From: Thermoguttaceae bacterium | GTDB lineage: Bacteria > Planctomycetota > Planctomycetia > Pirellulales > Thermoguttaceae | DNA: 64,000 bases | Assembly: GCA_017405595.1 (NCBI GenBank) | Contig: JAFRAC010000003.1 | Coordinates: 1 to 64,000 of the forward strand | Direction: 5' to 3' | Part shown: positions 1-64,000 of the stretch, piece after piece | How positions within the stretch are numbered: the first letter of the stretch is position 1 | How the letters are laid out: every line of letters starts with the position of its first letter | Position numbers and translations under genes: made by a program | The notes under the pieces: generated by a model | Seen by the model: the letters and a program-made list of their open reading frames with translations, nothing else | The model's database searches: none | What the model was told of the DNA's origin: nothing

Positions 1-2841
1 GATTTTGATATCCCAATCCTTCAATGGAGTTCCAATCGCCTCAATTTTCCGTTTAATCGACTGCTCGATCGGATTAAGAATCACCCAGCTGTCGCTCGTT
101 GTAAAAGCGCATTCTGTGGCATGTTGTCTAAAGAAACCGCTCAGATCATTTCGACAACCTTCTTTTGCAATGCAGGAACAGGTTTTTCCCGTGTTATCAT
201 TCGATTTTGCAAAAAGAAGTATGTTCGTATCAACAGTAGCCGATTCAAATACTTTTGGGCCTAAATCGATCAAAAGTTCCGGATTCGTTTTGTTAGCGAG
301 AAATTCGCGCAATAGTTTTCCATAATCCGCCCGCATCCATTTATTCGATGTGATAAAACACAGATGACCGTTTTCTTTGAGTAACTGCCAGCCGCGCTCA
401 TAGAAAAGGCAATAGATATCTCCCGTCCGTTTAAACGTCTCAAACTTTTCATCTTCGTATAAGTCGGCTAATTTACCTCCATCTGACTGAAGTTGGATAT
501 ATGGAGGATTACCTATCACAATATCAAAACCGTCTTTTATGGCAAACATCCAATCGGGGTCGAAAAAATCAGCCGTATTATTAAGTTCTGAAGAATTCCA
601 AGAGATAAGTTTTTCTGCAATCCGCGTTGCTTCGTCTGAGTATTTTCCACGATTTTGCTCTTTAACAATTTCCGATTTGAGTATCTTAATTCTCGCGTCA
701 ATCCGTTTCCGCTCTGGCTCGTTTGCATCGATCTTAATTTCTTCCTGGCGAGTAGGCTCTTCAAGAAAATTCTGCTGAACGTCCCGTTGAACAAGAGACT
801 GTATATCCGGGCTCGCCACTGCAAGGCGCTTTTTCTGGAGTTCTTCAACTTCTTTTTGTAATCTTTCGATTTTTTCAGGGTTTGGTTCACTTGAGTTCGC
901 AAGAAGTAATTCTTTAATCTTTTGCCGAAGTGCTTTTTCCTTTTTTTGAAGCTGCTTTTTCTCAGTCCGGTTCTTAGGACAGATTAAATTTTGGCTTATT
1001 TCAAAAAGCTCTTGTCGAATGTCTGAAACCCCATCAAAGTCCAGAACCCTGTCACCTTTGTTAAGGCTTATGAGCGAATTGGCCGCGACAAAACGGGTTT
1101 CCAGGTTCGGTAATGGTTTAATACCGTAATTATTTGTGGTGTCCTCCAAAATAGGTTCCTGTTCGCAAATCAGTGAAATGAAAAAACGTAGCTTCGAGAT
1201 CTGTACAGCGATATTCTGAATATCGACTCCGTAAAGACACTTTTCGATCAAGTGCATTTTTGTTTCATATTCATCCAATTGGGTTTTAGAAAGTTTACGG
1301 AGAATAGTTACGATTCGGTTTAATGCTCCAACCGGAAAGGCGCCGGAACCACAGGCAGGGTCGAGAATTTTCACGCAACGAAGAAGCCGTGAGAACTCTT
1401 TTCTTGCCCGATCGTTTTCTTCAATTTGCTTTGGTAGTTGATCATCGCGAATCAAAGACTCGAGAACATCTTTTTCGTATTTGTATATGGAGTTTGATTT
1501 GAGGTAGGCGACGAGACTTTCATCTACCATATAATCGACGATTTCACGAGGAGTATAGAATGAACCGGACTCATTACGTGCGGTCTGCTGAGTTTCGGGG
1601 TTATACGCTCCAAGAAGATTCTCAAAAACCTTACCAAGGAGTTCTGGATCAAGTGCAACCGTTTGGTCAAGTGCCGTATTTTCCTCAACTGTAAAATTAT
1701 AGCGTTCCAAAAGAGGGATAATTCCCTTTGCCTCATCGAAGAAAAGTGCGTTTGGTAATCTGGCAGATTTTCGTCTACTAAATCCATCAACATAGACAAC
1801 TGGGGTATTTTCGACTTCATCCTTTTTATCAAGGCATTCAAAGAGCCCACCGTTCAGGTAAGGGACCTTTTTGAAGAGGGCTAGAATCTCGTTGTTACTG
1901 CACTTGAATTCCTCAGCATGACGGTAGAGTGTAGAAACACCATAATCACGAGCTTTCGCTTGATTAAACGCATTGGCTGGTGCTGCAAAGGCGCGTTCAC
2001 CAATTTCACGGTTAAGCGTGGCAAAGAATAGATTTTGCAGATAACACTTATAATAAGTACATTGCTTCATATCATATGGCTTGAAATTCTTAAGTTTTTC
2101 AGCCACTTTCGCAGGTTTGAAGAGCTCGTCCGGCACTAGGCCTTTCTGTTTGATGAACCAGACAAAGACTAAGCGAGTGATCAAACGGATAAGATGTTCT
2201 TGGAGTGCCTGATTCTTGTCCGGTGCAGTATCGAGATTTGGGTAGTAAGCATTAATTTCATCTGAGGCTGCCCATTGGTACCAGTCGAAAAGTTCCCTGT
2301 AGAATTGCTTCGTCAGTGCTTCAACGGAAAAAGCCTCTTCAACCTTATCAAGAGTCACATTGGGTTCTGTTTGAAGCTTTTGAAAGCGTTGAATAGCGGT
2401 TAGACAATGGCTATCGGGACCAAGAATATATGTATATCGCCTTGGATTAGTTCGTCTTTCCCGTATTTTCCCATCATCACTAAATTGAAAAGAACTGCGA
2501 ACAAAAGTAAAACGATAGGAAGATTCCTTTTTTGAATGAAATACACCAATCGCAGCGTCAGCATTACTTGTGGCCAGCCAGCGAACTAAGCTGTTATTCA
2601 GCGTAACGCGGTTTTTTCTTAATACAATATTGGGCTGAACTTCAACGTCGAAAAATAGAATTTTTTCTCCATTAAGATCTGCCGAGCCCACCTCGTAACT
2701 ATTTTTAATCGCATTATTCTTCGTATCAAGTTGAACGGGACGTTTAAATAACTCGCATTTATTGAACAAAACGGCATATATATCTTGCCAGTTAGAAAGC
2801 TTGTATTCTTGAAGAAGACTTTGCGCGAAATCGACGGACAT
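1..2841 (-). CDS. Eco57I-like N6-adenine DNA methyltransferase, 3' end outside window
   Basis: The frame is open from the ATG at 2841 through position 1 (947 codons), so the C-terminus, where a target-recognition domain would lie, is missing. AGGAG sits 8 nt before the ATG. It carries GSFYTPREIVDYM, then motif I DPACGSGAF near residue 497 and motif IV GNPPYIQ near residue 777, the order of gamma-class adenine methylases of the type IIG/PglX kind. Between the two motifs is a long charged coiled-coil insertion (roughly residues 640-740). The N-terminal ~180 residues contain FFDVEV followed by an NRV segment, which recalls the region before the methylase in type IIG enzymes but has no clear E-x-K nuclease signature. 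It lies 20 nt behind the PLD-helicase and is probably co-transcribed with it. Host-DNA marking for a defence system is inferred. Confidence 0.88.
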   Translation of the reverse strand, partial: MSVDFAQSLLQEYKLSNWQDIYAVLFNKCELFKRPVQLDTKNNAIKNSYEVGSADLNGEKILFFDVEVQPNIVLRKNRVTLNNSLVRWLATSNADAAIGVFHSKKESSYRFTFVRSSFQFSDDGKIRERRTNPRRYTYILGPDSHCLTAIQRFQKLQTEPNVTLDKVEEAFSVEALTKQFYRELFDWYQWAASDEINAYYPNLDTAPDKNQALQEHLIRLITRLVFVWFIKQKGLVPDELFKPAKVAEKLKNFKPYDMKQCTYYKCYLQNLFFATLNREIGERAFAAPANAFNQAKARDYGVSTLYRHAEEFKCSNNEILALFKKVPYLNGGLFECLDKKDEVENTPVVYVDGFSRRKSARLPNALFFDEAKGIIPLLERYNFTVEENTALDQTVALDPELLGKVFENLLGAYNPETQQTARNESGSFYTPREIVDYMVDESLVAYLKSNSIYKYEKDVLESLIRDDQLPKQIEENDRARKEFSRLLRCVKILDPACGSGAFPVGALNRIVTILRKLSKTQLDEYETKMHLIEKCLYGVDIQNIAVQISKLRFFISLICEQEPILEDTTNNYGIKPLPNLETRFVAANSLISLNKGDRVLDFDGVSDIRQELFEISQNLICPKNRTEKKQLQKKEKALRQKIKELLLANSSEPNPEKIERLQKEVEELQKKRLAVASPDIQSLVQRDVQQNFLEEPTRQEEIKIDANEPERKRIDARIKILKSEIVKEQNRGKYSDEATRIAEKLISWNSSELNNTADFFDPDWMFAIKDGFDIVIGNPPYIQLQSDGGKLADLYEDEKFETFKRTGDIYCLFYERGWQLLKENGHLCFITSNKWMRADYGKLLREFLANKTNPELLIDLGPKVFESATVDTNILLFAKSNDNTGKTCSCIAKEGCRNDLSGFFRQHATECAFTTSDSWVILNPIEQSIKRKIEAIGTPLKDWDIKI

Positions 2842-2861
2842 CTTGTTGCTCCTATTATGGC

Positions 2862-5800
2862 CTACAGGTTAAGATTGACGAATGTTTCCGAAATTACGAT
2901 ATTTGGTGATCCAACAGAGTCAATGGTTTCACGTCTTTGGTTATCTTCAGCCTCATTTCCTCTCCCAACATATTTCTGAATAATCTCCAAGAGCTTAGGA
3001 AGACACTCTATTGGTTTCAAATTACTTTTGAACACCTTGTTAATCTCTTTGTATAAGTTAGTGTATGTCTTTTTGTTAATCAGATCGATCGCATTATTGA
3101 AAAGTGCTTTTTCTTTGTCATTGACAATGTTTTCGCGCAACATCCCCCTTAGATATTTGATTGCTTGTTTTTCTTGAATCGTAAGGGATCTCGATGAAAC
3201 CTGACGTTTAGAAGCATCATCTTCAAGTTGTTTTTCAAATGATTCAAGAAACTGTTTAACATGTTTGTAATGACTATCGGGGATACTGAGTCTAGGTTCA
3301 TCTACTTGGCATTTTAAAAGTTTCTCGGCCTCTAAAAAGCTAATCACTTCAGGTTCTTTATCAGCAGAAACCGCGAAAAAGACATCCCGTTTTGTGTTTT
3401 TTAGATAGGCAACAGTTGATTCCGCTGGGAATTTCTCTTTTGCCTCCGGATTTTCTGCGCGTCCAGTTCGAATTTTTAAAGGAAGATCTTTGATCCTTTT
3501 ATAATCTTCAGGATTTTCTTCTACGAATTTTCGAAGCCAAAGGAGGATCGCAAGTTGTTGATCTTGCTCTTCTGTTGGATTGGTACTAAAGAGACCGAAA
3601 GATTCTGCCTTTTCATCATCAGGCGAATAGATTTGACTGTCGTTACCAAGAGCATGGTGAAATGCTAACAGTTTTCTTTTCGCTGTCTTCTCTAGATTGA
3701 TGGTATCGTTGACCTCGGCAGTTGGGAAGAAGTTGTAAATGCTAATGAACTTATTCGATGAACCGATTCGGTTGATGCGGCCAATACGTTGCATGAGCCG
3801 TGTTGAATTCCAAGGTGTATCGTAATTTACAATAAGTCCTGCCCTGTGAAGGTTTATTCCTTCAGCCAGCACCTCGGTGCAGACAATGATATCGTAATCG
3901 TTTTTTTGGAGTTCCCTCTCGTAGTTCGCATCAAAATTCTCGGCGATTTTTTCACGCATACTATTTCGATTACTAGCACTTACAGTAATTAGCCTTGTAA
4001 ATCCATCATGCCGCAATCGGTTTTCAAGATAATTCGTTGTATCTTCTGACTCTGAAAAGACAACAACTTTTCCCGATGGATTCTCTTTCTTGCTAAGAAG
4101 TCTTGATTTAAGTGAATCAAGGAACTTGTCATATTTTGGATCATCATGAACATTTTCCCATTCAGTCCACAGCTCCTCCAAAACCTCTTTGTCCTGACTT
4201 AATAGTTCTCGGAAATTAGACTCAAAGTTATCAGTAGTAAATTTTTCTGCGTCTTCTTTTTTTTCGAAGATTTCTTGAAGCTTATCATCTTCCCCGTTCA
4301 ATACCAAACTCGTTACATTAACCTTGTTTAGGACATATACACAGTTATCATCAAGCATTTTAAGAAGTGCGTATACACTATCCAGAAAACGTTTCAAAGA
4401 AAGTTTGAACGCGAAGAAACTGCTGTCTAACCGTTTTATGAGAATATTCTTCATCATTCCTGCAAGTTGGATAGACGCGTTTACAGCCACATTTTTTTTG
4501 TATTTCTGTTGGAACTCTGGTTTTAGATAAGCCAAAACCATATAACGACTATAATTAAGTCTCTTACTTAGACATTCTAAAGTTTTGTCAAACAACTGTT
4601 CTAAATTATTGTTCAACTTGTAAAGCATCTGAACGGGTGTGCGCGATTCAGGAAAAAAAATGTGTTGCTTCGCAAGATCAATTTTGTAAGCATCGTTATT
4701 CATTAGGTCTGTTCTTGTTCTTCGAACGGTAAGCGGAAAGATGATATTGTCTCGCAGTTCTTTATTGATTTTTCTGATTTCTTTTTTGGCTTCTTTGTTA
4801 TCAAGCTTTTTCGTGGTATCGTAGCGTCTAATAAGCGGGTTGAAAAAGTCTTCAAGATTCGGAAGATCCAGATCTGTATCCCTGGGAATTTGAAACAGAT
4901 ATGTCAAACTTCGAATATCAGCAGGTCCATTATTCTGCGGTGTTGCGGAAATGAGGATGACTTTTTTTCGGTCAGGAGCTTTTCCTAATGTGCTTCCAAC
5001 CGAACTTGGCGACAAACAGAGACGTTGAAGGTCATCATAACCATCTGTTTTTTGATTTCTGAACTTATGAGCTTCGTCAACTATGACAAGGTCATAAGTA
5101 TTAAATCGTCTTTCTTCCTTGTGAATACTTCCGTTGGTAATGATTTTGCATGACTTTAAACCAAAGTCATCGACAGTATTTTCCCAGACTTCTTTAAGGG
5201 CGGGTGGACAGATAATCAGAATTTTTGATATGTGATCGGGATAGCCGTTACCGTAAAAGAATTTCTTTGCTATCAAAAGGGCAACTACAGTTTTTCCCAA
5301 ACCAACAACATCGGCTAGGAAAAAACCATTGTATCGGCACAGCTTTTCATACCCCTGATTAACCGCATCAATCTGGTAAGACAATTGCTTGTAATTGCGC
5401 GGTAAGTCAATTCCATCTGTCGAGTAATCGATGTTTCTGCCAAAGTAGGAGATTAACATCTTGATGTATATTTCAAAGGGTGTGACTTGATCGTTAAGAT
5501 GAGTTGTTGTTTTTAATGTTTCGATTTCGACTGGTCGAATTTCCGCTGCTTCATTCCAGAGCTTTTCAAATTCACTTTTTGCAAATTCAACATCTTCGTA
5601 TTCTTGTAGTTGAACATTAAATTCGTAGTTTGAAATTGAACTTGCGCCAAGTCCAGCTTCCGTCAAGTTTGAGGAACCGGTAATCACATAGCCTGAATTA
5701 TGTTCATTCCACTTTTTTGGCCGAAAAATATAGATTTTTGCATGAAGCTTGCCCGTTTTGTGGGCACGTATTTCAATCTTTCCTGTTGCGACATCTTCCA

Positions 5801-6140
5801 CGAAAAGTTTAATTCCATTTTCGATTTCAGCCGAATAACCACAGGTTGCGATGTCTTTTTGAAAAACAGAAAGAGCTTCTTTAACTGTTTCCTCGTCATC
5901 CCCTTTCCACAGGAGTCCCTTTTCATTGTATTTCGCAATAATATGATCTGCGTTGATACCAACAAGAATTCTGACGTGAGGAACTTTATCTAAAAAAGGG
6001 CGTATCGCAAAATAACCAGAAGAATAAAAATATCCGACAAGTGCGTCAAAGTAGTCTATGTTCTCATGATTTTCGAATATCCCCTTAAATTTATTTAAAA
6101 GTGTATTGTTACCTTCGTTCGTGAAAAAACGAGTTGCCAT
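2862..6140 (-). CDS. PLD-family nuclease fused to SNF2/DEAH helicase
   Basis: The protein is 1092 residues. The N-terminus is a phospholipase D-like domain with H133-x-K135, GSSN ending at N158, and E173. This H-K-N-E set matches the single-motif PLD nucleases such as BfiI; the Asp of the classical HKD motif is absent. The helicase follows: GLGKT (Walker A), VDEAH (Walker B), LISATPQNN (motif III) and, in the second RecA lobe, AEGINLH and QRIGRINRIG (motifs V-VI), which is the SNF2 pattern. The middle holds a long helical region. The C-terminal ~250 residues are charged and unassigned. With the methylase next to it, a DNA-translocating restriction or defence effector is the likely role. The ATG at 6140 follows a GGGGGC stretch. 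Confidence 0.9.
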   Translation of the reverse strand: MATRFFTNEGNNTLLNKFKGIFENHENIDYFDALVGYFYSSGYFAIRPFLDKVPHVRILVGINADHIIAKYNEKGLLWKGDDEETVKEALSVFQKDIATCGYSAEIENGIKLFVEDVATGKIEIRAHKTGKLHAKIYIFRPKKWNEHNSGYVITGSSNLTEAGLGASSISNYEFNVQLQEYEDVEFAKSEFEKLWNEAAEIRPVEIETLKTTTHLNDQVTPFEIYIKMLISYFGRNIDYSTDGIDLPRNYKQLSYQIDAVNQGYEKLCRYNGFFLADVVGLGKTVVALLIAKKFFYGNGYPDHISKILIICPPALKEVWENTVDDFGLKSCKIITNGSIHKEERRFNTYDLVIVDEAHKFRNQKTDGYDDLQRLCLSPSSVGSTLGKAPDRKKVILISATPQNNGPADIRSLTYLFQIPRDTDLDLPNLEDFFNPLIRRYDTTKKLDNKEAKKEIRKINKELRDNIIFPLTVRRTRTDLMNNDAYKIDLAKQHIFFPESRTPVQMLYKLNNNLEQLFDKTLECLSKRLNYSRYMVLAYLKPEFQQKYKKNVAVNASIQLAGMMKNILIKRLDSSFFAFKLSLKRFLDSVYALLKMLDDNCVYVLNKVNVTSLVLNGEDDKLQEIFEKKEDAEKFTTDNFESNFRELLSQDKEVLEELWTEWENVHDDPKYDKFLDSLKSRLLSKKENPSGKVVVFSESEDTTNYLENRLRHDGFTRLITVSASNRNSMREKIAENFDANYERELQKNDYDIIVCTEVLAEGINLHRAGLIVNYDTPWNSTRLMQRIGRINRIGSSNKFISIYNFFPTAEVNDTINLEKTAKRKLLAFHHALGNDSQIYSPDDEKAESFGLFSTNPTEEQDQQLAILLWLRKFVEENPEDYKRIKDLPLKIRTGRAENPEAKEKFPAESTVAYLKNTKRDVFFAVSADKEPEVISFLEAEKLLKCQVDEPRLSIPDSHYKHVKQFLESFEKQLEDDASKRQVSSRSLTIQEKQAIKYLRGMLRENIVNDKEKALFNNAIDLINKKTYTNLYKEINKVFKSNLKPIECLPKLLEIIQKYVGRGNEAEDNQRRETIDSVGSPNIVISETFVNLNL

Positions 6141-6657
6141 CTAATATGCCCCCAAACGCTCTTGTTTTAACTTTTACATGATTGGGCTGACAGTAAAATA
6201 TCAGCCGCAGTAGCCCTGACCCCTATCCAATTATATCGGGACAAAAACCGGCGGACAATAGGATTTTGTCATGTTTTTTAAAAGAAAGAAAAGACAGAGG
6301 GTGAAGGAACGGAAAAGAATGAATTTTATCCAAACCAGTCCGGCTGTAGGGGATTCCGTTAGGTTTTCCGTGGCATTCTCGCCTTCTTCTTCATCAATTC
6401 CTGAAATCTCTTTGACGGGCCAGTGGTTACCCATACTCTTTGTCAATCCGAACGGTCTTTTTCGGCTTTTTCCGCTGGACGAGATTCAGAACTCTGAAAT
6501 GTTCGGTTTTGCAAATGACGCGGGGGGGCAGAATCGTGGCGGGTAAATACGATAAAACGGGCTCAGGCAGATATTAAGTTTTCAAACGCCGGGAAGAGGC
6601 AGAAACATACTTGGAACCGACATCATAAAATTACCACCTGAAAGAGGGAATATTCCG
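6141..6657. other. Intergenic gap inside the defence island
   Basis: About 520 bp with no convincing gene. Short open frames on both strands (6231-6446 minus, 6271-6546 plus) lack a good ribosome-binding site and recognisable content. Apart from the promoter at 6230-6258 I see no repeat, att site or terminator. Confidence 0.4.
6230..6258 (-). promoter_or_regulatory. Sigma70-type promoter for the PLD-helicase/methylase pair
   Basis: On the minus strand TTGTCC (6253-6258) is followed after 17 nt by a perfect TATAAT (6230-6235). This puts a start near 6223 and a leader of about 80 nt before the ATG at 6140. It suggests the helicase and methylase form a unit separate from the upstream GHKL operon. 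Confidence 0.45.
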
Positions 6658-7383
6658 CTACTGTCCCGATTTTCTAGCAAAGTTGAACTCCTTTCCCAGC
6701 AGCATGATTAGAGTGTCCGCGTCAATTTCGGTGAGATCATAGTTCTTTTCCAATTGGTGGATTCTGGGGAAAAATCTATATCTAAGCGAACCCGGTCTAT
6801 TCCTGCTTTTAATCATCCCTGCTTTAGGTTCCCCCTTACTTTCATCCCAATAAAGACGATCAATAACTTCAAATATATACTTGATACGTGTAATAAAGGT
6901 ACTGGACATGATAAACCAGCAGGCATCACTTATCACGTGAGGGGGAGTGTAACTCATAATTCGATTGCACTGAGGCGCTATTTCAATAATACGCCATGCT
7001 TGCTGTGCAAGGTGATTTCCTCGATCCCTATATGAAGAAAAATCAAAGATGTAACGTTTCTCCTCTTGAATTTTTCGTTTTCCCTCAGCATCCTGCGGAG
7101 CGACAGAATCAAAATAAAAGAGCGTCAGCCACGTCCATAATCCGCGGCTTCGTTCCAAATCGTGCATTTCCAACGGTTTCAATGTTGTGTGGAGGTATTC
7201 ACCGAGTTCTTGCTTTGTCGCAAAAGTGCGTTTTTCAACATCAATATCCTTGTCGGAAAGCTTCGTCAGCTTGGGGTCTTCAAGTACATTCCAGGGGGGA
7301 GTCAGAAACGGATCCTTCTTGCATTCCCTTAGGAATCTGCGAAAAGTTTCTATGCCCTCTTTTTCAAAATAGCGCAACTTCAT
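6658..7383 (-). CDS. DUF6339-like protein
   Basis: The protein is 241 residues, soluble, with no signal peptide. The central stretch with GLWTWLTLFYFD, a YRDRGNH segment and a C-terminal HVISDACWF region resembles what I recall of DUF6339, an uncharacterised family often seen beside ATPase and helicase genes in defence islands. The assignment comes from pattern memory, not a search. The start codon overlaps the stop of the preceding gene by 4 nt, so translation is probably coupled. No catalytic motif is apparent. Confidence 0.7.
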   Translation of the reverse strand: MKLRYFEKEGIETFRRFLRECKKDPFLTPPWNVLEDPKLTKLSDKDIDVEKRTFATKQELGEYLHTTLKPLEMHDLERSRGLWTWLTLFYFDSVAPQDAEGKRKIQEEKRYIFDFSSYRDRGNHLAQQAWRIIEIAPQCNRIMSYTPPHVISDACWFIMSSTFITRIKYIFEVIDRLYWDESKGEPKAGMIKSRNRPGSLRYRFFPRIHQLEKNYDLTEIDADTLIMLLGKEFNFARKSGQ

Positions 7384-8204
7384 AGGTCATCGTCCTCTAT
7401 GGAAAATATTTCCTTAAAAGTCTTTCTCATATCGCATTTAGAACAGAAGGCTTCAACAACTGTCTTGACCCACTGATTTGCCTCGTCGAAATCGAAAGTA
7501 TCGCCGTTGAAAACTTCCGGAACCTCCTCGTCTGGATGATCTTCAACAGCACAAAGCCCCTTCGCAAAATTGAGCCACTGTGTGTGCCAAGCGTCAACTG
7601 ACGCATCGTCATCTTCACCGTCATGGTTTTCGTAGAGCGCACGCAGAAGGATTGATCTGAGTATTGCCGGAAAAATTAGCGCCCTGGTGCTGGGTAAACT
7701 AAAAAATACCTCTGCATCCGGGACGGCGCTATTCGCTACAAGAGTAACTACGTTCCGATCAAAACTTAATTCCCAGAGGACATCCCCGAGATCTTTTTCC
7801 GCAAAGGCCAATAAACTCTGTGAGCCGTTTTTTCCCGTTTTTCCGAATTGGATCTTGATCCCTTCGGCCAGTCCCAGGATCCTTCTAGTCCTATCTCTTG
7901 GGGCAATAACCTTAATCGAGAGTATGAAACTCTTTGATTGTTCATGTCTAAGCTCTATTTCCTCTTTCGATGTATCATCGACTTTTTTCGAGACATCACC
8001 GACTTTGCCGATTTTAAAACGCTGGGTCCTGGCCGTTCCTGGGATGGAGAATTCAAAAATTACCTGGGCATCTTCCGGAAATCCTAAACCGAGTAGGTCC
8101 AGTTTTAGGATTTTGATTTTTCGCGGCTCTCCTTCAACCGCTTCAAGAAGGAAACATTCCCTTTTGATTTTGACTCTGTTTGTTGAATTAACTCGGCGTT
8201 TCAT
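7380..8204 (-). CDS. Unknown middle protein of GHKL-DUF-DUF6339 operon
   Basis: The protein is 274 residues and I do not recognise it. The N-terminal half is rich in beta-prone segments and basic residues; the C-terminal third is acidic (a run of E, D and H around residues 190-235) and ends in a short acidic tail. There are no membrane segments or cysteine clusters of note. It overlaps the GHKL gene upstream and the DUF6339-like gene downstream by 4 nt each. This fixed overlap implies stoichiometric co-expression and possibly a complex. Confidence 0.75.
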   Translation of the reverse strand: MKRRVNSTNRVKIKRECFLLEAVEGEPRKIKILKLDLLGLGFPEDAQVIFEFSIPGTARTQRFKIGKVGDVSKKVDDTSKEEIELRHEQSKSFILSIKVIAPRDRTRRILGLAEGIKIQFGKTGKNGSQSLLAFAEKDLGDVLWELSFDRNVVTLVANSAVPDAEVFFSLPSTRALIFPAILRSILLRALYENHDGEDDDASVDAWHTQWLNFAKGLCAVEDHPDEEVPEVFNGDTFDFDEANQWVKTVVEAFCSKCDMRKTFKEIFSIEDDDL

Positions 8205-10255
8205 GTGGATTCACCTTGATCTTCCTTTTCGGAAGAAATCTCTCTTACGTCAACAACAAGATCACAGGCCGGATCAAAACCCGTTGCTTTGATGGAGAAA
8301 GATTCGACGTTTTTGTTGATGTCGCAATAGATGACATTCCCCTCGTCTGGATTGGGTTTTCCTCTTAATCCGACCAGTTTCCAACGCGAAAGATCTGACT
8401 TCTTTCTGAAATCAAAATCAAACTCACTCCACTTTGCGAAAGGATTGCCTTTGGTCGTATCATAGGCAACTTTGATACGGAGCCTTGCTTCAGAAGGGAT
8501 AGGAACCGCATTATTGCGGGTCACCTGAAAACCGCCACGGAGGGGGACAAAACGGAACCATGACGGTTTTGGCAGCGGGATGTTGAGGGGGACCTCACCC
8601 GCACGCTTGTCACCAGGAACGACCTCGTCAGAAACACTTTCTCCCTGTTTCCCAACGATCGTTTTTAGAGGAGATGTTTGTGCCGGTGATGGGAAGTAGT
8701 TAATAAACAGATCGCGATCAACCAATTCATCCTTTTTGCGAAGGAACCTTTCGAGCTCGTCAACGATACGACCACAAAAAATACAACGGCCCCTTGCTCC
8801 AACTTTGGACCACGTTTTCCTGAATCTTGTGTCTGAAGCGTTGAAACTCCATTCCTCGTGTGCCGGTCCCTCGACATCACCCAGAAAACTGGAAAGGAGC
8901 CCTTCCTCAACCAATATAAGCGAATCGATATTACGTTGCGCAGCAGTCTGTTTTATTCCGGTGATCGTCATTCCTTTGCGAACAGCAAAACCAGATCCCT
9001 TATCTGCCTCTTTTGTTTTTTTCAAAAAAAGGAGAACCGAACCCGTTTCAATTGGTCGAGACGATTGTTTTCTCGATGTTTTTTTATCCTCGGCCTTCGG
9101 AACAGCAATGTGAACTCGAGCGGCAACCATCTCCCCGTTTATAAGATCGGTTCGCATTCGATCGACGTCTTCGCTCTTGAACGATTGATCGGTAAAGGAC
9201 GGAAGATTATTGTCTGTCGGTTTGTTTGACTCAACGATTTTTCCTTCCCAATCAAGCGCTTCACGGAAAAAGCTGATATGAGGCTTGAATTTCCGCTTCG
9301 TTTTTGCGGTCCCATTCCATTCTATTGTGTCGCTGATTCTTTCAATTGTCTTAGCGTTAATCATTGTCGGCTTAGAGCCGTCCCGCGGTCTGACTTCCAC
9401 CACAAGTTTATTCTGCAAGATGGGGATGACAAAGCTGACGATTGCCGCCTGAACGATGTGTTCTGCCTGCAAATCGGAAGAGACATAAGGAACAACAACG
9501 GAAAGACCCGGCTCGGCCATTCGGGTTAAACGCCAGTCTTTTCTAAATCGATGAATGAGTGCTTCATCTTCAAAGGGAAGAACAATGTTGTTTTCTTTCT
9601 GCAGTTTTCCCCAGTAACCGTCGGGAAGATAAGTTTCACCCCCGTGTTTGTGAATTTTGAGAACTGCTTGCCCCATAAGAAGTGTACGTTTGTCACTGGC
9701 CCTAACGGTTAGCCCGAACATACACCCGATTTGGCTTGCAGACCGGTAAACTGATTTTCCAAGACCCCAACGGCCAAGCTCTCCTTCTTTCTTGTTGCTT
9801 CGGTTATTGTTCCGCCAAAACCAATAGAAGTCTTCACGCTCTTCACTTGGCGAATCGAGATCATCGGTGATTGTCGTATCTCCGACAAGTCCGCGCGTTC
9901 CAAAATCTTCACAGACAAGAAACCCCTCTTCTAAATCAGGAACGTCACCGATGAACTCAATTGTAGAATCAAAGGACTTAAGCCCCGAACGGAGACCTTT
10001 GACATACTCTCCAATGTTCTTGGGCATAGCTGAATTATCGTAGAGGGAAAAGCGGACGTGAACCGGGCTGTTACCCGGCATTGCTGCATCAAGGGAATTC
10101 TGGATTACTTCGCGAACAAGGTAGCTTGTCCCGGAATACTCGTTCTTGTCGTTGGTTAAATCGTCAAAGAGGCGACCTTCAACCGGGTCATCATTACGGG
10201 ACATTGGTGATTTCCGCGCGAAATACCAACTCGACTCGCCGTAGTAATCGGGCAT
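8201..10255 (-). CDS. GHKL-fold (MutL/Hsp90-type) ATPase of putative defence operon
   Basis: I chose the ATG at 10255 (684 residues) because GAAAGGGG lies about 6 nt upstream; a longer frame to 10354 has no better site. The Bergerat ATP-binding fold is visible: N-box REVIQNSLDA (E49, N53, D56), G1 box DFGTRG (D117) and G2/lid GRWGLGK (G161-K167). The region after ~residue 350 is unassigned. It includes a CIFCG pair that could bind metal only with other ligands, and a beta-rich C-terminus. MutL-like ATPases of this layout occur in multigene antiphage systems such as mza. Here it leads an operon with two small partner proteins. I infer an ATP-driven sensor or clamp; the family is not proven. 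Confidence 0.85.
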   Translation of the reverse strand: MPDYYGESSWYFARKSPMSRNDDPVEGRLFDDLTNDKNEYSGTSYLVREVIQNSLDAAMPGNSPVHVRFSLYDNSAMPKNIGEYVKGLRSGLKSFDSTIEFIGDVPDLEEGFLVCEDFGTRGLVGDTTITDDLDSPSEEREDFYWFWRNNNRSNKKEGELGRWGLGKSVYRSASQIGCMFGLTVRASDKRTLLMGQAVLKIHKHGGETYLPDGYWGKLQKENNIVLPFEDEALIHRFRKDWRLTRMAEPGLSVVVPYVSSDLQAEHIVQAAIVSFVIPILQNKLVVEVRPRDGSKPTMINAKTIERISDTIEWNGTAKTKRKFKPHISFFREALDWEGKIVESNKPTDNNLPSFTDQSFKSEDVDRMRTDLINGEMVAARVHIAVPKAEDKKTSRKQSSRPIETGSVLLFLKKTKEADKGSGFAVRKGMTITGIKQTAAQRNIDSLILVEEGLLSSFLGDVEGPAHEEWSFNASDTRFRKTWSKVGARGRCIFCGRIVDELERFLRKKDELVDRDLFINYFPSPAQTSPLKTIVGKQGESVSDEVVPGDKRAGEVPLNIPLPKPSWFRFVPLRGGFQVTRNNAVPIPSEARLRIKVAYDTTKGNPFAKWSEFDFDFRKKSDLSRWKLVGLRGKPNPDEGNVIYCDINKNVESFSIKATGFDPACDLVVDVREISSEKEDQGEST

Positions 10256-10411
10256 GCCAACCCCTTTCAAAAAATTGCAACTAAAAGCGAGACGAAAAAC
10301 ACTTTCCCCGCTTCGGGTCAAAAAAGGGTCCCCTAGCTGAGCGAGTAGATACACCTTTTCAGATACGAGATCGCCTTCGTGACAATGTGCCTTCTTTTGA
10401 CCTCAACCTTC

Positions 10412-10439
10412 ATTATACCCTTGTTCATTCAATAATCAA
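10412..10439 (-). promoter_or_regulatory. Sigma70-type promoter for the GHKL operon
   Basis: On the minus strand TTGATT (10434-10439), a 16-nt spacer, then a perfect TATAAT (10412-10417). Transcription would start near 10405, about 150 nt before the chosen ATG at 10255. Confidence 0.45.
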
Positions 10440-10440
10440 C

Positions 10441-10767
10441 TGGCCATGATTTAAACTATATTACCAAGCTGAAGGTTTTGCGCAGTTCGTTGACGCGGGG
10501 CGGGCGGGATGACGAACAGGACTGGGTGAGTCGGTCTGGGGGAAGGCGTGTTGATGCCCCCCCCGGTGGGAAGACTCTTCCTTTTTTATTGAAATGAAAA
10601 AAAGGTCAAGGGTTTCATTTCTTTGGGGAGTGTCGGACATGACACTAATTTTGCAGGTGCAAGTCCGGTCGCAGGTAGTTACCGCCAAGCGGGTAAATCA
10701 AGGCGTTGTGGAGAGAAAGATTAGTGCCTTACCCGAGCGACCCCTCCACCGTTTCTATTTGATCGAA
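10441..10767 (+). other. Gap with a group II intron-like fragment at the island edge
   Basis: No gene is supported in this stretch. On the plus strand, about 10626-10700, a short hairpin GTGTC/GACAC is followed by GCAGGTGCAAGTCC and then GCAGGTAGTTACCGCC. This resembles the 5' domain I segment that precedes bacterial group II intron reverse-transcriptase frames. No reverse transcriptase or domain V is present, so at most it is a relic. It lies exactly where composition changes from AT-rich to GC-rich. Confidence 0.25.
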
Positions 10768-11418
10768 TTATCTTCCCCACTTCGTTTCGAGGTCGTTAAC
10801 CAGCTCTTCCAGCAGATCGCCGATCAGGAGGTAGAGAAGCGTTTTGTTGTGGGTGATGACCGCGACGTCCGGAATGATCAGCCTGTAGGGGGAAACGGCC
10901 GAATCCCAGAAAAACCGTACGCCCGCGGTGACCTCGTCGCCGTTATGGGCAATTCTCCGCCGGCAGTGCAAATAGATTTCGTCGGTCAGCCCGAACAGCA
11001 GATCGTTGGAATACATTTTTAACTGTGTTGTCAGCGACCGGCATGTTGACGTGCCGATGGTACGTCCCCGGTCCCGGACCGTCAGAAGGTTTCGGACCAT
11101 GCCGGGGATCAGCTCGTTGTCGTTCATGTCGTAGACGGTGGAGAGCGATACAAGGTTCCGGCACGATTGCTCGAATTCTTCCCGAACTCCGGGCAATTCC
11201 AGCACTTTTTCGAGCGCTTCGGTCTTTTCGCGGAAATCCATGTCGTCGAGAACTTCGGAAAGGTCGGGAATATCCAAACCGTCGATGCCGTCTTCGCCGT
11301 AGGCCCCGCCTCCGCCCGGCAGTTCGTCTTCGGGGCGGTCAAAATCGCCGCCTTCGTATTCCCCGTCGGAACCGTCGTCAAAGATGTCGTCAAAATGATT
11401 GTCGTCGGAATTGTTCAT
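10768..11418 (-). CDS. Acidic protein of unknown function
   Basis: The protein is 216 residues. The first ~70 residues are very acidic and Gly-rich and probably disordered. The remaining part is a mixed alpha/beta region with several Leu-rich helices and no motif I recognise. There is no signal peptide or membrane segment. The GC-rich codon use matches the host genome rather than the neighbouring island. It could be a planctomycete-restricted cytosolic protein. Confidence 0.6.
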   Translation of the reverse strand: MNNSDDNHFDDIFDDGSDGEYEGGDFDRPEDELPGGGGAYGEDGIDGLDIPDLSEVLDDMDFREKTEALEKVLELPGVREEFEQSCRNLVSLSTVYDMNDNELIPGMVRNLLTVRDRGRTIGTSTCRSLTTQLKMYSNDLLFGLTDEIYLHCRRRIAHNGDEVTAGVRFFWDSAVSPYRLIIPDVAVITHNKTLLYLLIGDLLEELVNDLETKWGR

Positions 11419-11934
11419 TGCTGCCTCATTTCGTTGGGGGGTACCGGATTTTGGGGAAGGGAGAGCTGATGCGCCGATTCAAAAAGAGGGCTTTCTGCGT
11501 TCCTCCCTGCGCCCTGTTATCCTTCTGTGGTGGAAATGGTTGTCAGGTTTGTCGGAATTTTCCTAAAATTGACCTGACTAGAATGATTTTATCTTTTTTG
11601 TTTGGGGCGTCAATAGGCAGAGGGGGGGGTAGGGGAGGGGTGATTCTTTCCTTAAAAAGGGGAAAGAATCGGGGGAAAGTTTCCTCTTTTTTGAGGAAGT
11701 TTTTTGGAGGGAGGGGGAAGGGCGGGAAAGTCCCAGAGGGTAGTAGAGCGACCAACGGGAGCGAACGGCAAGGGTGGAACAAGGGGAAGTAAAGCTGCCC
11801 GCGGGGGCTGCCCCGCCGCTTCGCTGTTCCCGCGTGTGGTTCGGAGGGGCCGCTTCGCTGCTTCCGGCAGGGTCCGGGAAGGCAGCAGCCTGGCTTTCCG
11901 GGGTTATCGAATCTAAGACCGGTGAAGATCTGCG
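11419..11934. other. Low-complexity intergenic region
   Basis: Over 500 bp of purine-rich, G-run sequence on the plus strand (11615-11760) followed by a GC-rich stretch with hairpins. The frames across it have biased, low-complexity translations and are not supported as genes. It contains one copy of the palindromic repeat at 11842-11867. Confidence 0.5.
11842..11867. repeat. Dispersed palindromic element, copy 1
   Basis: A 26-bp element, CGGAGG / CCGCTTCGCTGC / TCCGG in blocks, which recurs at 14680-14705 with two or three differences. The outer arms can pair. A second shared block, GCTGTTCCCGCG, lies at 11823-11834 here and at 14723-14734 beside the other copy, in swapped order. Confidence 0.5.
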
Positions 11935-13050
11935 CTAGAATTTTTGCCACACGACATTGCCGTTTTCAACCCGGAATTTTCGGGCGCGGATGTTCGAGCC
12001 TTTACCTTCCTCATAGTAAACAATGAGGGTGGAACCGTCATTGAGATTGACCATTGAGGGATAGGCCCCGTAATGGGTATCGACGATTACCGGAGTACTC
12101 CATGTGCCGCCTTCATCGAAACTGATCCGGATCGTTGTTCTGTTAGGAACCACGCCTTCACCTTCCAGAGGGGTTTTTCCGGTCCTGGTTCCTAAGACAA
12201 GAACCCCGTCGGGGGTTTGGCAGAAGTAGGGACAGTGGCCGGAGAAACCGGCGCTTTCACCCTGTGACCACGTGTCTCCGTTGTCATACGAGACACTGTA
12301 GACCATCGGCTGCGGTCCGAATCCTTCGCGGTGGCGAATGTATGCAAGAAGCGATCCGTCGGAACGCTGAAAAATATCCGTTTCGGCCGCCAGCAGAAAA
12401 TCACCGGTGGGGATTTTGACTTTGCGCCAATGCTTTCCCTCGTCATCGGATATGGCGACGCCGGCATCCCAGTCCGGGTCCATCCCGTATTCGCCGATAA
12501 TCCAGCGTCCGTTTTTCAGAACACGGATCGGCGCCGAGGCCCAGTGGTCGTCGGTAATCGGAATCGGTTCCGACCATGTCGCTCCGTTATCCGCCGAGCG
12601 GACGTACCACTGTCCCAATTTCCGGTACGGTTTTTGCTTCTTTTCGTAGGGGAGTCTGTCGAGAATGAAAAAATTACAGAGAATCGTTCCGTCGGAAAGT
12701 GCGGTTACCGAAGGATCCCTGTCATCGAACGGAGAATCGAAGACGACGAAAGGGTCGCTCCATGTCTTTCCCTCGTCTTCGGAATAGCAGGCCGAGATTC
12801 GGCCGCCGGTTTTGAAAATTGAGGCGTTCGGATAGGAGATATGTTTGTACCCGTCGTAAAAAACGCAAAAGAGACGGCCGTCGGCGAGCCGGCAGATGTC
12901 GGGGAACGCCTCGTATCCTCCCGCTCCGCCATCGTGAGTTACGAGGACGAAATCCTCTCCCTCGGTCAGTTCCTGCGTGTATCCCGGCCTGACCAGAAAA
13001 ATCGTAACAAAAAGGATTGCCGTGAGGAACGTCTTCAAATACTGATTCAT
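11935..13050 (-). CDS. Secreted exo-sialidase-like protein (BNR/Asp-box repeats)
   Basis: The start is taken at 13050: an N-terminal signal peptide begins there (MNQYLKTFLTAILF..., ending near TQ) and GGAAGG lies about 9 nt upstream; the longer frame to 13194 adds nothing plausible. The protein is 371 residues. At least five Asp-boxes (S-x-D-x-G-x-T/H-W) can be read: SEDEGKTW, SADNGATW, SDDEGKHW, SYDNGDTW and SFDEGGTW. These mark a six-bladed propeller of the sialidase superfamily. Release of sialic acid or a related sugar outside the cytoplasm is the family role; true sialidase specificity cannot be read from motifs. Confidence 0.88.
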   Translation of the reverse strand: MNQYLKTFLTAILFVTIFLVRPGYTQELTEGEDFVLVTHDGGAGGYEAFPDICRLADGRLFCVFYDGYKHISYPNASIFKTGGRISACYSEDEGKTWSDPFVVFDSPFDDRDPSVTALSDGTILCNFFILDRLPYEKKQKPYRKLGQWYVRSADNGATWSEPIPITDDHWASAPIRVLKNGRWIIGEYGMDPDWDAGVAISDDEGKHWRKVKIPTGDFLLAAETDIFQRSDGSLLAYIRHREGFGPQPMVYSVSYDNGDTWSQGESAGFSGHCPYFCQTPDGVLVLGTRTGKTPLEGEGVVPNRTTIRISFDEGGTWSTPVIVDTHYGAYPSMVNLNDGSTLIVYYEEGKGSNIRARKFRVENGNVVWQKF

Positions 13051-13280
13051 TAGTTCTACCTTCCGTTTGTCGGTTTTTCCCGGGATTTCGGGAAAGCAGA
13101 GAGATTTTAAGATTTTAGGGCAACCGGCAGTCCCGAACCGTATTACGTGTGTACAGACATCCCCCAATCGGAAAGGCGTGCCGGATGAACGCACGGAAGC
13201 CGCCCGCCCCTGTCGGCTCTATTCCGTCATTTTAGCCGCTGCCGCAGCCCCCCGCAAGAGGGTCCGTCCGGTCTGAAAAC

Positions 13281-14573
13281 TTACATGTTCCCGACGGTCT
13301 CGCAGAGCCAGTCGATCGCCTGCCGGTATTTTTCTCCTCTTTGATGCCCGAGCTTCTGATCGAGCACCATCTCTTTGTCGGCCGAAGGGATTGCGTTATA
13401 CGCGGACCAAACCGAACTGGGAGAACATGTCACGTCGATAAATCCGACGGTCATGCGAATCGGAATCCCGATCGAACCGGCAAAATTGACCCCGTCGAGG
13501 TAACGCGACGCGTTCAGGACCTCCGGATCCCCCTCGGCCTGCGCGACGAGCCGCGGCCAGCCGGGCGAACGCCCTTTCAGGCCTCCGGCGTGATCGCAAA
13601 TGGCCGGTTCCGACGCGACCGCGGCTTTGATGTTCCTGTTGAGGCCCGAAAGAATCAGTGCCGAACCGCCGCCCTGACTCATCCCGAAAAAGCCGATTCG
13701 ATGATCCGTAAAGGGCTGAGCCGCGAACCAGTCGATTGCGCGGTCGATCCCCAGGTAGATCGGACGGAAATAGTAGGTGTTGCGGTCGTTGGAATGGAAA
13801 TAACAGTAACGAACGCCGAGCGATTTGTTGAACTCTTTGTGCTGTTTCTTCCGCTCTTCTTCGTTGAGCGGAACCGGATAAGTGAAGACGTTCATTACCA
13901 GGACCGCAAAACCGCGGTCCGTCAGGGTCAGGTCCGGACCTGTTCCCGGACCGGCGCCCGGCACGTTGACCAGCGCCGGAAAAGGGCCTTCCCCAACCGG
14001 TTTCGACAGAAATCCGTAAACCCGCTTGCCGCCAAGCGTGGCGAAACCGACCTGAAAGACTTCCCGCGTTTCGGTCGTCAGTTCGGGAATCGGCGTCATT
14101 TCGGCATCGAGCGGAATCTGACGGATTTCGGCTTGCCCCTCGGCCCAGAACTGGTCGAAATCGTCCGGTTTCGGGAGTCCGGGTTCAATCTGCTGCGGGT
14201 CGAACGAAACGCCGAACAGGCCGTGAACGTTGTTGCCGACCCCTTCGCCCGACGCGGTCACCTTGATAAGCGCATGTCCGGGAAACGAAAGGGAAACGTT
14301 CACCGACGCCGGGTTCGATTCGGCAAGATTGAAATCCTGCCGGTCGAGTATCTCGCCGCCGTCGTTGGTGACACGCACGCTGAGCGTTCCCGTTTCGGCC
14401 GGCTGGCCCCCGTTGTTAAGAACGGTCATCGTTACGGCGGCGCTCTCGCCGACGTGACAAATCTGATCGGTACGGTCGCAGGCGAACTGAATGTCCGCGG
14501 CAAAAAGACCCGCGCAAAAGAGGAATACGCCTGACAGCGCGAAAACGAAGTTTTTCAAGGCAAATCGGTTCAT
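13281..14573 (-). CDS. Secreted acetyl esterase, CE7/AXE1 family
   Basis: The protein is 430 residues with a signal peptide (first ~26 residues). An N-terminal beta-sandwich of about 110 residues precedes an alpha/beta-hydrolase domain of the acetyl xylan esterase/cephalosporin-C deacetylase type. The nucleophile elbow is GMSQGG. The acid lies in GFIDVTCSPSS and the base in LGHQRGE, both in the expected order. Function: deacetylation of acetylated sugars or polysaccharides. It lies 230 bp upstream of the sialidase gene on the same strand, which suggests a common role in glycan breakdown. Confidence 0.9.
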   Translation of the reverse strand: MNRFALKNFVFALSGVFLFCAGLFAADIQFACDRTDQICHVGESAAVTMTVLNNGGQPAETGTLSVRVTNDGGEILDRQDFNLAESNPASVNVSLSFPGHALIKVTASGEGVGNNVHGLFGVSFDPQQIEPGLPKPDDFDQFWAEGQAEIRQIPLDAEMTPIPELTTETREVFQVGFATLGGKRVYGFLSKPVGEGPFPALVNVPGAGPGTGPDLTLTDRGFAVLVMNVFTYPVPLNEEERKKQHKEFNKSLGVRYCYFHSNDRNTYYFRPIYLGIDRAIDWFAAQPFTDHRIGFFGMSQGGGSALILSGLNRNIKAAVASEPAICDHAGGLKGRSPGWPRLVAQAEGDPEVLNASRYLDGVNFAGSIGIPIRMTVGFIDVTCSPSSVWSAYNAIPSADKEMVLDQKLGHQRGEKYRQAIDWLCETVGNM

Positions 14574-14679
14574 TTTTTCCTTTCGGTATTATTGTTTTCT
14601 GCCGACGCGGCCTCTTTTCGGCAGGTTTATTATACCGGGTGAAGGGGCTCGTTAAAACAGGGTATGCCTCAGGTTTGCC

Positions 14680-14705
14680 CGGAGGGTCCGCTTCGCTGCC
14701 TCCGG
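14680..14705. repeat. Dispersed palindromic element, copy 2
   Basis: Matches the element at 11842-11867. Here the outer arms CCGGAGG and CCTCCGG (14679-14705) are perfectly complementary around a 13-nt loop containing CTTCGCTG. It sits between the esterase gene and the GYF_2 gene. Confidence 0.5.
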
Positions 14706-14744
14706 GGGCGGGAAGGCGCGTGGCTGTTCCCGCGGGCGTGGGGG

Positions 14745-15503
14745 CTATTTTTCCAGGAGGGTCTGCTTGATGATTCGGATGTCTTCGGCGGAGCCGATCA
14801 TTGATGCCATCCAGTAGTAGGGGAGGAGGATGAGCCGGTAGATGATAAACAGTATGGCTTGAGCGATGACTAAGCCGAAGAGGCCTGCGCAGATTGCGAT
14901 AAAACGCGTGCCGGAGTCCGGCAGGTTGGAGATGTAGGCGGCAAGGGCTATCATTTGTGCGATCAGCAGTATTGCTGCTATGACAAAATAGAGGGCGGTG
15001 ATCAGCCGTTTGGCGATCTTGTAGCTGTTCCAGAACTCATTGTATGCCAGGCTCTTGTTTTCGTCTAACAGAAGAAAAGTTTTCAGCCCGCCGCTTTTGT
15101 TCTGGGGTTCTTCCCTGTTCGGTATAGGGTCGGCTTTCAGTGGGGCTGCGTCGGAATGGGGGGGTGCTGTGTGGTCTGTGTCTTCCTCAATCGAAAAGCC
15201 CGCAAAGGGGTCGGCGTCCGGATGCGGGAAAGGCCCTCTTTCGACCGGCGGGGGAAGTTCACCGGGGGCGGGGGGGGCGACGACGGCTGGGGCTTCCGGA
15301 GGCGTTTCCGGTTCGGGCGCCGCCGCTTTTAACTGCTCGAAAATCGGGCGGAGGTTCTTGATCTGCTTTCCCTTGTACTTCTTGCCGCCGACCTCGAATC
15401 GGGTTTCTTCGCTGATCACGCCCGCCTGGGCCAGGTTCAGAAGCCCCTCTTTCGTGATCGGGCCGATCTTCTCGCCGTTGGTGCCGAAATAATAGATTTC
15501 CAT
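14745..15503 (-). CDS. GYF_2 domain membrane protein with DUF4282-like C-terminus
   Basis: The protein is 252 residues. Residues 1-55 read as a GYF_2 (DUF4339) domain: YYFGTNGEKIGPITKEGL, followed by a variant of the usual W/Y core. A Pro/Ala-rich linker spans ~60-145. The C-terminal ~100 residues have two hydrophobic helices (about 168-190 and 200-225), with the spacing of the DUF4282 family. It is probably an inner-membrane protein with a cytosolic GYF domain. Such proteins are common in planctomycetes and their role is unknown. Confidence 0.82.
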   Translation of the reverse strand: MEIYYFGTNGEKIGPITKEGLLNLAQAGVISEETRFEVGGKKYKGKQIKNLRPIFEQLKAAAPEPETPPEAPAVVAPPAPGELPPPVERGPFPHPDADPFAGFSIEEDTDHTAPPHSDAAPLKADPIPNREEPQNKSGGLKTFLLLDENKSLAYNEFWNSYKIAKRLITALYFVIAAILLIAQMIALAAYISNLPDSGTRFIAICAGLFGLVIAQAILFIIYRLILLPYYWMASMIGSAEDIRIIKQTLLEK

Positions 15504-15701
15504 GAGGCGCGCCTTTCTATGAGGTTTTGCGTTTGGACAGATTCCCCCCCTTTCCCCCGTCTAAGAATAGCCTATTTTCTTTGAATGGGCTGAAAAACGA
15601 TGCGGTTTTTGCCCCTTTTGGCGAAAAAGAGCAAAAATCCCCGCTGAAATGTCGGCTCTGTCCGGAAAAAACGCCGTCTGGTTTTTCCGATGCGGGGAGG
15701 G

Positions 15702-15707
15702 TATAAT
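15702..15707 (+). promoter_or_regulatory. Possible -10 box for the transporter/GRE operon
   Basis: A perfect TATAAT lies about 95 nt before the transporter ATG in an otherwise gene-free 298-bp interval. No good -35 is visible, so this may need an activator or be chance. Confidence 0.3.
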
Positions 15708-15801
15708 GGAACGCAGCTGCTGCGCCGGTCAAAGGTGTGCCGGTATCGGCTTTTTCCGAAACAGTTCAGTGTCGCTTTCCCTTTGTTTGAACAGGCATGG
15801 T

Positions 15802-17217
15802 ATGGCTTCGTCACGGCTTAAGATTTGGCTCCTTTACGTGGTTTTGGTCTCGGCGCTCGGCGGGTTCCTTTTCGGGTTCGATTCCGGTGTCATTTCGGGG
15901 TGCGAGAAAGCGATTCAGAACGAGTACTCCTTGACGCCGTTCGCGCACGGGTTTACCGTTTCGATTGCGCTGATCGGCACCGTGATCGGCGCGTTCGGGG
16001 TCGGCCGGCCGTCCGATAAACTCGGGCGAAAGATCACGCTCATCATTCTCGGGTTCCTCTTCCTGATCTCGGCCGCGGGGTGCGCGTTCGCGCCCGATTG
16101 GCTGACGCTGGTTGTGATGCGCGGAATCGGCGGGCTCGCCATCGGGGGCGCGTCGGTCGTGGTTCCCCTCTACATTGTCGAAATCGCGCCCGGCCCGGTT
16201 CGCGGCCGGCTGGTGGCGCTGAATCAGTTCAATATTGTGCTCGGTATCCTCGTCTCGTTCATCTCGAATTATCTGGTTGCGCTGGCCATCGATCACGGCA
16301 CCTGCGTCTGGACCTGGTGCGAGCAGGTCGCGAACTGGTTCGTTTCGGAACCGATGGGCGCCGAGTCGGTGAAGTGGCGTCTGATGCTCGGGGTGGAATC
16401 GTTCCCCGCCATCCTCTTCATTCTCCTCCTGTTCACGATACCGGAATCTCCCCGATGGCTGGTACGCGCCGGGCGGAAAGAGGAAGCGCTCGGCGTGCTC
16501 GGCGGGATCGGCGATCCGCAGCCGGAAAAGACGCTCGCCGACATTTCCGAGTCGCTCGCCGCGGTGCGTGTCGGCGAGAATGTGCCCCTGTTCCAGAAGA
16601 AGTATCTCTGGCCGATCTTCCTGGCGTGGGCGGTGGCGATGTTTAACCAGCTTTCCGGCATTAACGCCATCAACTACTACGCGCCGCGCATCTTCGAGCA
16701 GTTCATCGGTTCGCATGCCGCGCTGGCCGCGACGGTCGGGCTTGGGTCGGTGAACATGCTCTTTACGATTCTCGCCTTCTTCTTTATCGACCGCTACGGA
16801 CGCCGCGTGCTGCTGATGTTCGGCGCGATCGGTACCACGATCATGCATTTCGTTGCCGCGTGGCAGATCTCGCTCGGCGAAAACGCTTCGGCGCCGGTCG
16901 CGATCAGCGCGATCCTCGGGTTTATCGCGTTTTTCGGCGTGTCGCAGGGGGCGGTCATCTGGGTTTTCATTTCCGAAATCTTCCCGAACGCGGTACGCGC
17001 GAAAGGGCAGGCGCTCGGCAGTTTTACCCATTGGTTTATGTGTACCGTCATCTCGTGGGTCTTTCCGATCGTCGCCAGCCTTTCGCCGTCGAGCGGCAGT
17101 TACGCGTTCGCCTTTTTCGGATGTATGACGATGCTCCAGTTCTTCTTCGCGTGGAAATTGATGCCCGAAACGAAAGGGGGCACGATCGAAACGCTTGAAA
17201 AGGAGATTCTCAAATGA
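15802..17217 (+). CDS. MFS sugar transporter (sugar porter family)
   Basis: The ATG at 15802 (471 residues) is preferred because the first transmembrane helix begins about 10 residues in; the frame extends to 15649 but with implausible sequence. Family motifs are present: GGFLFGFDSGVISG in helix 1, the D-x-x-GR-R loop motif (SDKLGRK) after helix 2, PESPRW after helix 6, and PETKG at the end. Twelve helices can be traced. It is likely to import a sugar, polyol or similar compound by proton symport. Its stop overlaps the next start (ATGA), so it is translationally coupled to the glycyl radical enzyme and probably brings in that enzyme's substrate. Confidence 0.92.
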   Translation: MASSRLKIWLLYVVLVSALGGFLFGFDSGVISGCEKAIQNEYSLTPFAHGFTVSIALIGTVIGAFGVGRPSDKLGRKITLIILGFLFLISAAGCAFAPDWLTLVVMRGIGGLAIGGASVVVPLYIVEIAPGPVRGRLVALNQFNIVLGILVSFISNYLVALAIDHGTCVWTWCEQVANWFVSEPMGAESVKWRLMLGVESFPAILFILLLFTIPESPRWLVRAGRKEEALGVLGGIGDPQPEKTLADISESLAAVRVGENVPLFQKKYLWPIFLAWAVAMFNQLSGINAINYYAPRIFEQFIGSHAALAATVGLGSVNMLFTILAFFFIDRYGRRVLLMFGAIGTTIMHFVAAWQISLGENASAPVAISAILGFIAFFGVSQGAVIWVFISEIFPNAVRAKGQALGSFTHWFMCTVISWVFPIVASLSPSSGSYAFAFFGCMTMLQFFFAWKLMPETKGGTIETLEKEILK

Positions 17218-19280
17218 ACGACCGGCTCGAACGGCTTCTTGCGAAAACCCGCGCGCTGAAACACGATCCCGACCGTGTGGAAATCGACTGGCCGGCCCGG
17301 CTGGCGTTCGATCCGGCCGAGCCGCGCTGCGCCCGCGCCGCGCGCTGTTTTTGCGCCATGCTCGAAGAGGAATCGCGCCGCGCGCGGATTTTTCCCGACG
17401 AACGAATTGTTCTGACCCGCGGCGTGAAGAATCTGCCCCGGCGGTATACCGAATCCGAAATGGCGGAAATGCGCCGCGGCGCGTATTTCCATGAGCTGGG
17501 CCTGGTCTTTAATCTCACGGTCGATTATCCTTCGGTGCTGGCGAAAGGGCTCGATGTTTTGCGGGCCGAAGCGCTCGTCCGACGCGCGGCGGCCGAGGAA
17601 CAGGCGGACCGGGAAGGGGTCGAATTTCTCGACGCGGCGGTGGCGGAAATCGACGCGGTCTGCGCCCTTGCCGAAGCGTACCGCGCCGAAGCTATCCGGC
17701 TGGGGCTGACTGAAATCGCCGAGCGGCTCGAACGTGTGCCGCGCCGGCCCGCCCGGACGTTTGCCGACGCGCTCCAGATGGTGCGGATCCTCCATTTCGC
17801 GCTCTGGTGCGAGGGGACGTATCATAACGGGGTCGGCCGCATCGATCAGTATCTCATGCCCTATCTGCGGGCCGATCTCGATGCCGGCCGGCTGACCGAG
17901 CCGGAAGCGCTCGAGTGGCTGACCGAATTTTTCCTGTCGTTCAATCGCGACAGCGGCCTTTATGTCGGTGTGCAGCAGGGGGATAACGGCCAGTCGCTCA
18001 TGCTCGGCGGGTGCGATTCCGCCGGACGCGACGCGTCGAATCTGCTGACCCGCATGGCGCTGGCCGCCAGCGGCGACCTGAAGCTGATCGACCCGAAAAT
18101 CAATCTGCGGATCACCAAAGAGACCCCGCTCGGCCTTCTCGAAGAGGCGGCGCAGCTCACGCGGCTCGGGCTCGGGTTTCCGCAATACGCCAACGACGAC
18201 GTGGTCGTTCCCGGCCTGGTCGATCTGGGCTACGAGCCCGAAGACGCGCGGAACTACACCGTTGCCGCATGCTGGGAGTTCATTATTCCCGGCGTCGGGA
18301 TGGATATCCCGAATATCGGCGCGGTTTCGTTCCCCGCCGTTGTCGACGCGGTTCTCCGCTCGCCGGAAGCCGGGAAGGCGGCCGGTTTTTCCGCGCTCAT
18401 GGAACTTGTCCGCGCGCGCCTGTTTGCGGAAGCCGACCGCATCGAAAAGGAGCTCGAACGTGTCGATATGCTTCCGTGCCCGCTGACTTCGGCGCTCTGC
18501 GCCGGGCCGGTCGCCCGCGCACGCGACCTTTCCGCCGGGGGGAAGTATAACAATTTCGGCATCCACGGAACCGGGTTCGCTCCGGCGGTCGATTCGCTGG
18601 CGGCGATCCGCCGGCTCGTCTTCGAGGAGAAGAGCGAGACGCTCGAATCTCTTCGGGAGGCGGTCGATACCGATTTCGCCGGCCGCGCTCCCCTTCTGGC
18701 GAAAACACGCCATGCGCCGAAACTCGGGCGGGACGGGGAAGCCGAACCGATTGCGGCCGAACTGCTAAGCGCGTTCGCCGATTCCTGGGCGGGCCGGAAG
18801 AACTGCCGCGGCGGCATTTACCGCGCGGGAACGGGGTCGGCGATGTACTACGTGCGCCATCCGCTCGAAATTCCCGCCTCCTGCGACGGCCGGCTTCGGG
18901 GCGAACCGTTCCCCGCCAACTACGCCCCTTCGCTCGGCGTGGCGGTGAAAGGCCCGATCTCGGTGATCCGGGCGTTTACCGAACCGGACCTGCGCCGCGC
19001 GGTCAACGGCGGACCGCTGACGATCGAACTGCACGATTCGGTTTTCCGCGCGCCGGAGGCGGTGAAGAAAACGGCGCAGATGGTCCGCTGGTTTGCCGAA
19101 CGCGGCGGGCATCAGCTGCAGCTTAACACCATTAACCGCGACACGCTCCTCGATGCGCAAAAGCACCCGGAACGGCACCGCCATCTGATTGTGCGCGTCT
19201 GGGGGTGGTCCGGCTATTTCGTCGAGCTCGACAAGCCGTACCAGGATCAGATCATTCGGCGCGCGGAGATGCTCCTGTGA
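17214..19280 (+). CDS. Glycyl radical enzyme of dehydratase/lyase type, unknown substrate
   Basis: The protein is 688 residues, shorter than the 780-850 usual for the family. The C-terminal radical loop is RVWGWSG with the radical Gly at 664. The active-site loop is AACWEF with Cys353 and Glu355, i.e. the C-x-E pattern of diol dehydratases, choline lyase and sulfonate lyases. The Cys-Cys pair of pyruvate formate-lyase is absent, so it is not PFL. It overlaps the transporter gene by 4 nt and the activase by 4 nt. It needs anaerobic activation by the downstream radical-SAM protein. Likely reaction: radical elimination (water or another leaving group) from a small imported molecule. The substrate is not predictable from what I can see. 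Confidence 0.88.
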   Translation: MNDRLERLLAKTRALKHDPDRVEIDWPARLAFDPAEPRCARAARCFCAMLEEESRRARIFPDERIVLTRGVKNLPRRYTESEMAEMRRGAYFHELGLVFNLTVDYPSVLAKGLDVLRAEALVRRAAAEEQADREGVEFLDAAVAEIDAVCALAEAYRAEAIRLGLTEIAERLERVPRRPARTFADALQMVRILHFALWCEGTYHNGVGRIDQYLMPYLRADLDAGRLTEPEALEWLTEFFLSFNRDSGLYVGVQQGDNGQSLMLGGCDSAGRDASNLLTRMALAASGDLKLIDPKINLRITKETPLGLLEEAAQLTRLGLGFPQYANDDVVVPGLVDLGYEPEDARNYTVAACWEFIIPGVGMDIPNIGAVSFPAVVDAVLRSPEAGKAAGFSALMELVRARLFAEADRIEKELERVDMLPCPLTSALCAGPVARARDLSAGGKYNNFGIHGTGFAPAVDSLAAIRRLVFEEKSETLESLREAVDTDFAGRAPLLAKTRHAPKLGRDGEAEPIAAELLSAFADSWAGRKNCRGGIYRAGTGSAMYYVRHPLEIPASCDGRLRGEPFPANYAPSLGVAVKGPISVIRAFTEPDLRRAVNGGPLTIELHDSVFRAPEAVKKTAQMVRWFAERGGHQLQLNTINRDTLLDAQKHPERHRHLIVRVWGWSGYFVELDKPYQDQIIRRAEMLL

Positions 19281-20170
19281 CCGCCGGACTCCTTTTTGAA
19301 ATACGGGAGTTTTCCCTGTACGACGGGCCGGGAATCCGTACGACGTTTTTTCTGAAAGGGTGTCCGCTCCGCTGCCTGTGGTGCCATAATCCGGAAGGGC
19401 TTTCGCCGGAACCGGAACTCCTCTATTCCGAGACGGTCTGCGCCTGCTGCGGAAACTGTGAAGCGGTCTGCCGGCGCACGCCGTCCGGCGGCCAAACGCC
19501 CCGGACATGTTCGGGAAGCGAGGTCTGCGGCGCGTGCGCCGAGACGTGCCCCAGCGGCGCGCGGCGCGTCTGCGGGTTCCGGCTCGAGCCTGCCGACGCG
19601 GTTCGTTCGGTGCTCGAAACACGCGACCTGTTCGAGCCGGCGGAACCGGACGGGGAGCGGGGGGGCGTGACCTTCTCCGGAGGGGAACCGCTTCTGCAGA
19701 CCGCGTTTGTTACGGAAACCGCCGGCCTTCTGCGCCGCGAAGGGATTCATACCGCCGTCGAAACGTGCGGGTACGCGCCGGAAGCCGATTGGCGGAAACT
19801 CATCGGCGCGGTCGATTTGGTCATGCTCGATCTCAAGCATCCCGACAGTGCGGCCCACGAGCGCTGGACGGGTGTGCCGAACGAGCCGATTCTGCGCAAT
19901 TTCGAGATCCTCTCGCGGTCGGGAAAGGAGTATATCGTGCGGATTCCGGTTATCCCGACGGTGAACGATTCGCCCGAGACGATCGAGGCGTACGCGCGGC
20001 TTCTTAACGGGGCGCCCGGCCTGACGAAGGTCGAGCTGCTCCCCTATCATGCCGGGTCGGGCGGGAAATACACGCTCCTGGGCCGCAAGCCCCCCGCGGT
20101 CTTTCCGGAAAGGGAGATTCCGGACCTGTTTTCGGACCGGATTCCGATCGCCGAAAAGATTGTCCCCTGA
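19277..20170 (+). CDS. Glycyl-radical enzyme activating protein (radical SAM)
   Basis: The start is the GTG at 19277, overlapping the stop of the enzyme gene; it gives 297 residues beginning MTAGLLFEIREFS. The radical-SAM cluster motif is C-x3-C-x2-C in GCPLRCLWCHNPEG. A ferredoxin-like insert with two Cys groups (CACCGNC...C and CGAC...C) follows, as in activases of the non-PFL glycyl radical enzymes. GGEPLLQ binds the SAM amino group. Role: H-atom abstraction from Gly664 of the partner enzyme using SAM and a reductant. Confidence 0.92.
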   Translation: MTAGLLFEIREFSLYDGPGIRTTFFLKGCPLRCLWCHNPEGLSPEPELLYSETVCACCGNCEAVCRRTPSGGQTPRTCSGSEVCGACAETCPSGARRVCGFRLEPADAVRSVLETRDLFEPAEPDGERGGVTFSGGEPLLQTAFVTETAGLLRREGIHTAVETCGYAPEADWRKLIGAVDLVMLDLKHPDSAAHERWTGVPNEPILRNFEILSRSGKEYIVRIPVIPTVNDSPETIEAYARLLNGAPGLTKVELLPYHAGSGGKYTLLGRKPPAVFPEREIPDLFSDRIPIAEKIVP

Positions 20171-20193
20171 CCGAAGGGGGAGGAATTGACGTT

Positions 20194-21144
20194 ATGCCGA
20201 GAAAGAAAAAATCGCCTGAAACACAATCGTTTATTTCCGACCTGATCGTTCAGAACGATCCGTGGGAAGACGCGCCCCTTTACGCCCGCCTTTTTAAGGA
20301 CGAAAAGCCGCGCCCTCTTTTGAGCCGGAAAGACGGTTATCTTTTTCAGGCCGACGCGCTGCGCTGGCTGAAAACGGTCGCCGACAAGTCGGTCGATCTG
20401 GTTTTTGCCGATCCGCCCTACGATGTCGGCCGGGCGAAACGGAGCGGGTACCGCGCCCAGGAGACGGTGATCCGCCGGTCGATGGAATGGATCGCCGAGG
20501 CGGCGCGCGTCTTAAAGCCGAGCGGCACGCTGGTGATCTGCGGGTTTACCGAAATCCTTGCCGACCTGAAACATCCCGCCAGCCGCTATTTCCGGGGCGG
20601 GTGCAAGTGGCTCATCTGGTATTACAAGAACCGCGCGAATATGGGAACCGACTGGGGCCGGTCGCACGAAAGCCTCCTGGTTCTGCGCAAGTCAAGGCGG
20701 TATACCATGAACCTCGACGCGGTACGCGTTCCGTACAGGAAAAACACACTCCGCTATCCCTCCCGGCCCCGCGAGGGAAACGGCTGGGACGACTGGTCTC
20801 CGAACCCGCTCGGCGCGAAGCCGAAAGATGTGCTCGAAATTCCGACCCCCGGCAGCGGTCTGGACGAAAAAACCGATCATCCCGCGCAGAAGCCCGAAGA
20901 GCTTCTTCGGAAAATCATCCTGGCGGCGAGCCGGGAAGGGGAGATTGTCCTCGATCCGTTTTCAGGCTCGGGTACAACCCTCGCCGCCGCGCGTCAGCTC
21001 GGCCGCAAATGGGTCGGCTGCGAAATCTGCGCCGACTACAATGAACTCGCCCGCCGGCGGATCGATTTTCCCGCGACGCGCAAAACGGTTGAAGAGTGGA
21101 TTGAATTCGATAAGGCCCAGGCCGCCCGCCGGGCGAAAAGGTAA
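20194..21144 (+). CDS. Orphan beta-class DNA methyltransferase (N6-A or N4-C)
   Basis: The protein is 316 residues. Catalytic motif IV ADPPY (D73-Y76) comes before the SAM motif DPFSGSGTT (254-262), the beta-class order shared with CcrM, M.HinfI and similar enzymes. HPAQKPEELL precedes motif I as usual. No restriction endonuclease gene is next to it, so it is an orphan, probably with a regulatory or protective function. It starts 23 nt after the activase gene with GGGGGAGG about 10 nt upstream, so it may be co-transcribed with the transporter-GRE operon; the pairing is unexpected. Confidence 0.88.
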   Translation: MPRKKKSPETQSFISDLIVQNDPWEDAPLYARLFKDEKPRPLLSRKDGYLFQADALRWLKTVADKSVDLVFADPPYDVGRAKRSGYRAQETVIRRSMEWIAEAARVLKPSGTLVICGFTEILADLKHPASRYFRGGCKWLIWYYKNRANMGTDWGRSHESLLVLRKSRRYTMNLDAVRVPYRKNTLRYPSRPREGNGWDDWSPNPLGAKPKDVLEIPTPGSGLDEKTDHPAQKPEELLRKIILAASREGEIVLDPFSGSGTTLAAARQLGRKWVGCEICADYNELARRRIDFPATRKTVEEWIEFDKAQAARRAKR

Positions 21145-21187
21145 AGGGAACCGAAAACCTGAAATACAGGCCCTGGCGGCTGTTTTT

Positions 21188-21991
21188 TCAGTACAGGATC
21201 GACCCGATCCGGACCAGAGTCGCCCCCTCTTCGACCGCGATTTCAAAATCGCCGCTCATTCCCATCGAAAGCTCGGTAAGGCTGGCCTGCGGAAACTTCT
21301 CCCGCGCCCGGTCGAGAAGCGAATGCAGCCGGGCGAACTGCGCGCGGACCTCGTCGGGAGCCGAGGCGAGTCCGCCCATTCCCATCAGGCCGCGTATTTC
21401 AACAAACTCATTCTTCTCAAAGCAGGGCGCCGCCTGTTCGAGAAATGTTTCCGGCCGGAACCCGTGTTTGTTCCCTTCACCGGAAATGTTCACTTCCAAA
21501 AGAACGGGGATCTTTTTCGGAAAAGGAAGGAGCGCGTCTTCCCGTGCATAGGTGCGGGTGGCGGGGTTGTTCTCTTCCCCCATAATCCGCGCGACCGCGT
21601 CGAATAGTTCGGGGGTGTCGATCGAATGGATGAGCGAGACGCAGGGGAGCAGACGCCGCACTTTGTTCCGCTGGAGCGACCCGATAAAATGCCAGGTAAC
21701 CTTGCGCGGGTCCGGGAAAGGAACCGCGCTTTCTTTTTGCTGCGCGTCTTTGAGAAACGCCCACTTTTCCAGAAGGCGGGGGACGCGGTTCTCGCCGAAG
21801 TCGGTACAGCCCGCGTCGGCGAGAGCGGCTTCCATCCCTTCGTCGGCGGTGACGTATTTCGTGACCGCGACCAGTTTTACCGATTCGGGGTCGCGGCCGG
21901 CGTGCAGGGCGGTCTCGGCGATCCGGCCGCGGACCTGCCGGAGCTTATCGGCGGTATTCTTTCGAAGCTGTTCCCACGCGCTCAGTTCCAT
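21188..21991 (-). CDS. yggS: YggS/PLPBP-family pyridoxal phosphate homeostasis protein
   Basis: The protein is 267 residues. Family motifs run in order: VAVTKYV with the PLP Lys at 45, DFGENRV, WHFIGSLQRNK, HSID, VNISGE.NKHG, RGLMGMGG, LSMGMSGDFE and the final GATLVRIGSILY. It is a single-domain alanine-racemase-fold protein, binds PLP, and buffers vitamin B6 rather than catalysing a known reaction. It is 68 nt downstream of the metalloprotease gene on the same strand. Confidence 0.94.
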   Translation of the reverse strand: MELSAWEQLRKNTADKLRQVRGRIAETALHAGRDPESVKLVAVTKYVTADEGMEAALADAGCTDFGENRVPRLLEKWAFLKDAQQKESAVPFPDPRKVTWHFIGSLQRNKVRRLLPCVSLIHSIDTPELFDAVARIMGEENNPATRTYAREDALLPFPKKIPVLLEVNISGEGNKHGFRPETFLEQAAPCFEKNEFVEIRGLMGMGGLASAPDEVRAQFARLHSLLDRAREKFPQASLTELSMGMSGDFEIAVEEGATLVRIGSILY

Positions 21992-22059
21992 GGCAGACTT
22001 TCTCGGGTGAACATCATTGTGGGGGGGACGTGCGGCACGGCGGATTTCAGGCGGTTTGG

Positions 22060-23406
22060 TCAGAACGGGGTCTGGCCGAGAATGGTCGGCGCCTCGGGCC
22101 CGCGGTAAGGCGCATTCTGCGGGTGGAGCGGCGGGGGGGCCATCGGCGGAAATTCGCGGTCGAAGGAGTAAGGATCGGCCTGCGCCACTTCGTCCAGAGG
22201 CGGCGCCGGGCCGCGGCCGGGCGCGCCGAGGTGCGGGTGCGCTCCGGGCGCGGAGGTGTCAAACTGGCGATGGCCGTAGGTTCCGTGATAGACGTTCGAA
22301 CCGCGGAACGGCGCGGTTTCGGCGGCGGCAACCTGCGTGCCGGCATCCGAAAAGACGCTCGGCAGCGCCGAACCGACCCCGTCGTTAAACGAGACGGTAA
22401 AATCCTCGTCCTCGGCATCGTACCGGCTGCGCGGCATTGCGACAAACGAGTTGAGCGGGTTGACCGACGCGGTCATGAGCGGTTCGGCGCCCGCCGCGGC
22501 GGCCACTTCCGGCGTTCCGTCGGCCGGACTTCCGATCCGCCGGCCGTAAATGTCGTAGGGGTAATCGTTGATTCGGACGACTTCGGGAAGTTCCCGCGGA
22601 TGCCCGGCGTTATGCCACGCCGAAACCCAATTCGTCCACCGGATCTGCAGATCGCTCAGATCGTTGTATCCGTAATACTTCTTGACCGATTCGGACCAGT
22701 TGCCCGTCTCGAGCGCGTTGTGCGCGAACTCCATCAGGCGGCGGTGCCCGCCGACGGCGATCAGGTATTCACAGACCGAAAAGCCCTGCGAGTAGAACGG
22801 CATCATATCGTTCGGATATTCGGTGAGCCTGACCATTGTGTTGAACGGAATGCCGCGGTTTTCCTGCAGGAAACCGATCAGCATCGACCGGTAATTGTTC
22901 CGTTCGACGTCGGCTTCGACACTTGTGGCCGCCCCTTCGTCGATCCAGCGGGGAACCGGGCAGCAGAAATAGGTCGCGAAGATGGTGTGCGAGACTTCGT
23001 GCGGAATGACCGAGTCGAGGATCCGCTCTTCGGTTCCCTGAACCGACATCTTCCAGCCGGTAACCGTGTTGTCGACAAAGGTAAAGGTGGTTTCGCCGCC
23101 GGCGCCCATGTTCGGGCCGCACTTGACCTTGATCGGACACGGGGTGGTCCACGGCTGAAGCTCGATTCCGAGCCAAAGACGCGCCAGGCGTACGCGGCTC
23201 TCTTCGGCGCACTGCGCAACGCGGTTCGCCAGATCGGCATTGGGCGCGGTCACGATGAAGTTTTGCGTGCGGCACTGCGACGCCGCCCGAACCGGATCGG
23301 CCCCCAGCGAAAGAATCAGAAAAAACGCGGCGCAGAAAAGTAAAAGAACGCGGTCAGCGCGAAGGGCGCGGCGGACCTTTTCCGCCGCAGAATTGTCGTT
23401 TGTCAA
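22060..23406 (-). CDS. Secreted gluzincin-type metalloprotease (DUF1570-like)
   Basis: The protein is 448 residues. A hydrophobic segment at 19-36 ending near RAAS is a signal peptide. The zinc site is HEVSH (H136, E137, H140) with the third ligand E157 in RWIDEGAA, the gluzincin layout seen in planctomycete DUF1570 and peptidase-MA-like proteins. Six or more cysteines in the mature N-terminal part suggest disulfides. After ~residue 300 the chain becomes Pro/Gly/Ala-rich and low complexity. It is predicted to act outside the cytoplasm; the substrate is unknown. Confidence 0.83.
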   Translation of the reverse strand: MTNDNSAAEKVRRALRADRVLLLFCAAFFLILSLGADPVRAASQCRTQNFIVTAPNADLANRVAQCAEESRVRLARLWLGIELQPWTTPCPIKVKCGPNMGAGGETTFTFVDNTVTGWKMSVQGTEERILDSVIPHEVSHTIFATYFCCPVPRWIDEGAATSVEADVERNNYRSMLIGFLQENRGIPFNTMVRLTEYPNDMMPFYSQGFSVCEYLIAVGGHRRLMEFAHNALETGNWSESVKKYYGYNDLSDLQIRWTNWVSAWHNAGHPRELPEVVRINDYPYDIYGRRIGSPADGTPEVAAAAGAEPLMTASVNPLNSFVAMPRSRYDAEDEDFTVSFNDGVGSALPSVFSDAGTQVAAAETAPFRGSNVYHGTYGHRQFDTSAPGAHPHLGAPGRGPAPPLDEVAQADPYSFDREFPPMAPPPLHPQNAPYRGPEAPTILGQTPF

Positions 23407-23593
23407 AGCTCGGACCTCCCTGTCCTTGCAACCTCCGAGTGGAATCGGGCATCTCCCGCGGCTTTTCCGAATGAGTTCGCGACTTAGCCGCCGCGGGAAT
23501 CGAATTGGCGGAGTTTAACGATTCGGCAAAATGGAGAAAAGGGCAATTTTCCGCTTCCCCGGCCGGGGTGTTCCTCCGATCCGGCCGGCGTGA

Positions 23594-25228
<1,635 letters not shown>

Positions 25229-25394
25229 TTAAGCGCGGCGCCGGCCGCAGGTTTTGCCGGGGGGCGTTTCCGCGCCCCTCGCGCCCCGGTCATTCCGGTT
25301 TCTTCTTAGCCTTCTTCTCAAAGCGTTCCGGCGCGGCCGCACAGCGCCGTTCCGGCAGTCAAGGCGAAAAACTGCCGATGCGGAGCGGCGGGTA

Positions 25395-25532
25395 CCGCAA
25401 ATCACTCCGGTAAAATACCGCAAATCACTCCGATGAAATGCCGCAAATCGCTCCGGTGAAACAGCGCAAATCACTCCGATGAAATACCGCAAATCGCTCC
25501 GGTGATATTGCGCAAATCACTCCGATTTCTCT
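25395..25532 (+). repeat. Six 23-bp tandem repeats
   Basis: Six head-to-tail units of 23 bp start at 25395, 25418, 25441, 25464, 25487 and 25510. The core is CGCAAATC[A/G]CTCCG[A/G]T. Units alternate between a CACTCCGAT and a CGCTCCGGT form, giving a 46-bp higher-order period. There are no spacers, so it is not a CRISPR. The unit is not a multiple of three and lies in the 413-bp interval between guaB and the next gene, so it is non-coding; it ends about 110 bp before the next start codon. Nothing else was recognised in this interval. Confidence 0.9.
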
Positions 25533-25641
25533 TCCCGGACACTGGATTTTTAAAAAAAGTTCGGCTAGAATGAGACGGCACGGCAAAGCCGGGTTCACCT
25601 TTAAAAACCAGCCACCACCAGTACAAGGGAACAGGAAATCC

Positions 25642-26856
25642 ATGATCAAAAAAGTCTTGAAAAGTCTTCTGCTTCTTCCGGCCGTTTTACTTTCAGCGGG
25701 TTTGGGTAGCGCTGCGGCCGCGCAGGATGCCGGCCAAACAGCGGTATCCGCGCCGGCCGGAACGTACCTGAGCGACGCCGAACTCCGCGACAAGCTGCTG
25801 GGGGGCTGGATCGGCCAGATGGCGGGGGTTACCTGGGGAGCGCCGACGGAATTCCGATGGCGGGGAGAAATCATCCCGGCGGAAGATTTTCCCGCCTGGC
25901 AGCCGAAGATGATTAACGACGGCCTGCGGCAGGACGACCTCTATGTCGAGATCCCCTTCCTCGACGCAATGAAAGAAAACGGCGCGATGTGTCCGCCGGA
26001 AAAGATGGCCGAAAAGTTCCGCGATTCCACGTTCGGGCTCTGGCACGCCAATCGCCAGGGGCGGGAAAATCTCCAAAACGGGATCCCCTATCCGGAAAGC
26101 GGCCATTACAAAAACAATCCCCACGCCGACGACATCGACTGGCAGATCGAATGCGATTTCCTCGGACAGATGTATCCCGGACTGGTCGGCCAGGCGGCCC
26201 TGCGCGCCTTTGAGGTGGGGCATATCATGAACTACGGCGACGGCGTCTACGGGGGCGTTTTCATCAGCGCGATGCACGCCGCAGCCTATACCGCCGGATC
26301 GATCGAAGAGATCGTCCGGGCAGGTATCGACGCGGTTCCCGAAGGGACACTGTTCCGCACTCTGGTCGAGGAAGTTTTTGCGGGATGGAAAGAGGGGAAA
26401 AGCTGGGAGGAAGTCTGGCAGTCCTTGCAGGATAAATGGGGCGAAGCGGACAAATGCCCGGGGGAAGACATGGCCGGTCCCGGCAATATCGACGCCAAAC
26501 TGAATTCCGGCTACGTCCTGATCGGGCTCCTCTGGGGCGGGGGCGATATGGACGAGACGATCATCATCTCCTGCCGGTGCGGTCAGGACAGCGACTGCAA
26601 TCCGTCGAGCGCCGCCTCGATCCTGGGGAATTTCCTGGGCGCTTCGGCGATCGATGAAAAATTCACACGGGAATTGGACCGCGACGGAGAGAAGTTCGCG
26701 CACACCGATTACACGTTCAACGACGCGGTTGAACTGAATTACGGCCTCCTGACCGAAGTCCTTTCGAAAAACGGCGCGGTGCGCGAGGGGGACGGATGGC
26801 GGCTCCCGCCGCAGAAAGAGACCGGGCCGGTTCCGTTCGAACAGTGGACGGAATAA
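25642..26856 (+). CDS. Exported ADP-ribosylglycohydrolase-fold protein
   Basis: The ATG at 25642 (404 residues) begins a signal peptide (MIKKVLKSLLLLPAVLLS... to AAA near residue 27) and has AGGAAA upstream. The ADP-ribosylglycohydrolase fold is shown by GGWIGQMAG, the metal-binding NDGLRQDD motif, HADDIDW, and a C-terminal GQDSDCNP. The acidic residues needed for the Mg pair are present. Because it is exported it is unlikely to remove ADP-ribose from cytosolic proteins; members of this fold in planctomycetes often sit among sugar-processing genes. True substrate unknown. Confidence 0.85.
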   Translation: MIKKVLKSLLLLPAVLLSAGLGSAAAAQDAGQTAVSAPAGTYLSDAELRDKLLGGWIGQMAGVTWGAPTEFRWRGEIIPAEDFPAWQPKMINDGLRQDDLYVEIPFLDAMKENGAMCPPEKMAEKFRDSTFGLWHANRQGRENLQNGIPYPESGHYKNNPHADDIDWQIECDFLGQMYPGLVGQAALRAFEVGHIMNYGDGVYGGVFISAMHAAAYTAGSIEEIVRAGIDAVPEGTLFRTLVEEVFAGWKEGKSWEEVWQSLQDKWGEADKCPGEDMAGPGNIDAKLNSGYVLIGLLWGGGDMDETIIISCRCGQDSDCNPSSAASILGNFLGASAIDEKFTRELDRDGEKFAHTDYTFNDAVELNYGLLTEVLSKNGAVREGDGWRLPPQKETGPVPFEQWTE

Positions 26857-26987
26857 CCGGTATCGGCAATCACCCGCGGCCGCGCCGGGCGGCCGCACCG
26901 GGCGCGGTTAACGGCGTCGGGACGGTTTCGCTCTGAGAAGAAACCGCCGGGGGAACCGGGGAATCGGCTTGACGGCCCGGCCGTGTA

Positions 26988-28376
26988 TTATTCGCCTTCA
27001 CTCGGGCCGGTCTTGCCGAGGGAATCGAGAAGTTTTTCGGCATCGGGGCGTTTCGGAAAGAATGCCGGGTCGGCCAGAGAACTGGTGAGAAGCTGAAACG
27101 CCAGATCGTTGTTTTTTCGACAGACCGCCGCGCAGGCCAGGTAGAACGCGCTGGTCGGGGTGAGTCCTCCGCGGTCGAGGATCGGCAGAAGGATATCTTC
27201 GGCGCGGTCGATGTTCCCCCGGTGGAATTCCACCCAGGCGAGCGTTCCGGCGGCTTCGTCGGAAAGAGGATGTTTTCGGTGGAGCCGGTCCGCCTTCTCG
27301 AACGCTTCGGGCAGAAGCGAGTTTTTCCCCTGTTCGGCAAGGGCGAGCGCCAGGCCGTTCGCCGACTCAAAATCGTCGGGCGCGGTCTGAAGAACTTTTC
27401 GATAGAGCTTTTCGGCCTCTTCGCAGCCGCCGTCGGTATAGGCGAGAAGCGCGTCCCATTTGAGACGGTCGGGCGTATTCGCCGGGATTCGGCCGGCCGC
27501 CTGACGTGCGTCGCCGAGCCGCCCCCATCGGAACAGGAGCCGCGCCAGGCGCGAAAGGTCGGCGGGGGAAAGGTCCGTGTCGTTCTGATGCGCGCCCACG
27601 AGTTCTTCGGCTTCGGCGTGTTTCCCCCGTTCGTCGAGAAGAGAAGCGGCGGTCAGCCAGCCGGCAAAAAGGAGCGGGTTCAGCTCTTTGGCGCGGCTGA
27701 ACTGCTCGAGCGCATCGTCGGGCTTTTCCTGTTCCAGAAGGAGAAAGCCGAGACTCAGGTATCCTTCCGCGGCCTGCGGGTTCAGCTTGATATACTCGCG
27801 TGCTTTTGATTCCGAAGCGGCCAGGTCCCCCGCCAGCTCGAAGGCGCGCGCGGCGACCGAAACCGACTCGCTCCGGAGAAACCGGGCGCGGGGGGAGTTT
27901 TTCCCCTCGTCCGAATCGAGGAAAGCGGCAAGAAGCGCGTCCCCCTTTTCGAGCAGCAGGCCGAGTTCCGCCATCCGCTTTTCGTCGGCGGCCAGTTCCG
28001 CCAGCCGGTACCACGGTTCGGGGTCGGATGCGGCTTCTTCGGCGGCGCGGTCGAGGTAGTGATGGGCAAGCTGCATGTCGCCCCGCTGCCTGAACAGGAG
28101 CGCGGTGATCACCCCGGCGGGCGCCAGCGCCGGGTCAAGCTTTTGCGCCCGGCCGAAAAGGTCGTAGGCGGCGTCGGCGTCCCCTTCTGCGAAAAGGTCG
28201 ATCCCCCGGGCGATGAGAGCCGCGGAAGAGGGCTTTTGCGGTTCGTCCTGCGGACTTTCGGCGGCCGCCGGTTCGGGGGCGGGCGCTTCTTCGGCGTTGG
28301 ACAGCGGGGCGAAAAGGGCAAAAAGAAAGCCCGCGCTCATCAAAAGTCGGAACCGCGGAAAGGGGAACATTTTCAT
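26988..28376 (-). CDS. Exported TPR-repeat protein
   Basis: The protein is 462 residues with a signal peptide (first ~28 residues) followed by an acidic Pro/Ala linker. From ~residue 48 the chain is made of about ten TPR-like helical pairs, e.g. the segment with AAEGYLSLGFLLLEQEKPDD. The C-terminal region is another TPR array. It lies 62 nt behind ilvB on the same strand and may be co-transcribed. It probably serves as a protein-protein scaffold in the periplasm; no catalytic motif. Confidence 0.85.
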   Translation of the reverse strand: MKMFPFPRFRLLMSAGFLFALFAPLSNAEEAPAPEPAAAESPQDEPQKPSSAALIARGIDLFAEGDADAAYDLFGRAQKLDPALAPAGVITALLFRQRGDMQLAHHYLDRAAEEAASDPEPWYRLAELAADEKRMAELGLLLEKGDALLAAFLDSDEGKNSPRARFLRSESVSVAARAFELAGDLAASESKAREYIKLNPQAAEGYLSLGFLLLEQEKPDDALEQFSRAKELNPLLFAGWLTAASLLDERGKHAEAEELVGAHQNDTDLSPADLSRLARLLFRWGRLGDARQAAGRIPANTPDRLKWDALLAYTDGGCEEAEKLYRKVLQTAPDDFESANGLALALAEQGKNSLLPEAFEKADRLHRKHPLSDEAAGTLAWVEFHRGNIDRAEDILLPILDRGGLTPTSAFYLACAAVCRKNNDLAFQLLTSSLADPAFFPKRPDAEKLLDSLGKTGPSEGE

Positions 28377-28438
28377 CGGAAGACCTTTTTTGCAGGCGCG
28401 GGCGGCGGGACGAAGGGGGGAAACGGTTTTTCCGGAAA

Positions 28439-30241
28439 CTACCCCTCTTCGTTAAAGTTCTTGTAGATGACGTCGGCCACGGTGCAGCCGCCCGGAATGA
28501 ACGGCAGAACGTGTTCGCCGTAGGGGCAGTTCACCTCGAGGAGGAACGGCCCTTTCGAACTGAGCATGGCGTCGAGCGCGGCGGCGAAATCGGCTTTGTG
28601 GGTCACCGAAGCGGTTTGCCAGCCGTAACCTTTGGCGATTGTCGGGTAGTCGGGATACCGGTGTTTCGGCGAGATGCCGTCCCCCTTGCCGGTCGCTTCG
28701 GGGTCGGTCACACGGCCCAGATAGGTGTTGCCGCGGTTCGACTTGTAGAAGACGTCTTCCCACTGCATGACGTTGCCGAGGAACTGATTGTTCATGAGCA
28801 TCAGTTTGACCGGAATGTCTTCGGTAATACAGGTGGCCATCTCCTGAATGTTCATCTGCAGACTGCCGTCCCCTTCGATGGCGACGCACAGCGCGTCGGG
28901 ATGCGCGACCTTCGCGCCCATCGCGGCGGGAAGCCCGAACCCCATCGTGCCGAGTCCGCAGCTCGAAAGCCAGGTGCGCGGACGCTGGAAATGGTAGAAG
29001 AGCGTTGTCCAGAGCTGGTGCTGGCCGACCCCGGTCGCGATGTAGGTTTCGCGGTCCTGGGTCGCCTTGCTCAGTTCCGAAATGGCGTATTGCACCAAAA
29101 CGTGGTCCGGATCGTTGCGGAAGCAGACGGGATATTTGGCTTCCCATTCGGCGATCTTCGCGTGCCACGCCGAAAGATCGGCATGCTGGTACGAGGCGAG
29201 TTTTTTGTTCAGCGCTTTAAGAAAGAGGCCGGCATCGGCCAGAATCGACTGGTGCGCTTTTTTCACCTTTCCGAATTCGGAAGGGTCGATATCGACATGG
29301 ATGATATGCGCCCCTTTGGCGAACTGCGAGACGTTCCCGACGACACGGTCGCTGAACCGCGTGCCGATCGCCAGAAGCAGGTCGCTTTCGCGCACGGCGC
29401 AGTTGCCGTAAACCGTTCCGTGCATGCCGAGCATGCCGAGCGACAGACGGTGGTCGCGCGGGAAAGCCGCCAGGGCGGGCATCGAAGTGGCCACGGGAAT
29501 GTCGGTCTTTTCGGCGAGCTTGAGGAGTTCCGCCGAAGCGTTCGACATCATGACGCCGCCGCCGGCGAAGATGACCGGGCGTTTTGCCCGTTTGATCGCT
29601 TCGGCCACATCACTGACTTCATCGGCGACCACCTTCGGCGGATTCGGGTCGTAGCCGGGCAGAAACGGTTTCGCGTCGAAATCGGGATAGCACTGGCCGA
29701 TCTGAACATCTTTGGGCATATCGATCAGCACCGGGCCGGGCCGGCCGGTCGTGGCGACCAGAACCGCCTCGTTCACGATCCGTGTCACGTCTTTGGTGTC
29801 GGTGATCAGATAGTGATGTTTTGTAATACTGCGGCAGACCTCGGTCATCGGGGTTTCCTGGAACCCGTCGGACCCGATCACGCCGGTTCCGACCTGGCCG
29901 GTAATGATGAGCAGCGGAACCGAGTCGAGTTTCGCGTCGTCGATGCTGGTGATCAGATTCGTCGCGCCGGGACCGCTGGTCGTCATGCAGACGCCCAGTT
30001 TGCCGGTACTGCGGGCGTACCCCTGCGCCGCGAACCCCCCGGCCTGCTCGTGGCGGGGAAGAATGACGCGGAGCCGGTCGCGGAACCGGCTCATCGCCTG
30101 GTGGAGCGGAATCGATGCGCCCCCCGGATACGCGAAGATGGTATCGATTCCGTTATGGATTAACGCCCGGATCAAGATTTCCGCACCGGTCATCATTCGT
30201 TCTTCTTGGGCCGGTTCGGTTGTCTTAGCTTTTTTCGTCAC
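28439..30241 (-). CDS. ilvB: Acetolactate synthase, catalytic subunit
   Basis: The protein is 600 residues. AYPGGASIPLHQA and the TPP-activating Glu65 in RHEQAGG mark the N-terminal domain; the FAD-linked central domain follows; the TPP/Mg motif GDGSLQMN...NNQFLGNV is in the C-terminal domain. It condenses two pyruvates, or pyruvate and 2-oxobutyrate, in branched-chain amino-acid synthesis. No regulatory subunit gene (ilvN) is adjacent. The first ~17 residues are a non-conserved extension. Confidence 0.95.
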   Translation of the reverse strand: MTKKAKTTEPAQEERMMTGAEILIRALIHNGIDTIFAYPGGASIPLHQAMSRFRDRLRVILPRHEQAGGFAAQGYARSTGKLGVCMTTSGPGATNLITSIDDAKLDSVPLLIITGQVGTGVIGSDGFQETPMTEVCRSITKHHYLITDTKDVTRIVNEAVLVATTGRPGPVLIDMPKDVQIGQCYPDFDAKPFLPGYDPNPPKVVADEVSDVAEAIKRAKRPVIFAGGGVMMSNASAELLKLAEKTDIPVATSMPALAAFPRDHRLSLGMLGMHGTVYGNCAVRESDLLLAIGTRFSDRVVGNVSQFAKGAHIIHVDIDPSEFGKVKKAHQSILADAGLFLKALNKKLASYQHADLSAWHAKIAEWEAKYPVCFRNDPDHVLVQYAISELSKATQDRETYIATGVGQHQLWTTLFYHFQRPRTWLSSCGLGTMGFGLPAAMGAKVAHPDALCVAIEGDGSLQMNIQEMATCITEDIPVKLMLMNNQFLGNVMQWEDVFYKSNRGNTYLGRVTDPEATGKGDGISPKHRYPDYPTIAKGYGWQTASVTHKADFAAALDAMLSSKGPFLLEVNCPYGEHVLPFIPGGCTVADVIYKNFNEEG

Positions 30242-30298
30242 GTCGGTAACTCCTGCCGCTGGTGAGGTTGTCTCTCGTAAAATGTGTGCTAACGCACC

Positions 30299-30326
30299 AT
30301 TATATTATAGTTCGCGATGTTGAAAA
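30299..30326 (-). promoter_or_regulatory. Promoter of ilvB
   Basis: On the minus strand TTTTCA (30321-30326), 16 nt, TATAAT (30299-30304), with a second overlapping TATAAT at 30304-30309. The leader of about 50 nt shows no obvious attenuator peptide. Confidence 0.45.
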
Positions 30327-30339
30327 GGACGAGCTTTTC

Positions 30340-31002
30340 TTAGAAAAGGGCAAGTACCCGTTCCGCCGAAAGCTCGTCAAACGAATGTACCAAAAGGTCT
30401 ACCCCTTCGTACTCTTCCGGTTCGTGCCCGACCGAGAAGAACCCGATGATCTTCATTCCGGCGGCTTTCGCGGCCTGAACGCCGCTGGCCGAGTCGTCGA
30501 TGACCGCGCCGCGGCCGGGGGGAAGCGCCATCTTTTGGGCGCATGCCAGGAAAATATCGGGGGCGGGTTTTGCCCGCGAAACGTCGGTGCCGGAGACCAC
30601 TCCCTTTAAGCAGGGGCGGATTCCGAGCCGGTCGATCACGAAATCGACGTTCACCGCCGGACCCGACGAACCGACCGAGAGGGGGAACCCGCGCTCGGCC
30701 AGCGCGCGCACAAACTCGGCGGCGCCGGGCATTGCGGGGAACCGCTCCTGAATCATCTCGCGGTAGATCGTCTCTTTCCGATCGGCCATCTTGAGAATTT
30801 CGTCTTCGGGAAGGGGCCGGTGCCAGTGCCCCGCGATAATGGCGTCGGAACGCTGCCCGAACGTCTCCTGAAAGAGGCGGGGCGTAAAATCGAAACCGTC
30901 TTCGAGCGCCATCAGCCGCCAGCTCTCGTAATGCACGGGGTTGCTGTTCATCAGAACGCCGTCGATATCGAAGATCACGCCGGGAAGGATCGGTTCGGGC
31001 AT
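30340..31002 (-). CDS. HAD-superfamily phosphatase/phosphoglucomutase-like protein
   Basis: The start at 31002 gives 220 residues with motif I FDIDGV (D12, D14) close to the N-terminus as the family requires; no Shine-Dalgarno is visible before it because a hairpin and U-run (31006-31061) lie there. Motif II SVGSSG, a Lys in SRAKPAPD and motif IV VIDDSASG are present. The helical cap between residues 20 and 85 is of the beta-phosphoglucomutase type. Substrate: probably a sugar phosphate; not determinable. Confidence 0.88.
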   Translation of the reverse strand: MPEPILPGVIFDIDGVLMNSNPVHYESWRLMALEDGFDFTPRLFQETFGQRSDAIIAGHWHRPLPEDEILKMADRKETIYREMIQERFPAMPGAAEFVRALAERGFPLSVGSSGPAVNVDFVIDRLGIRPCLKGVVSGTDVSRAKPAPDIFLACAQKMALPPGRGAVIDDSASGVQAAKAAGMKIIGFFSVGHEPEEYEGVDLLVHSFDELSAERVLALF

Positions 31003-31005
31003 CGG

Positions 31006-31061
31006 AAAAACCGAGAGGTTAGGGGGAAACAACAGTGCCCCAGAAAACAAACGCCTCTCGG
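31006..31061 (-). promoter_or_regulatory. Terminator-like hairpin directly before the HAD gene
   Basis: On the minus strand CCGAGAGG (31061-31054) and CCTCTCGG (31018-31011) form a perfect 8-bp stem around a loop holding a second GGGG/CCCC pair, followed by TTTTT and, 3 nt later, the ATG at 31002. It occludes the usual site of a Shine-Dalgarno. The upstream segment CCTCTCAGG (31100-31092) could pair instead with the CCGAGAGG arm, so alternative folding is possible. Either a second terminator for the small RNA or a regulatory leader. Confidence 0.4.
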
Positions 31062-31083
31062 CCCGGAAGAGCACAAGAGGCAT

Positions 31084-31290
31084 AAAAAAAACCTGAGAGG
31101 AAAAGCATGCCCAACAAACAATTTTGGGAGCCCGCAAGGCAAAGGGGGCGCGTGCAGCATCGAAATGTGATCGCCAAGGGCCGAAGCGAATTGACGCTAT
31201 ACAAAACTTTTGCTGTTTAACCCAGCACCCATCGGGCACATGTAACGACTCCCCCGGATGTGATCCGCAGGCATGCTTCCCTCTCGAGGT
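31084..31290 (-). ncRNA. Candidate ~200-nt structured small RNA (6S-like architecture)
   Basis: A strong promoter (31297-31325) predicts a transcript start near 31290. The transcript runs about 200 nt to a run of eight U (31091-31084). Its first ~20 nt, ACCUCGAGAGG then GAAGCAUGCC, are complementary to its last ~21 nt, GGGCAUGCUU then CCUCUCAGGU, giving a long closing helix directly before the U-run. Inside, GGGAG/CUCCC and GUGC/GCAC pairings continue the rod, with unpaired or locally folded stretches between. No frame with a good start lies in it. Size, closing helix, interior bulges and own promoter/terminator are as in 6S RNA. I could not match the conserved bubble, so the class is open. 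Confidence 0.5.
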
Positions 31291-31296
31291 GCTGTC

Positions 31297-31325
31297 ATTT
31301 TACCATAAGTTTTTGGGGCTGACAA
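31297..31325 (-). promoter_or_regulatory. Promoter of the candidate small RNA
   Basis: On the minus strand TTGTCA (31320-31325), exactly 17 nt, then TAAAAT (31297-31302): five of six matches to consensus in each box, one of the best sigma70 matches in the window. The remaining gene-free sequence to 31640 contains A/T runs near 31340-31375 that could act as an UP-element; nothing else was recognised. Confidence 0.55.
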
Positions 31326-31645
31326 CAATTTCACCCCCTCAAAAAAAATTTTTTTTGGAAAAAAAGGAATTTTTTCATTCTGATCCGGCGGCAGGGGGGG
31401 TGCCGCTCTTCCGGGCTGCCCTCTGCCGGAGATCGCTTCCACCGCTCCGAAGGGGGAGGGATTATAACGAACCGGCGCGGAAAAACTTGAGGAAAAACCG
31501 CTTTTCCCCCCGATTTTTCGGAAATTTCTTCGTAAAAAGAGTGATTAAACCGGCGAGAGCGGCTCTCTAAGGCCCATAATCGTTAAAGTTTACCGAGTTT
31601 AACATAAAAATTCGCAAAAAAGAGGGCGAGCGAGGGGTATTTTTT

Positions 31646-31718
31646 TTGACTATGCCGATTGTAGCGATTATTTTAGTAGTAGGGGATTTATTGAAAATTC
31701 CGGATAAATAGGTAAAAT
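31646..31718 (+). promoter_or_regulatory. Two candidate promoters upstream of the YTV gene
   Basis: TTGACT (31646-31651), 17 nt, TATTTT (31669-31674) forms one. TTGAAA (31691-31696), 16 nt, TAAAAT (31713-31718) forms a second. Leaders would be about 85 and 45 nt. High expression would fit a surface structural protein. Confidence 0.45.
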
Positions 31719-31767
31719 GGGTAATGTTTACAGTCGTTTCTCTACGCTTCATAAGGAGTTCAAGTCA

Positions 31768-33828
31768 ATGAGATTCATTACCAAATCGAACTGGATCATC
31801 ATCTTCGTCGTCCTGGCGGCGGCCGCGCTGGCTGTCGGAACGGCGTCGAGCGTCTCGTCCTGCTGCGGACGCCCCGATCCGGCCCCGGTCATTGAACCGT
31901 TTACTTACGCGGCTCCCGCGCCGGTGACATACGCCGCCGCGCCGCAGCCGTACGTCTTTTCGGCGCCGGCTCCCGCTGTCGTCTGCAACAGCTGCGCCGT
32001 GCCGCAGCCGGTTGTCGTTTCGGCTCCGGTTACCGTTGCCGCCCGTCCGGTCGTGAACACCTACACGGCGCAGCGCCCCGCCTATCGGCTCGTTCAGGAG
32101 ACCGAAATGCGCGAGGAGGAAGTGACCACCTACGAAACGGTTTGGGACGAGGAAACCCGTTACCGAACCCGTACCGTCTGCAAGCGCGTTCCCGAAACAA
32201 CGGTCCGCCGCGAAACGGTGCGTGTCTCGAAACCGGTCTGGGAAACGATCGAGAAAGAGACCAGCTACGACGTTGTCCGCTACGTGAGCGAAACCACGGA
32301 ACGCGAAGAGGTCAAGACGGTCTGCCGCCCGGTCACCGAATACCAGGAAAAAGAGATCGTCGAAACGGTCAACCGTCCGGTGCAGGAGACGATCATGGAG
32401 CGGCGCAGCCATCAGGTGAACCGTCCTGTGACCACCTGCGAGACCCGCACACGTGAAGTCGGCGAGTACGAAACGCAATACGTCGAAAAGCCGGGCCGTG
32501 AATACACGCGCCTTGCCTGGCAGCGGGGCGGCGAGTACTACGACCCGGTTACCGGCAGGACGCGCAACCGTCTTCCCGGCCTTTACTGGACCGATATGAG
32601 CACCGCGCCCGAATACAAGGCCGAACGTGTCTATAAGCCGCGCCTCGTGACCGAAACGGTTCCGGTCACCCGGATGGTTGCCGAGACGGTGGTCGAAGAG
32701 GTTCCCGTGACGGTCAACAAGATCGTGCAGGAACAGGTCGTCCGCACCGAACAGGTTCCGGTGACCCGGATGGTCGAAGAGAAAGTCGTCAACAAGGTTC
32801 CGGTCACGACCTATAAGCCGGTTACCGAAAAGGTGGTTCAGAAGACGCCGGTACGCGTCTGCCGCATGGAAACGGTCGACGAAGTCCGCGAAACCCCGGT
32901 GACGACCTATAAGATGGTGACCGAAACGATTCAGGAACCGTACACCGTGAAGGTGGCGCGCCAGGTGCCGAAAACCGTGAAGGTTCAGCGCCCGGTAACG
33001 GTCTGCCGCCGTGTTCCGATCGACGCCTGCGCTCCGGTTGCGGCGAACGCGCCCGCCGAGACGGGTCCGGCTCCGACTTCCGCGGCCGGCCCGAAACCCG
33101 CCGACGCCGTCCCGGGCAGCGGCCCCGATCTCCAGCCGACGGCCACGCCCGAGATTCTTCCGGGGGCTCCCGCCGATACGGTTCCGCAGTTCAATTCCGA
33201 CGGCGCGGCGAATCCTCTTCCGCAGCCGCAGTCCTCGACCTCGAACTATCCGGCGTCCGACGAAGGCGTTATCAGCACCGATCCGGCACCGACCGAGTAT
33301 CCGGCGGTTCCGACCGAAGCCCCCGCCCAGCAGGCGGCGGCCGACGCCCAGCCGACAATCGCGCTGCCGAGCGCGGCCGACCAGGCCCCTCCGCTGACCG
33401 AAGCCGACCAGGTTCCGACGCTCAGCAGCAATCCTGACCCGCAGACCGCTCCGGCGACGGTGCCCGACGATACGCCCGCCGAGACGAAGACCGAAAAGCC
33501 CGCCGGCGAAGCTCCGGCAGCGGTTCTGCCCGGAATCAAACGGGCGGAGCCCGCCCCCGCGCTCGGCGCCCGTATCGGGTCTCCGTCCGAAATCGTTCTC
33601 GTTTCGGCAAAGAAGCCGGAACAGGAACCCGCCATCGAAGCGGTTACCGCCGCTCTGAGCAAGGAATCGGATCCCGCGCCGGCGGCGCCCGCAGCGGCGG
33701 CGCCCGCGGTGACCGGCGGGAAGGAGGTCTCCAACGGCGAATGGTTCCATTTTGTGAGCCAGCAGGAGAGCCGTTCGGTCTCTCTGGGACGTCTGGCTCT
33801 GGACGCTCCGACGAACATCCCCCGCTAA
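31768..33828 (+). CDS. YTV-repeat planctomycete surface/cell-wall protein
   Basis: The ATG at 31768 follows AAGGAG by about 9 nt and gives 686 residues. A signal peptide (to ~residue 27) ends before a Cys pair. Residues ~100-430 consist of dozens of short Val/Thr/Arg/Glu repeats of the type Y-x-x-V-T-E, P-V-T-x-x-x-x-x-E and similar, which is the YTV family found in the planctomycete proteinaceous cell wall. Conserved Cys residues (CKRVPE, CRPV, CETR, CRME, CRRVP) may form disulfides. Residues 440-650 are an Ala/Pro/Thr-rich disordered tail. Likely a structural wall protein and the best lineage marker in the window. Confidence 0.9.
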   Translation: MRFITKSNWIIIFVVLAAAALAVGTASSVSSCCGRPDPAPVIEPFTYAAPAPVTYAAAPQPYVFSAPAPAVVCNSCAVPQPVVVSAPVTVAARPVVNTYTAQRPAYRLVQETEMREEEVTTYETVWDEETRYRTRTVCKRVPETTVRRETVRVSKPVWETIEKETSYDVVRYVSETTEREEVKTVCRPVTEYQEKEIVETVNRPVQETIMERRSHQVNRPVTTCETRTREVGEYETQYVEKPGREYTRLAWQRGGEYYDPVTGRTRNRLPGLYWTDMSTAPEYKAERVYKPRLVTETVPVTRMVAETVVEEVPVTVNKIVQEQVVRTEQVPVTRMVEEKVVNKVPVTTYKPVTEKVVQKTPVRVCRMETVDEVRETPVTTYKMVTETIQEPYTVKVARQVPKTVKVQRPVTVCRRVPIDACAPVAANAPAETGPAPTSAAGPKPADAVPGSGPDLQPTATPEILPGAPADTVPQFNSDGAANPLPQPQSSTSNYPASDEGVISTDPAPTEYPAVPTEAPAQQAAADAQPTIALPSAADQAPPLTEADQVPTLSSNPDPQTAPATVPDDTPAETKTEKPAGEAPAAVLPGIKRAEPAPALGARIGSPSEIVLVSAKKPEQEPAIEAVTAALSKESDPAPAAPAAAAPAVTGGKEVSNGEWFHFVSQQESRSVSLGRLALDAPTNIPR

Positions 33829-33835
33829 CCGCCGG

Positions 33836-33864
33836 CGCGGAAAGGGGAAGGTTTCCGCGTCTTT
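33836..33864 (+). terminator. Rho-independent terminator after the YTV gene
   Basis: CGCGGAAA (33836-33843), 8-nt loop, TTTCCGCG (33852-33859), then TCTTT. The 8-bp stem is perfect but the U-run is short. Confidence 0.5.
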
Positions 33865-33889
33865 CAAAAAAATGATTCTTTGGTATAAT
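33862..33889 (+). promoter_or_regulatory. Promoter of the ketosynthase-like gene
   Basis: A perfect TATAAT (33884-33889) lies 16 nt after TTTCAA (33862-33867), giving a leader of about 55 nt. The -35 is weak. Confidence 0.4.
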
Positions 33890-33948
33890 CGACCAGGTTG
33901 AATTGTTGTTTTTGAGAACACCAGTAAAACGGAATTGAAGAGCATTTT

Positions 33949-35313
33949 ATGAGTTCCGACCCTGCCGCCGCAAGGCGCATCGTTGTTACCGGAATGGGAG
34001 TGGTCAGCCCTCTGGGGCTGACCCTCGATGCCTTTTGGAACGCTTGTGTTAATCGTGTCAGCGGCGTGCGTCCCTATGAAGTCGGCGGTTCCGAGCCGAT
34101 CCCGATCAGCTGCGCGGCTCCGGTCGATCTTTTTACCGGCGATATTGCCGATTTCGGCGAGCTGGAAGGAACGCTGAAAAAGGATATCCGCAAATCGCTT
34201 AAGCTGATGTCCCGCGAAATCCAGATGGGGGTCGCTTCGGCGCAGCGCGCCCTGGCCGATGCGCTTGTCCATCCGGGCGATCTCGATCCGGCGCGTACCG
34301 GTGTCTCGTACGGTTCCGATTACATCATTACCACGATCGCCGAAATTTCCGAAGGGGTACGGTCCTGCCTGACCGAGTCCGGGTTCGATGCCTCGCTCTG
34401 GCCCAGCCGGGGGATGACGAAGATGACCCCGCTCTGGCAGCTGAAATTCCTGACGAATATGATTACCAGCCACCTTTCGATCCTGAACCAGTTTCGGGGG
34501 CCCGGCTGCAATGTGACGAACCGCGAATCGTCGATCTGCGCGCTGATCGGCGAAGCGGTCGAAATCATCCGGCGCGGCCGGACCGACGTGATGGTGGTCG
34601 GCGCCACCGGCAGCCGTTTGCATCCGCTCCGGATCGTCTCGGCGCTTCGGAACGAGTCGGCCGTTTCCGGTTCCGATCTTCCCCCCGAAGAGCAGAGCCG
34701 CCCCTACGACCCGCGCCGCTGCGGCGCCGTTTTGGGGGAAGGCGCCGCCGCCCTTGTGATCGAAGATCTCGACCATGCGCTTAAGCGGGGCGCGCCCGTC
34801 TACGCCGAAATCCTCGGCGGGGCGAACAGCGCGGTTCTGACCCCGAAACCGGATCCGGCAACCGGCCGTTATTTCGAGTTCGAGTCGTTCGAAAATCTCG
34901 AAGAGTCGATGCGCCTTTCGCTCGAACAGCTTCAAAAGAAGGTCGGCCTGCCGCTCGAAAAGGTCGGGCATATCAACGCTCAGGGGGCGTCGACGAAAAT
35001 TTCCGATGCCGCCGAGTCGGCCGCGATCCGACGTGTGTTCGGTTCCGCCGCCGATACGGTTCCGGTAACCACCATTAAAGGGCATACCGGCAACTCCGGC
35101 GCCGGCGGCGATGCCGCCGACCTGATCGCGTCGATTCTCGCGCTCAAAAACGGGGAACTCTTCCCCATCCTCAATAACACCGACGACGATCCCGCCTGCC
35201 CGATTCTTCCGGTTCGGACAAGCGGCATTCCCGCCGGCGATTCTTTCATTAAAACCGGAATCCATCCCTTCGGTCAAACGTCGGCGCTTTGGGTTTCCCG
35301 TTGGAAGTCTTAA
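33949..35313 (+). CDS. Ketosynthase-fold protein lacking the catalytic triad
   Basis: The protein is 454 residues with the KAS II (FabF) layout: VVTGMGVVSPLG at the N-terminus, the GPG..CNVTN region, VVGATGS, GEGAAALVIED and a C-terminal GHTG loop. Aligned to FabF, the nucleophile Cys is Glu193 (TNRESS), the first His is Gln345 (NAQGAST) and the second His is Asn382 (GHTGN); Lys377 is kept. The spacings 345-377 (32) and 377-382 (5) equal those of FabF (303-335-340), so the assignment is firm. It cannot condense by the normal mechanism. It could be a chain-length-factor-like partner or have another role. It is monocistronic, and no active KS or ACP is nearby. Confidence 0.88.
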   Translation: MSSDPAAARRIVVTGMGVVSPLGLTLDAFWNACVNRVSGVRPYEVGGSEPIPISCAAPVDLFTGDIADFGELEGTLKKDIRKSLKLMSREIQMGVASAQRALADALVHPGDLDPARTGVSYGSDYIITTIAEISEGVRSCLTESGFDASLWPSRGMTKMTPLWQLKFLTNMITSHLSILNQFRGPGCNVTNRESSICALIGEAVEIIRRGRTDVMVVGATGSRLHPLRIVSALRNESAVSGSDLPPEEQSRPYDPRRCGAVLGEGAAALVIEDLDHALKRGAPVYAEILGGANSAVLTPKPDPATGRYFEFESFENLEESMRLSLEQLQKKVGLPLEKVGHINAQGASTKISDAAESAAIRRVFGSAADTVPVTTIKGHTGNSGAGGDAADLIASILALKNGELFPILNNTDDDPACPILPVRTSGIPAGDSFIKTGIHPFGQTSALWVSRWKS

Positions 35314-35323
35314 ACGCTCTCCC

Positions 35324-35351
35324 TTGACCTTCTGTAAAAAACGATTAAATT
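35324..35351 (+). promoter_or_regulatory. Promoter of tRNA-His
   Basis: TTGACC (35324-35329), 16 nt, TAAATT (35346-35351). It starts transcription close to the tRNA 5' end and may also serve glgA, 50 bp further on. Confidence 0.5.
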
Positions 35352-35375
35352 GAGAGGAAATCTTTCTCGGAATAC

Positions 35376-35449
35376 GGTGGTCGTAGCTCAGTTGGGAGAG
35401 CATCGGATTGTGGCTCCGAAGGTCGTGGGTTCGAGCCCCATCGACCACC
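35376..35449 (+). tRNA. tRNA-His (anticodon GTG)
   Basis: A full cloverleaf can be folded: acceptor GTGGTCG/CGACCAC with the extra G at -1 typical of tRNA-His; D-arm with AGCTCAGTTGGGAGAGC; anticodon arm TCGGA-TTGTGGC-TCCGA; T-arm GTGGG-TTCGAGC-CCCAT. The discriminator is C and CCA is not encoded. Confidence 0.97.
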
Positions 35450-35499
35450 TTTCCTTCTCTTTTAAGCGTTTTTGAGCCCAAGTTCTCAGGGGGTTCCCA

Positions 35500-37041
<1,542 letters not shown>

Positions 37042-37069
37042 AGCGCCGTTGGTTCCCGAACCGATACCG

Positions 37070-37117
37070 CCGCCCTTTTCCCCGCCGCGGAAAAGGGCGG
37101 TTTTCCTATATTTTTCC
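37070..37117 (+). terminator. Rho-independent terminator after glgA
   Basis: CCGCCCTTTTCC (37070-37081) and GGAAAAGGGCGG (37089-37100) form a perfect 12-bp stem with a 7-nt loop, followed by TTTTCCTATATTTTT. Confidence 0.85.
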
Positions 37118-37181
37118 GCCGCCGTAAATAAAGAGCCCTTTACCCCATCACCGTTCCGGATTTCTTTACAGAGACTCCCCG

Positions 37182-37826
37182 ATGCAAAATAAGCTTTCGA
37201 TCCGGTTTTTTGACGGCAGGGAAAAACGCGTCTTGGGAACAGAGCAAAGAGCCGCCGATCATTCACTCGACGGCCGAAGCCGCGCTCAGGCTTACACCCT
37301 CTTTGAATGCGGGCTTCTTGAAAGAACGGCCCCCGGTACGGTCGAATCGTTACGACAGATTCATGCTTATCTGTTCGGCGGACTGTACGATTTTGCCGGC
37401 CGGTTGCGGACAGTTGATATCGCGAAAGGGAACTTTCATTTCGCCCCGGCGTTCTTTCTCGAAAGTACTCTCGCCCGAATCGAACAGATGCCGCAGAATA
37501 CGTTCGATGAGATTACGGATAAGTACGTCGAAATGAACATCGCGCACCCTTTTCGGGAAGGGAACGGCCGTTCAACCCGTATTTGGCTCGATCTGATTTT
37601 CAAGAAAAGCCTGAAAAAATGTGTTGACTGGAGCCGGATCGGAAAGACCGAATACCTTCTTGCCATGACCGCCAGTCCCGCCGACAGCGCGCCGATCCGC
37701 GCGCTGCTGCGCGGCGCGCTGACCGATAAAATCGACGACCGTGAAATGTTCATTAAGGGGATCGACTACTCCTACTACTACGAAAGCGGCGATCCGGCGC
37801 TCGTGCCGGAAGGGGCGAAACCTTAG
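37182..37826 (+). CDS. Class III Fic-domain AMP-transferase
   Basis: The protein is 214 residues. The Fic motif HPFREGNGRSTR (His122 to Arg133) is complete, so nucleotidyl transfer to a target hydroxyl is expected. The C-terminus holds GIDYSYYYES: S197-x3-E201 matches the S/T-x3-E autoinhibitory helix of class III Fic proteins such as the Neisseria enzyme, where Glu blocks ATP. The usual Gly/Asn after Glu is Ser here. No separate antitoxin gene is adjacent, as expected for an intrinsic inhibitor. Known class III targets are gyrase and topoisomerase IV; that is not shown here. Confidence 0.9.
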   Translation: MQNKLSIRFFDGREKRVLGTEQRAADHSLDGRSRAQAYTLFECGLLERTAPGTVESLRQIHAYLFGGLYDFAGRLRTVDIAKGNFHFAPAFFLESTLARIEQMPQNTFDEITDKYVEMNIAHPFREGNGRSTRIWLDLIFKKSLKKCVDWSRIGKTEYLLAMTASPADSAPIRALLRGALTDKIDDREMFIKGIDYSYYYESGDPALVPEGAKP

Positions 37827-37842
37827 CCGGAGGATTTAAACA

Positions 37843-38763
37843 ATGAAGAGATTCCTGCCGCTGTTCACCGCGTTTTTCGCGTTCTTCTTTTTAGGAGCCG
37901 CCTTTGCCGGCAGCCGGGCCGGCCGCGCGCGGTTCGGCGAAGGTTCCGCGGCGGGGGAAGCCAGGACGCTGACCGTCGGCGGTATCGGCTACACATTCCG
38001 CTGGTGTCCGCCCGGCGGGTTTCTGATGGGGAGTCCGGAAACCGAGGATGGACGCGATCCCGATGAGACCCTGCATGAAGTTCAAATCACACGCGGTTTT
38101 TGGCTTCTCGAATCGGAAGTCACGCAGCAGATGTGGGAAAGCGTGATGGGGACAACGATTGAAGATCGGCACGATCAGGCCTGCGGGGGATTCTTTGTCG
38201 GCATGGGCGACCAGTTCCCGGTCTACTATGTCAACTGGGACGATGCCAATCGTTTTTGCGGCCGGTTGAGCGAGGAATCCGGCGAAACGATTCTTCTTCC
38301 GACCGAAGAAGAGTGGGAATACGCTTGCCGGGCGGGAACCGGCACGGCTCTCTATTCGGGAAACATGAAAATTTCGGAACTCTGCAACGCCCCCGCACTT
38401 GACCCGATTGCGTGGTACGGGGGGAATTCGAGCGCCGGTTATACCGGGGGGGATCGCGACGAAGGGTACGAAACCCGTTTCTGGACAGCCCGGCAGTATT
38501 GGGGGAAGGACGCCGGAACGCATCGTGTGAAAGGGAAGAAACCGAACGCGTGGGGCCTTTACGATATGATTGGGAACGTGTGGGAATGGTGTTCCGACCG
38601 GTATGATGAAGACGGTTCCGCCGGTTCGCGCCGTATTTACCGGGGAGGAAGCTGGATCAGCCCCGCCCGGCACTGCCGCTCGGCGGCACGGGGGAGGAAC
38701 AACCCGAACCACCGCAGCATCTACATCGGCTTTCGAATCATGCTGGTGCCCGCCGGGGAATAA
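37843..38763 (+). CDS. Secreted SUMF1/FGE-fold protein, not a canonical FGE
   Basis: The protein is 306 residues with a signal peptide (first ~22) and GGAGG before the ATG. Family blocks are GGFLMGSPETE, the LLPTEEEWEYACRAG core, YDMIGNVWEWC and YRGGSWISPARHCRSAARG...GFR. In formylglycine-generating enzymes the last block carries two Cys; only the second aligns here (HCRSA) and the first is Ser, so it should not convert sulfatase Cys. It is more likely a sugar-binding or structural SUMF1 protein. It follows the Fic gene by 16 nt and may be co-transcribed. Confidence 0.86.
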   Translation: MKRFLPLFTAFFAFFFLGAAFAGSRAGRARFGEGSAAGEARTLTVGGIGYTFRWCPPGGFLMGSPETEDGRDPDETLHEVQITRGFWLLESEVTQQMWESVMGTTIEDRHDQACGGFFVGMGDQFPVYYVNWDDANRFCGRLSEESGETILLPTEEEWEYACRAGTGTALYSGNMKISELCNAPALDPIAWYGGNSSAGYTGGDRDEGYETRFWTARQYWGKDAGTHRVKGKKPNAWGLYDMIGNVWEWCSDRYDEDGSAGSRRIYRGGSWISPARHCRSAARGRNNPNHRSIYIGFRIMLVPAGE

Positions 38764-39018
38764 CGGTTCCCGGGGGGCAGGTTCCGCAGAGCCGCTCTTT
38801 TTCAAAAATCGCCTTTGTGTTACTTTACCGGTGCCGCGCCGAAATTTGCCCGCCGGTTTTGGTGCGGGACCGGTTTTCCTCATGTTTTCATCTTGCCAAC
38901 GCCGTCTTGCGCAGGCGTTCTGCGGCGGTTAAAATGGGGTGTTTGCCGGTGAGGTTTTGGGGCTTCGCGGCATGATTCGTTTTTTGTCTTTCCCCGTTTC
39001 ATAAAGGAAAATCATCCG

Positions 39019-40812
39019 ATGAAAAATTTCCTTCGGTTTGCCGCGCTGAGCGCCTGTTTCTTCTTCCTTGCGGTGTCGCTGTACGGGGCGTCCTGGCAGA
39101 TTCTTCTGCCGGAACACCCTTCGCTGACCGAAAGTACCGCGGCGGAAGAGCTGCAGCTCCATATCCAAAAGATGACGGGCACTGAAGTCCCGATTGTCTC
39201 GGAACCCCGGGATTTGCCCGCCGACCACATTCTTTCGGTCGGAGATACCCTTTTCGCGCGCCCCTGTGTCGAAAAGGAACATCCCGATCCGTTCAAGTTT
39301 GATGAAATCTTTATCCGCGCCGAAGGGACGAACCTGATCCTGACGGGTCATCAGCGCCGCGGCGCGCTCTACGCGGTGTACACATTTTTAGAGGATGTCT
39401 GCGGGTGCCGTTGGTATACCGAAGAGGCAGCCGTTGTTCCCCAATGCGAAGAGCTTGTCTTTCCGCCGGATCTGGCGGTTTCGTACGCGCCTCAGATGAT
39501 CTCGAGAGAGATGTATCATCGCCTGGCGAATCCCTGCCTTTTTTCCGCGAGAAATAAGGGGAACGGCAGTATTGATGACGCGCACGGCGGGCGCCTTTCG
39601 ATTCTCAATTTCGTCCATTCTTTTTACAAATACCTCCCGCCGGAAAAATATTTCGATGCGCATCCGGAATGGTTCAGCGAGATCGACGGCGAGCGGACGT
39701 GTGATAACGCCCAGCTCTGTCTGACGAACGATGAAATGCGCGAGGAACTGACCCGGAACGTTCTTGAACAATTGCGCGCTCATCCCGAAACCATGATGGT
39801 CGATATCAGCCAAAACGACTATTTTCGCTTTTGCACATGTCCGAAGTGCAAAGCCGTCGACGAGGAAGAGGAAAGCCACGCGGGAACGCTGATCCGTTTC
39901 CTGAACCGGGTGGCGGCTGATATCGAGAAGGAATTTCCCGACGTTTTGGTGGAAACTCTCGCGTATCAGTATACGCGCAAACCGCCGAAATTTGCCCGGC
40001 CCCGCCCGAACATTGTGATTCGCCTCTGTTCCATCGAGTGTGATTTCGGCCGTCCTCTCGACGATCCGAATGCGAACCCGTCGAGCCGGGATTTCATGAG
40101 TGATATTGAAGGGTGGTCGCAAATCGCGCCGCGCCTTTTGGTTTGGGATTATGTGACCAATTACGCGGATTATATCGGGCCGCATCCGAACTGGCAGGCG
40201 CTGGGCGAAAATATCCGCACGTTTACCGGGCATGGCGCGATCGGCCTTTTTGAAGAGGGGGAAGGGCAGGATTTCTGCGAAATGAAGAATTGGGTTCTTC
40301 AGAAACTGATGTGGAATCCCGATCTTGATACCGAGACCCTCATGAACGATTTTGCCGAAGGGTATTACGGGAAGGAAACCGCGCCCTTCTTAATGGATTA
40401 TTGGCGTCTTCTTCATGCGCGGCTGCTGGAAAGCGGGATTAAGCTCGGCTGTTTCGGCGCTCTTTCCGAACAGTGGCTCGATCTTGCGACGCTGAACAAG
40501 GCGACCCTTCTGTGGCGGCAGGCCGAGGAAACGGTGAACCGTGTTTACGGAGCCGATTCGCCCCAGGCGGTGCGGCTCCGCAAGTCGCGGACGGCACTCG
40601 ATTCGGTCTGGCTCACCCGCTATTCCGAACTGAAAGAAACCGCTGAACGTGAAAATCTTCCTTTTGAAGGACCCGCCGATTTTGAAGAGGCGGCGCGCGA
40701 TTTTGCGCAGATCTGTATTGAATACAAGTATGACGGACCGAATATCAGCGTGGTGGGTGACGCCGGACGCGCGTGGTTCGAGAATCTCGCCAACGGACCT
40801 GAAACACCGTAG
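39019..40812 (+). CDS. Secreted DUF4838 glycosidase-like protein
   Basis: The protein is 597 residues with a signal peptide to ~residue 24. Residues 25-130 form the small alpha/beta domain found before GH67/GH20 enzymes: AAEELQLHIQKMTG..., with GALYAVYTFLEDVCGCRWY. The central domain, with CTCPKCKAVDEEEE and VETLAYQYT, is the DUF4838 barrel. Planctomycetes and Bacteroidetes carry many such proteins, probably for uronic-acid or hexosamine containing glycans. Activity unproven. It ends at a strong terminator. Confidence 0.85.
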   Translation: MKNFLRFAALSACFFFLAVSLYGASWQILLPEHPSLTESTAAEELQLHIQKMTGTEVPIVSEPRDLPADHILSVGDTLFARPCVEKEHPDPFKFDEIFIRAEGTNLILTGHQRRGALYAVYTFLEDVCGCRWYTEEAAVVPQCEELVFPPDLAVSYAPQMISREMYHRLANPCLFSARNKGNGSIDDAHGGRLSILNFVHSFYKYLPPEKYFDAHPEWFSEIDGERTCDNAQLCLTNDEMREELTRNVLEQLRAHPETMMVDISQNDYFRFCTCPKCKAVDEEEESHAGTLIRFLNRVAADIEKEFPDVLVETLAYQYTRKPPKFARPRPNIVIRLCSIECDFGRPLDDPNANPSSRDFMSDIEGWSQIAPRLLVWDYVTNYADYIGPHPNWQALGENIRTFTGHGAIGLFEEGEGQDFCEMKNWVLQKLMWNPDLDTETLMNDFAEGYYGKETAPFLMDYWRLLHARLLESGIKLGCFGALSEQWLDLATLNKATLLWRQAEETVNRVYGADSPQAVRLRKSRTALDSVWLTRYSELKETAERENLPFEGPADFEEAARDFAQICIEYKYDGPNISVVGDAGRAWFENLANGPETP

Positions 40813-40834
40813 CGGAAATTTTTCTCTTGAACGG

Positions 40835-40878
40835 CAAACGCGGCGCACGGGAAGTTACCCGTGCGCCGCGTTTGTTTA
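40835..40878 (+). terminator. Strong rho-independent terminator after the DUF4838 gene
   Basis: A 17-bp perfect stem (40835-40851 with 40858-40874), core CGCGGCGCACGGG, and a 6-nt loop. AAA on the left and TTT on the right make it usable from both directions. Confidence 0.85.
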
Positions 40879-40927
40879 TGGCCGGTGTGAAGCCTTTTCC
40901 TGAGGGCGCGATAAGCTCTTCCGGGGT

Positions 40928-40964
40928 GCCAATCCTTTGTGCCAGTCTTTGTGCCAGTCTTTGT
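40928..40964 (+). repeat. Triplicated 12-bp direct repeat
   Basis: GCCAATCCTTTGT is followed by two perfect GCCAGTCTTTGT units and a final GCC, in the gap between two convergent genes. Probably slippage. Confidence 0.7.
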
Positions 40965-41032
40965 GCCGGCGGCCCGGCGGAAATTCAGACCTTTCGGGCC
41001 GGCGGTTTGCCGCGGACAGCCGCCCCTTTCGC

Positions 41033-42385
41033 CTACTCCTTCCCGAACAGCACCATCAGCGCGTCGGCGAACATTGAAAGCCCCTGGGGGTTCGGGTGGT
41101 TGATGTTATTGACCATCAGTGTGTTGTAGGGGATCCCCTGACGCCAGAGCCGGCCGTAAAGGATCGGCGTTTCGGCAACAGGTACGTTGTTCTCCTGCCC
41201 GAATTGGCGGATAAACGCCGTGTAGGGGCGCGGGTCGTCGTCGATGTTCTTCTGGGTCGTGAGCCCCATCCAGTTCGGGCGGATGTAGTGCGGGCCGACG
41301 ATGATCCATTCGGCGCCGATCGCGTCGAAGTCGGATTTCAGTTTCGTGTAGACCTGCTGAAGCTGGTCTACGGGAATCGCGAAGTCGTTGACGAATTCCA
41401 TGACGATCAGGTCCGGTTTTTCGTCAAGGACTTTTTCCTGATAGTTGTATTCCGACCCGGGCGGTTCGGCAAGGTAGGCGGTGGTGGTGCGGCCGCCCCA
41501 GGCCTGGCTGACCAGTTCGATGTCCGCGTCGGGGAACCGCTGGCGCAGCCGGGCGAGGAAGACGTTCTGCCACTTGTCTTTCTCTTCGACATAACGGCCG
41601 ACGGTCACACTGTCGCCCCACGCGAGGATTTTCAGCGGCTGGCCGCTGTGCAGCTTTTCCCACGTTTTCGGAAGGAGCTTTTTGGCGACGGCTTTTTGCG
41701 GAATGGTGAGTTTGCCGTCGTCGAGAATCGGGTAGAGGTTCTCGTCGGTGAGCCGGTCTTTCGTTTCGCTGCTGACGTAGATGTTCACCAGCCGTATTTC
41801 CCCCTCTTCGAGTTCGGGGGGGACCGGATTGGCGGCGTGCGGAACGCCCTGTTTGAGAATCATCTTATGGCCGGCGTAAACGACCGAGTCGATCCGCATG
41901 GTGATATACTGATAGGAAATGTAAACCGGTGTGTCTGCACCGATCTTCCCCCCCTCCTTCGAGCCGATGTTCGCGTTCGGCTCGTCGAGAATGTAGTCGG
42001 TGTCCGGCACAAGCTTTTCGCCCCCCGGTTCGAGCGAAACGCTGACACTTCCCGGAACCAGTGCGTTTTCGACGGAGCATTCGTCGGCCTTGAGCCCTAA
42101 AAGGGGTGTGGCGCGGCGCCAGGGAGCGCCGCTGGGGTTAAACAGAACGAGCGAATCGTACTTCTCGTCGGTCACGGTAACGATGCCGGGCGGGTCGATG
42201 TCGAATTCCGCCGATTTGCCGCGGTAGGTGACCTTGATCTGCCAGTCCCCCGCCAGCTCCACTTTCGCCGGGTGCTCGATTGGGGAAGGGGCGGGGACGG
42301 CCGATTGCGCGTTTGCCCAGCCGCCGGGGAGAAACGCCAGAAGCGCCGGAATCACGGCGGACAGAGTTCGGATTATTCTTTTCAT
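41033..42385 (-). CDS. Secreted SGNH/GDSL hydrolase
   Basis: The ATG at 42385 is favoured over one 6 nt earlier because of spacing to AAAGAA. The protein is about 450 residues with a signal peptide (to ~residue 28). The first ~200 residues are a beta-rich domain. The SGNH blocks are AWGDSVT (nucleophile Ser), AWGGRT (Gly), FVND (Asn) and NNINHPNPQG (His). Family members deacylate carbohydrates or lipids. Together with the CE7 esterase and sialidase it suggests extracellular glycan processing. Confidence 0.88.
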   Translation of the reverse strand: MKRIIRTLSAVIPALLAFLPGGWANAQSAVPAPSPIEHPAKVELAGDWQIKVTYRGKSAEFDIDPPGIVTVTDEKYDSLVLFNPSGAPWRRATPLLGLKADECSVENALVPGSVSVSLEPGGEKLVPDTDYILDEPNANIGSKEGGKIGADTPVYISYQYITMRIDSVVYAGHKMILKQGVPHAANPVPPELEEGEIRLVNIYVSSETKDRLTDENLYPILDDGKLTIPQKAVAKKLLPKTWEKLHSGQPLKILAWGDSVTVGRYVEEKDKWQNVFLARLRQRFPDADIELVSQAWGGRTTTAYLAEPPGSEYNYQEKVLDEKPDLIVMEFVNDFAIPVDQLQQVYTKLKSDFDAIGAEWIIVGPHYIRPNWMGLTTQKNIDDDPRPYTAFIRQFGQENNVPVAETPILYGRLWRQGIPYNTLMVNNINHPNPQGLSMFADALMVLFGKE

Positions 42386-42554
42386 CGTCATTCTTTCAGG
42401 TTGAAGGGAAGGGGCTGTTTATCGGTTTTCCTCTTTTATGAGTATGCTCAATCGCCCTTCGGTTGTCAAGAAACGGGGAAGGCCGGGAACCGACGTAACA
42501 AGGAAATTCAGAGTAACCGCATTTTTATGCCGGCGCGGTTCCGCATTCCCGCGG

Positions 42555-43607
42555 CTAGCCGCGGGCGACCAGAAACGCGATGTAGCCGATGTAGCCGAGG
42601 AAGAGAATCGCCCCTTCCCAGCGGGCAAGGGTCTTGTCGGTCACGCAGAAGTAGCCGCCGACGACCGCCACGGCGCACATCATCGGAATGTCGTAGGCGA
42701 GCGCCTGGTTCGAAACGGTCAGGCCGCCGGCCGCCGTGCAGGAGATTCCGAGGATCGCCAGCAGATTGAAGATGTTGCTTCCGACCACGTTGCCGACCGC
42801 GATATCGACGTTGCCGCGCAGGACCGCGACCAGACTGACGACCAGTTCCGGCAGAGAGGTGCCGACCGCCAGTATCGTCAGACTGATCATCAGTTCGCTC
42901 ACGCCGCAGAGGCGGGCGATCAGTTTCGCCTGTTCGACGAACATATTCGAGCCGTAGACGAGCATGAAAAGCCCGGCGGCTAAAAAGGCGATCGCCGTCA
43001 GCAGCCCGGAAACGAGTCCCGGCTGGCTGCCCGCTTCTTCGGCCTTTTCGGGAGCGCCGCCGGCAAGCCCGTCGGTCCGTTTGTCGGCGACCCCTTCATT
43101 GCGCTGCTTTTGCGCGGTTCTGACAATCATCACATTGTAGCCGATCAAAAGCGCGATAAAGAGGATTCCCGCCGAAAGGGGAAATGTGTGGATCGTTTCG
43201 GCGCCGCTGCCGGTCTTCGTCGAAAAGAAGGCGATTCCCCATAAGAGAAACGAAAACGCGATCATCATCGGGATTTCCCGTTTCGTGAGACTGCTCGAAA
43301 CCGAAAGGGGACGAACCAGCGAGGCAACGCCGAGAATGAGCAGAATGTTGGCGATATTGCTCCCGACCACGTTCCCCAGGGCGATGTCGGGGTTCGGGTT
43401 TTTTCCGAGCACGCCGATCAGCGAAACCGAAAGTTCCGGCGCACTGGTGGCCGCCGCGACCACGGTCAGCCCGATGATCAGCGGCGGAATGCGGAAAAAG
43501 GCCGCCAGCCGGGTCGCGCCGCGCACGAAAACCTCTCCCCCGGCGATCAGGATCGCCGCGCCCAGAATGAGAAAAATGATGTAGGTTGTCAGGCATTCCG
43601 GCAGCAT
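42555..43607 (-). CDS. Na+(or H+)/Ca2+ antiporter, CaCA family
   Basis: The protein is 350 residues with 10-11 predicted transmembrane helices in two inverted halves. The duplicated ion-binding alpha repeats are VVAAATSAPELSVS...GNVVGSNIANIL and LAVGTSLPELVVS...GNVVGSNIFNLL. The loop between the halves (~160-200) is hydrophilic and variable. It resembles YrbG/MaX-type exchangers. It is the last gene of the minus-strand hemB cluster. Confidence 0.93.
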   Translation of the reverse strand: MLPECLTTYIIFLILGAAILIAGGEVFVRGATRLAAFFRIPPLIIGLTVVAAATSAPELSVSLIGVLGKNPNPDIALGNVVGSNIANILLILGVASLVRPLSVSSSLTKREIPMMIAFSFLLWGIAFFSTKTGSGAETIHTFPLSAGILFIALLIGYNVMIVRTAQKQRNEGVADKRTDGLAGGAPEKAEEAGSQPGLVSGLLTAIAFLAAGLFMLVYGSNMFVEQAKLIARLCGVSELMISLTILAVGTSLPELVVSLVAVLRGNVDIAVGNVVGSNIFNLLAILGISCTAAGGLTVSNQALAYDIPMMCAVAVVGGYFCVTDKTLARWEGAILFLGYIGYIAFLVARG

Positions 43608-43658
43608 GGGCTCTTTCCTTGCGGGTTGGGACGGCCGGGTAAACCGGTCCGGCGTGTG

Positions 43659-44318
43659 TTAACGGTTTTCGAAACGGCTGAGGATTTGCGGATCGTCGAG
43701 GGAGCGGGTCACCAGGTCGGCCCGCGAAAGATCGACTTCGCGGTTATGCTCGGCACGGAGCGCGAAACAGGCGGCGCCGGCGCTTTTGGCCGCGGCGATC
43801 CCCGCACTGCTGTCCTCGAAGACCGCCATATTTTCGGGCGGGACGCCGAGCCGCCGGGCGGCAGTCAGGTAGACTTGCGGATCCGGTTTGCCGCGGGTGA
43901 TGTCGTCCGAGGTGAGCACGAACGCGAACCGGCTTCGAAGGCCGTCTTTGGCGAGCGCCGCGTCGGCAACACGCCGGCTGCTGCTCGTGGCCACGCATTT
44001 CGGCAGACCGAGCGTCTCGAGACGGCCGAGAAGGTTTTCAAGGCCCGGCATCGTGTCGTACCCTTCTTTAAGAAGTTCCAGAAAAATCTCTTCCGACTCG
44101 TCTGAAAGCGCCTGCCATGTTTCGGGCAGGTTATAGGTTTCAATGAACTTCTCGAAACAGTAGCGGGGCGGCCGTCCCATCACGTCGCGGCAGAGCTCGT
44201 CGGTATAGGGAAACCCGCGCCGGCCCAGCAGAATTTCCGCCGCTTTGTAGTAGACGCTCTCGGTCTCGAAAATGAGTCCGTCCATGTCGAAGGCGGCGCC
44301 GAGGAGTTTAGCTGTCAT
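43659..44318 (-). CDS. HAD phosphatase, beta-phosphoglucomutase-like
   Basis: The protein is 219 residues. Motif I FDMDGL (D11, D13), motif II ATSSSR, Lys in TRGKPDPQ and motif IV FEDSSAG are all present, with a helical C1 cap at ~18-85. Likely a sugar-phosphate phosphatase or mutase. It begins 22 nt after the AEC transporter stop and is only distantly similar to the HAD protein at 30340-31002. Confidence 0.9.
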   Translation of the reverse strand: MTAKLLGAAFDMDGLIFETESVYYKAAEILLGRRGFPYTDELCRDVMGRPPRYCFEKFIETYNLPETWQALSDESEEIFLELLKEGYDTMPGLENLLGRLETLGLPKCVATSSSRRVADAALAKDGLRSRFAFVLTSDDITRGKPDPQVYLTAARRLGVPPENMAVFEDSSAGIAAAKSAGAACFALRAEHNREVDLSRADLVTRSLDDPQILSRFENR

Positions 44319-44340
44319 GACTTCTCTCTTTTTCCAAGGT

Positions 44341-45369
44341 TTATTGCTGTACGCCGATCCACTTTAAACCGGTCACGATCCAAAACGGCGTGGTCGCGAT
44401 CGCGACAAGCGAGTTGCTCAGCGAGGTCAGCAGCGCGGTTTTCACGTCGCCGTCGTACGTTTCGGCCAGCACGATCGGGAATGTGGCCGACGACATCGAC
44501 GCGTAGATGACCGTGACAATTTTCGCTTCCTGCGAACAGGGAAGGTATTTCGCCGCCAGCAGAATCAGGCAGGGGAAAACCAGAAGGCGGAAGAAGGTCG
44601 AAACGAACGAAACGCGGAACGTTTTCCCGATGTCCTCGACGAAATCGCTCAGATGGAACTGTTCGGCGATCGCGCCCCCCACACATAGAAGGGAAAGGGG
44701 AATCGCCGAGGCGGCGAGCATGTTGACCGGGGTCCAGAAGAGGATGTCCAGGTCGTACAGCTTGAAAGCGTAACGCCATTTCAGCGGCAGCAGTTCAAAC
44801 GGTTCAAAGATGTTGATGAGCAGGCAGCCGACGATGACCAGGACCGGTATGTTGAACAGGCTCCTGACCGTTTTGCTGTCGAACCTTCCCAAAAACGAAA
44901 AGACGCAGACGGTCCAGAGCGCGAATTCGGTGCCGACATTCTGCACGAAAAGAACCCCCAGCACGCCGCTGTTGTTCGGAAAGAGATTTTCGATGAGCGG
45001 AATCGGCACGTAGCCGTAATTGAGCATTCCCAGACAGGCGGCAAAGGTGCCGATCTTTTTTGTGGTGTCGAGCGTGGTCAGACCGGCCGGCAGCGTCTTG
45101 GCGATGATCCAGCCGAGAATGACGCTGACCAGAATGATGCTGAATCCGATCAGCGGCGGACCGTAAAGGTTTTTCGGGTCTTTAAAGACCGGGTTCATCA
45201 GCACGTTCTTGATGATCATGCAGGGGATCAGCACGTTGATGACGATCGCCAGCAGATCTTTGCGCGTTTTCGGATTGAGCCAGCCGACCCGGCCGCAGAC
45301 CGCGCCGACCCCCATGACCCCGTAGACGGCCAGAACGATAAAGAGTGTGGTTTTGAGGTTGTCCGACAT
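44341..45369 (-). CDS. AEC-family (auxin efflux carrier-like) transporter
   Basis: The protein is 342 residues with about ten transmembrane helices and the AEC arrangement: an N-terminal helix with GVGAVCGRVGWL, a first bundle up to ~150, and a C-terminal bundle with the PLSLLCVGGAI segment and ASMSSATFPIVLAE. Family members carry organic acids or amino acids; substrate unknown. It lies 26 nt after hemB. Confidence 0.87.
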   Translation of the reverse strand: MSDNLKTTLFIVLAVYGVMGVGAVCGRVGWLNPKTRKDLLAIVINVLIPCMIIKNVLMNPVFKDPKNLYGPPLIGFSIILVSVILGWIIAKTLPAGLTTLDTTKKIGTFAACLGMLNYGYVPIPLIENLFPNNSGVLGVLFVQNVGTEFALWTVCVFSFLGRFDSKTVRSLFNIPVLVIVGCLLINIFEPFELLPLKWRYAFKLYDLDILFWTPVNMLAASAIPLSLLCVGGAIAEQFHLSDFVEDIGKTFRVSFVSTFFRLLVFPCLILLAAKYLPCSQEAKIVTVIYASMSSATFPIVLAETYDGDVKTALLTSLSNSLVAIATTPFWIVTGLKWIGVQQ

Positions 45370-45395
45370 TGTCCGGATTCAAAGAACCGACCGGC

Positions 45396-46403
45396 TTAGA
45401 GCCACGCCGCCGCTTCTTTGGCGAAATAGGTTAAGATGATCGGCGCGCCGGCGCGTGCGATCGAGTTGAGCGATTCGAGTACGATCCGCTTTTCGTCGAT
45501 CCAGCCCGCGGCGGCGGCGGCTTTAATCATGCTGAACTCGCCCGAGACATGGTAGGCCGCCAGCGGAACGCCGGGGAACGTCTGTTTGACCTGCGAAAGG
45601 ATGTCGAGGTAGGGCAGGGCGGGCTTGACCATGATCATGTCGGCCCCCTCGCGCAAATCGAGCGCCACTTCGCGCAGCGCCTGGGCGGGATCGGCGGCCG
45701 GATCCATTTGGTAGCCGCGCCGGTCGCCGAACTTCGGCGCGCTTTCGGCGGCGTCCCGGAACGGGCCGTAAAAAGCGCTGGCGTATTTCGCGGCGTAACT
45801 CATGATCGGCAGATCGGTGTAGTCGTTTTCGTCGAGCGCTTTGCGGATCGCGCCGATCATGCCGTCGATCATGCCGCTCGGCGCCACCATGTCGGCCCCC
45901 GCGCGGGCATGCACCAGCGCCTGAAACGCCACGATTTCGAGCGTCTCGTCGTTATCGACTTCCCAGCGGCCGCCCCGCTCTTTGAGGATGCCGCAGTGCC
46001 CGTGGTCGGTGTACTCGCAGAAGCAGATGTCGGTCACGACCAGGAGATCGTCCCCCACCGCGTCTTTCGCTGTTTTGACCGCTCGGGGAACGATCCCCTC
46101 TTCGTTCATCGCTCCGCTGCCGACCGCGTCTTTCGCGTTCGGAATGCCGAAAATCATGATCCCGCCGACTCCGGCATCTTTCAGCTCTTTGACCTCGGTG
46201 CGGAAATCGGTGAGCGTCAGCTGGCGGTGGCCGGGCATCGAGGCGATCGGAACCGACTCGGCCCCGTCTTTCACAAAGAGGGGAAGAATCCACTTGTCGG
46301 GGGAGAGGGTCACGGTCTGGGAGAAGCGGCGGACCAGCGGATGCTGGCGCAGACGGCGAAGTCGGGTTGTCGGGAATCCGGCGTCAAAGGAAAACGGCAT
46401 CAT
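45396..46403 (-). CDS. hemB: Porphobilinogen synthase (delta-aminolevulinic acid dehydratase)
   Basis: The protein is 335 residues. The zinc site C127-x-C129-x7-C137 in CFCEYTDHGHC is intact, so this is a Zn-type enzyme. The Schiff-base lysines are K206 (SYAAKYASAFYGPFRDA) and K260 (MVKPALPYLD). It condenses two 5-aminolevulinates to porphobilinogen in haem synthesis. CAGGAG lies before the ATG. First gene of a four-gene minus-strand cluster. Confidence 0.96.
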   Translation of the reverse strand: MMPFSFDAGFPTTRLRRLRQHPLVRRFSQTVTLSPDKWILPLFVKDGAESVPIASMPGHRQLTLTDFRTEVKELKDAGVGGIMIFGIPNAKDAVGSGAMNEEGIVPRAVKTAKDAVGDDLLVVTDICFCEYTDHGHCGILKERGGRWEVDNDETLEIVAFQALVHARAGADMVAPSGMIDGMIGAIRKALDENDYTDLPIMSYAAKYASAFYGPFRDAAESAPKFGDRRGYQMDPAADPAQALREVALDLREGADMIMVKPALPYLDILSQVKQTFPGVPLAAYHVSGEFSMIKAAAAAGWIDEKRIVLESLNSIARAGAPIILTYFAKEAAAWL

Positions 46404-46459
46404 TTGCTCCTGACAGATGTTCGGGTTCGGGTTGGGAAGGGGAAAGAAAAACGGCGCGC

Positions 46460-46485
46460 CCCTCCCCTGTTCAGGCCGGGGAGGG
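46460..46485 (-). promoter_or_regulatory. Hairpin in the hemB leader
   Basis: CCCTCCCC (46460-46467) and GGGGAGGG (46478-46485) form a perfect 8-bp stem; on the minus strand a short GTTTTTCTTT follows 7-10 nt later, about 40-60 nt before hemB. It could be an attenuator. The remainder of the 400-bp gap 46404-46804 shows nothing I can name. Confidence 0.3.
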
Positions 46486-46804
46486 AATCAAACTTTGCCC
46501 ACGCTCCATTTTACTCCTTTCCGGCGGAAACCGAAAGAGAGGCGCCAGACGGAGGGAGCGGCTTTCGGCGGAAAGGGAAGGCGGAAGAAGGGGGAATGGG
46601 GGCTCTTCGAGAAAACCCTTCTCATTTTGCCGTTTCGCGCAAGAAAACGGTTTGTGCGGCAACTGCAGTAAGGAGGGTGTTGGTCCGGTCCGGCGCAAGC
46701 CGGCGTGAAAATATTACTGGAACGGAATCCCGCTTTTTGCTAAGATAGGGAAGAATGCATAAAGAGAGAACAAAAACCTTCCGCATAACCCCGAAAGCCG
46801 AAAG

Positions 46805-49800
46805 ATGATCTCCCGAAATCACGCCCTTCGAATCAGCCTGTCTCTTTTTTTCCTTGTCTTTGCCGCGGCCGGATTTTGGGCCGCCGGGCGGCTTCTTTCC
46901 CAGGAATCGAACGAATCCCAGATTGCCGAAAACAGCGAGGCTCCGATGTCCATTCAGCCCGGTTCTCCTCTCTCTCCCGAAACCGATCCGGTTCCGGCGT
47001 GCGAAAAGATGATTGCCGAAGACGCGTTTTATCTGGACGTGTACAACATCCTTTTCCCCTGGATTACGAGTCCTCAAACCGAATCCCCGTCTCTGGCGCG
47101 CGCGGTCGAACTGTGCCGTATTTCACTCGACAGGCTCGGCCGCGGTGATGAGATCGATGCGTTCCTCGAAAAAACGGTTGAAGCGCATCCGAACGACTGG
47201 CGTGTTCTCGCGGCGGCCGCCTCGCAGTACGACACTCTTTCCGACTGGGGCGTTCTGCGCGGCGGGGTCTTCATCCGCGGGTTCGGGGGACCCGATTCGG
47301 TGAGCGCTTCCGCACGCGACCGTGTTACGGCCTTGCGCCTTTTTGTGCGTGCGATGGATCTCCTCGAAAAACAGCGCGCGGCCGAACCGGTCGATCCGAA
47401 ACTGGTCTTTGACTTCTATTGCGAGTTCGCCCGCGTCTGCGGCGAGGTCCAATGCCCCCTTTTGCAGAAACTGACCGATCTGGAAACCCTTCCCGACTAT
47501 GCCGAAGAAATCCCCGGCTGGAGCCTGAGACACTGGGCGCCGGCCGACGAAAACGGCAATCCGGTCTTCTACGATCTGCCCGAATCGTTCGCGGCCGCGA
47601 AGAATGACGGGCAGCGGTGGCGGTTCCTTCTCGAAAAGGCGGCGGCCAGCGGTGCGCCCGACGCTGCGGAAGCGCGGCTCATCTTTGCGAATTTCCTGAT
47701 CGACCAGTTCGGTTCCCAGACGCTCGCCGACTTCAGGAATCTTGTTGACCGCAGGGATAGCGAAACAGAGGAAAAAGGCACCTCTTCCCTGGCCGCGATC
47801 GGGTCCCTGACAACGCTGACCGACAATGAGACGATCGCCCGTCTGGCCTCCGGAATCAAGCGGTTCCCCTTTCCCGAAGGACAGAATCCGCTGACCATCT
47901 ACCGTTCGGTGATGGAAGACGGGCAGGCGTCACTCGACGCGCGCACCCGCGCCGCCAGCGATTTGGCCCGCGTCTACATGAACCGCCGTCAGTATGTCAA
48001 GGCCGAAGAAGTCTACCGGGAGATGGCCAGGCTCGAGGGCGAAAACCAGGTTCCGGAACCGGAACGGGTCGCCAGACGGGAACTCGAAATGCTGATCGGC
48101 AACTACGGCGCTTTCGCACCGGTTCCGAAGCAGACCGCCGGGGGCGGCGCCTCGTTCCTCTGGCTCTACCGAAACGGCCGGAAGGCGCGGTTCCGTGTTC
48201 AGGAGATCGACCTGCGCCAATTTTTAAAGGACGCGGTCGCCTACCTGCAGGAAGCGGCGAAAAACCCGCCCGAAGACTGGAACGGCGACAAGGTCCGTCT
48301 CGAAAATATCGGCTGGAAACTCCTGAACGATCCCGAAACCGCGCGGAAATACCTGTCGAGCGATATTGCCGACTGGTCCGTCGATCTGGAGCCGGCGCCC
48401 GGCCATCAAGATACACAAATGCGCGTCGATTTTCCGATCGAAAAGCCGGGCGCGTACCTGCTGCGCGGCAAGATGGAAAACGGCAATTCCGACGCGATTG
48501 TGGTCTGGCTGAGCGATACCGCGATTCTGAAAAAACAGGTGCAGGGGAAGACCCTCTGGTATGTGGCCGACGCGAAGAGCGGCGCTCCGGTTCCCGACGC
48601 CGAAATCCGCTTTTTCGGTTTTACGGTTGAGCGGATCGCCGCGCGCCGCGAGGGAACCGCCTCGACCGGGTCCGAGAACACCCGCTGGCGTGTGCGCACC
48701 GACGAAAAAACAGTGCGCGTCAACCAGGACGGCTGGGTGATGACCGATATCAGCCAGCTGAATCCCCGCCTGCACTGGCTCGCCGAAGCGGCCGTCCCCA
48801 CCGAAGAGGGTTTCGGCCGGTTCGCGGTCAGCGGGTTTGAGAACATCTGGTACGACCATTTCGAAAACTCCTTTTTCCGGCTCGACCGCGCCTGTTTCCT
48901 TTCGGACCGGCCGATCTACCGGCCGAACGATACCGTTCATTTTCGGTTTCAGGCGGCGACAAGCCGATACGATCTGCCTGAAACATGGACCTGGCAGGGA
49001 CAGCCCGCGCGGCTGGTGATCATGGGGCCCGGCGGGAAAGAGCTCGTCTCGAAAGAGGTCGCCCTCGACGAAACCGGGGGTTGGGAAGATTCCCTCGAAA
49101 CCGACGAATCGTTCAACCTCGGCACATATACGTTCCGGCTCGATGTGTTAAACGATTCGGCCAAACGCGGTTCGGCCCGCATGTGGCGTTCAATCGGGTC
49201 GGGGAGCGTTTCCCTCGAAGAGTATCGGAAACCGGAATTTGAAGTGACGGTCGAAACTCCCGAGACTCCGGTTTCGCTCGGCGGAAAGTTTACCGTCAAG
49301 GCGCGTGCCGGCTACTATTTCGGAAGCCCGGTAACGCACGCCCGCGCCCGATGGCGCGTCATACGTTCCCGCGCCGAAACGGTTTTCTATCCTGTCCGGC
49401 GCTGGGACTGGCTTTACGGGAACGGCTACGGCTGGCTTGCTCCCGATGCGCCGTGGTATCCCGGCTGGCGGGAGTGGGCGGTGTCGTGCCCGGTTCCGTT
49501 CCGGCCCTATCGCGGCGAATCGGCCGAAATCGTCGATTCGGGTGAATCCGAACTGGGGGAGGACGGTACGGTCGAGATCCCGATCGACACCTCGGTTGCC
49601 TCTCAGCTCTATCCCGACACCGACCAGTCTTACGAGGTGATTGTCGAGGTGACCGACGCCTCGCGCCGCCTCGTACAGGGGTCGGGGAAAGTCCTTGTTG
49701 TGAAAAAGCCGTTTGAGGTCACGACGTGGGCGCACCGCGGTTTTTATCTGCCGCAAAGCCAGATCGACTACACTGTTTCGGCACGACGCGCCGACGGAAA

Positions 49801-52800
49801 GCCGGTCAGCGGCCGGGGACGGGTGACCGTCAGCCGGGTGCGTCTGGTGAAAGATCCTGCCGACCCCCAAAAACGCCTGCCGCAGGAGACGCCTGTCCTT
49901 TCCGAAGAGATGTCGATCGGCACCGAGGGGGAAGGGACGATATCGTTTACCCTTTCCGAACCGGGGCTTTACCGGTTTGTCTGCGCCGTTGACGACGGCA
50001 GCGGGAACCGCGCCGAAGGGGGATCGCTCATTACGGTGACGGGGCCCGGCGGCGCTCTCGACGAAGAGGCTTCCGGGTCGAATCCGATCGACCTTGTTCT
50101 GGAAAAGCCGGAATACCGCCCGGGCGAAAAGGCGCGCCTGCGCGTCAGCGCTCCGATTTCCGACGCGACGGTTCTTCTGTTCGTCCGCAGCGAAGACGGA
50201 AATGCCGGTTCGCCGGAACTGCTGCGGCTTCACGGGGGGAGCGCGTTTTACGAACTGGAAATCACCGACGCCGATATGCCGAACATTTGGGTGGAGGCCG
50301 TGACGTTTGCCGGCGGCCGCTTCTACTCGGCATCGAAAAATATTCCTGTTCCTCCGACAACGCGCGTTCTCGATGTTGCCGTCACACCCGACCGGCCGGC
50401 GTACAAACCGGGCGAACACGCCGTCATGAAAATCCGTGTGACCGATCCCGACGGGAATCCGGTGACCGGGGCGGTTACCGCCGCCGTTTACGACCGTTCG
50501 CTCGATGGACTGATCGCCGGCGGCGCGCTCGACCTGAAGAAATTCTTTTGGGACTGGACGCGCGGCTGTTCCGCCCGGCAGCAGCACACATTGGACCGCC
50601 TGTTCTATCCGATCGACTTCGCGCAGAAGAGCACCATGCAGCCGCTTGGAGTTTTTGACGACATCTTCTGCGAAGAGGAACTGGCCGCCGGTCCGGTCAT
50701 GAAGAATTCTTTCAGCCGGAGCGTTGCCGCGCTTTCGGGTTCTGTCGGCTTCGACATGAACAGCGCCGCAATGCCGGCTCCGGCGGCCGCGCCGATGCTT
50801 GCCGCCGGAGTGCGCGCCGAATCGGCGATGGCCGACGATGCCAAAGGTTTCGGCGAAGGGGGTGCGGAAGCCCCGGTTCAAATCCGAAGCGAGTTTGCCG
50901 ATACCGCGCTCTGGGCCGGTCAGGTGAAAACCGATGAAAACGGCGAAGCGGAACTTTCGTTCGATATGCCCGAGAACATCACTTCGTGGAAGGTCCGTGT
51001 CTGGTCGTTCGCACCCGGCACGCGCGTCGGCGAAGGCGAGTCCGAAACCGTAACACGCAAAAACCTGATCCTGCGGATGCAGCGGCCCCGTTTCTTAACG
51101 CAGACCGACACCGTTCTGCTTTCCGCGGTCGTGCATAACTACACCTCTTCGGATCAGAAGACCCAGGTGACCCTGTCGGCCGACAGCGGGGCGGACGGCG
51201 CTCCCCTGTTAAAACTGCGCAGCGGGACACCGGCGGTCCAGGAAGTGCTGATTCCCGCGGGGGGGCAGGCGCGCGTCGACTGGCAGGTCGATGCCGCGCT
51301 TGCCGGAAGTGTGCCGCTGGTGATGACGGCGCGCTCGGCCGACGATGCCGACGGCGTCCGCGAATCGATTCCGATCTACCTGCACGGAATCAAAAAGCAG
51401 GAGGCCGTTTCGGGAATGATTCCTCCGGCGCCCGAAGGGGATGCCGGGCCGCGCGAATACCTGTTCCGGATGACGGTTCCCGCCGAACGGATCGCCGACC
51501 AGACGGTTCTCACGGTCCGCTATTCCCCCTCGCTGGCCGGCGCGATGCTCGACGCGATCCCCTACCTGACCGATTATCCGTACGGCTGTACCGAGCAGAC
51601 GCTGAACCGTTTCTTGCCGACCGTGCTGATCCGCAAACTCCTGACCGATTCGGGGATCGATCTTGCCGCGATCGAATCGCATATCGCCAACCTCAACCCG
51701 CAGGAATTGGGGGACGCGCAGACAAGACGCGCCGGATGGCAGAAACAGCGTCTCAATATGTTCGGCGAACCGGCCGATGGCACTTCCCGCCGCAATCCGG
51801 TCTTTTCGTCGGCCGAGGTCACCCGCCGTGTTAAAGAGGGGGTCGCCCGCCTTGAAGAGCTCCAGTGCGGCGACGGCGGCTGGGGCTGGTTCGGCGGCTG
51901 GGGCGAACATTCCGATCCCCATCTGACCGCGCTGGTGACCGGCGGTCTTTACCAGGCCCTGAGCGCGGGGGTCGATGTGCCCGAAGACGTTCTCAGCGGG
52001 GGACGCGAATGGCTGAAACAGTATCTCTTTAACGAACACGCCAAACTCCGAAAAGGGAAAGAGGCCGCGCAGGATCCGAATCGAAAACCGGATCCCGACG
52101 CCAAGACGGCGGTTACGCCGAACGATGTGCTGGTCTATTCGACGCTCCAGGAATCGGCAACCGAAAAGGGGAGCGAGGAATACGAGCAGATGATCACCGA
52201 AATGGGGAATTTCATCTACGAGGACCGCGCCTCCCTTCCGCCCTATACCCTTTCGCTCTACGGAATCACGCTGGCTATCGATATCGACGTCAAGAGCGAG
52301 AAGATTTCCGAAGAGAAGAAGGAGAGCGAACTTGCCCGGCTCCTGGCCGATTCGGTTGAAACGGACCGGCAGCGCCTCGATACCGTTGTCCGTATGCTCC
52401 GGCAGTACGTGAAGACCGACGAAGCGAATCAGACGGCCTGGCTCGACCTGAGCGGCACCGGCGCGTACCGCTGGTTCTGGTACGGCAGCGGAAACGAAAC
52501 CGAGGCGGCTTTCCTGAGACTCCTCGACCGGACCGACCATAACGATCCCCTTCTGCCGCAGCTGATTAAACACATTTTAAACAGCCGGAAAAACGCCTGC
52601 TGCTGGGATTCGACGCGCGATACGGCCTATTGCCTTGCCGCCTTCTGCGAATATCTTGAACATAGCCAGGAGCTGACGGGCGGGGGAACGGTCGAGATTT
52701 ACGTGGACGGCGCGCTTGCCAAGAGCGAGACGATCACACCCGAAAACGTCTTTGAGATCGATAACACGCTGGTCCTTGCCGGACCGGAACTCGGCGCCGG

Positions 52801-53368
52801 CACGCACGAGATCAGGATACGGTATACGGGCGCGGGTCCCCTCTACTGCAACGGCTATCTTGCCAATTTCACCCTGGAGCCGTTTATCCGCAAGGCGGGT
52901 CTCGAAACCGAAATCACCCGAACCTACTGGAAACTGACCGAAGACGGTTCGGCCGAAGAGACCGCGATCGCTTCGAACGGCTCGCTCGCGCAGCAGCGCG
53001 TTCAGAAATACAGAAAAGAACGGCTCGAAGACGGCGCATCGGTGAAAAGCGGCGATCTTATCGAGGTCGAGCTGAACGTGCTGAGCCGGAACAGCTACGA
53101 GTCGATTCTGATCGAGGACCGGAAACCGGCCGGATTCGAACCGGTCGATCCGGTCAGCGGTTATCAGGACGGGGCTTATGTTGAGTACCGCGATGCGCGG
53201 GTCTGCTTCTTTGTCCATCATCTGCGGCAGGGAACGCATACCATGCGCTACCGCCTCCGCGCCGAAACGCCCGGTACCGTCAGCGCGCTGCCGGCAACGG
53301 TCGAGGGGATGTACGCTCCCGAACTGCGCGGAAACTCGGACGAGTTCCAGACGACGGTCACCGATTGA
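46805..53368 (+). CDS. Giant bacterial alpha-2-macroglobulin with thioester
   Basis: The protein is 2187 residues with an N-terminal membrane anchor/signal (residues ~8-30). An N-terminal helical/TPR-like region (to ~560) is followed by MG2-type beta-sandwich domains from ~600 (SDRPIYRPNDTVHF), a putative bait region near 1290-1345 rich in Ala/Pro/Met, the A2M complement-like domain (from ~1350, ALWAGQVKTDENGEAEL), and the thioester GCTEQ with Cys1595 inside an alpha-toroid (to ~2010). A receptor-binding-like C-terminus ends the chain. It traps proteases by covalent attachment. It stands alone; no pbpC gene, often linked to other bacterial A2Ms, is present. Confidence 0.93.
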   Translation: MISRNHALRISLSLFFLVFAAAGFWAAGRLLSQESNESQIAENSEAPMSIQPGSPLSPETDPVPACEKMIAEDAFYLDVYNILFPWITSPQTESPSLARAVELCRISLDRLGRGDEIDAFLEKTVEAHPNDWRVLAAAASQYDTLSDWGVLRGGVFIRGFGGPDSVSASARDRVTALRLFVRAMDLLEKQRAAEPVDPKLVFDFYCEFARVCGEVQCPLLQKLTDLETLPDYAEEIPGWSLRHWAPADENGNPVFYDLPESFAAAKNDGQRWRFLLEKAAASGAPDAAEARLIFANFLIDQFGSQTLADFRNLVDRRDSETEEKGTSSLAAIGSLTTLTDNETIARLASGIKRFPFPEGQNPLTIYRSVMEDGQASLDARTRAASDLARVYMNRRQYVKAEEVYREMARLEGENQVPEPERVARRELEMLIGNYGAFAPVPKQTAGGGASFLWLYRNGRKARFRVQEIDLRQFLKDAVAYLQEAAKNPPEDWNGDKVRLENIGWKLLNDPETARKYLSSDIADWSVDLEPAPGHQDTQMRVDFPIEKPGAYLLRGKMENGNSDAIVVWLSDTAILKKQVQGKTLWYVADAKSGAPVPDAEIRFFGFTVERIAARREGTASTGSENTRWRVRTDEKTVRVNQDGWVMTDISQLNPRLHWLAEAAVPTEEGFGRFAVSGFENIWYDHFENSFFRLDRACFLSDRPIYRPNDTVHFRFQAATSRYDLPETWTWQGQPARLVIMGPGGKELVSKEVALDETGGWEDSLETDESFNLGTYTFRLDVLNDSAKRGSARMWRSIGSGSVSLEEYRKPEFEVTVETPETPVSLGGKFTVKARAGYYFGSPVTHARARWRVIRSRAETVFYPVRRWDWLYGNGYGWLAPDAPWYPGWREWAVSCPVPFRPYRGESAEIVDSGESELGEDGTVEIPIDTSVASQLYPDTDQSYEVIVEVTDASRRLVQGSGKVLVVKKPFEVTTWAHRGFYLPQSQIDYTVSARRADGKPVSGRGRVTVSRVRLVKDPADPQKRLPQETPVLSEEMSIGTEGEGTISFTLSEPGLYRFVCAVDDGSGNRAEGGSLITVTGPGGALDEEASGSNPIDLVLEKPEYRPGEKARLRVSAPISDATVLLFVRSEDGNAGSPELLRLHGGSAFYELEITDADMPNIWVEAVTFAGGRFYSASKNIPVPPTTRVLDVAVTPDRPAYKPGEHAVMKIRVTDPDGNPVTGAVTAAVYDRSLDGLIAGGALDLKKFFWDWTRGCSARQQHTLDRLFYPIDFAQKSTMQPLGVFDDIFCEEELAAGPVMKNSFSRSVAALSGSVGFDMNSAAMPAPAAAPMLAAGVRAESAMADDAKGFGEGGAEAPVQIRSEFADTALWAGQVKTDENGEAELSFDMPENITSWKVRVWSFAPGTRVGEGESETVTRKNLILRMQRPRFLTQTDTVLLSAVVHNYTSSDQKTQVTLSADSGADGAPLLKLRSGTPAVQEVLIPAGGQARVDWQVDAALAGSVPLVMTARSADDADGVRESIPIYLHGIKKQEAVSGMIPPAPEGDAGPREYLFRMTVPAERIADQTVLTVRYSPSLAGAMLDAIPYLTDYPYGCTEQTLNRFLPTVLIRKLLTDSGIDLAAIESHIANLNPQELGDAQTRRAGWQKQRLNMFGEPADGTSRRNPVFSSAEVTRRVKEGVARLEELQCGDGGWGWFGGWGEHSDPHLTALVTGGLYQALSAGVDVPEDVLSGGREWLKQYLFNEHAKLRKGKEAAQDPNRKPDPDAKTAVTPNDVLVYSTLQESATEKGSEEYEQMITEMGNFIYEDRASLPPYTLSLYGITLAIDIDVKSEKISEEKKESELARLLADSVETDRQRLDTVVRMLRQYVKTDEANQTAWLDLSGTGAYRWFWYGSGNETEAAFLRLLDRTDHNDPLLPQLIKHILNSRKNACCWDSTRDTAYCLAAFCEYLEHSQELTGGGTVEIYVDGALAKSETITPENVFEIDNTLVLAGPELGAGTHEIRIRYTGAGPLYCNGYLANFTLEPFIRKAGLETEITRTYWKLTEDGSAEETAIASNGSLAQQRVQKYRKERLEDGASVKSGDLIEVELNVLSRNSYESILIEDRKPAGFEPVDPVSGYQDGAYVEYRDARVCFFVHHLRQGTHTMRYRLRAETPGTVSALPATVEGMYAPELRGNSDEFQTTVTD

Positions 53369-53410
53369 ACCGGCAGTCCGTGCGTGATGCTGTTCCCGTC
53401 CGGGAAATGA

Positions 53411-53453
53411 CGCGGGCCCGCCGCCGATTTTAAAGCGGCGGGCCCGCGGTTTT
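53411..53453 (+). terminator. Strong terminator after the macroglobulin gene
   Basis: CGCGGGCCCGCCGC (53411-53424) pairs with GCGGCGGGCCCGCG (53435-53448), a 14-bp perfect stem with a 10-nt loop, followed by GTTTTCATTT. Confidence 0.88.
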
Positions 53454-53527
53454 CATTTCATGGACCGGCGGCTTTTCCGGGGGGTCAGCATTCGATTTCT
53501 GAAAGTCCGATTAAGAGACTCTTATAA

Positions 53528-55321
<1,794 letters not shown>

Positions 55322-55325
55322 CCCG

Positions 55326-56861
55326 ATGAACAAAATCCTGATCATTGACTTTGGCGGCCAATATAACCAGCTGATCGCCCGCCGCGTGCGCGAACAGCAT
55401 GTGTATTGCGAAGTGCGTCCTCACACGATGACGCTCGAAGAGATCCGCCGTTTTCAGCCGATCGGCATCATCTTTACCGGCGGACCGCACAGCGTCTATC
55501 TGCCCGATGCGCCGAAACCGGACCCGGGCGTTTTCACACTCGGGGTACCGATCCTCGGAATCTGTTACGGCTGCCAGCTTCTCACGCAGGAACTGGGCGG
55601 AACGGTCACCCCCGCGCGGGAGGATTCCGCCCGTGAATACGGAAAGACGCAAACCTCCTTTGATCCGGCATGCCCGCTTTTTCACGGTCTTCCCGAAAGC
55701 AGCGTGACCTGGATGAGTCACGGGGACTACGTGGCCCGTATTCCCGAAGGTTTTTGCCTGACCGCGCGGTCGGCGGCATGTCCCACGGCCGCGATGAGCG
55801 ATGAATCCCGGCGCTTTTACGGCGTGCAGTTTCATCCGGAAGTGAACCACACCGAGTACGGCCTCGAGATTCTGCACAACTTTCTTTTCGGCATCTGCCG
55901 GGCCGCCGGCGACTGGACCATGGCCGATTTCAAACGACGTGTGATCGGCGAGCTTCGCGGGCGGATTCAGGACGGCCGCGTGCTCCTGGCGCTTTCGGGG
56001 GGAGTCGATTCCTCGGTGCTGGCCGCCCTGCTCAGCGAAGCGGTCGGACATCAGCTGAACTGTGTTTTCGTCGATCACGGTCTGCTGCGGAAAAACGAGG
56101 GGGACGAGGTGGAATCCGCGTTTTCGGGCCGGAAACTCGCCTTTCGCCGCGTTAACGCCCAAACCCGTTTTCTCAGCCGCCTGAAAGGCGTCACCGAACC
56201 GGAAGAGAAACGGCATCGGGTCGGCGAGGAGTTTATCCGGGTCTTTGAAGACGAGGCGAAAGCGATCGGCAAAGTCGATTATCTTGCGCAGGGAACGATC
56301 TATCCCGATGTGATCGAGTCGGGTCTGGGGCAGTCCGCGGTCATTAAAAGCCATCACAATGTGGGCGGGCTGCCCGACCATGTCGAGTTCCGGGAGATTC
56401 TCGAACCGCTCCGTCTGCTTTTCAAAGACGAGGTGCGCCAGCTCGGCCGCGAACTGGGACTTCCGGAGTCACTGGTTTCGCGCCAGCCTTTCCCCGGAGT
56501 CGGTCTTGCCATCCGCGTGATCGGCGAGGTGACCGAAGAGAAACTTTCCCTTCTGCGGGAAGCCGACGCGATTTTCCGGGACGAAATGGCGCGTGCCGGG
56601 CTCGATCGGATGTCGAGCCAGTATTTCGCGGTCCTGACCAATCTCCGGTCGGTCGGCGTCATGGGGGACGGGCGCAGTTACGATTACGCCGTGGCGCTGC
56701 GCAGCGTGCAGACTTCCGATTTTATGACCGCCGACTGGTCGCGGCTCCCCTACGAACTGCTCGACCGCGTTTCGGTGCGTATTGTCAACGAAGTACACGG
56801 CGTCAACCGCGTCCTTTACGATGTGACCTCCAAACCTCCGGCAACCGTCGAGTATGAGTGA
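55326..56861 (+). CDS. guaA: GMP synthase (glutamine-hydrolysing)
   Basis: The protein is 511 residues. The class I amidotransferase domain has [14 protein letters not shown], Cys80 in GICYGCQL and the GVQFHPEV His-Glu. The ATP-pyrophosphatase P-loop SGGVDSSV and the C-terminal dimerisation domain with [12 protein letters not shown] follow. It converts XMP to GMP, completing the route begun by guaB at 23750. Probably co-transcribed with pyrG from the promoter at 53553-53580. Confidence 0.97.
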
Positions 56862-56975
56862 CCGGAAAGGCCGTCTTAACCGTTTGCGAAAAGATCTTTT
56901 CGAAGAGAGCGCCTTTACGCCCGATGTCTGGCCCGGACCGCCCCGCCGGCGCGGTTCCCGTCCCATTTAACGGGA

Positions 56976-59942
56976 TTACCCGGCCGGGTAAACGAAGTCG
57001 GCGTCTTTGAGCCAGTTGGCGGAAAGAAGAGCGTAGTCGCCCGGCCCGATGAACCCGTCGCCGTCAATATCGCAGCGGGGGTCCCAGTTCTCCCCTTCGG
57101 TGAGGGTGAGCCACGCATCCTGCATGGCGCTGTAGTCGCCCGCCCCGACGGCGCCGTCGCCGTCGATGTCGAAGGGGCAGACGTAAAACGATTTGACTTC
57201 GCTCCATTCCGAACTTTCGTAATGGTCGGTGTCCCCCAGCGCGCGCACCTTGTACTGGACGAGTGTGCCGTTTTTGAGGTTCGAGATGACCCGCGAAGTC
57301 TCTTCGACCGCCATTGACGTCCACCAGACGCCGTTTTCGGTATACGAGAGTTCGTAACCCGAAGCGTTGTCGACGCTGCTCCACGCGATGCGCTGCTGGC
57401 CGAGTCCGTAGGCGGCGCTCAGTTCGCCGGTTCCGGAAAGGATGACCGGCGCGGCCAGTTTGCCGGGGGAATCCTGAATCTCGTAGGCGCCCAGATCGAC
57501 ACGGCCGCCGACAATACGCGTGTTTCCGGCAAGGTCGGCCGAAACGGTCACGTAGGAGTTGCTTCCGCCGTTGACGCAGCGCGAACCTTTTCGAAGCGTG
57601 TATTTGCCGTTTCCCGGATCGGTAAAGATGGATGTCAGGCCGTCGAAGGAATAGGGTGATTCCGATTCGGTCCACTCTTCAAACGAAGAAAGCGTGTAAT
57701 AGGCGCTGACCGAACCGGAACTGAGATTCACGTCGTCCGATTCGGCGTAGGCGGTATTCAGGGCGACAATGCTGTTGTAGATGCCGACTTTTCCTTTGGA
57801 ACCGGCGTCGACGTCGATGCCGCCGCCGTACGCAGCCCTGTTCGAGGCCAGGGTGCAGTTGAGCAGGCTCATGTTGCCGTACGACTCGATGCCGCCCCCC
57901 CAGTTCGAGGCTTCGTTTTGCGTGATCGCGCAATTCGAAAGCGAGACTTCGCCCCGGTAATTGTACACACCGCCGCCGTATCCGCCGTAATAGTAGCCGT
58001 CGCCGGCGTTGAGCCGGCGCAGGGCGGTATTTTCGGAAATGATACACGAGACAATCGAAAGGGTGCCGCGGTCAACGTCGATCGCCCCTCCGTTGCCGGC
58101 GCTGTTTTTCGAAAAAGTGCACGAGGTGACGGTAAGCGATCCTGCAATGTTTTCGATGGCGCCGCCGTAGTAGTAGAGCGCCGTATTCGAGAGGAATTGG
58201 GTTTCGGAAACGGTGGCGGCGGTGTTCTGCAGCCCGAGCCCGCCCCCCGAAAGTGCGCTGTTCTTCTCGAACAGGCAGTTTGCCAAAATCGCGGTTCCCC
58301 CTTCGCAGTAGAGCCCGCCGCCGACCTGCGCGGTGTTGGCCGTGACGGTGCAGTCGGTCAGCTTGAGAACCGCATTTTGGGCACAGATTCCTCCGCCGTT
58401 CTCTGCCGAGGTACCGCCGGTGATCACAAGTCCGATCAGTTCGACCGGTTTGGCGGCGGTTCCCCCGGACACCGTCAGAACACGCCCCGCGCCCCCCGCG
58501 TCAATTGTCAGTTTCCCGTCCAGATCGGAAGCGTCGATGACGAGCGGTTCCGTGATGGCGAGTTCCTGCCCGGCAAGGGTGATCGTTTTCCCCGCCAAAT
58601 CTTTCGTAAAGGTGATCGTTCCCCCTGCCGGTGTGTAGCCGATCGCGTCGCGCAGCGAGATCTGCCCGTCGACCGCGTTTAAGACGTCGTCGAGTGTGGT
58701 GACGATCGACGAGGGAACCTCCCGGACTTCATATTCCCCCGAAAAGGAATAGGGCTCATACTGCGGGCGCGAAACGCGCACGGTGAGCGGATAGGCGCCC
58801 ATCTCGACGAAAGCGGGGGGAGTTTCGGTAAAGGTGGCGCCGCCGTCGAGACTGTACTCCACGGTATCCCCTTCCTGAACCCCCTCGATTTCCGGCTCGT
58901 GCTCTTCGCCGTCATATTCCGCCGACCAGCCCGCGATCTGTACCGATGAGCTGATCCCCGCCTCGTACGCCCCGAGGTCGACGATGAGGTGCTGCACGCG
59001 CGCCGCGCCGGCGAGATCTTTTTCGGAGACAACAAAAGCGTTGTTGCCGACATCGAGCGCCTGCGAGTTGGCCGCCAGGGTATAGATACCGTTTGCAGCA
59101 TCGGAGAAAATCTGGCGGTTGGCGTTATACTCGACCAGGTGATCCGACTCAGTCCAGTCGGTAAAAGAGGAGAGTGAATAGGAAGCCGAAACCGTTGCTC
59201 CCTCTTCTTTTCGGAGATCGTTTCCGCCGGAACCCGCTTTGTTTTCGGCGACAATGGAATTCTTGACCGTGATCGAACCGGCAGATACGCAGATTCCCCC
59301 GCCGTAGTGATCGGCGCTGTTCCCCGCAACGGTGCAGTTGAGGAGGGTCAGCGAACCGGAGTTTTCGATGCCGCCCCCCCGCGCCGCGCTGTTGTTGACG
59401 ACCGCGCAGCCGGTCAGGGTCAGAATACCGGCATTTTGAATTCCTCCGCCTGAAACGTTTTCCTTTCCCCCGCTGATCCGCAGGTTTACCAGAGAAACTT
59501 CGGCTCCTTCGGCAATCGAAAAGAGACGGCTCTGATTGTTCGCGTCGATCGTGATCCCCTTTTTCAGGTCCGAGGCGTCGATCGTCAGGCTGACCGAAAG
59601 CGAAAGCTCTTTTCCGGAAAGGGTGATGGTTTTCCCCGAAAGAGCCGGCGCGAATGTGACCCTGTCCCCCGCCTGTGCCGACTCGATGGCTTCGCGAAGC
59701 GAAAGAAGACCTTCGTGGTCCCCGGCTGTATCGCTTGCCGTTGTCACAAGCCAGGTTGCCGGCGGCGTTTCGTCTCCGGCAGGGGCGGGCGGAACCGGAG
59801 ACGTCCCCAAAGAGGGACAGCCTGCTGTGACAGCCAGCAGACGGCGCTCTTCGAGTCGTTCGAAACGGGGACGGCAGCGGGATTTCGGATCCACGGGATA
59901 CAGACCTTGTCGGCGGAAAGGGAAAACGTTCTCCTCTATCAT
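56976..59942 (-). CDS. Secreted parallel beta-helix protein, LEPR-XLL-type N-terminus and dockerin C-terminus
   Basis: The ATG at 59942 gives about 988 residues; an upstream TTG at 59966 is possible. Residues 26-38 read RFERLEERRLLAV, a form of the planctomycete LEPR-XLL export/sorting signal. Two tandem modules (about 45-330 and 410-800) each begin with an S-L-R-E/D-A-I block and continue as a right-handed beta-helix of Gly-Gly-Gly-Ile/Asn-rich coils. A fibronectin-III-like domain follows (to ~920). The end has two Ca-binding loops, DIDGDGAVGAGDYS and DIDGDGFIGPGDYA, the pattern of a type I dockerin. Probably a large cell-surface or exported protein binding glycans or a cohesin partner. Confidence 0.88.
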   Translation of the reverse strand: MIEENVFPFRRQGLYPVDPKSRCRPRFERLEERRLLAVTAGCPSLGTSPVPPAPAGDETPPATWLVTTASDTAGDHEGLLSLREAIESAQAGDRVTFAPALSGKTITLSGKELSLSVSLTIDASDLKKGITIDANNQSRLFSIAEGAEVSLVNLRISGGKENVSGGGIQNAGILTLTGCAVVNNSAARGGGIENSGSLTLLNCTVAGNSADHYGGGICVSAGSITVKNSIVAENKAGSGGNDLRKEEGATVSASYSLSSFTDWTESDHLVEYNANRQIFSDAANGIYTLAANSQALDVGNNAFVVSEKDLAGAARVQHLIVDLGAYEAGISSSVQIAGWSAEYDGEEHEPEIEGVQEGDTVEYSLDGGATFTETPPAFVEMGAYPLTVRVSRPQYEPYSFSGEYEVREVPSSIVTTLDDVLNAVDGQISLRDAIGYTPAGGTITFTKDLAGKTITLAGQELAITEPLVIDASDLDGKLTIDAGGAGRVLTVSGGTAAKPVELIGLVITGGTSAENGGGICAQNAVLKLTDCTVTANTAQVGGGLYCEGGTAILANCLFEKNSALSGGGLGLQNTAATVSETQFLSNTALYYYGGAIENIAGSLTVTSCTFSKNSAGNGGAIDVDRGTLSIVSCIISENTALRRLNAGDGYYYGGYGGGVYNYRGEVSLSNCAITQNEASNWGGGIESYGNMSLLNCTLASNRAAYGGGIDVDAGSKGKVGIYNSIVALNTAYAESDDVNLSSGSVSAYYTLSSFEEWTESESPYSFDGLTSIFTDPGNGKYTLRKGSRCVNGGSNSYVTVSADLAGNTRIVGGRVDLGAYEIQDSPGKLAAPVILSGTGELSAAYGLGQQRIAWSSVDNASGYELSYTENGVWWTSMAVEETSRVISNLKNGTLVQYKVRALGDTDHYESSEWSEVKSFYVCPFDIDGDGAVGAGDYSAMQDAWLTLTEGENWDPRCDIDGDGFIGPGDYALLSANWLKDADFVYPAG

Positions 59943-60135
59943 ACCCCATTTTCCCGAAAATATCAATTTTTCCCGTTTCCCGCTCCGCCCGGCGGGCCAT
60001 GGCGCCGGAACGGACCGCGCCGGAAGCTGGACGCGCGGCCCGGCTTGCGGTATAAAGGGAGGGTGACCGAACGATTTCCCTTTGCCGGCGCGTTTGATTC
60101 CCGGCGCGCCCCGTTTCAGAAAGGATGGAATAACG

Positions 60136-61641
60136 ATGAAAAAACTGTCGAGACGTGCCTTTTTAAGCGATTCTTTTCTTGCCGCCGCGGCGCTTTCGGC
60201 TTTCGGTGCGGCGTCGAAACCGATGAAAGCGCGGGCACAGGAGAACCGGATCAGCCCGAACGAAAAACTGGGCGTGATGATTTTCGGCTGCGGCGGACGC
60301 GGATCCGACCATGTCCTCGAATATCTCCAGGACGAACGGGTACAGATTATCTACGCCTGCGATCCCGATCCCAGTCAGGCCGCCCGAATCGCCGACGCGG
60401 TTCAGCAGCAGACACAGGTTCGCCCGAAAGAGGTTCGGGACATGCGCGAAGTCCTGGACGACGGGAACCTCGATATTGTCAGCTGCGCTTCTCCGAACCA
60501 TTGGCACGCTCTCTGCGGCGTCTGGGCGATGCAGGCGGGGAAAGACGTCTATATCGAAAAACCGATTTGTCATAACGTGTTCGAGGGCCAGGCCCTGATC
60601 GCCGCCGCCCGGAAATACGGCCGCTGCTGCCAGGTCGGCTCGCAGTGCCGCTCGAATCCGGCGATTCAGGAAGCGTTTCAGTATGCCGCCGAAGGAAACC
60701 TCGGCGAAATCAGACTGGCCCGCGGCCTCTGCTATAAGCGGCGCCGGTCGATCGGCGCGCTCGGCGCCTATCCGGTTCCCGAAGGAGTCGATTACGACCT
60801 TTGGAGCGGCCCGGCCCCGATCGTCGATCCGATGACGCGGCCCCGGTTCCACTACGATTGGCACTGGCAGCGCCTCTACGGGAACGGCGACCTCGGCAAC
60901 CAGGGACCGCACCAGACCGATATTGCCCGCTCCTTTCTGTTCGAGACCGAGTTCCCCTCCTCGGTGATTTCGTACGGCGGCCGGCTCGGCTACCAGACCG
61001 AACGGCAGGACGACAGCTACATCGACGCCGGCGATACCGCCAATACCGAAGTGTCGATCTACAACTACCGCGACGGCAAGACGCTCGTCTTCGAAACGCG
61101 CGGGCTGGAAACCGACCCGCTGAACCAGGCCGATATCGGCGTGATCGTCTACGGAACCGAAGGGTATATGCTCCAGCTCAGTTACGGCTTTGTCATGGTT
61201 CTCGACCGCGACGGAAACGAGGTCCGCCAGTTCAGCGGCGGCGACGACTATCTCCATTTCCGCAATTTTGTCGACTGCGTGGCCGCCCGGACACCCGAGA
61301 AGCTCAACGCCGATGCCCGTATCGGGCTCCTTTCCGCCGGTTTGAGCCATCTGGGGAACATCTCGTACTACCTGGGCGAAAAGAACTACGTTTCCCCCGA
61401 AGAGGCCGGAAAGATTGTGGCGGACCTGCCGGGGAACGATGACAACATTGCCACGCTCGGCCGTACCCTCGACCATCTGAGCGCCAACGGCGTCGATCTG
61501 GCGAAAACCCCTCTTTCGATGGGCGCGGAACTCCGGTTCGACCCGGAAAAGGAACTCTTTATCGACAACAGCGAAGCGAACAAAATGCTCACACGCGAGT
61601 ACCGCGACGGCTATGTTGTTCCGGCACCGGAACAGGTCTGA
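60136..61641 (+). CDS. Tat-exported Gfo/Idh/MocA oxidoreductase
   Basis: The ATG at 60136 (501 residues) starts a twin-arginine signal, MKKLSRRAFLSD, with hydrophobic core and ARAQ cleavage site; AAAGGA precedes. The Rossmann fold GVMIFGCGGRGSDH and the EKP motif (VYIEKPICHN) are typical. The C-terminal beta-sheet domain carries HYDWHW and HQTDIAR. It probably oxidises or epimerises a sugar with tightly bound NAD(P) outside the cytoplasm. It is a close paralogue of the gene at 63060. Confidence 0.92.
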   Translation: MKKLSRRAFLSDSFLAAAALSAFGAASKPMKARAQENRISPNEKLGVMIFGCGGRGSDHVLEYLQDERVQIIYACDPDPSQAARIADAVQQQTQVRPKEVRDMREVLDDGNLDIVSCASPNHWHALCGVWAMQAGKDVYIEKPICHNVFEGQALIAAARKYGRCCQVGSQCRSNPAIQEAFQYAAEGNLGEIRLARGLCYKRRRSIGALGAYPVPEGVDYDLWSGPAPIVDPMTRPRFHYDWHWQRLYGNGDLGNQGPHQTDIARSFLFETEFPSSVISYGGRLGYQTERQDDSYIDAGDTANTEVSIYNYRDGKTLVFETRGLETDPLNQADIGVIVYGTEGYMLQLSYGFVMVLDRDGNEVRQFSGGDDYLHFRNFVDCVAARTPEKLNADARIGLLSAGLSHLGNISYYLGEKNYVSPEEAGKIVADLPGNDDNIATLGRTLDHLSANGVDLAKTPLSMGAELRFDPEKELFIDNSEANKMLTREYRDGYVVPAPEQV

Positions 61642-61661
61642 GACCGTGTTCCGTTCCCTCT

Positions 61662-61700
61662 TCCGCCGGCGGGGAACAGCCCTGCCGGCGGAGGAGAATC
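61662..61700 (+). terminator. Possible terminator after the first oxidoreductase
   Basis: TCCGCCGGCGGGG (61662-61674) and CCCTGCCGGCGGA (61680-61692) pair over 13 bp with one G-U, loop AACAG. The U-rich tail (TCCTCTTTT) is delayed by several nucleotides. Confidence 0.4.
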
Positions 61701-61899
61701 CTCTTTTCCGCTCCCCGAAATTTTCGGGAAATTTCCCCTTTTTTTCTCTTTTTCCCCCTGAACCCTTAACTTTCGGCTTTCGTTTGTTTAAAATGGGGTG
61801 TTAGTCTGCTTTTCGGTTTTTCGGCCTCTGCCGGCAAATCGATTCGATGAGAGAATCTCCGCCTGCGGGCGGGGCTTAAAAAGAATGGAGCTGTCTATC

Positions 61900-62925
61900 A
61901 TGCTAAAAGTCGGAATTACCGGTATCGGGTTTATGGGAATGATTCACTATCTGGCCTATCAGCGGATGGAAGGGGTCAAGGTTGCTGCCCTTTGCGAGTC
62001 GTTCTTCAAGGAAAGGCTTGCCGGCGACTGGACGAAAATCAAAGGGAACTTCGGTCCTCAGGGGACGATGATGGACCTGACCGGCATCGCCACGTACGAG
62101 AGCCTCGATGAAATGCTCAAAAATCCGGAACTCGACGTGATCGACATCTGCCTGCCCCCCGCGCAGCACGCTCCGGCGGCCATCGCCGCGCTCAATGCCG
62201 GAAAGAACGTCTTCTGCGAAAAGCCGATCGCCCTGAAACCCGAAGACGGGGTCACCATGGTCGAGGCCGCCGAAAAGAACGGCAAAATGCTGATGATCGG
62301 GCATGTGCTTCCCTTCTTCCCCTCGCACGGTTTTGTCGCCGAGGCCGCTCAGAGCGGGAAATACGGCAGACTTCTCGGCGGCCACTTTAACCGCGTCATT
62401 TCCGATCCGACCTGGCTGACGAACTTTTACGACATGAACAAAACCGGCGGCCCGCTTCTCGATCTGCACGTCCATGACGCGCACTTTATCCGCGCGGTCA
62501 TCGGAATGCCGAAAGCGGTTCATTCGGTCGGCCGGTGCCGCGGTCTGGTTCCCGAGTATTTCAGCACGCAGTTCCTCTACGACGATCCCGAACTGGTCGT
62601 GACCGCGACGAGCGGCTGCATCATGCAGCAGGGGCGTCCCTTCATGCACAATTACGAAGCCCATTTCGAAGAGGCCACCGTGGTTTTCGACTCGTTCAGC
62701 GGGCTTCCGGTCACCGTTCTGACGAAAGACGGCGGAGTCGAAAAACCCGATTTCGGCGAAGCCGACGACATTACCCCGTTCGTCAACGAACTGACCGAGG
62801 CACAGAAGGCGTTCACCACAGGCAAGCCTTCCGCTCTGTTAGACGGCGCGCTGGCGCGCGACGCGCTGATCCTCTGCCACAAGCAGGTTGAGTCGATCCT
62901 CTGGCGCAAACAGATCACGGTCTGA
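61900..62925 (+). CDS. Cytosolic Gfo/Idh/MocA oxidoreductase
   Basis: The ATG at 61900 (341 residues) is preferred because GGAG lies 9 nt upstream and the Rossmann motif GITGIGFMGMIH starts directly after it. The EKP motif is VFCEKPIALKPEDG; HVHDAHFIRAVIG in the C-terminal domain is the catalytic Asp/His block. There is no signal peptide, unlike its two neighbours, and it is only distantly related to them. NAD(P)-dependent sugar or inositol oxidoreductase; substrate unknown. Confidence 0.92.
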   Translation: MLKVGITGIGFMGMIHYLAYQRMEGVKVAALCESFFKERLAGDWTKIKGNFGPQGTMMDLTGIATYESLDEMLKNPELDVIDICLPPAQHAPAAIAALNAGKNVFCEKPIALKPEDGVTMVEAAEKNGKMLMIGHVLPFFPSHGFVAEAAQSGKYGRLLGGHFNRVISDPTWLTNFYDMNKTGGPLLDLHVHDAHFIRAVIGMPKAVHSVGRCRGLVPEYFSTQFLYDDPELVVTATSGCIMQQGRPFMHNYEAHFEEATVVFDSFSGLPVTVLTKDGGVEKPDFGEADDITPFVNELTEAQKAFTTGKPSALLDGALARDALILCHKQVESILWRKQITV

Positions 62926-63059
62926 GCCTTCTTCCGCCCCGTGCAGCGAAATCAAGTACAAGAAGAGAACGATAAGATAAAATTTGATGTCCCGATGTGT
63001 TATACGGCCCCTGCCCGAAGCGCTTCGGGGCGTCCCTTGCGAGAAAGGAAGTTTTGACG

Positions 63060-64000
63060 ATGAGTAAAATCTCGAGAAGAGCATTTTTGAGCGACGCGTT
63101 CCTTGCCGCGGCGGCCATGTCGGCGCTCGGAACCGTTTCGATGCCGAAAAAGGCGCGCGCCCAGGGGCGGCCCCTCGGCCCGAACGAAACACTCGGTGTG
63201 ATGGTCGTCGGCTGCGGCGGCCGCGGAATGGGGAGCCATATTCCCGAGTTTCTCGAAGACCCCCGCACGAACATCCTCTACGTCTGTGATCCCGACCCGG
63301 CGCACGCCGCGCAGGCCGCCGACCTGATTGAACAGCAGACTCAGGTCCGTCCGGCAATCGTCGCCGATATGCGCGAAGCCCTCGACGATAAAAATCTCGA
63401 CGTGGTCAGCTGCGCCGCCGCCAACCACTGGCACGCGCTGACCGGCGTTTGGGCGATGCAGGCGGGGAAAGACGTCTACCTCGAAAAGCCGATCTGCCAC
63501 AACGTGCACGAAGGCCAGGCGCTGATCGCCGCCGCCAAAAAATACGGCCGCTGCTGCCAGGTCGGTTCGCAGTGCCGTTCGAATCCGGCGGTGAAAGACG
63601 CGTTCCGCTATGCCGCCGAAGGGAACCTCGGCGAAATCAAACTGACGCGCGGCCTTTGCTACAAGCGCCGCAAGTCGATCGGTCCGCTCGGCGCCTATCC
63701 GGTTCCGGACGGGGTCGATTACAATCTCTGGAGCGGACCGGCGCCGATCGTCGATCCTGTAACACGTCCGAACTTCCACTACGACTGGCACTGGCAGCGC
63801 CTTTACGGCAACGGCGACCTCGGCAACCAGGGGCCGCACCAGACCGATATCGCCCGAACGTTCCTCGGGGTTACCGAATTTCCGTCGTCGGTCATTTCGT
63901 ACGGCGGGCGGCTCGGCTATCAGGCGGAACGCCGCGACGATTCCTACGTCGATGCCGGCGATACCGCGAATACCGAAGTTTCGATCTACAATTACCGCGA
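63060..64000 (+). CDS. Tat-exported Gfo/Idh/MocA oxidoreductase, cut by window end
   Basis: The ATG at 63060, with AAAGGA upstream, begins MSKISRRAFLSDAF, a Tat signal ending near ARAQ. The visible 313 residues include GVMVVGCGGRGMG, VYLEKPICHN and HYDWHWQRLYGNG. Long blocks are identical to the gene at 60136, so the pair arose by duplication. The C-terminal ~190 residues lie outside the window. Confidence 0.92.
   Translation, partial: MSKISRRAFLSDAFLAAAAMSALGTVSMPKKARAQGRPLGPNETLGVMVVGCGGRGMGSHIPEFLEDPRTNILYVCDPDPAHAAQAADLIEQQTQVRPAIVADMREALDDKNLDVVSCAAANHWHALTGVWAMQAGKDVYLEKPICHNVHEGQALIAAAKKYGRCCQVGSQCRSNPAVKDAFRYAAEGNLGEIKLTRGLCYKRRKSIGPLGAYPVPDGVDYNLWSGPAPIVDPVTRPNFHYDWHWQRLYGNGDLGNQGPHQTDIARTFLGVTEFPSSVISYGGRLGYQAERRDDSYVDAGDTANTEVSIYNYR

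Follow-up and report, generated by a model that had tools for sequence, protein, structure and literature searches.

What is encoded between positions 31084 and 31325 of the window (the whole stretch of 64,000 nucleotides from the Thermoguttaceae genome that was analysed), where no plausible gene is found? The downstream gene, encoding a HAD hydrolase, starts near 31003 and a plus-strand gene starts near 31717. The original prediction had described here a near-consensus promoter with a 17-bp spacer, complementary ends of about 20 bp and a U8 tail, forming a discrete unit. All of these elements were located, on the minus strand, which had not been stated and which is the coding strand of the RNA unit:

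31320 to 31325, minus strand: -35 box TTGTCA (consensus scan; identical in congeners G001 and G004)
31297 to 31302, minus strand: -10 box TAAAAT, preceded by TG and so an extended -10 (consensus scan)
31084 to 31290, minus strand: predicted 6S RNA of 207 nt, start at A31290 (best genome-wide match of model R1, described below; conserved in congeners)
31269 to 31290, minus strand: closing stem, 5' strand (fold; cross-species pairing test)
31091 to 31112, minus strand: closing stem, 3' strand (fold; cross-species pairing test)
31084 to 31091, minus strand: U8 run after the closing helix (sequence; T-run at the equivalent site in most homologues)

The two promoter boxes (31325-31297) are separated by 17 nt and match the consensus at 10 of 12 positions. 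The consensus scan gave five promoter-like sites in the region against 0.8 expected. The start at A31290 was placed from the usual promoter spacing, and the length of 207 nt is a prediction made from the promoter and the U-run. From this predicted start the RNA would begin with ACCU, which pairs with the AGGU leading into U8, and the closing helix folds into 21 bp with one bulge in each strand. As the fold of the window RNA is only mildly better than that of shuffled sequences (z -1.9, single sequence), the window sequence taken singly proves little; the RNA of congener G002 reached z -4.3. Long A and T tracts resembling an UP element lie immediately 5' of the -35 box (31333-31380) and recur in the congeners with a different sequence. 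A second terminator-like hairpin (31051-31083, minus strand; GCCTCTT..AGAGGC, z -2.8), followed by TTTGTTTT, is found directly 3' of U8, and the congeners retain a similar GCCTCTT..GGAGGGGC pair. This hairpin may be a back-up terminator or an insulator of the HAD gene.

The comparative evidence is decisive for the reality of the RNA unit. A DNA search of related genomes found it in four congeners at E <= 5e-34 and, in addition, partly in G002. The promoter, the closing helix and the U-run are kept together as one unit in these congeners, and the flanks drift. Moreover, a short motif taken from the conserved part led to six more homologues in genera g48 and g55 of the same family. The matches to a two-mismatch pattern in L032-L036, L040-L043, L050, L051 and L055 were dropped because they lacked the rest of the RNA. 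In nearly all homologues of the window clade and of genus g9 a -10-like box ends 31-37 nt 5' of the core.

The position of the RNA raises the question of whether it could act in cis on the HAD hydrolase gene, as a leader of the riboswitch or attenuator kind. It lies immediately upstream of that gene and on the same strand in G000, G001 and G004, and the neighbours in G001 and G004 are those of the window, with genes for acetolactate synthase-like and HAD proteins to one side and a YTV protein to the other. In G002, however, the neighbours are different and the strand of the RNA carries no gene after it. There the closing helix is entirely unlike in sequence and yet is paired just as well. These points favour a free-standing RNA over a HAD leader. 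The RNA moreover has a U-run of its own at its end, with a second terminator-like hairpin behind it, and we regard the leader explanation as extremely improbable. A scan of genome contigs with the neighbouring HAD protein gave one distant relative. The HAD reading frame (30340-31239, minus strand) continues upstream across the RNA without a stop codon in G000, G001 and G004; this openness is probably due to chance, the conserved start being the internal ATG near 31003.

Which RNA, then, is this free-standing unit? Size and promoter by themselves would be compatible with another housekeeping RNA (RNase P, SRP or tmRNA) or with an unrelated trans-acting small RNA. This is hardly credible given that the RNase P RNA of this genome is located on another contig, that Rfam gave no match and that the locus has homology to 6S RNA. 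ARAGORN, run on the window, found no tmRNA, and the remark in the original prediction that no tmRNA, RNase P or SRP motif could be read agrees with Rfam.

6S RNA shuts down the main RNA polymerase at growth arrest and thereby regulates the transcription machinery globally. It is typically a discrete and abundant transcript of about 180-200 nt, and genomes usually have one gene for it. The search with the Rfam 6S models that had been suggested did not recognise it here. Rfam at gathering and at permissive thresholds returned nothing relevant on the window and nine homologue loci, and RF00013 had no match over the window's own genome even at E 10. The window RNA thus stays below the gathering cut-off of RF00013, which is an operational and not a biological criterion. 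This miss is a limit of the model, for which the sequence is too divergent. In the order, RF00013 matched 12 of 97 genomes at E 1 or better, with four above the cut-off, and one of these four, G010, belongs to the window's own family. The 6S RNAs recognised by RF00013 in the order share with the window RNA the motifs GAGYCGAUAC, GGGUGC, UAUAGC, GAUCACA, CCCCUUG and CGGGCUCYC, identically ordered, and the likeness to the detected Pirellulales 6S RNAs (G010, G033, G157, G175) lies in the first, third, fourth and last of these.

A covariance model, R1, was made from nine Rfam-detected 6S cores of the order, with the window's genus excluded. Its top match in the whole window genome (2.67 Mb, 85% complete) is 31263-31122 on the minus strand, with 31.9 bits and E 3.1e-4, a modest score under a rough calibration; the runner-up reached 13.0 bits. 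At the g48 and g55 loci, found independently with the motif, R1 matched the same place with 28-37 bits, missing only G131. A weak R1 match of G002 on contig 30 (E 0.9) was rejected as a homologue, the true one being on contig 13. A second model, R2, scored 57.8 bits for G002 and 47.7 bits for G131, both loci being outside its training set; when run on the 6S RNA of E. coli, R2 did not recognise it. In addition, bridging sequences exist: in G064 (genus g48) the hairpin of the window type adjoins the standard GAGCCGAUA, and the g9 genomes likewise carry both. Homology to 6S RNA is supported because R1 picks this locus genome-wide and because the bridging sequences, which come from the same family, combine both forms. 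The 6S architecture originally proposed is borne out in this way. We consider it very probable that this genome has its one 6S RNA gene (ssrS) at this locus and that the product is an open-promoter mimic, holding the housekeeping polymerase sequestered until pRNA synthesis releases it. The unit is a real and overlooked 6S gene of presumably ordinary function, and what is new is this member.

The core of the RNA could be assigned by alignment to R1 as follows:

31247 to 31253, minus strand: P2 (downstream helix), 5' strand, pairing with 31126-31132; helix 1 of the R1 structure
31126 to 31132, minus strand: P2, 3' strand GGCUCCC (R1 alignment; near-invariant CGGGCUCYC in planctomycete 6S)
31231 to 31246, minus strand: central bubble, 5' strand
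31133 to 31145, minus strand: central bubble, 3' strand, the site of the -10-like element in 6S
31146 to 31230, minus strand: apical (internal) arm with the conserved UAUAGC / GAUCACA internal loop (R1 helices 4-7)

The RNA would fold as a rod in which the long closing stem is followed in turn by a hairpin, the P2 helix, the central bubble and the apical arm. Over 55 aligned matches, which include one spurious match in L062, 90.8% of cells in the 6S core were paired; shuffling lowered this value to 76.7% and sliding to 50% or less. Because the model itself shaped this alignment, the value should be judged against the shuffles and slides. Two-sided changes in the core numbered 247 against 67, and in helices 4-7 of R1 changes on both sides were seen at 19 of 21 pairs. 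As the model does not cover the closing helix, that helix provides an independent test. At 54 loci its matched flanks paired with -38.0 kcal/mol and flanks swapped across species with -23.1 kcal/mol, a difference equalled in none of 20000 permutations; within the ten loci of the window clade the same test gave 0 of 100000. The closing stem, the central bubble and the apical arm are therefore maintained by compensatory change, and the covariation analysis that had been proposed as a check of the closing helix came out strongly in its favour.

The RNAs of RF00013, with E. coli ssrS, resemble the window RNA in their length of about 200 nt, the closing stem, P2, the central bubble, the apical arm and the start region GAGYCGAU. 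They differ from it in that the window RNA falls under Rfam detection, has an extra hairpin between the closing stem and P2, and carries GAGUCGUU in place of GAGCCGAU. In E. coli, pRNA synthesis on 6S RNA starts at U44 (PMC8876501). This start region aligns, at the level of sequence, with its counterpart in the window RNA, at the border of P2 and the 5' strand of the bubble. The equivalents are CUGAGCCGAU in E. coli, with U44 as its last base, GUGAGCCGAU in the order's other planctomycetes and GGAGUCGUU in the window; their alignment on U44 leads to U31244 as the predicted start and to 5'-AACGACUCCCCCGG as the predicted pRNA. The two features concerned with release are:

31244 to 31257, minus strand: predicted pRNA template, start opposite U31244 (alignment with E. 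coli U44; start assigned by homology)
31255 to 31267, minus strand: hairpin CGGAU-CAC-AUCCG between the closing stem and P2 (genera g1, g9, g48, g55)

By homology, the RNA is expected to be expressed, to bind polymerase and to serve as template for pRNA from the assigned start. A dedicated extended -10 promoter would drive its transcription, on the minus strand, and the RNA would mimic an open promoter. When growth slows, it would fill the active site of polymerase that carries the housekeeping sigma factor, and global transcription would be lowered. Once nucleotides return, the polymerase would copy the RNA from U31244 into the short pRNA, and this synthesis would open P2 and free the enzyme.

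The hairpin deserves attention as it sits exactly in the path of the growing pRNA. The CGGAY..RUCCG form was not found in the other collected 6S RNAs, with the exception of one regex match; the order's other 6S RNAs, G010, G033, G157 and G175 among them, have an unpaired U-rich stretch in its place. Its stem is nearly invariant, with one compensated pair (C-G in L109, U-A elsewhere), and covariation can therefore hardly test it. Release of 6S RNA involves a hairpin at the 3' side of the bubble in the E. coli type and a helix that collapses the bubble in the B. subtilis type. The location of the hairpin leads us to the tentative suggestion, to which we give somewhat less than an even chance, that the four-genus clade has a distinct 6S variant whose release is unlike either type. 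Adjoining the pRNA template, the hairpin offers a natural variant for studying the release of 6S RNA from polymerase, and it is here that a new mechanism might come to light.

It could further be argued that the RNA derives from 6S RNA and is no longer released by pRNA, either because it binds another form of polymerase as Ms1 does or because the hairpin has altered release. The drift is indeed strong, the standard start region having become GAGUCG and a new conserved hairpin having arisen in the pRNA path in all four genera. The Ms1 RNA of Actinobacteria is also a 6S-like rod with a presumed polymerase partner (PMC9130861), a likeness drawn from its description, but Ms1 binds the core enzyme without sigma, and the window RNA matched no Rfam family. 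Against such a loss of release, the template region, P2, both strands of the bubble and the motif of the apical loop are all conserved, and the template GGGGGAGUCG ranks with the best-conserved parts of the RNA, so that we find this very unlikely and retain a 6S RNA released by pRNA synthesis as the preferred reading.

As a single-copy gene, 6S RNA is widespread in the order, as far as model matches indicate: R1 matched 92 of 196 genomes, always at a single place, and R2 matched 149 of 296, again at one place in each. Across 246 genomes of the phylum, R1 at E 0.001 gave no match outside the class. Single 6S candidates were obtained with R1 in ten genomes of f21, a family of the same class and another order (e.g. 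G365:C12:235521-235666), which implies that the 6S gene predates the window's order. About half of the order's genomes had no match with R2, including G005, genera g37, g45 and g52 and much of f7, and several of these are more than 95% complete. The incomplete genomes may miss the gene in their assembly and those above 95% may hold a more divergent 6S RNA or none.

These results bear on earlier reports. The paper on Thermogutta terrifontis found no 6S homologue (PMC5673643), and a screen across bacterial phyla, as cited there, gave 6S RNA as absent from Pirellula staleyi and Rhodopirellula baltica. Genome G105, presumed to be Thermogutta terrifontis, carries a candidate RNA at 768901-769052 (minus strand) with a long closing helix and U8, scoring 33.4 bits with R1 and 64.4 bits with R2, in whose training G105 was included. 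We infer that this species has a 6S RNA and that its reported absence was probably a failure of detection. The view that 6S RNA is absent from these planctomycetes would be corrected in this way, and R1 and R2 allow the order to be re-annotated. With respect to gene neighbourhood, E. coli 6S RNA is adjoined by fau (5-formyltetrahydrofolate cyclo-ligase), whereas no fau gene lies beside the window RNA. The sole tRNA of the window, a tRNA-His (gtg), is located at 35376-35450 on the plus strand.
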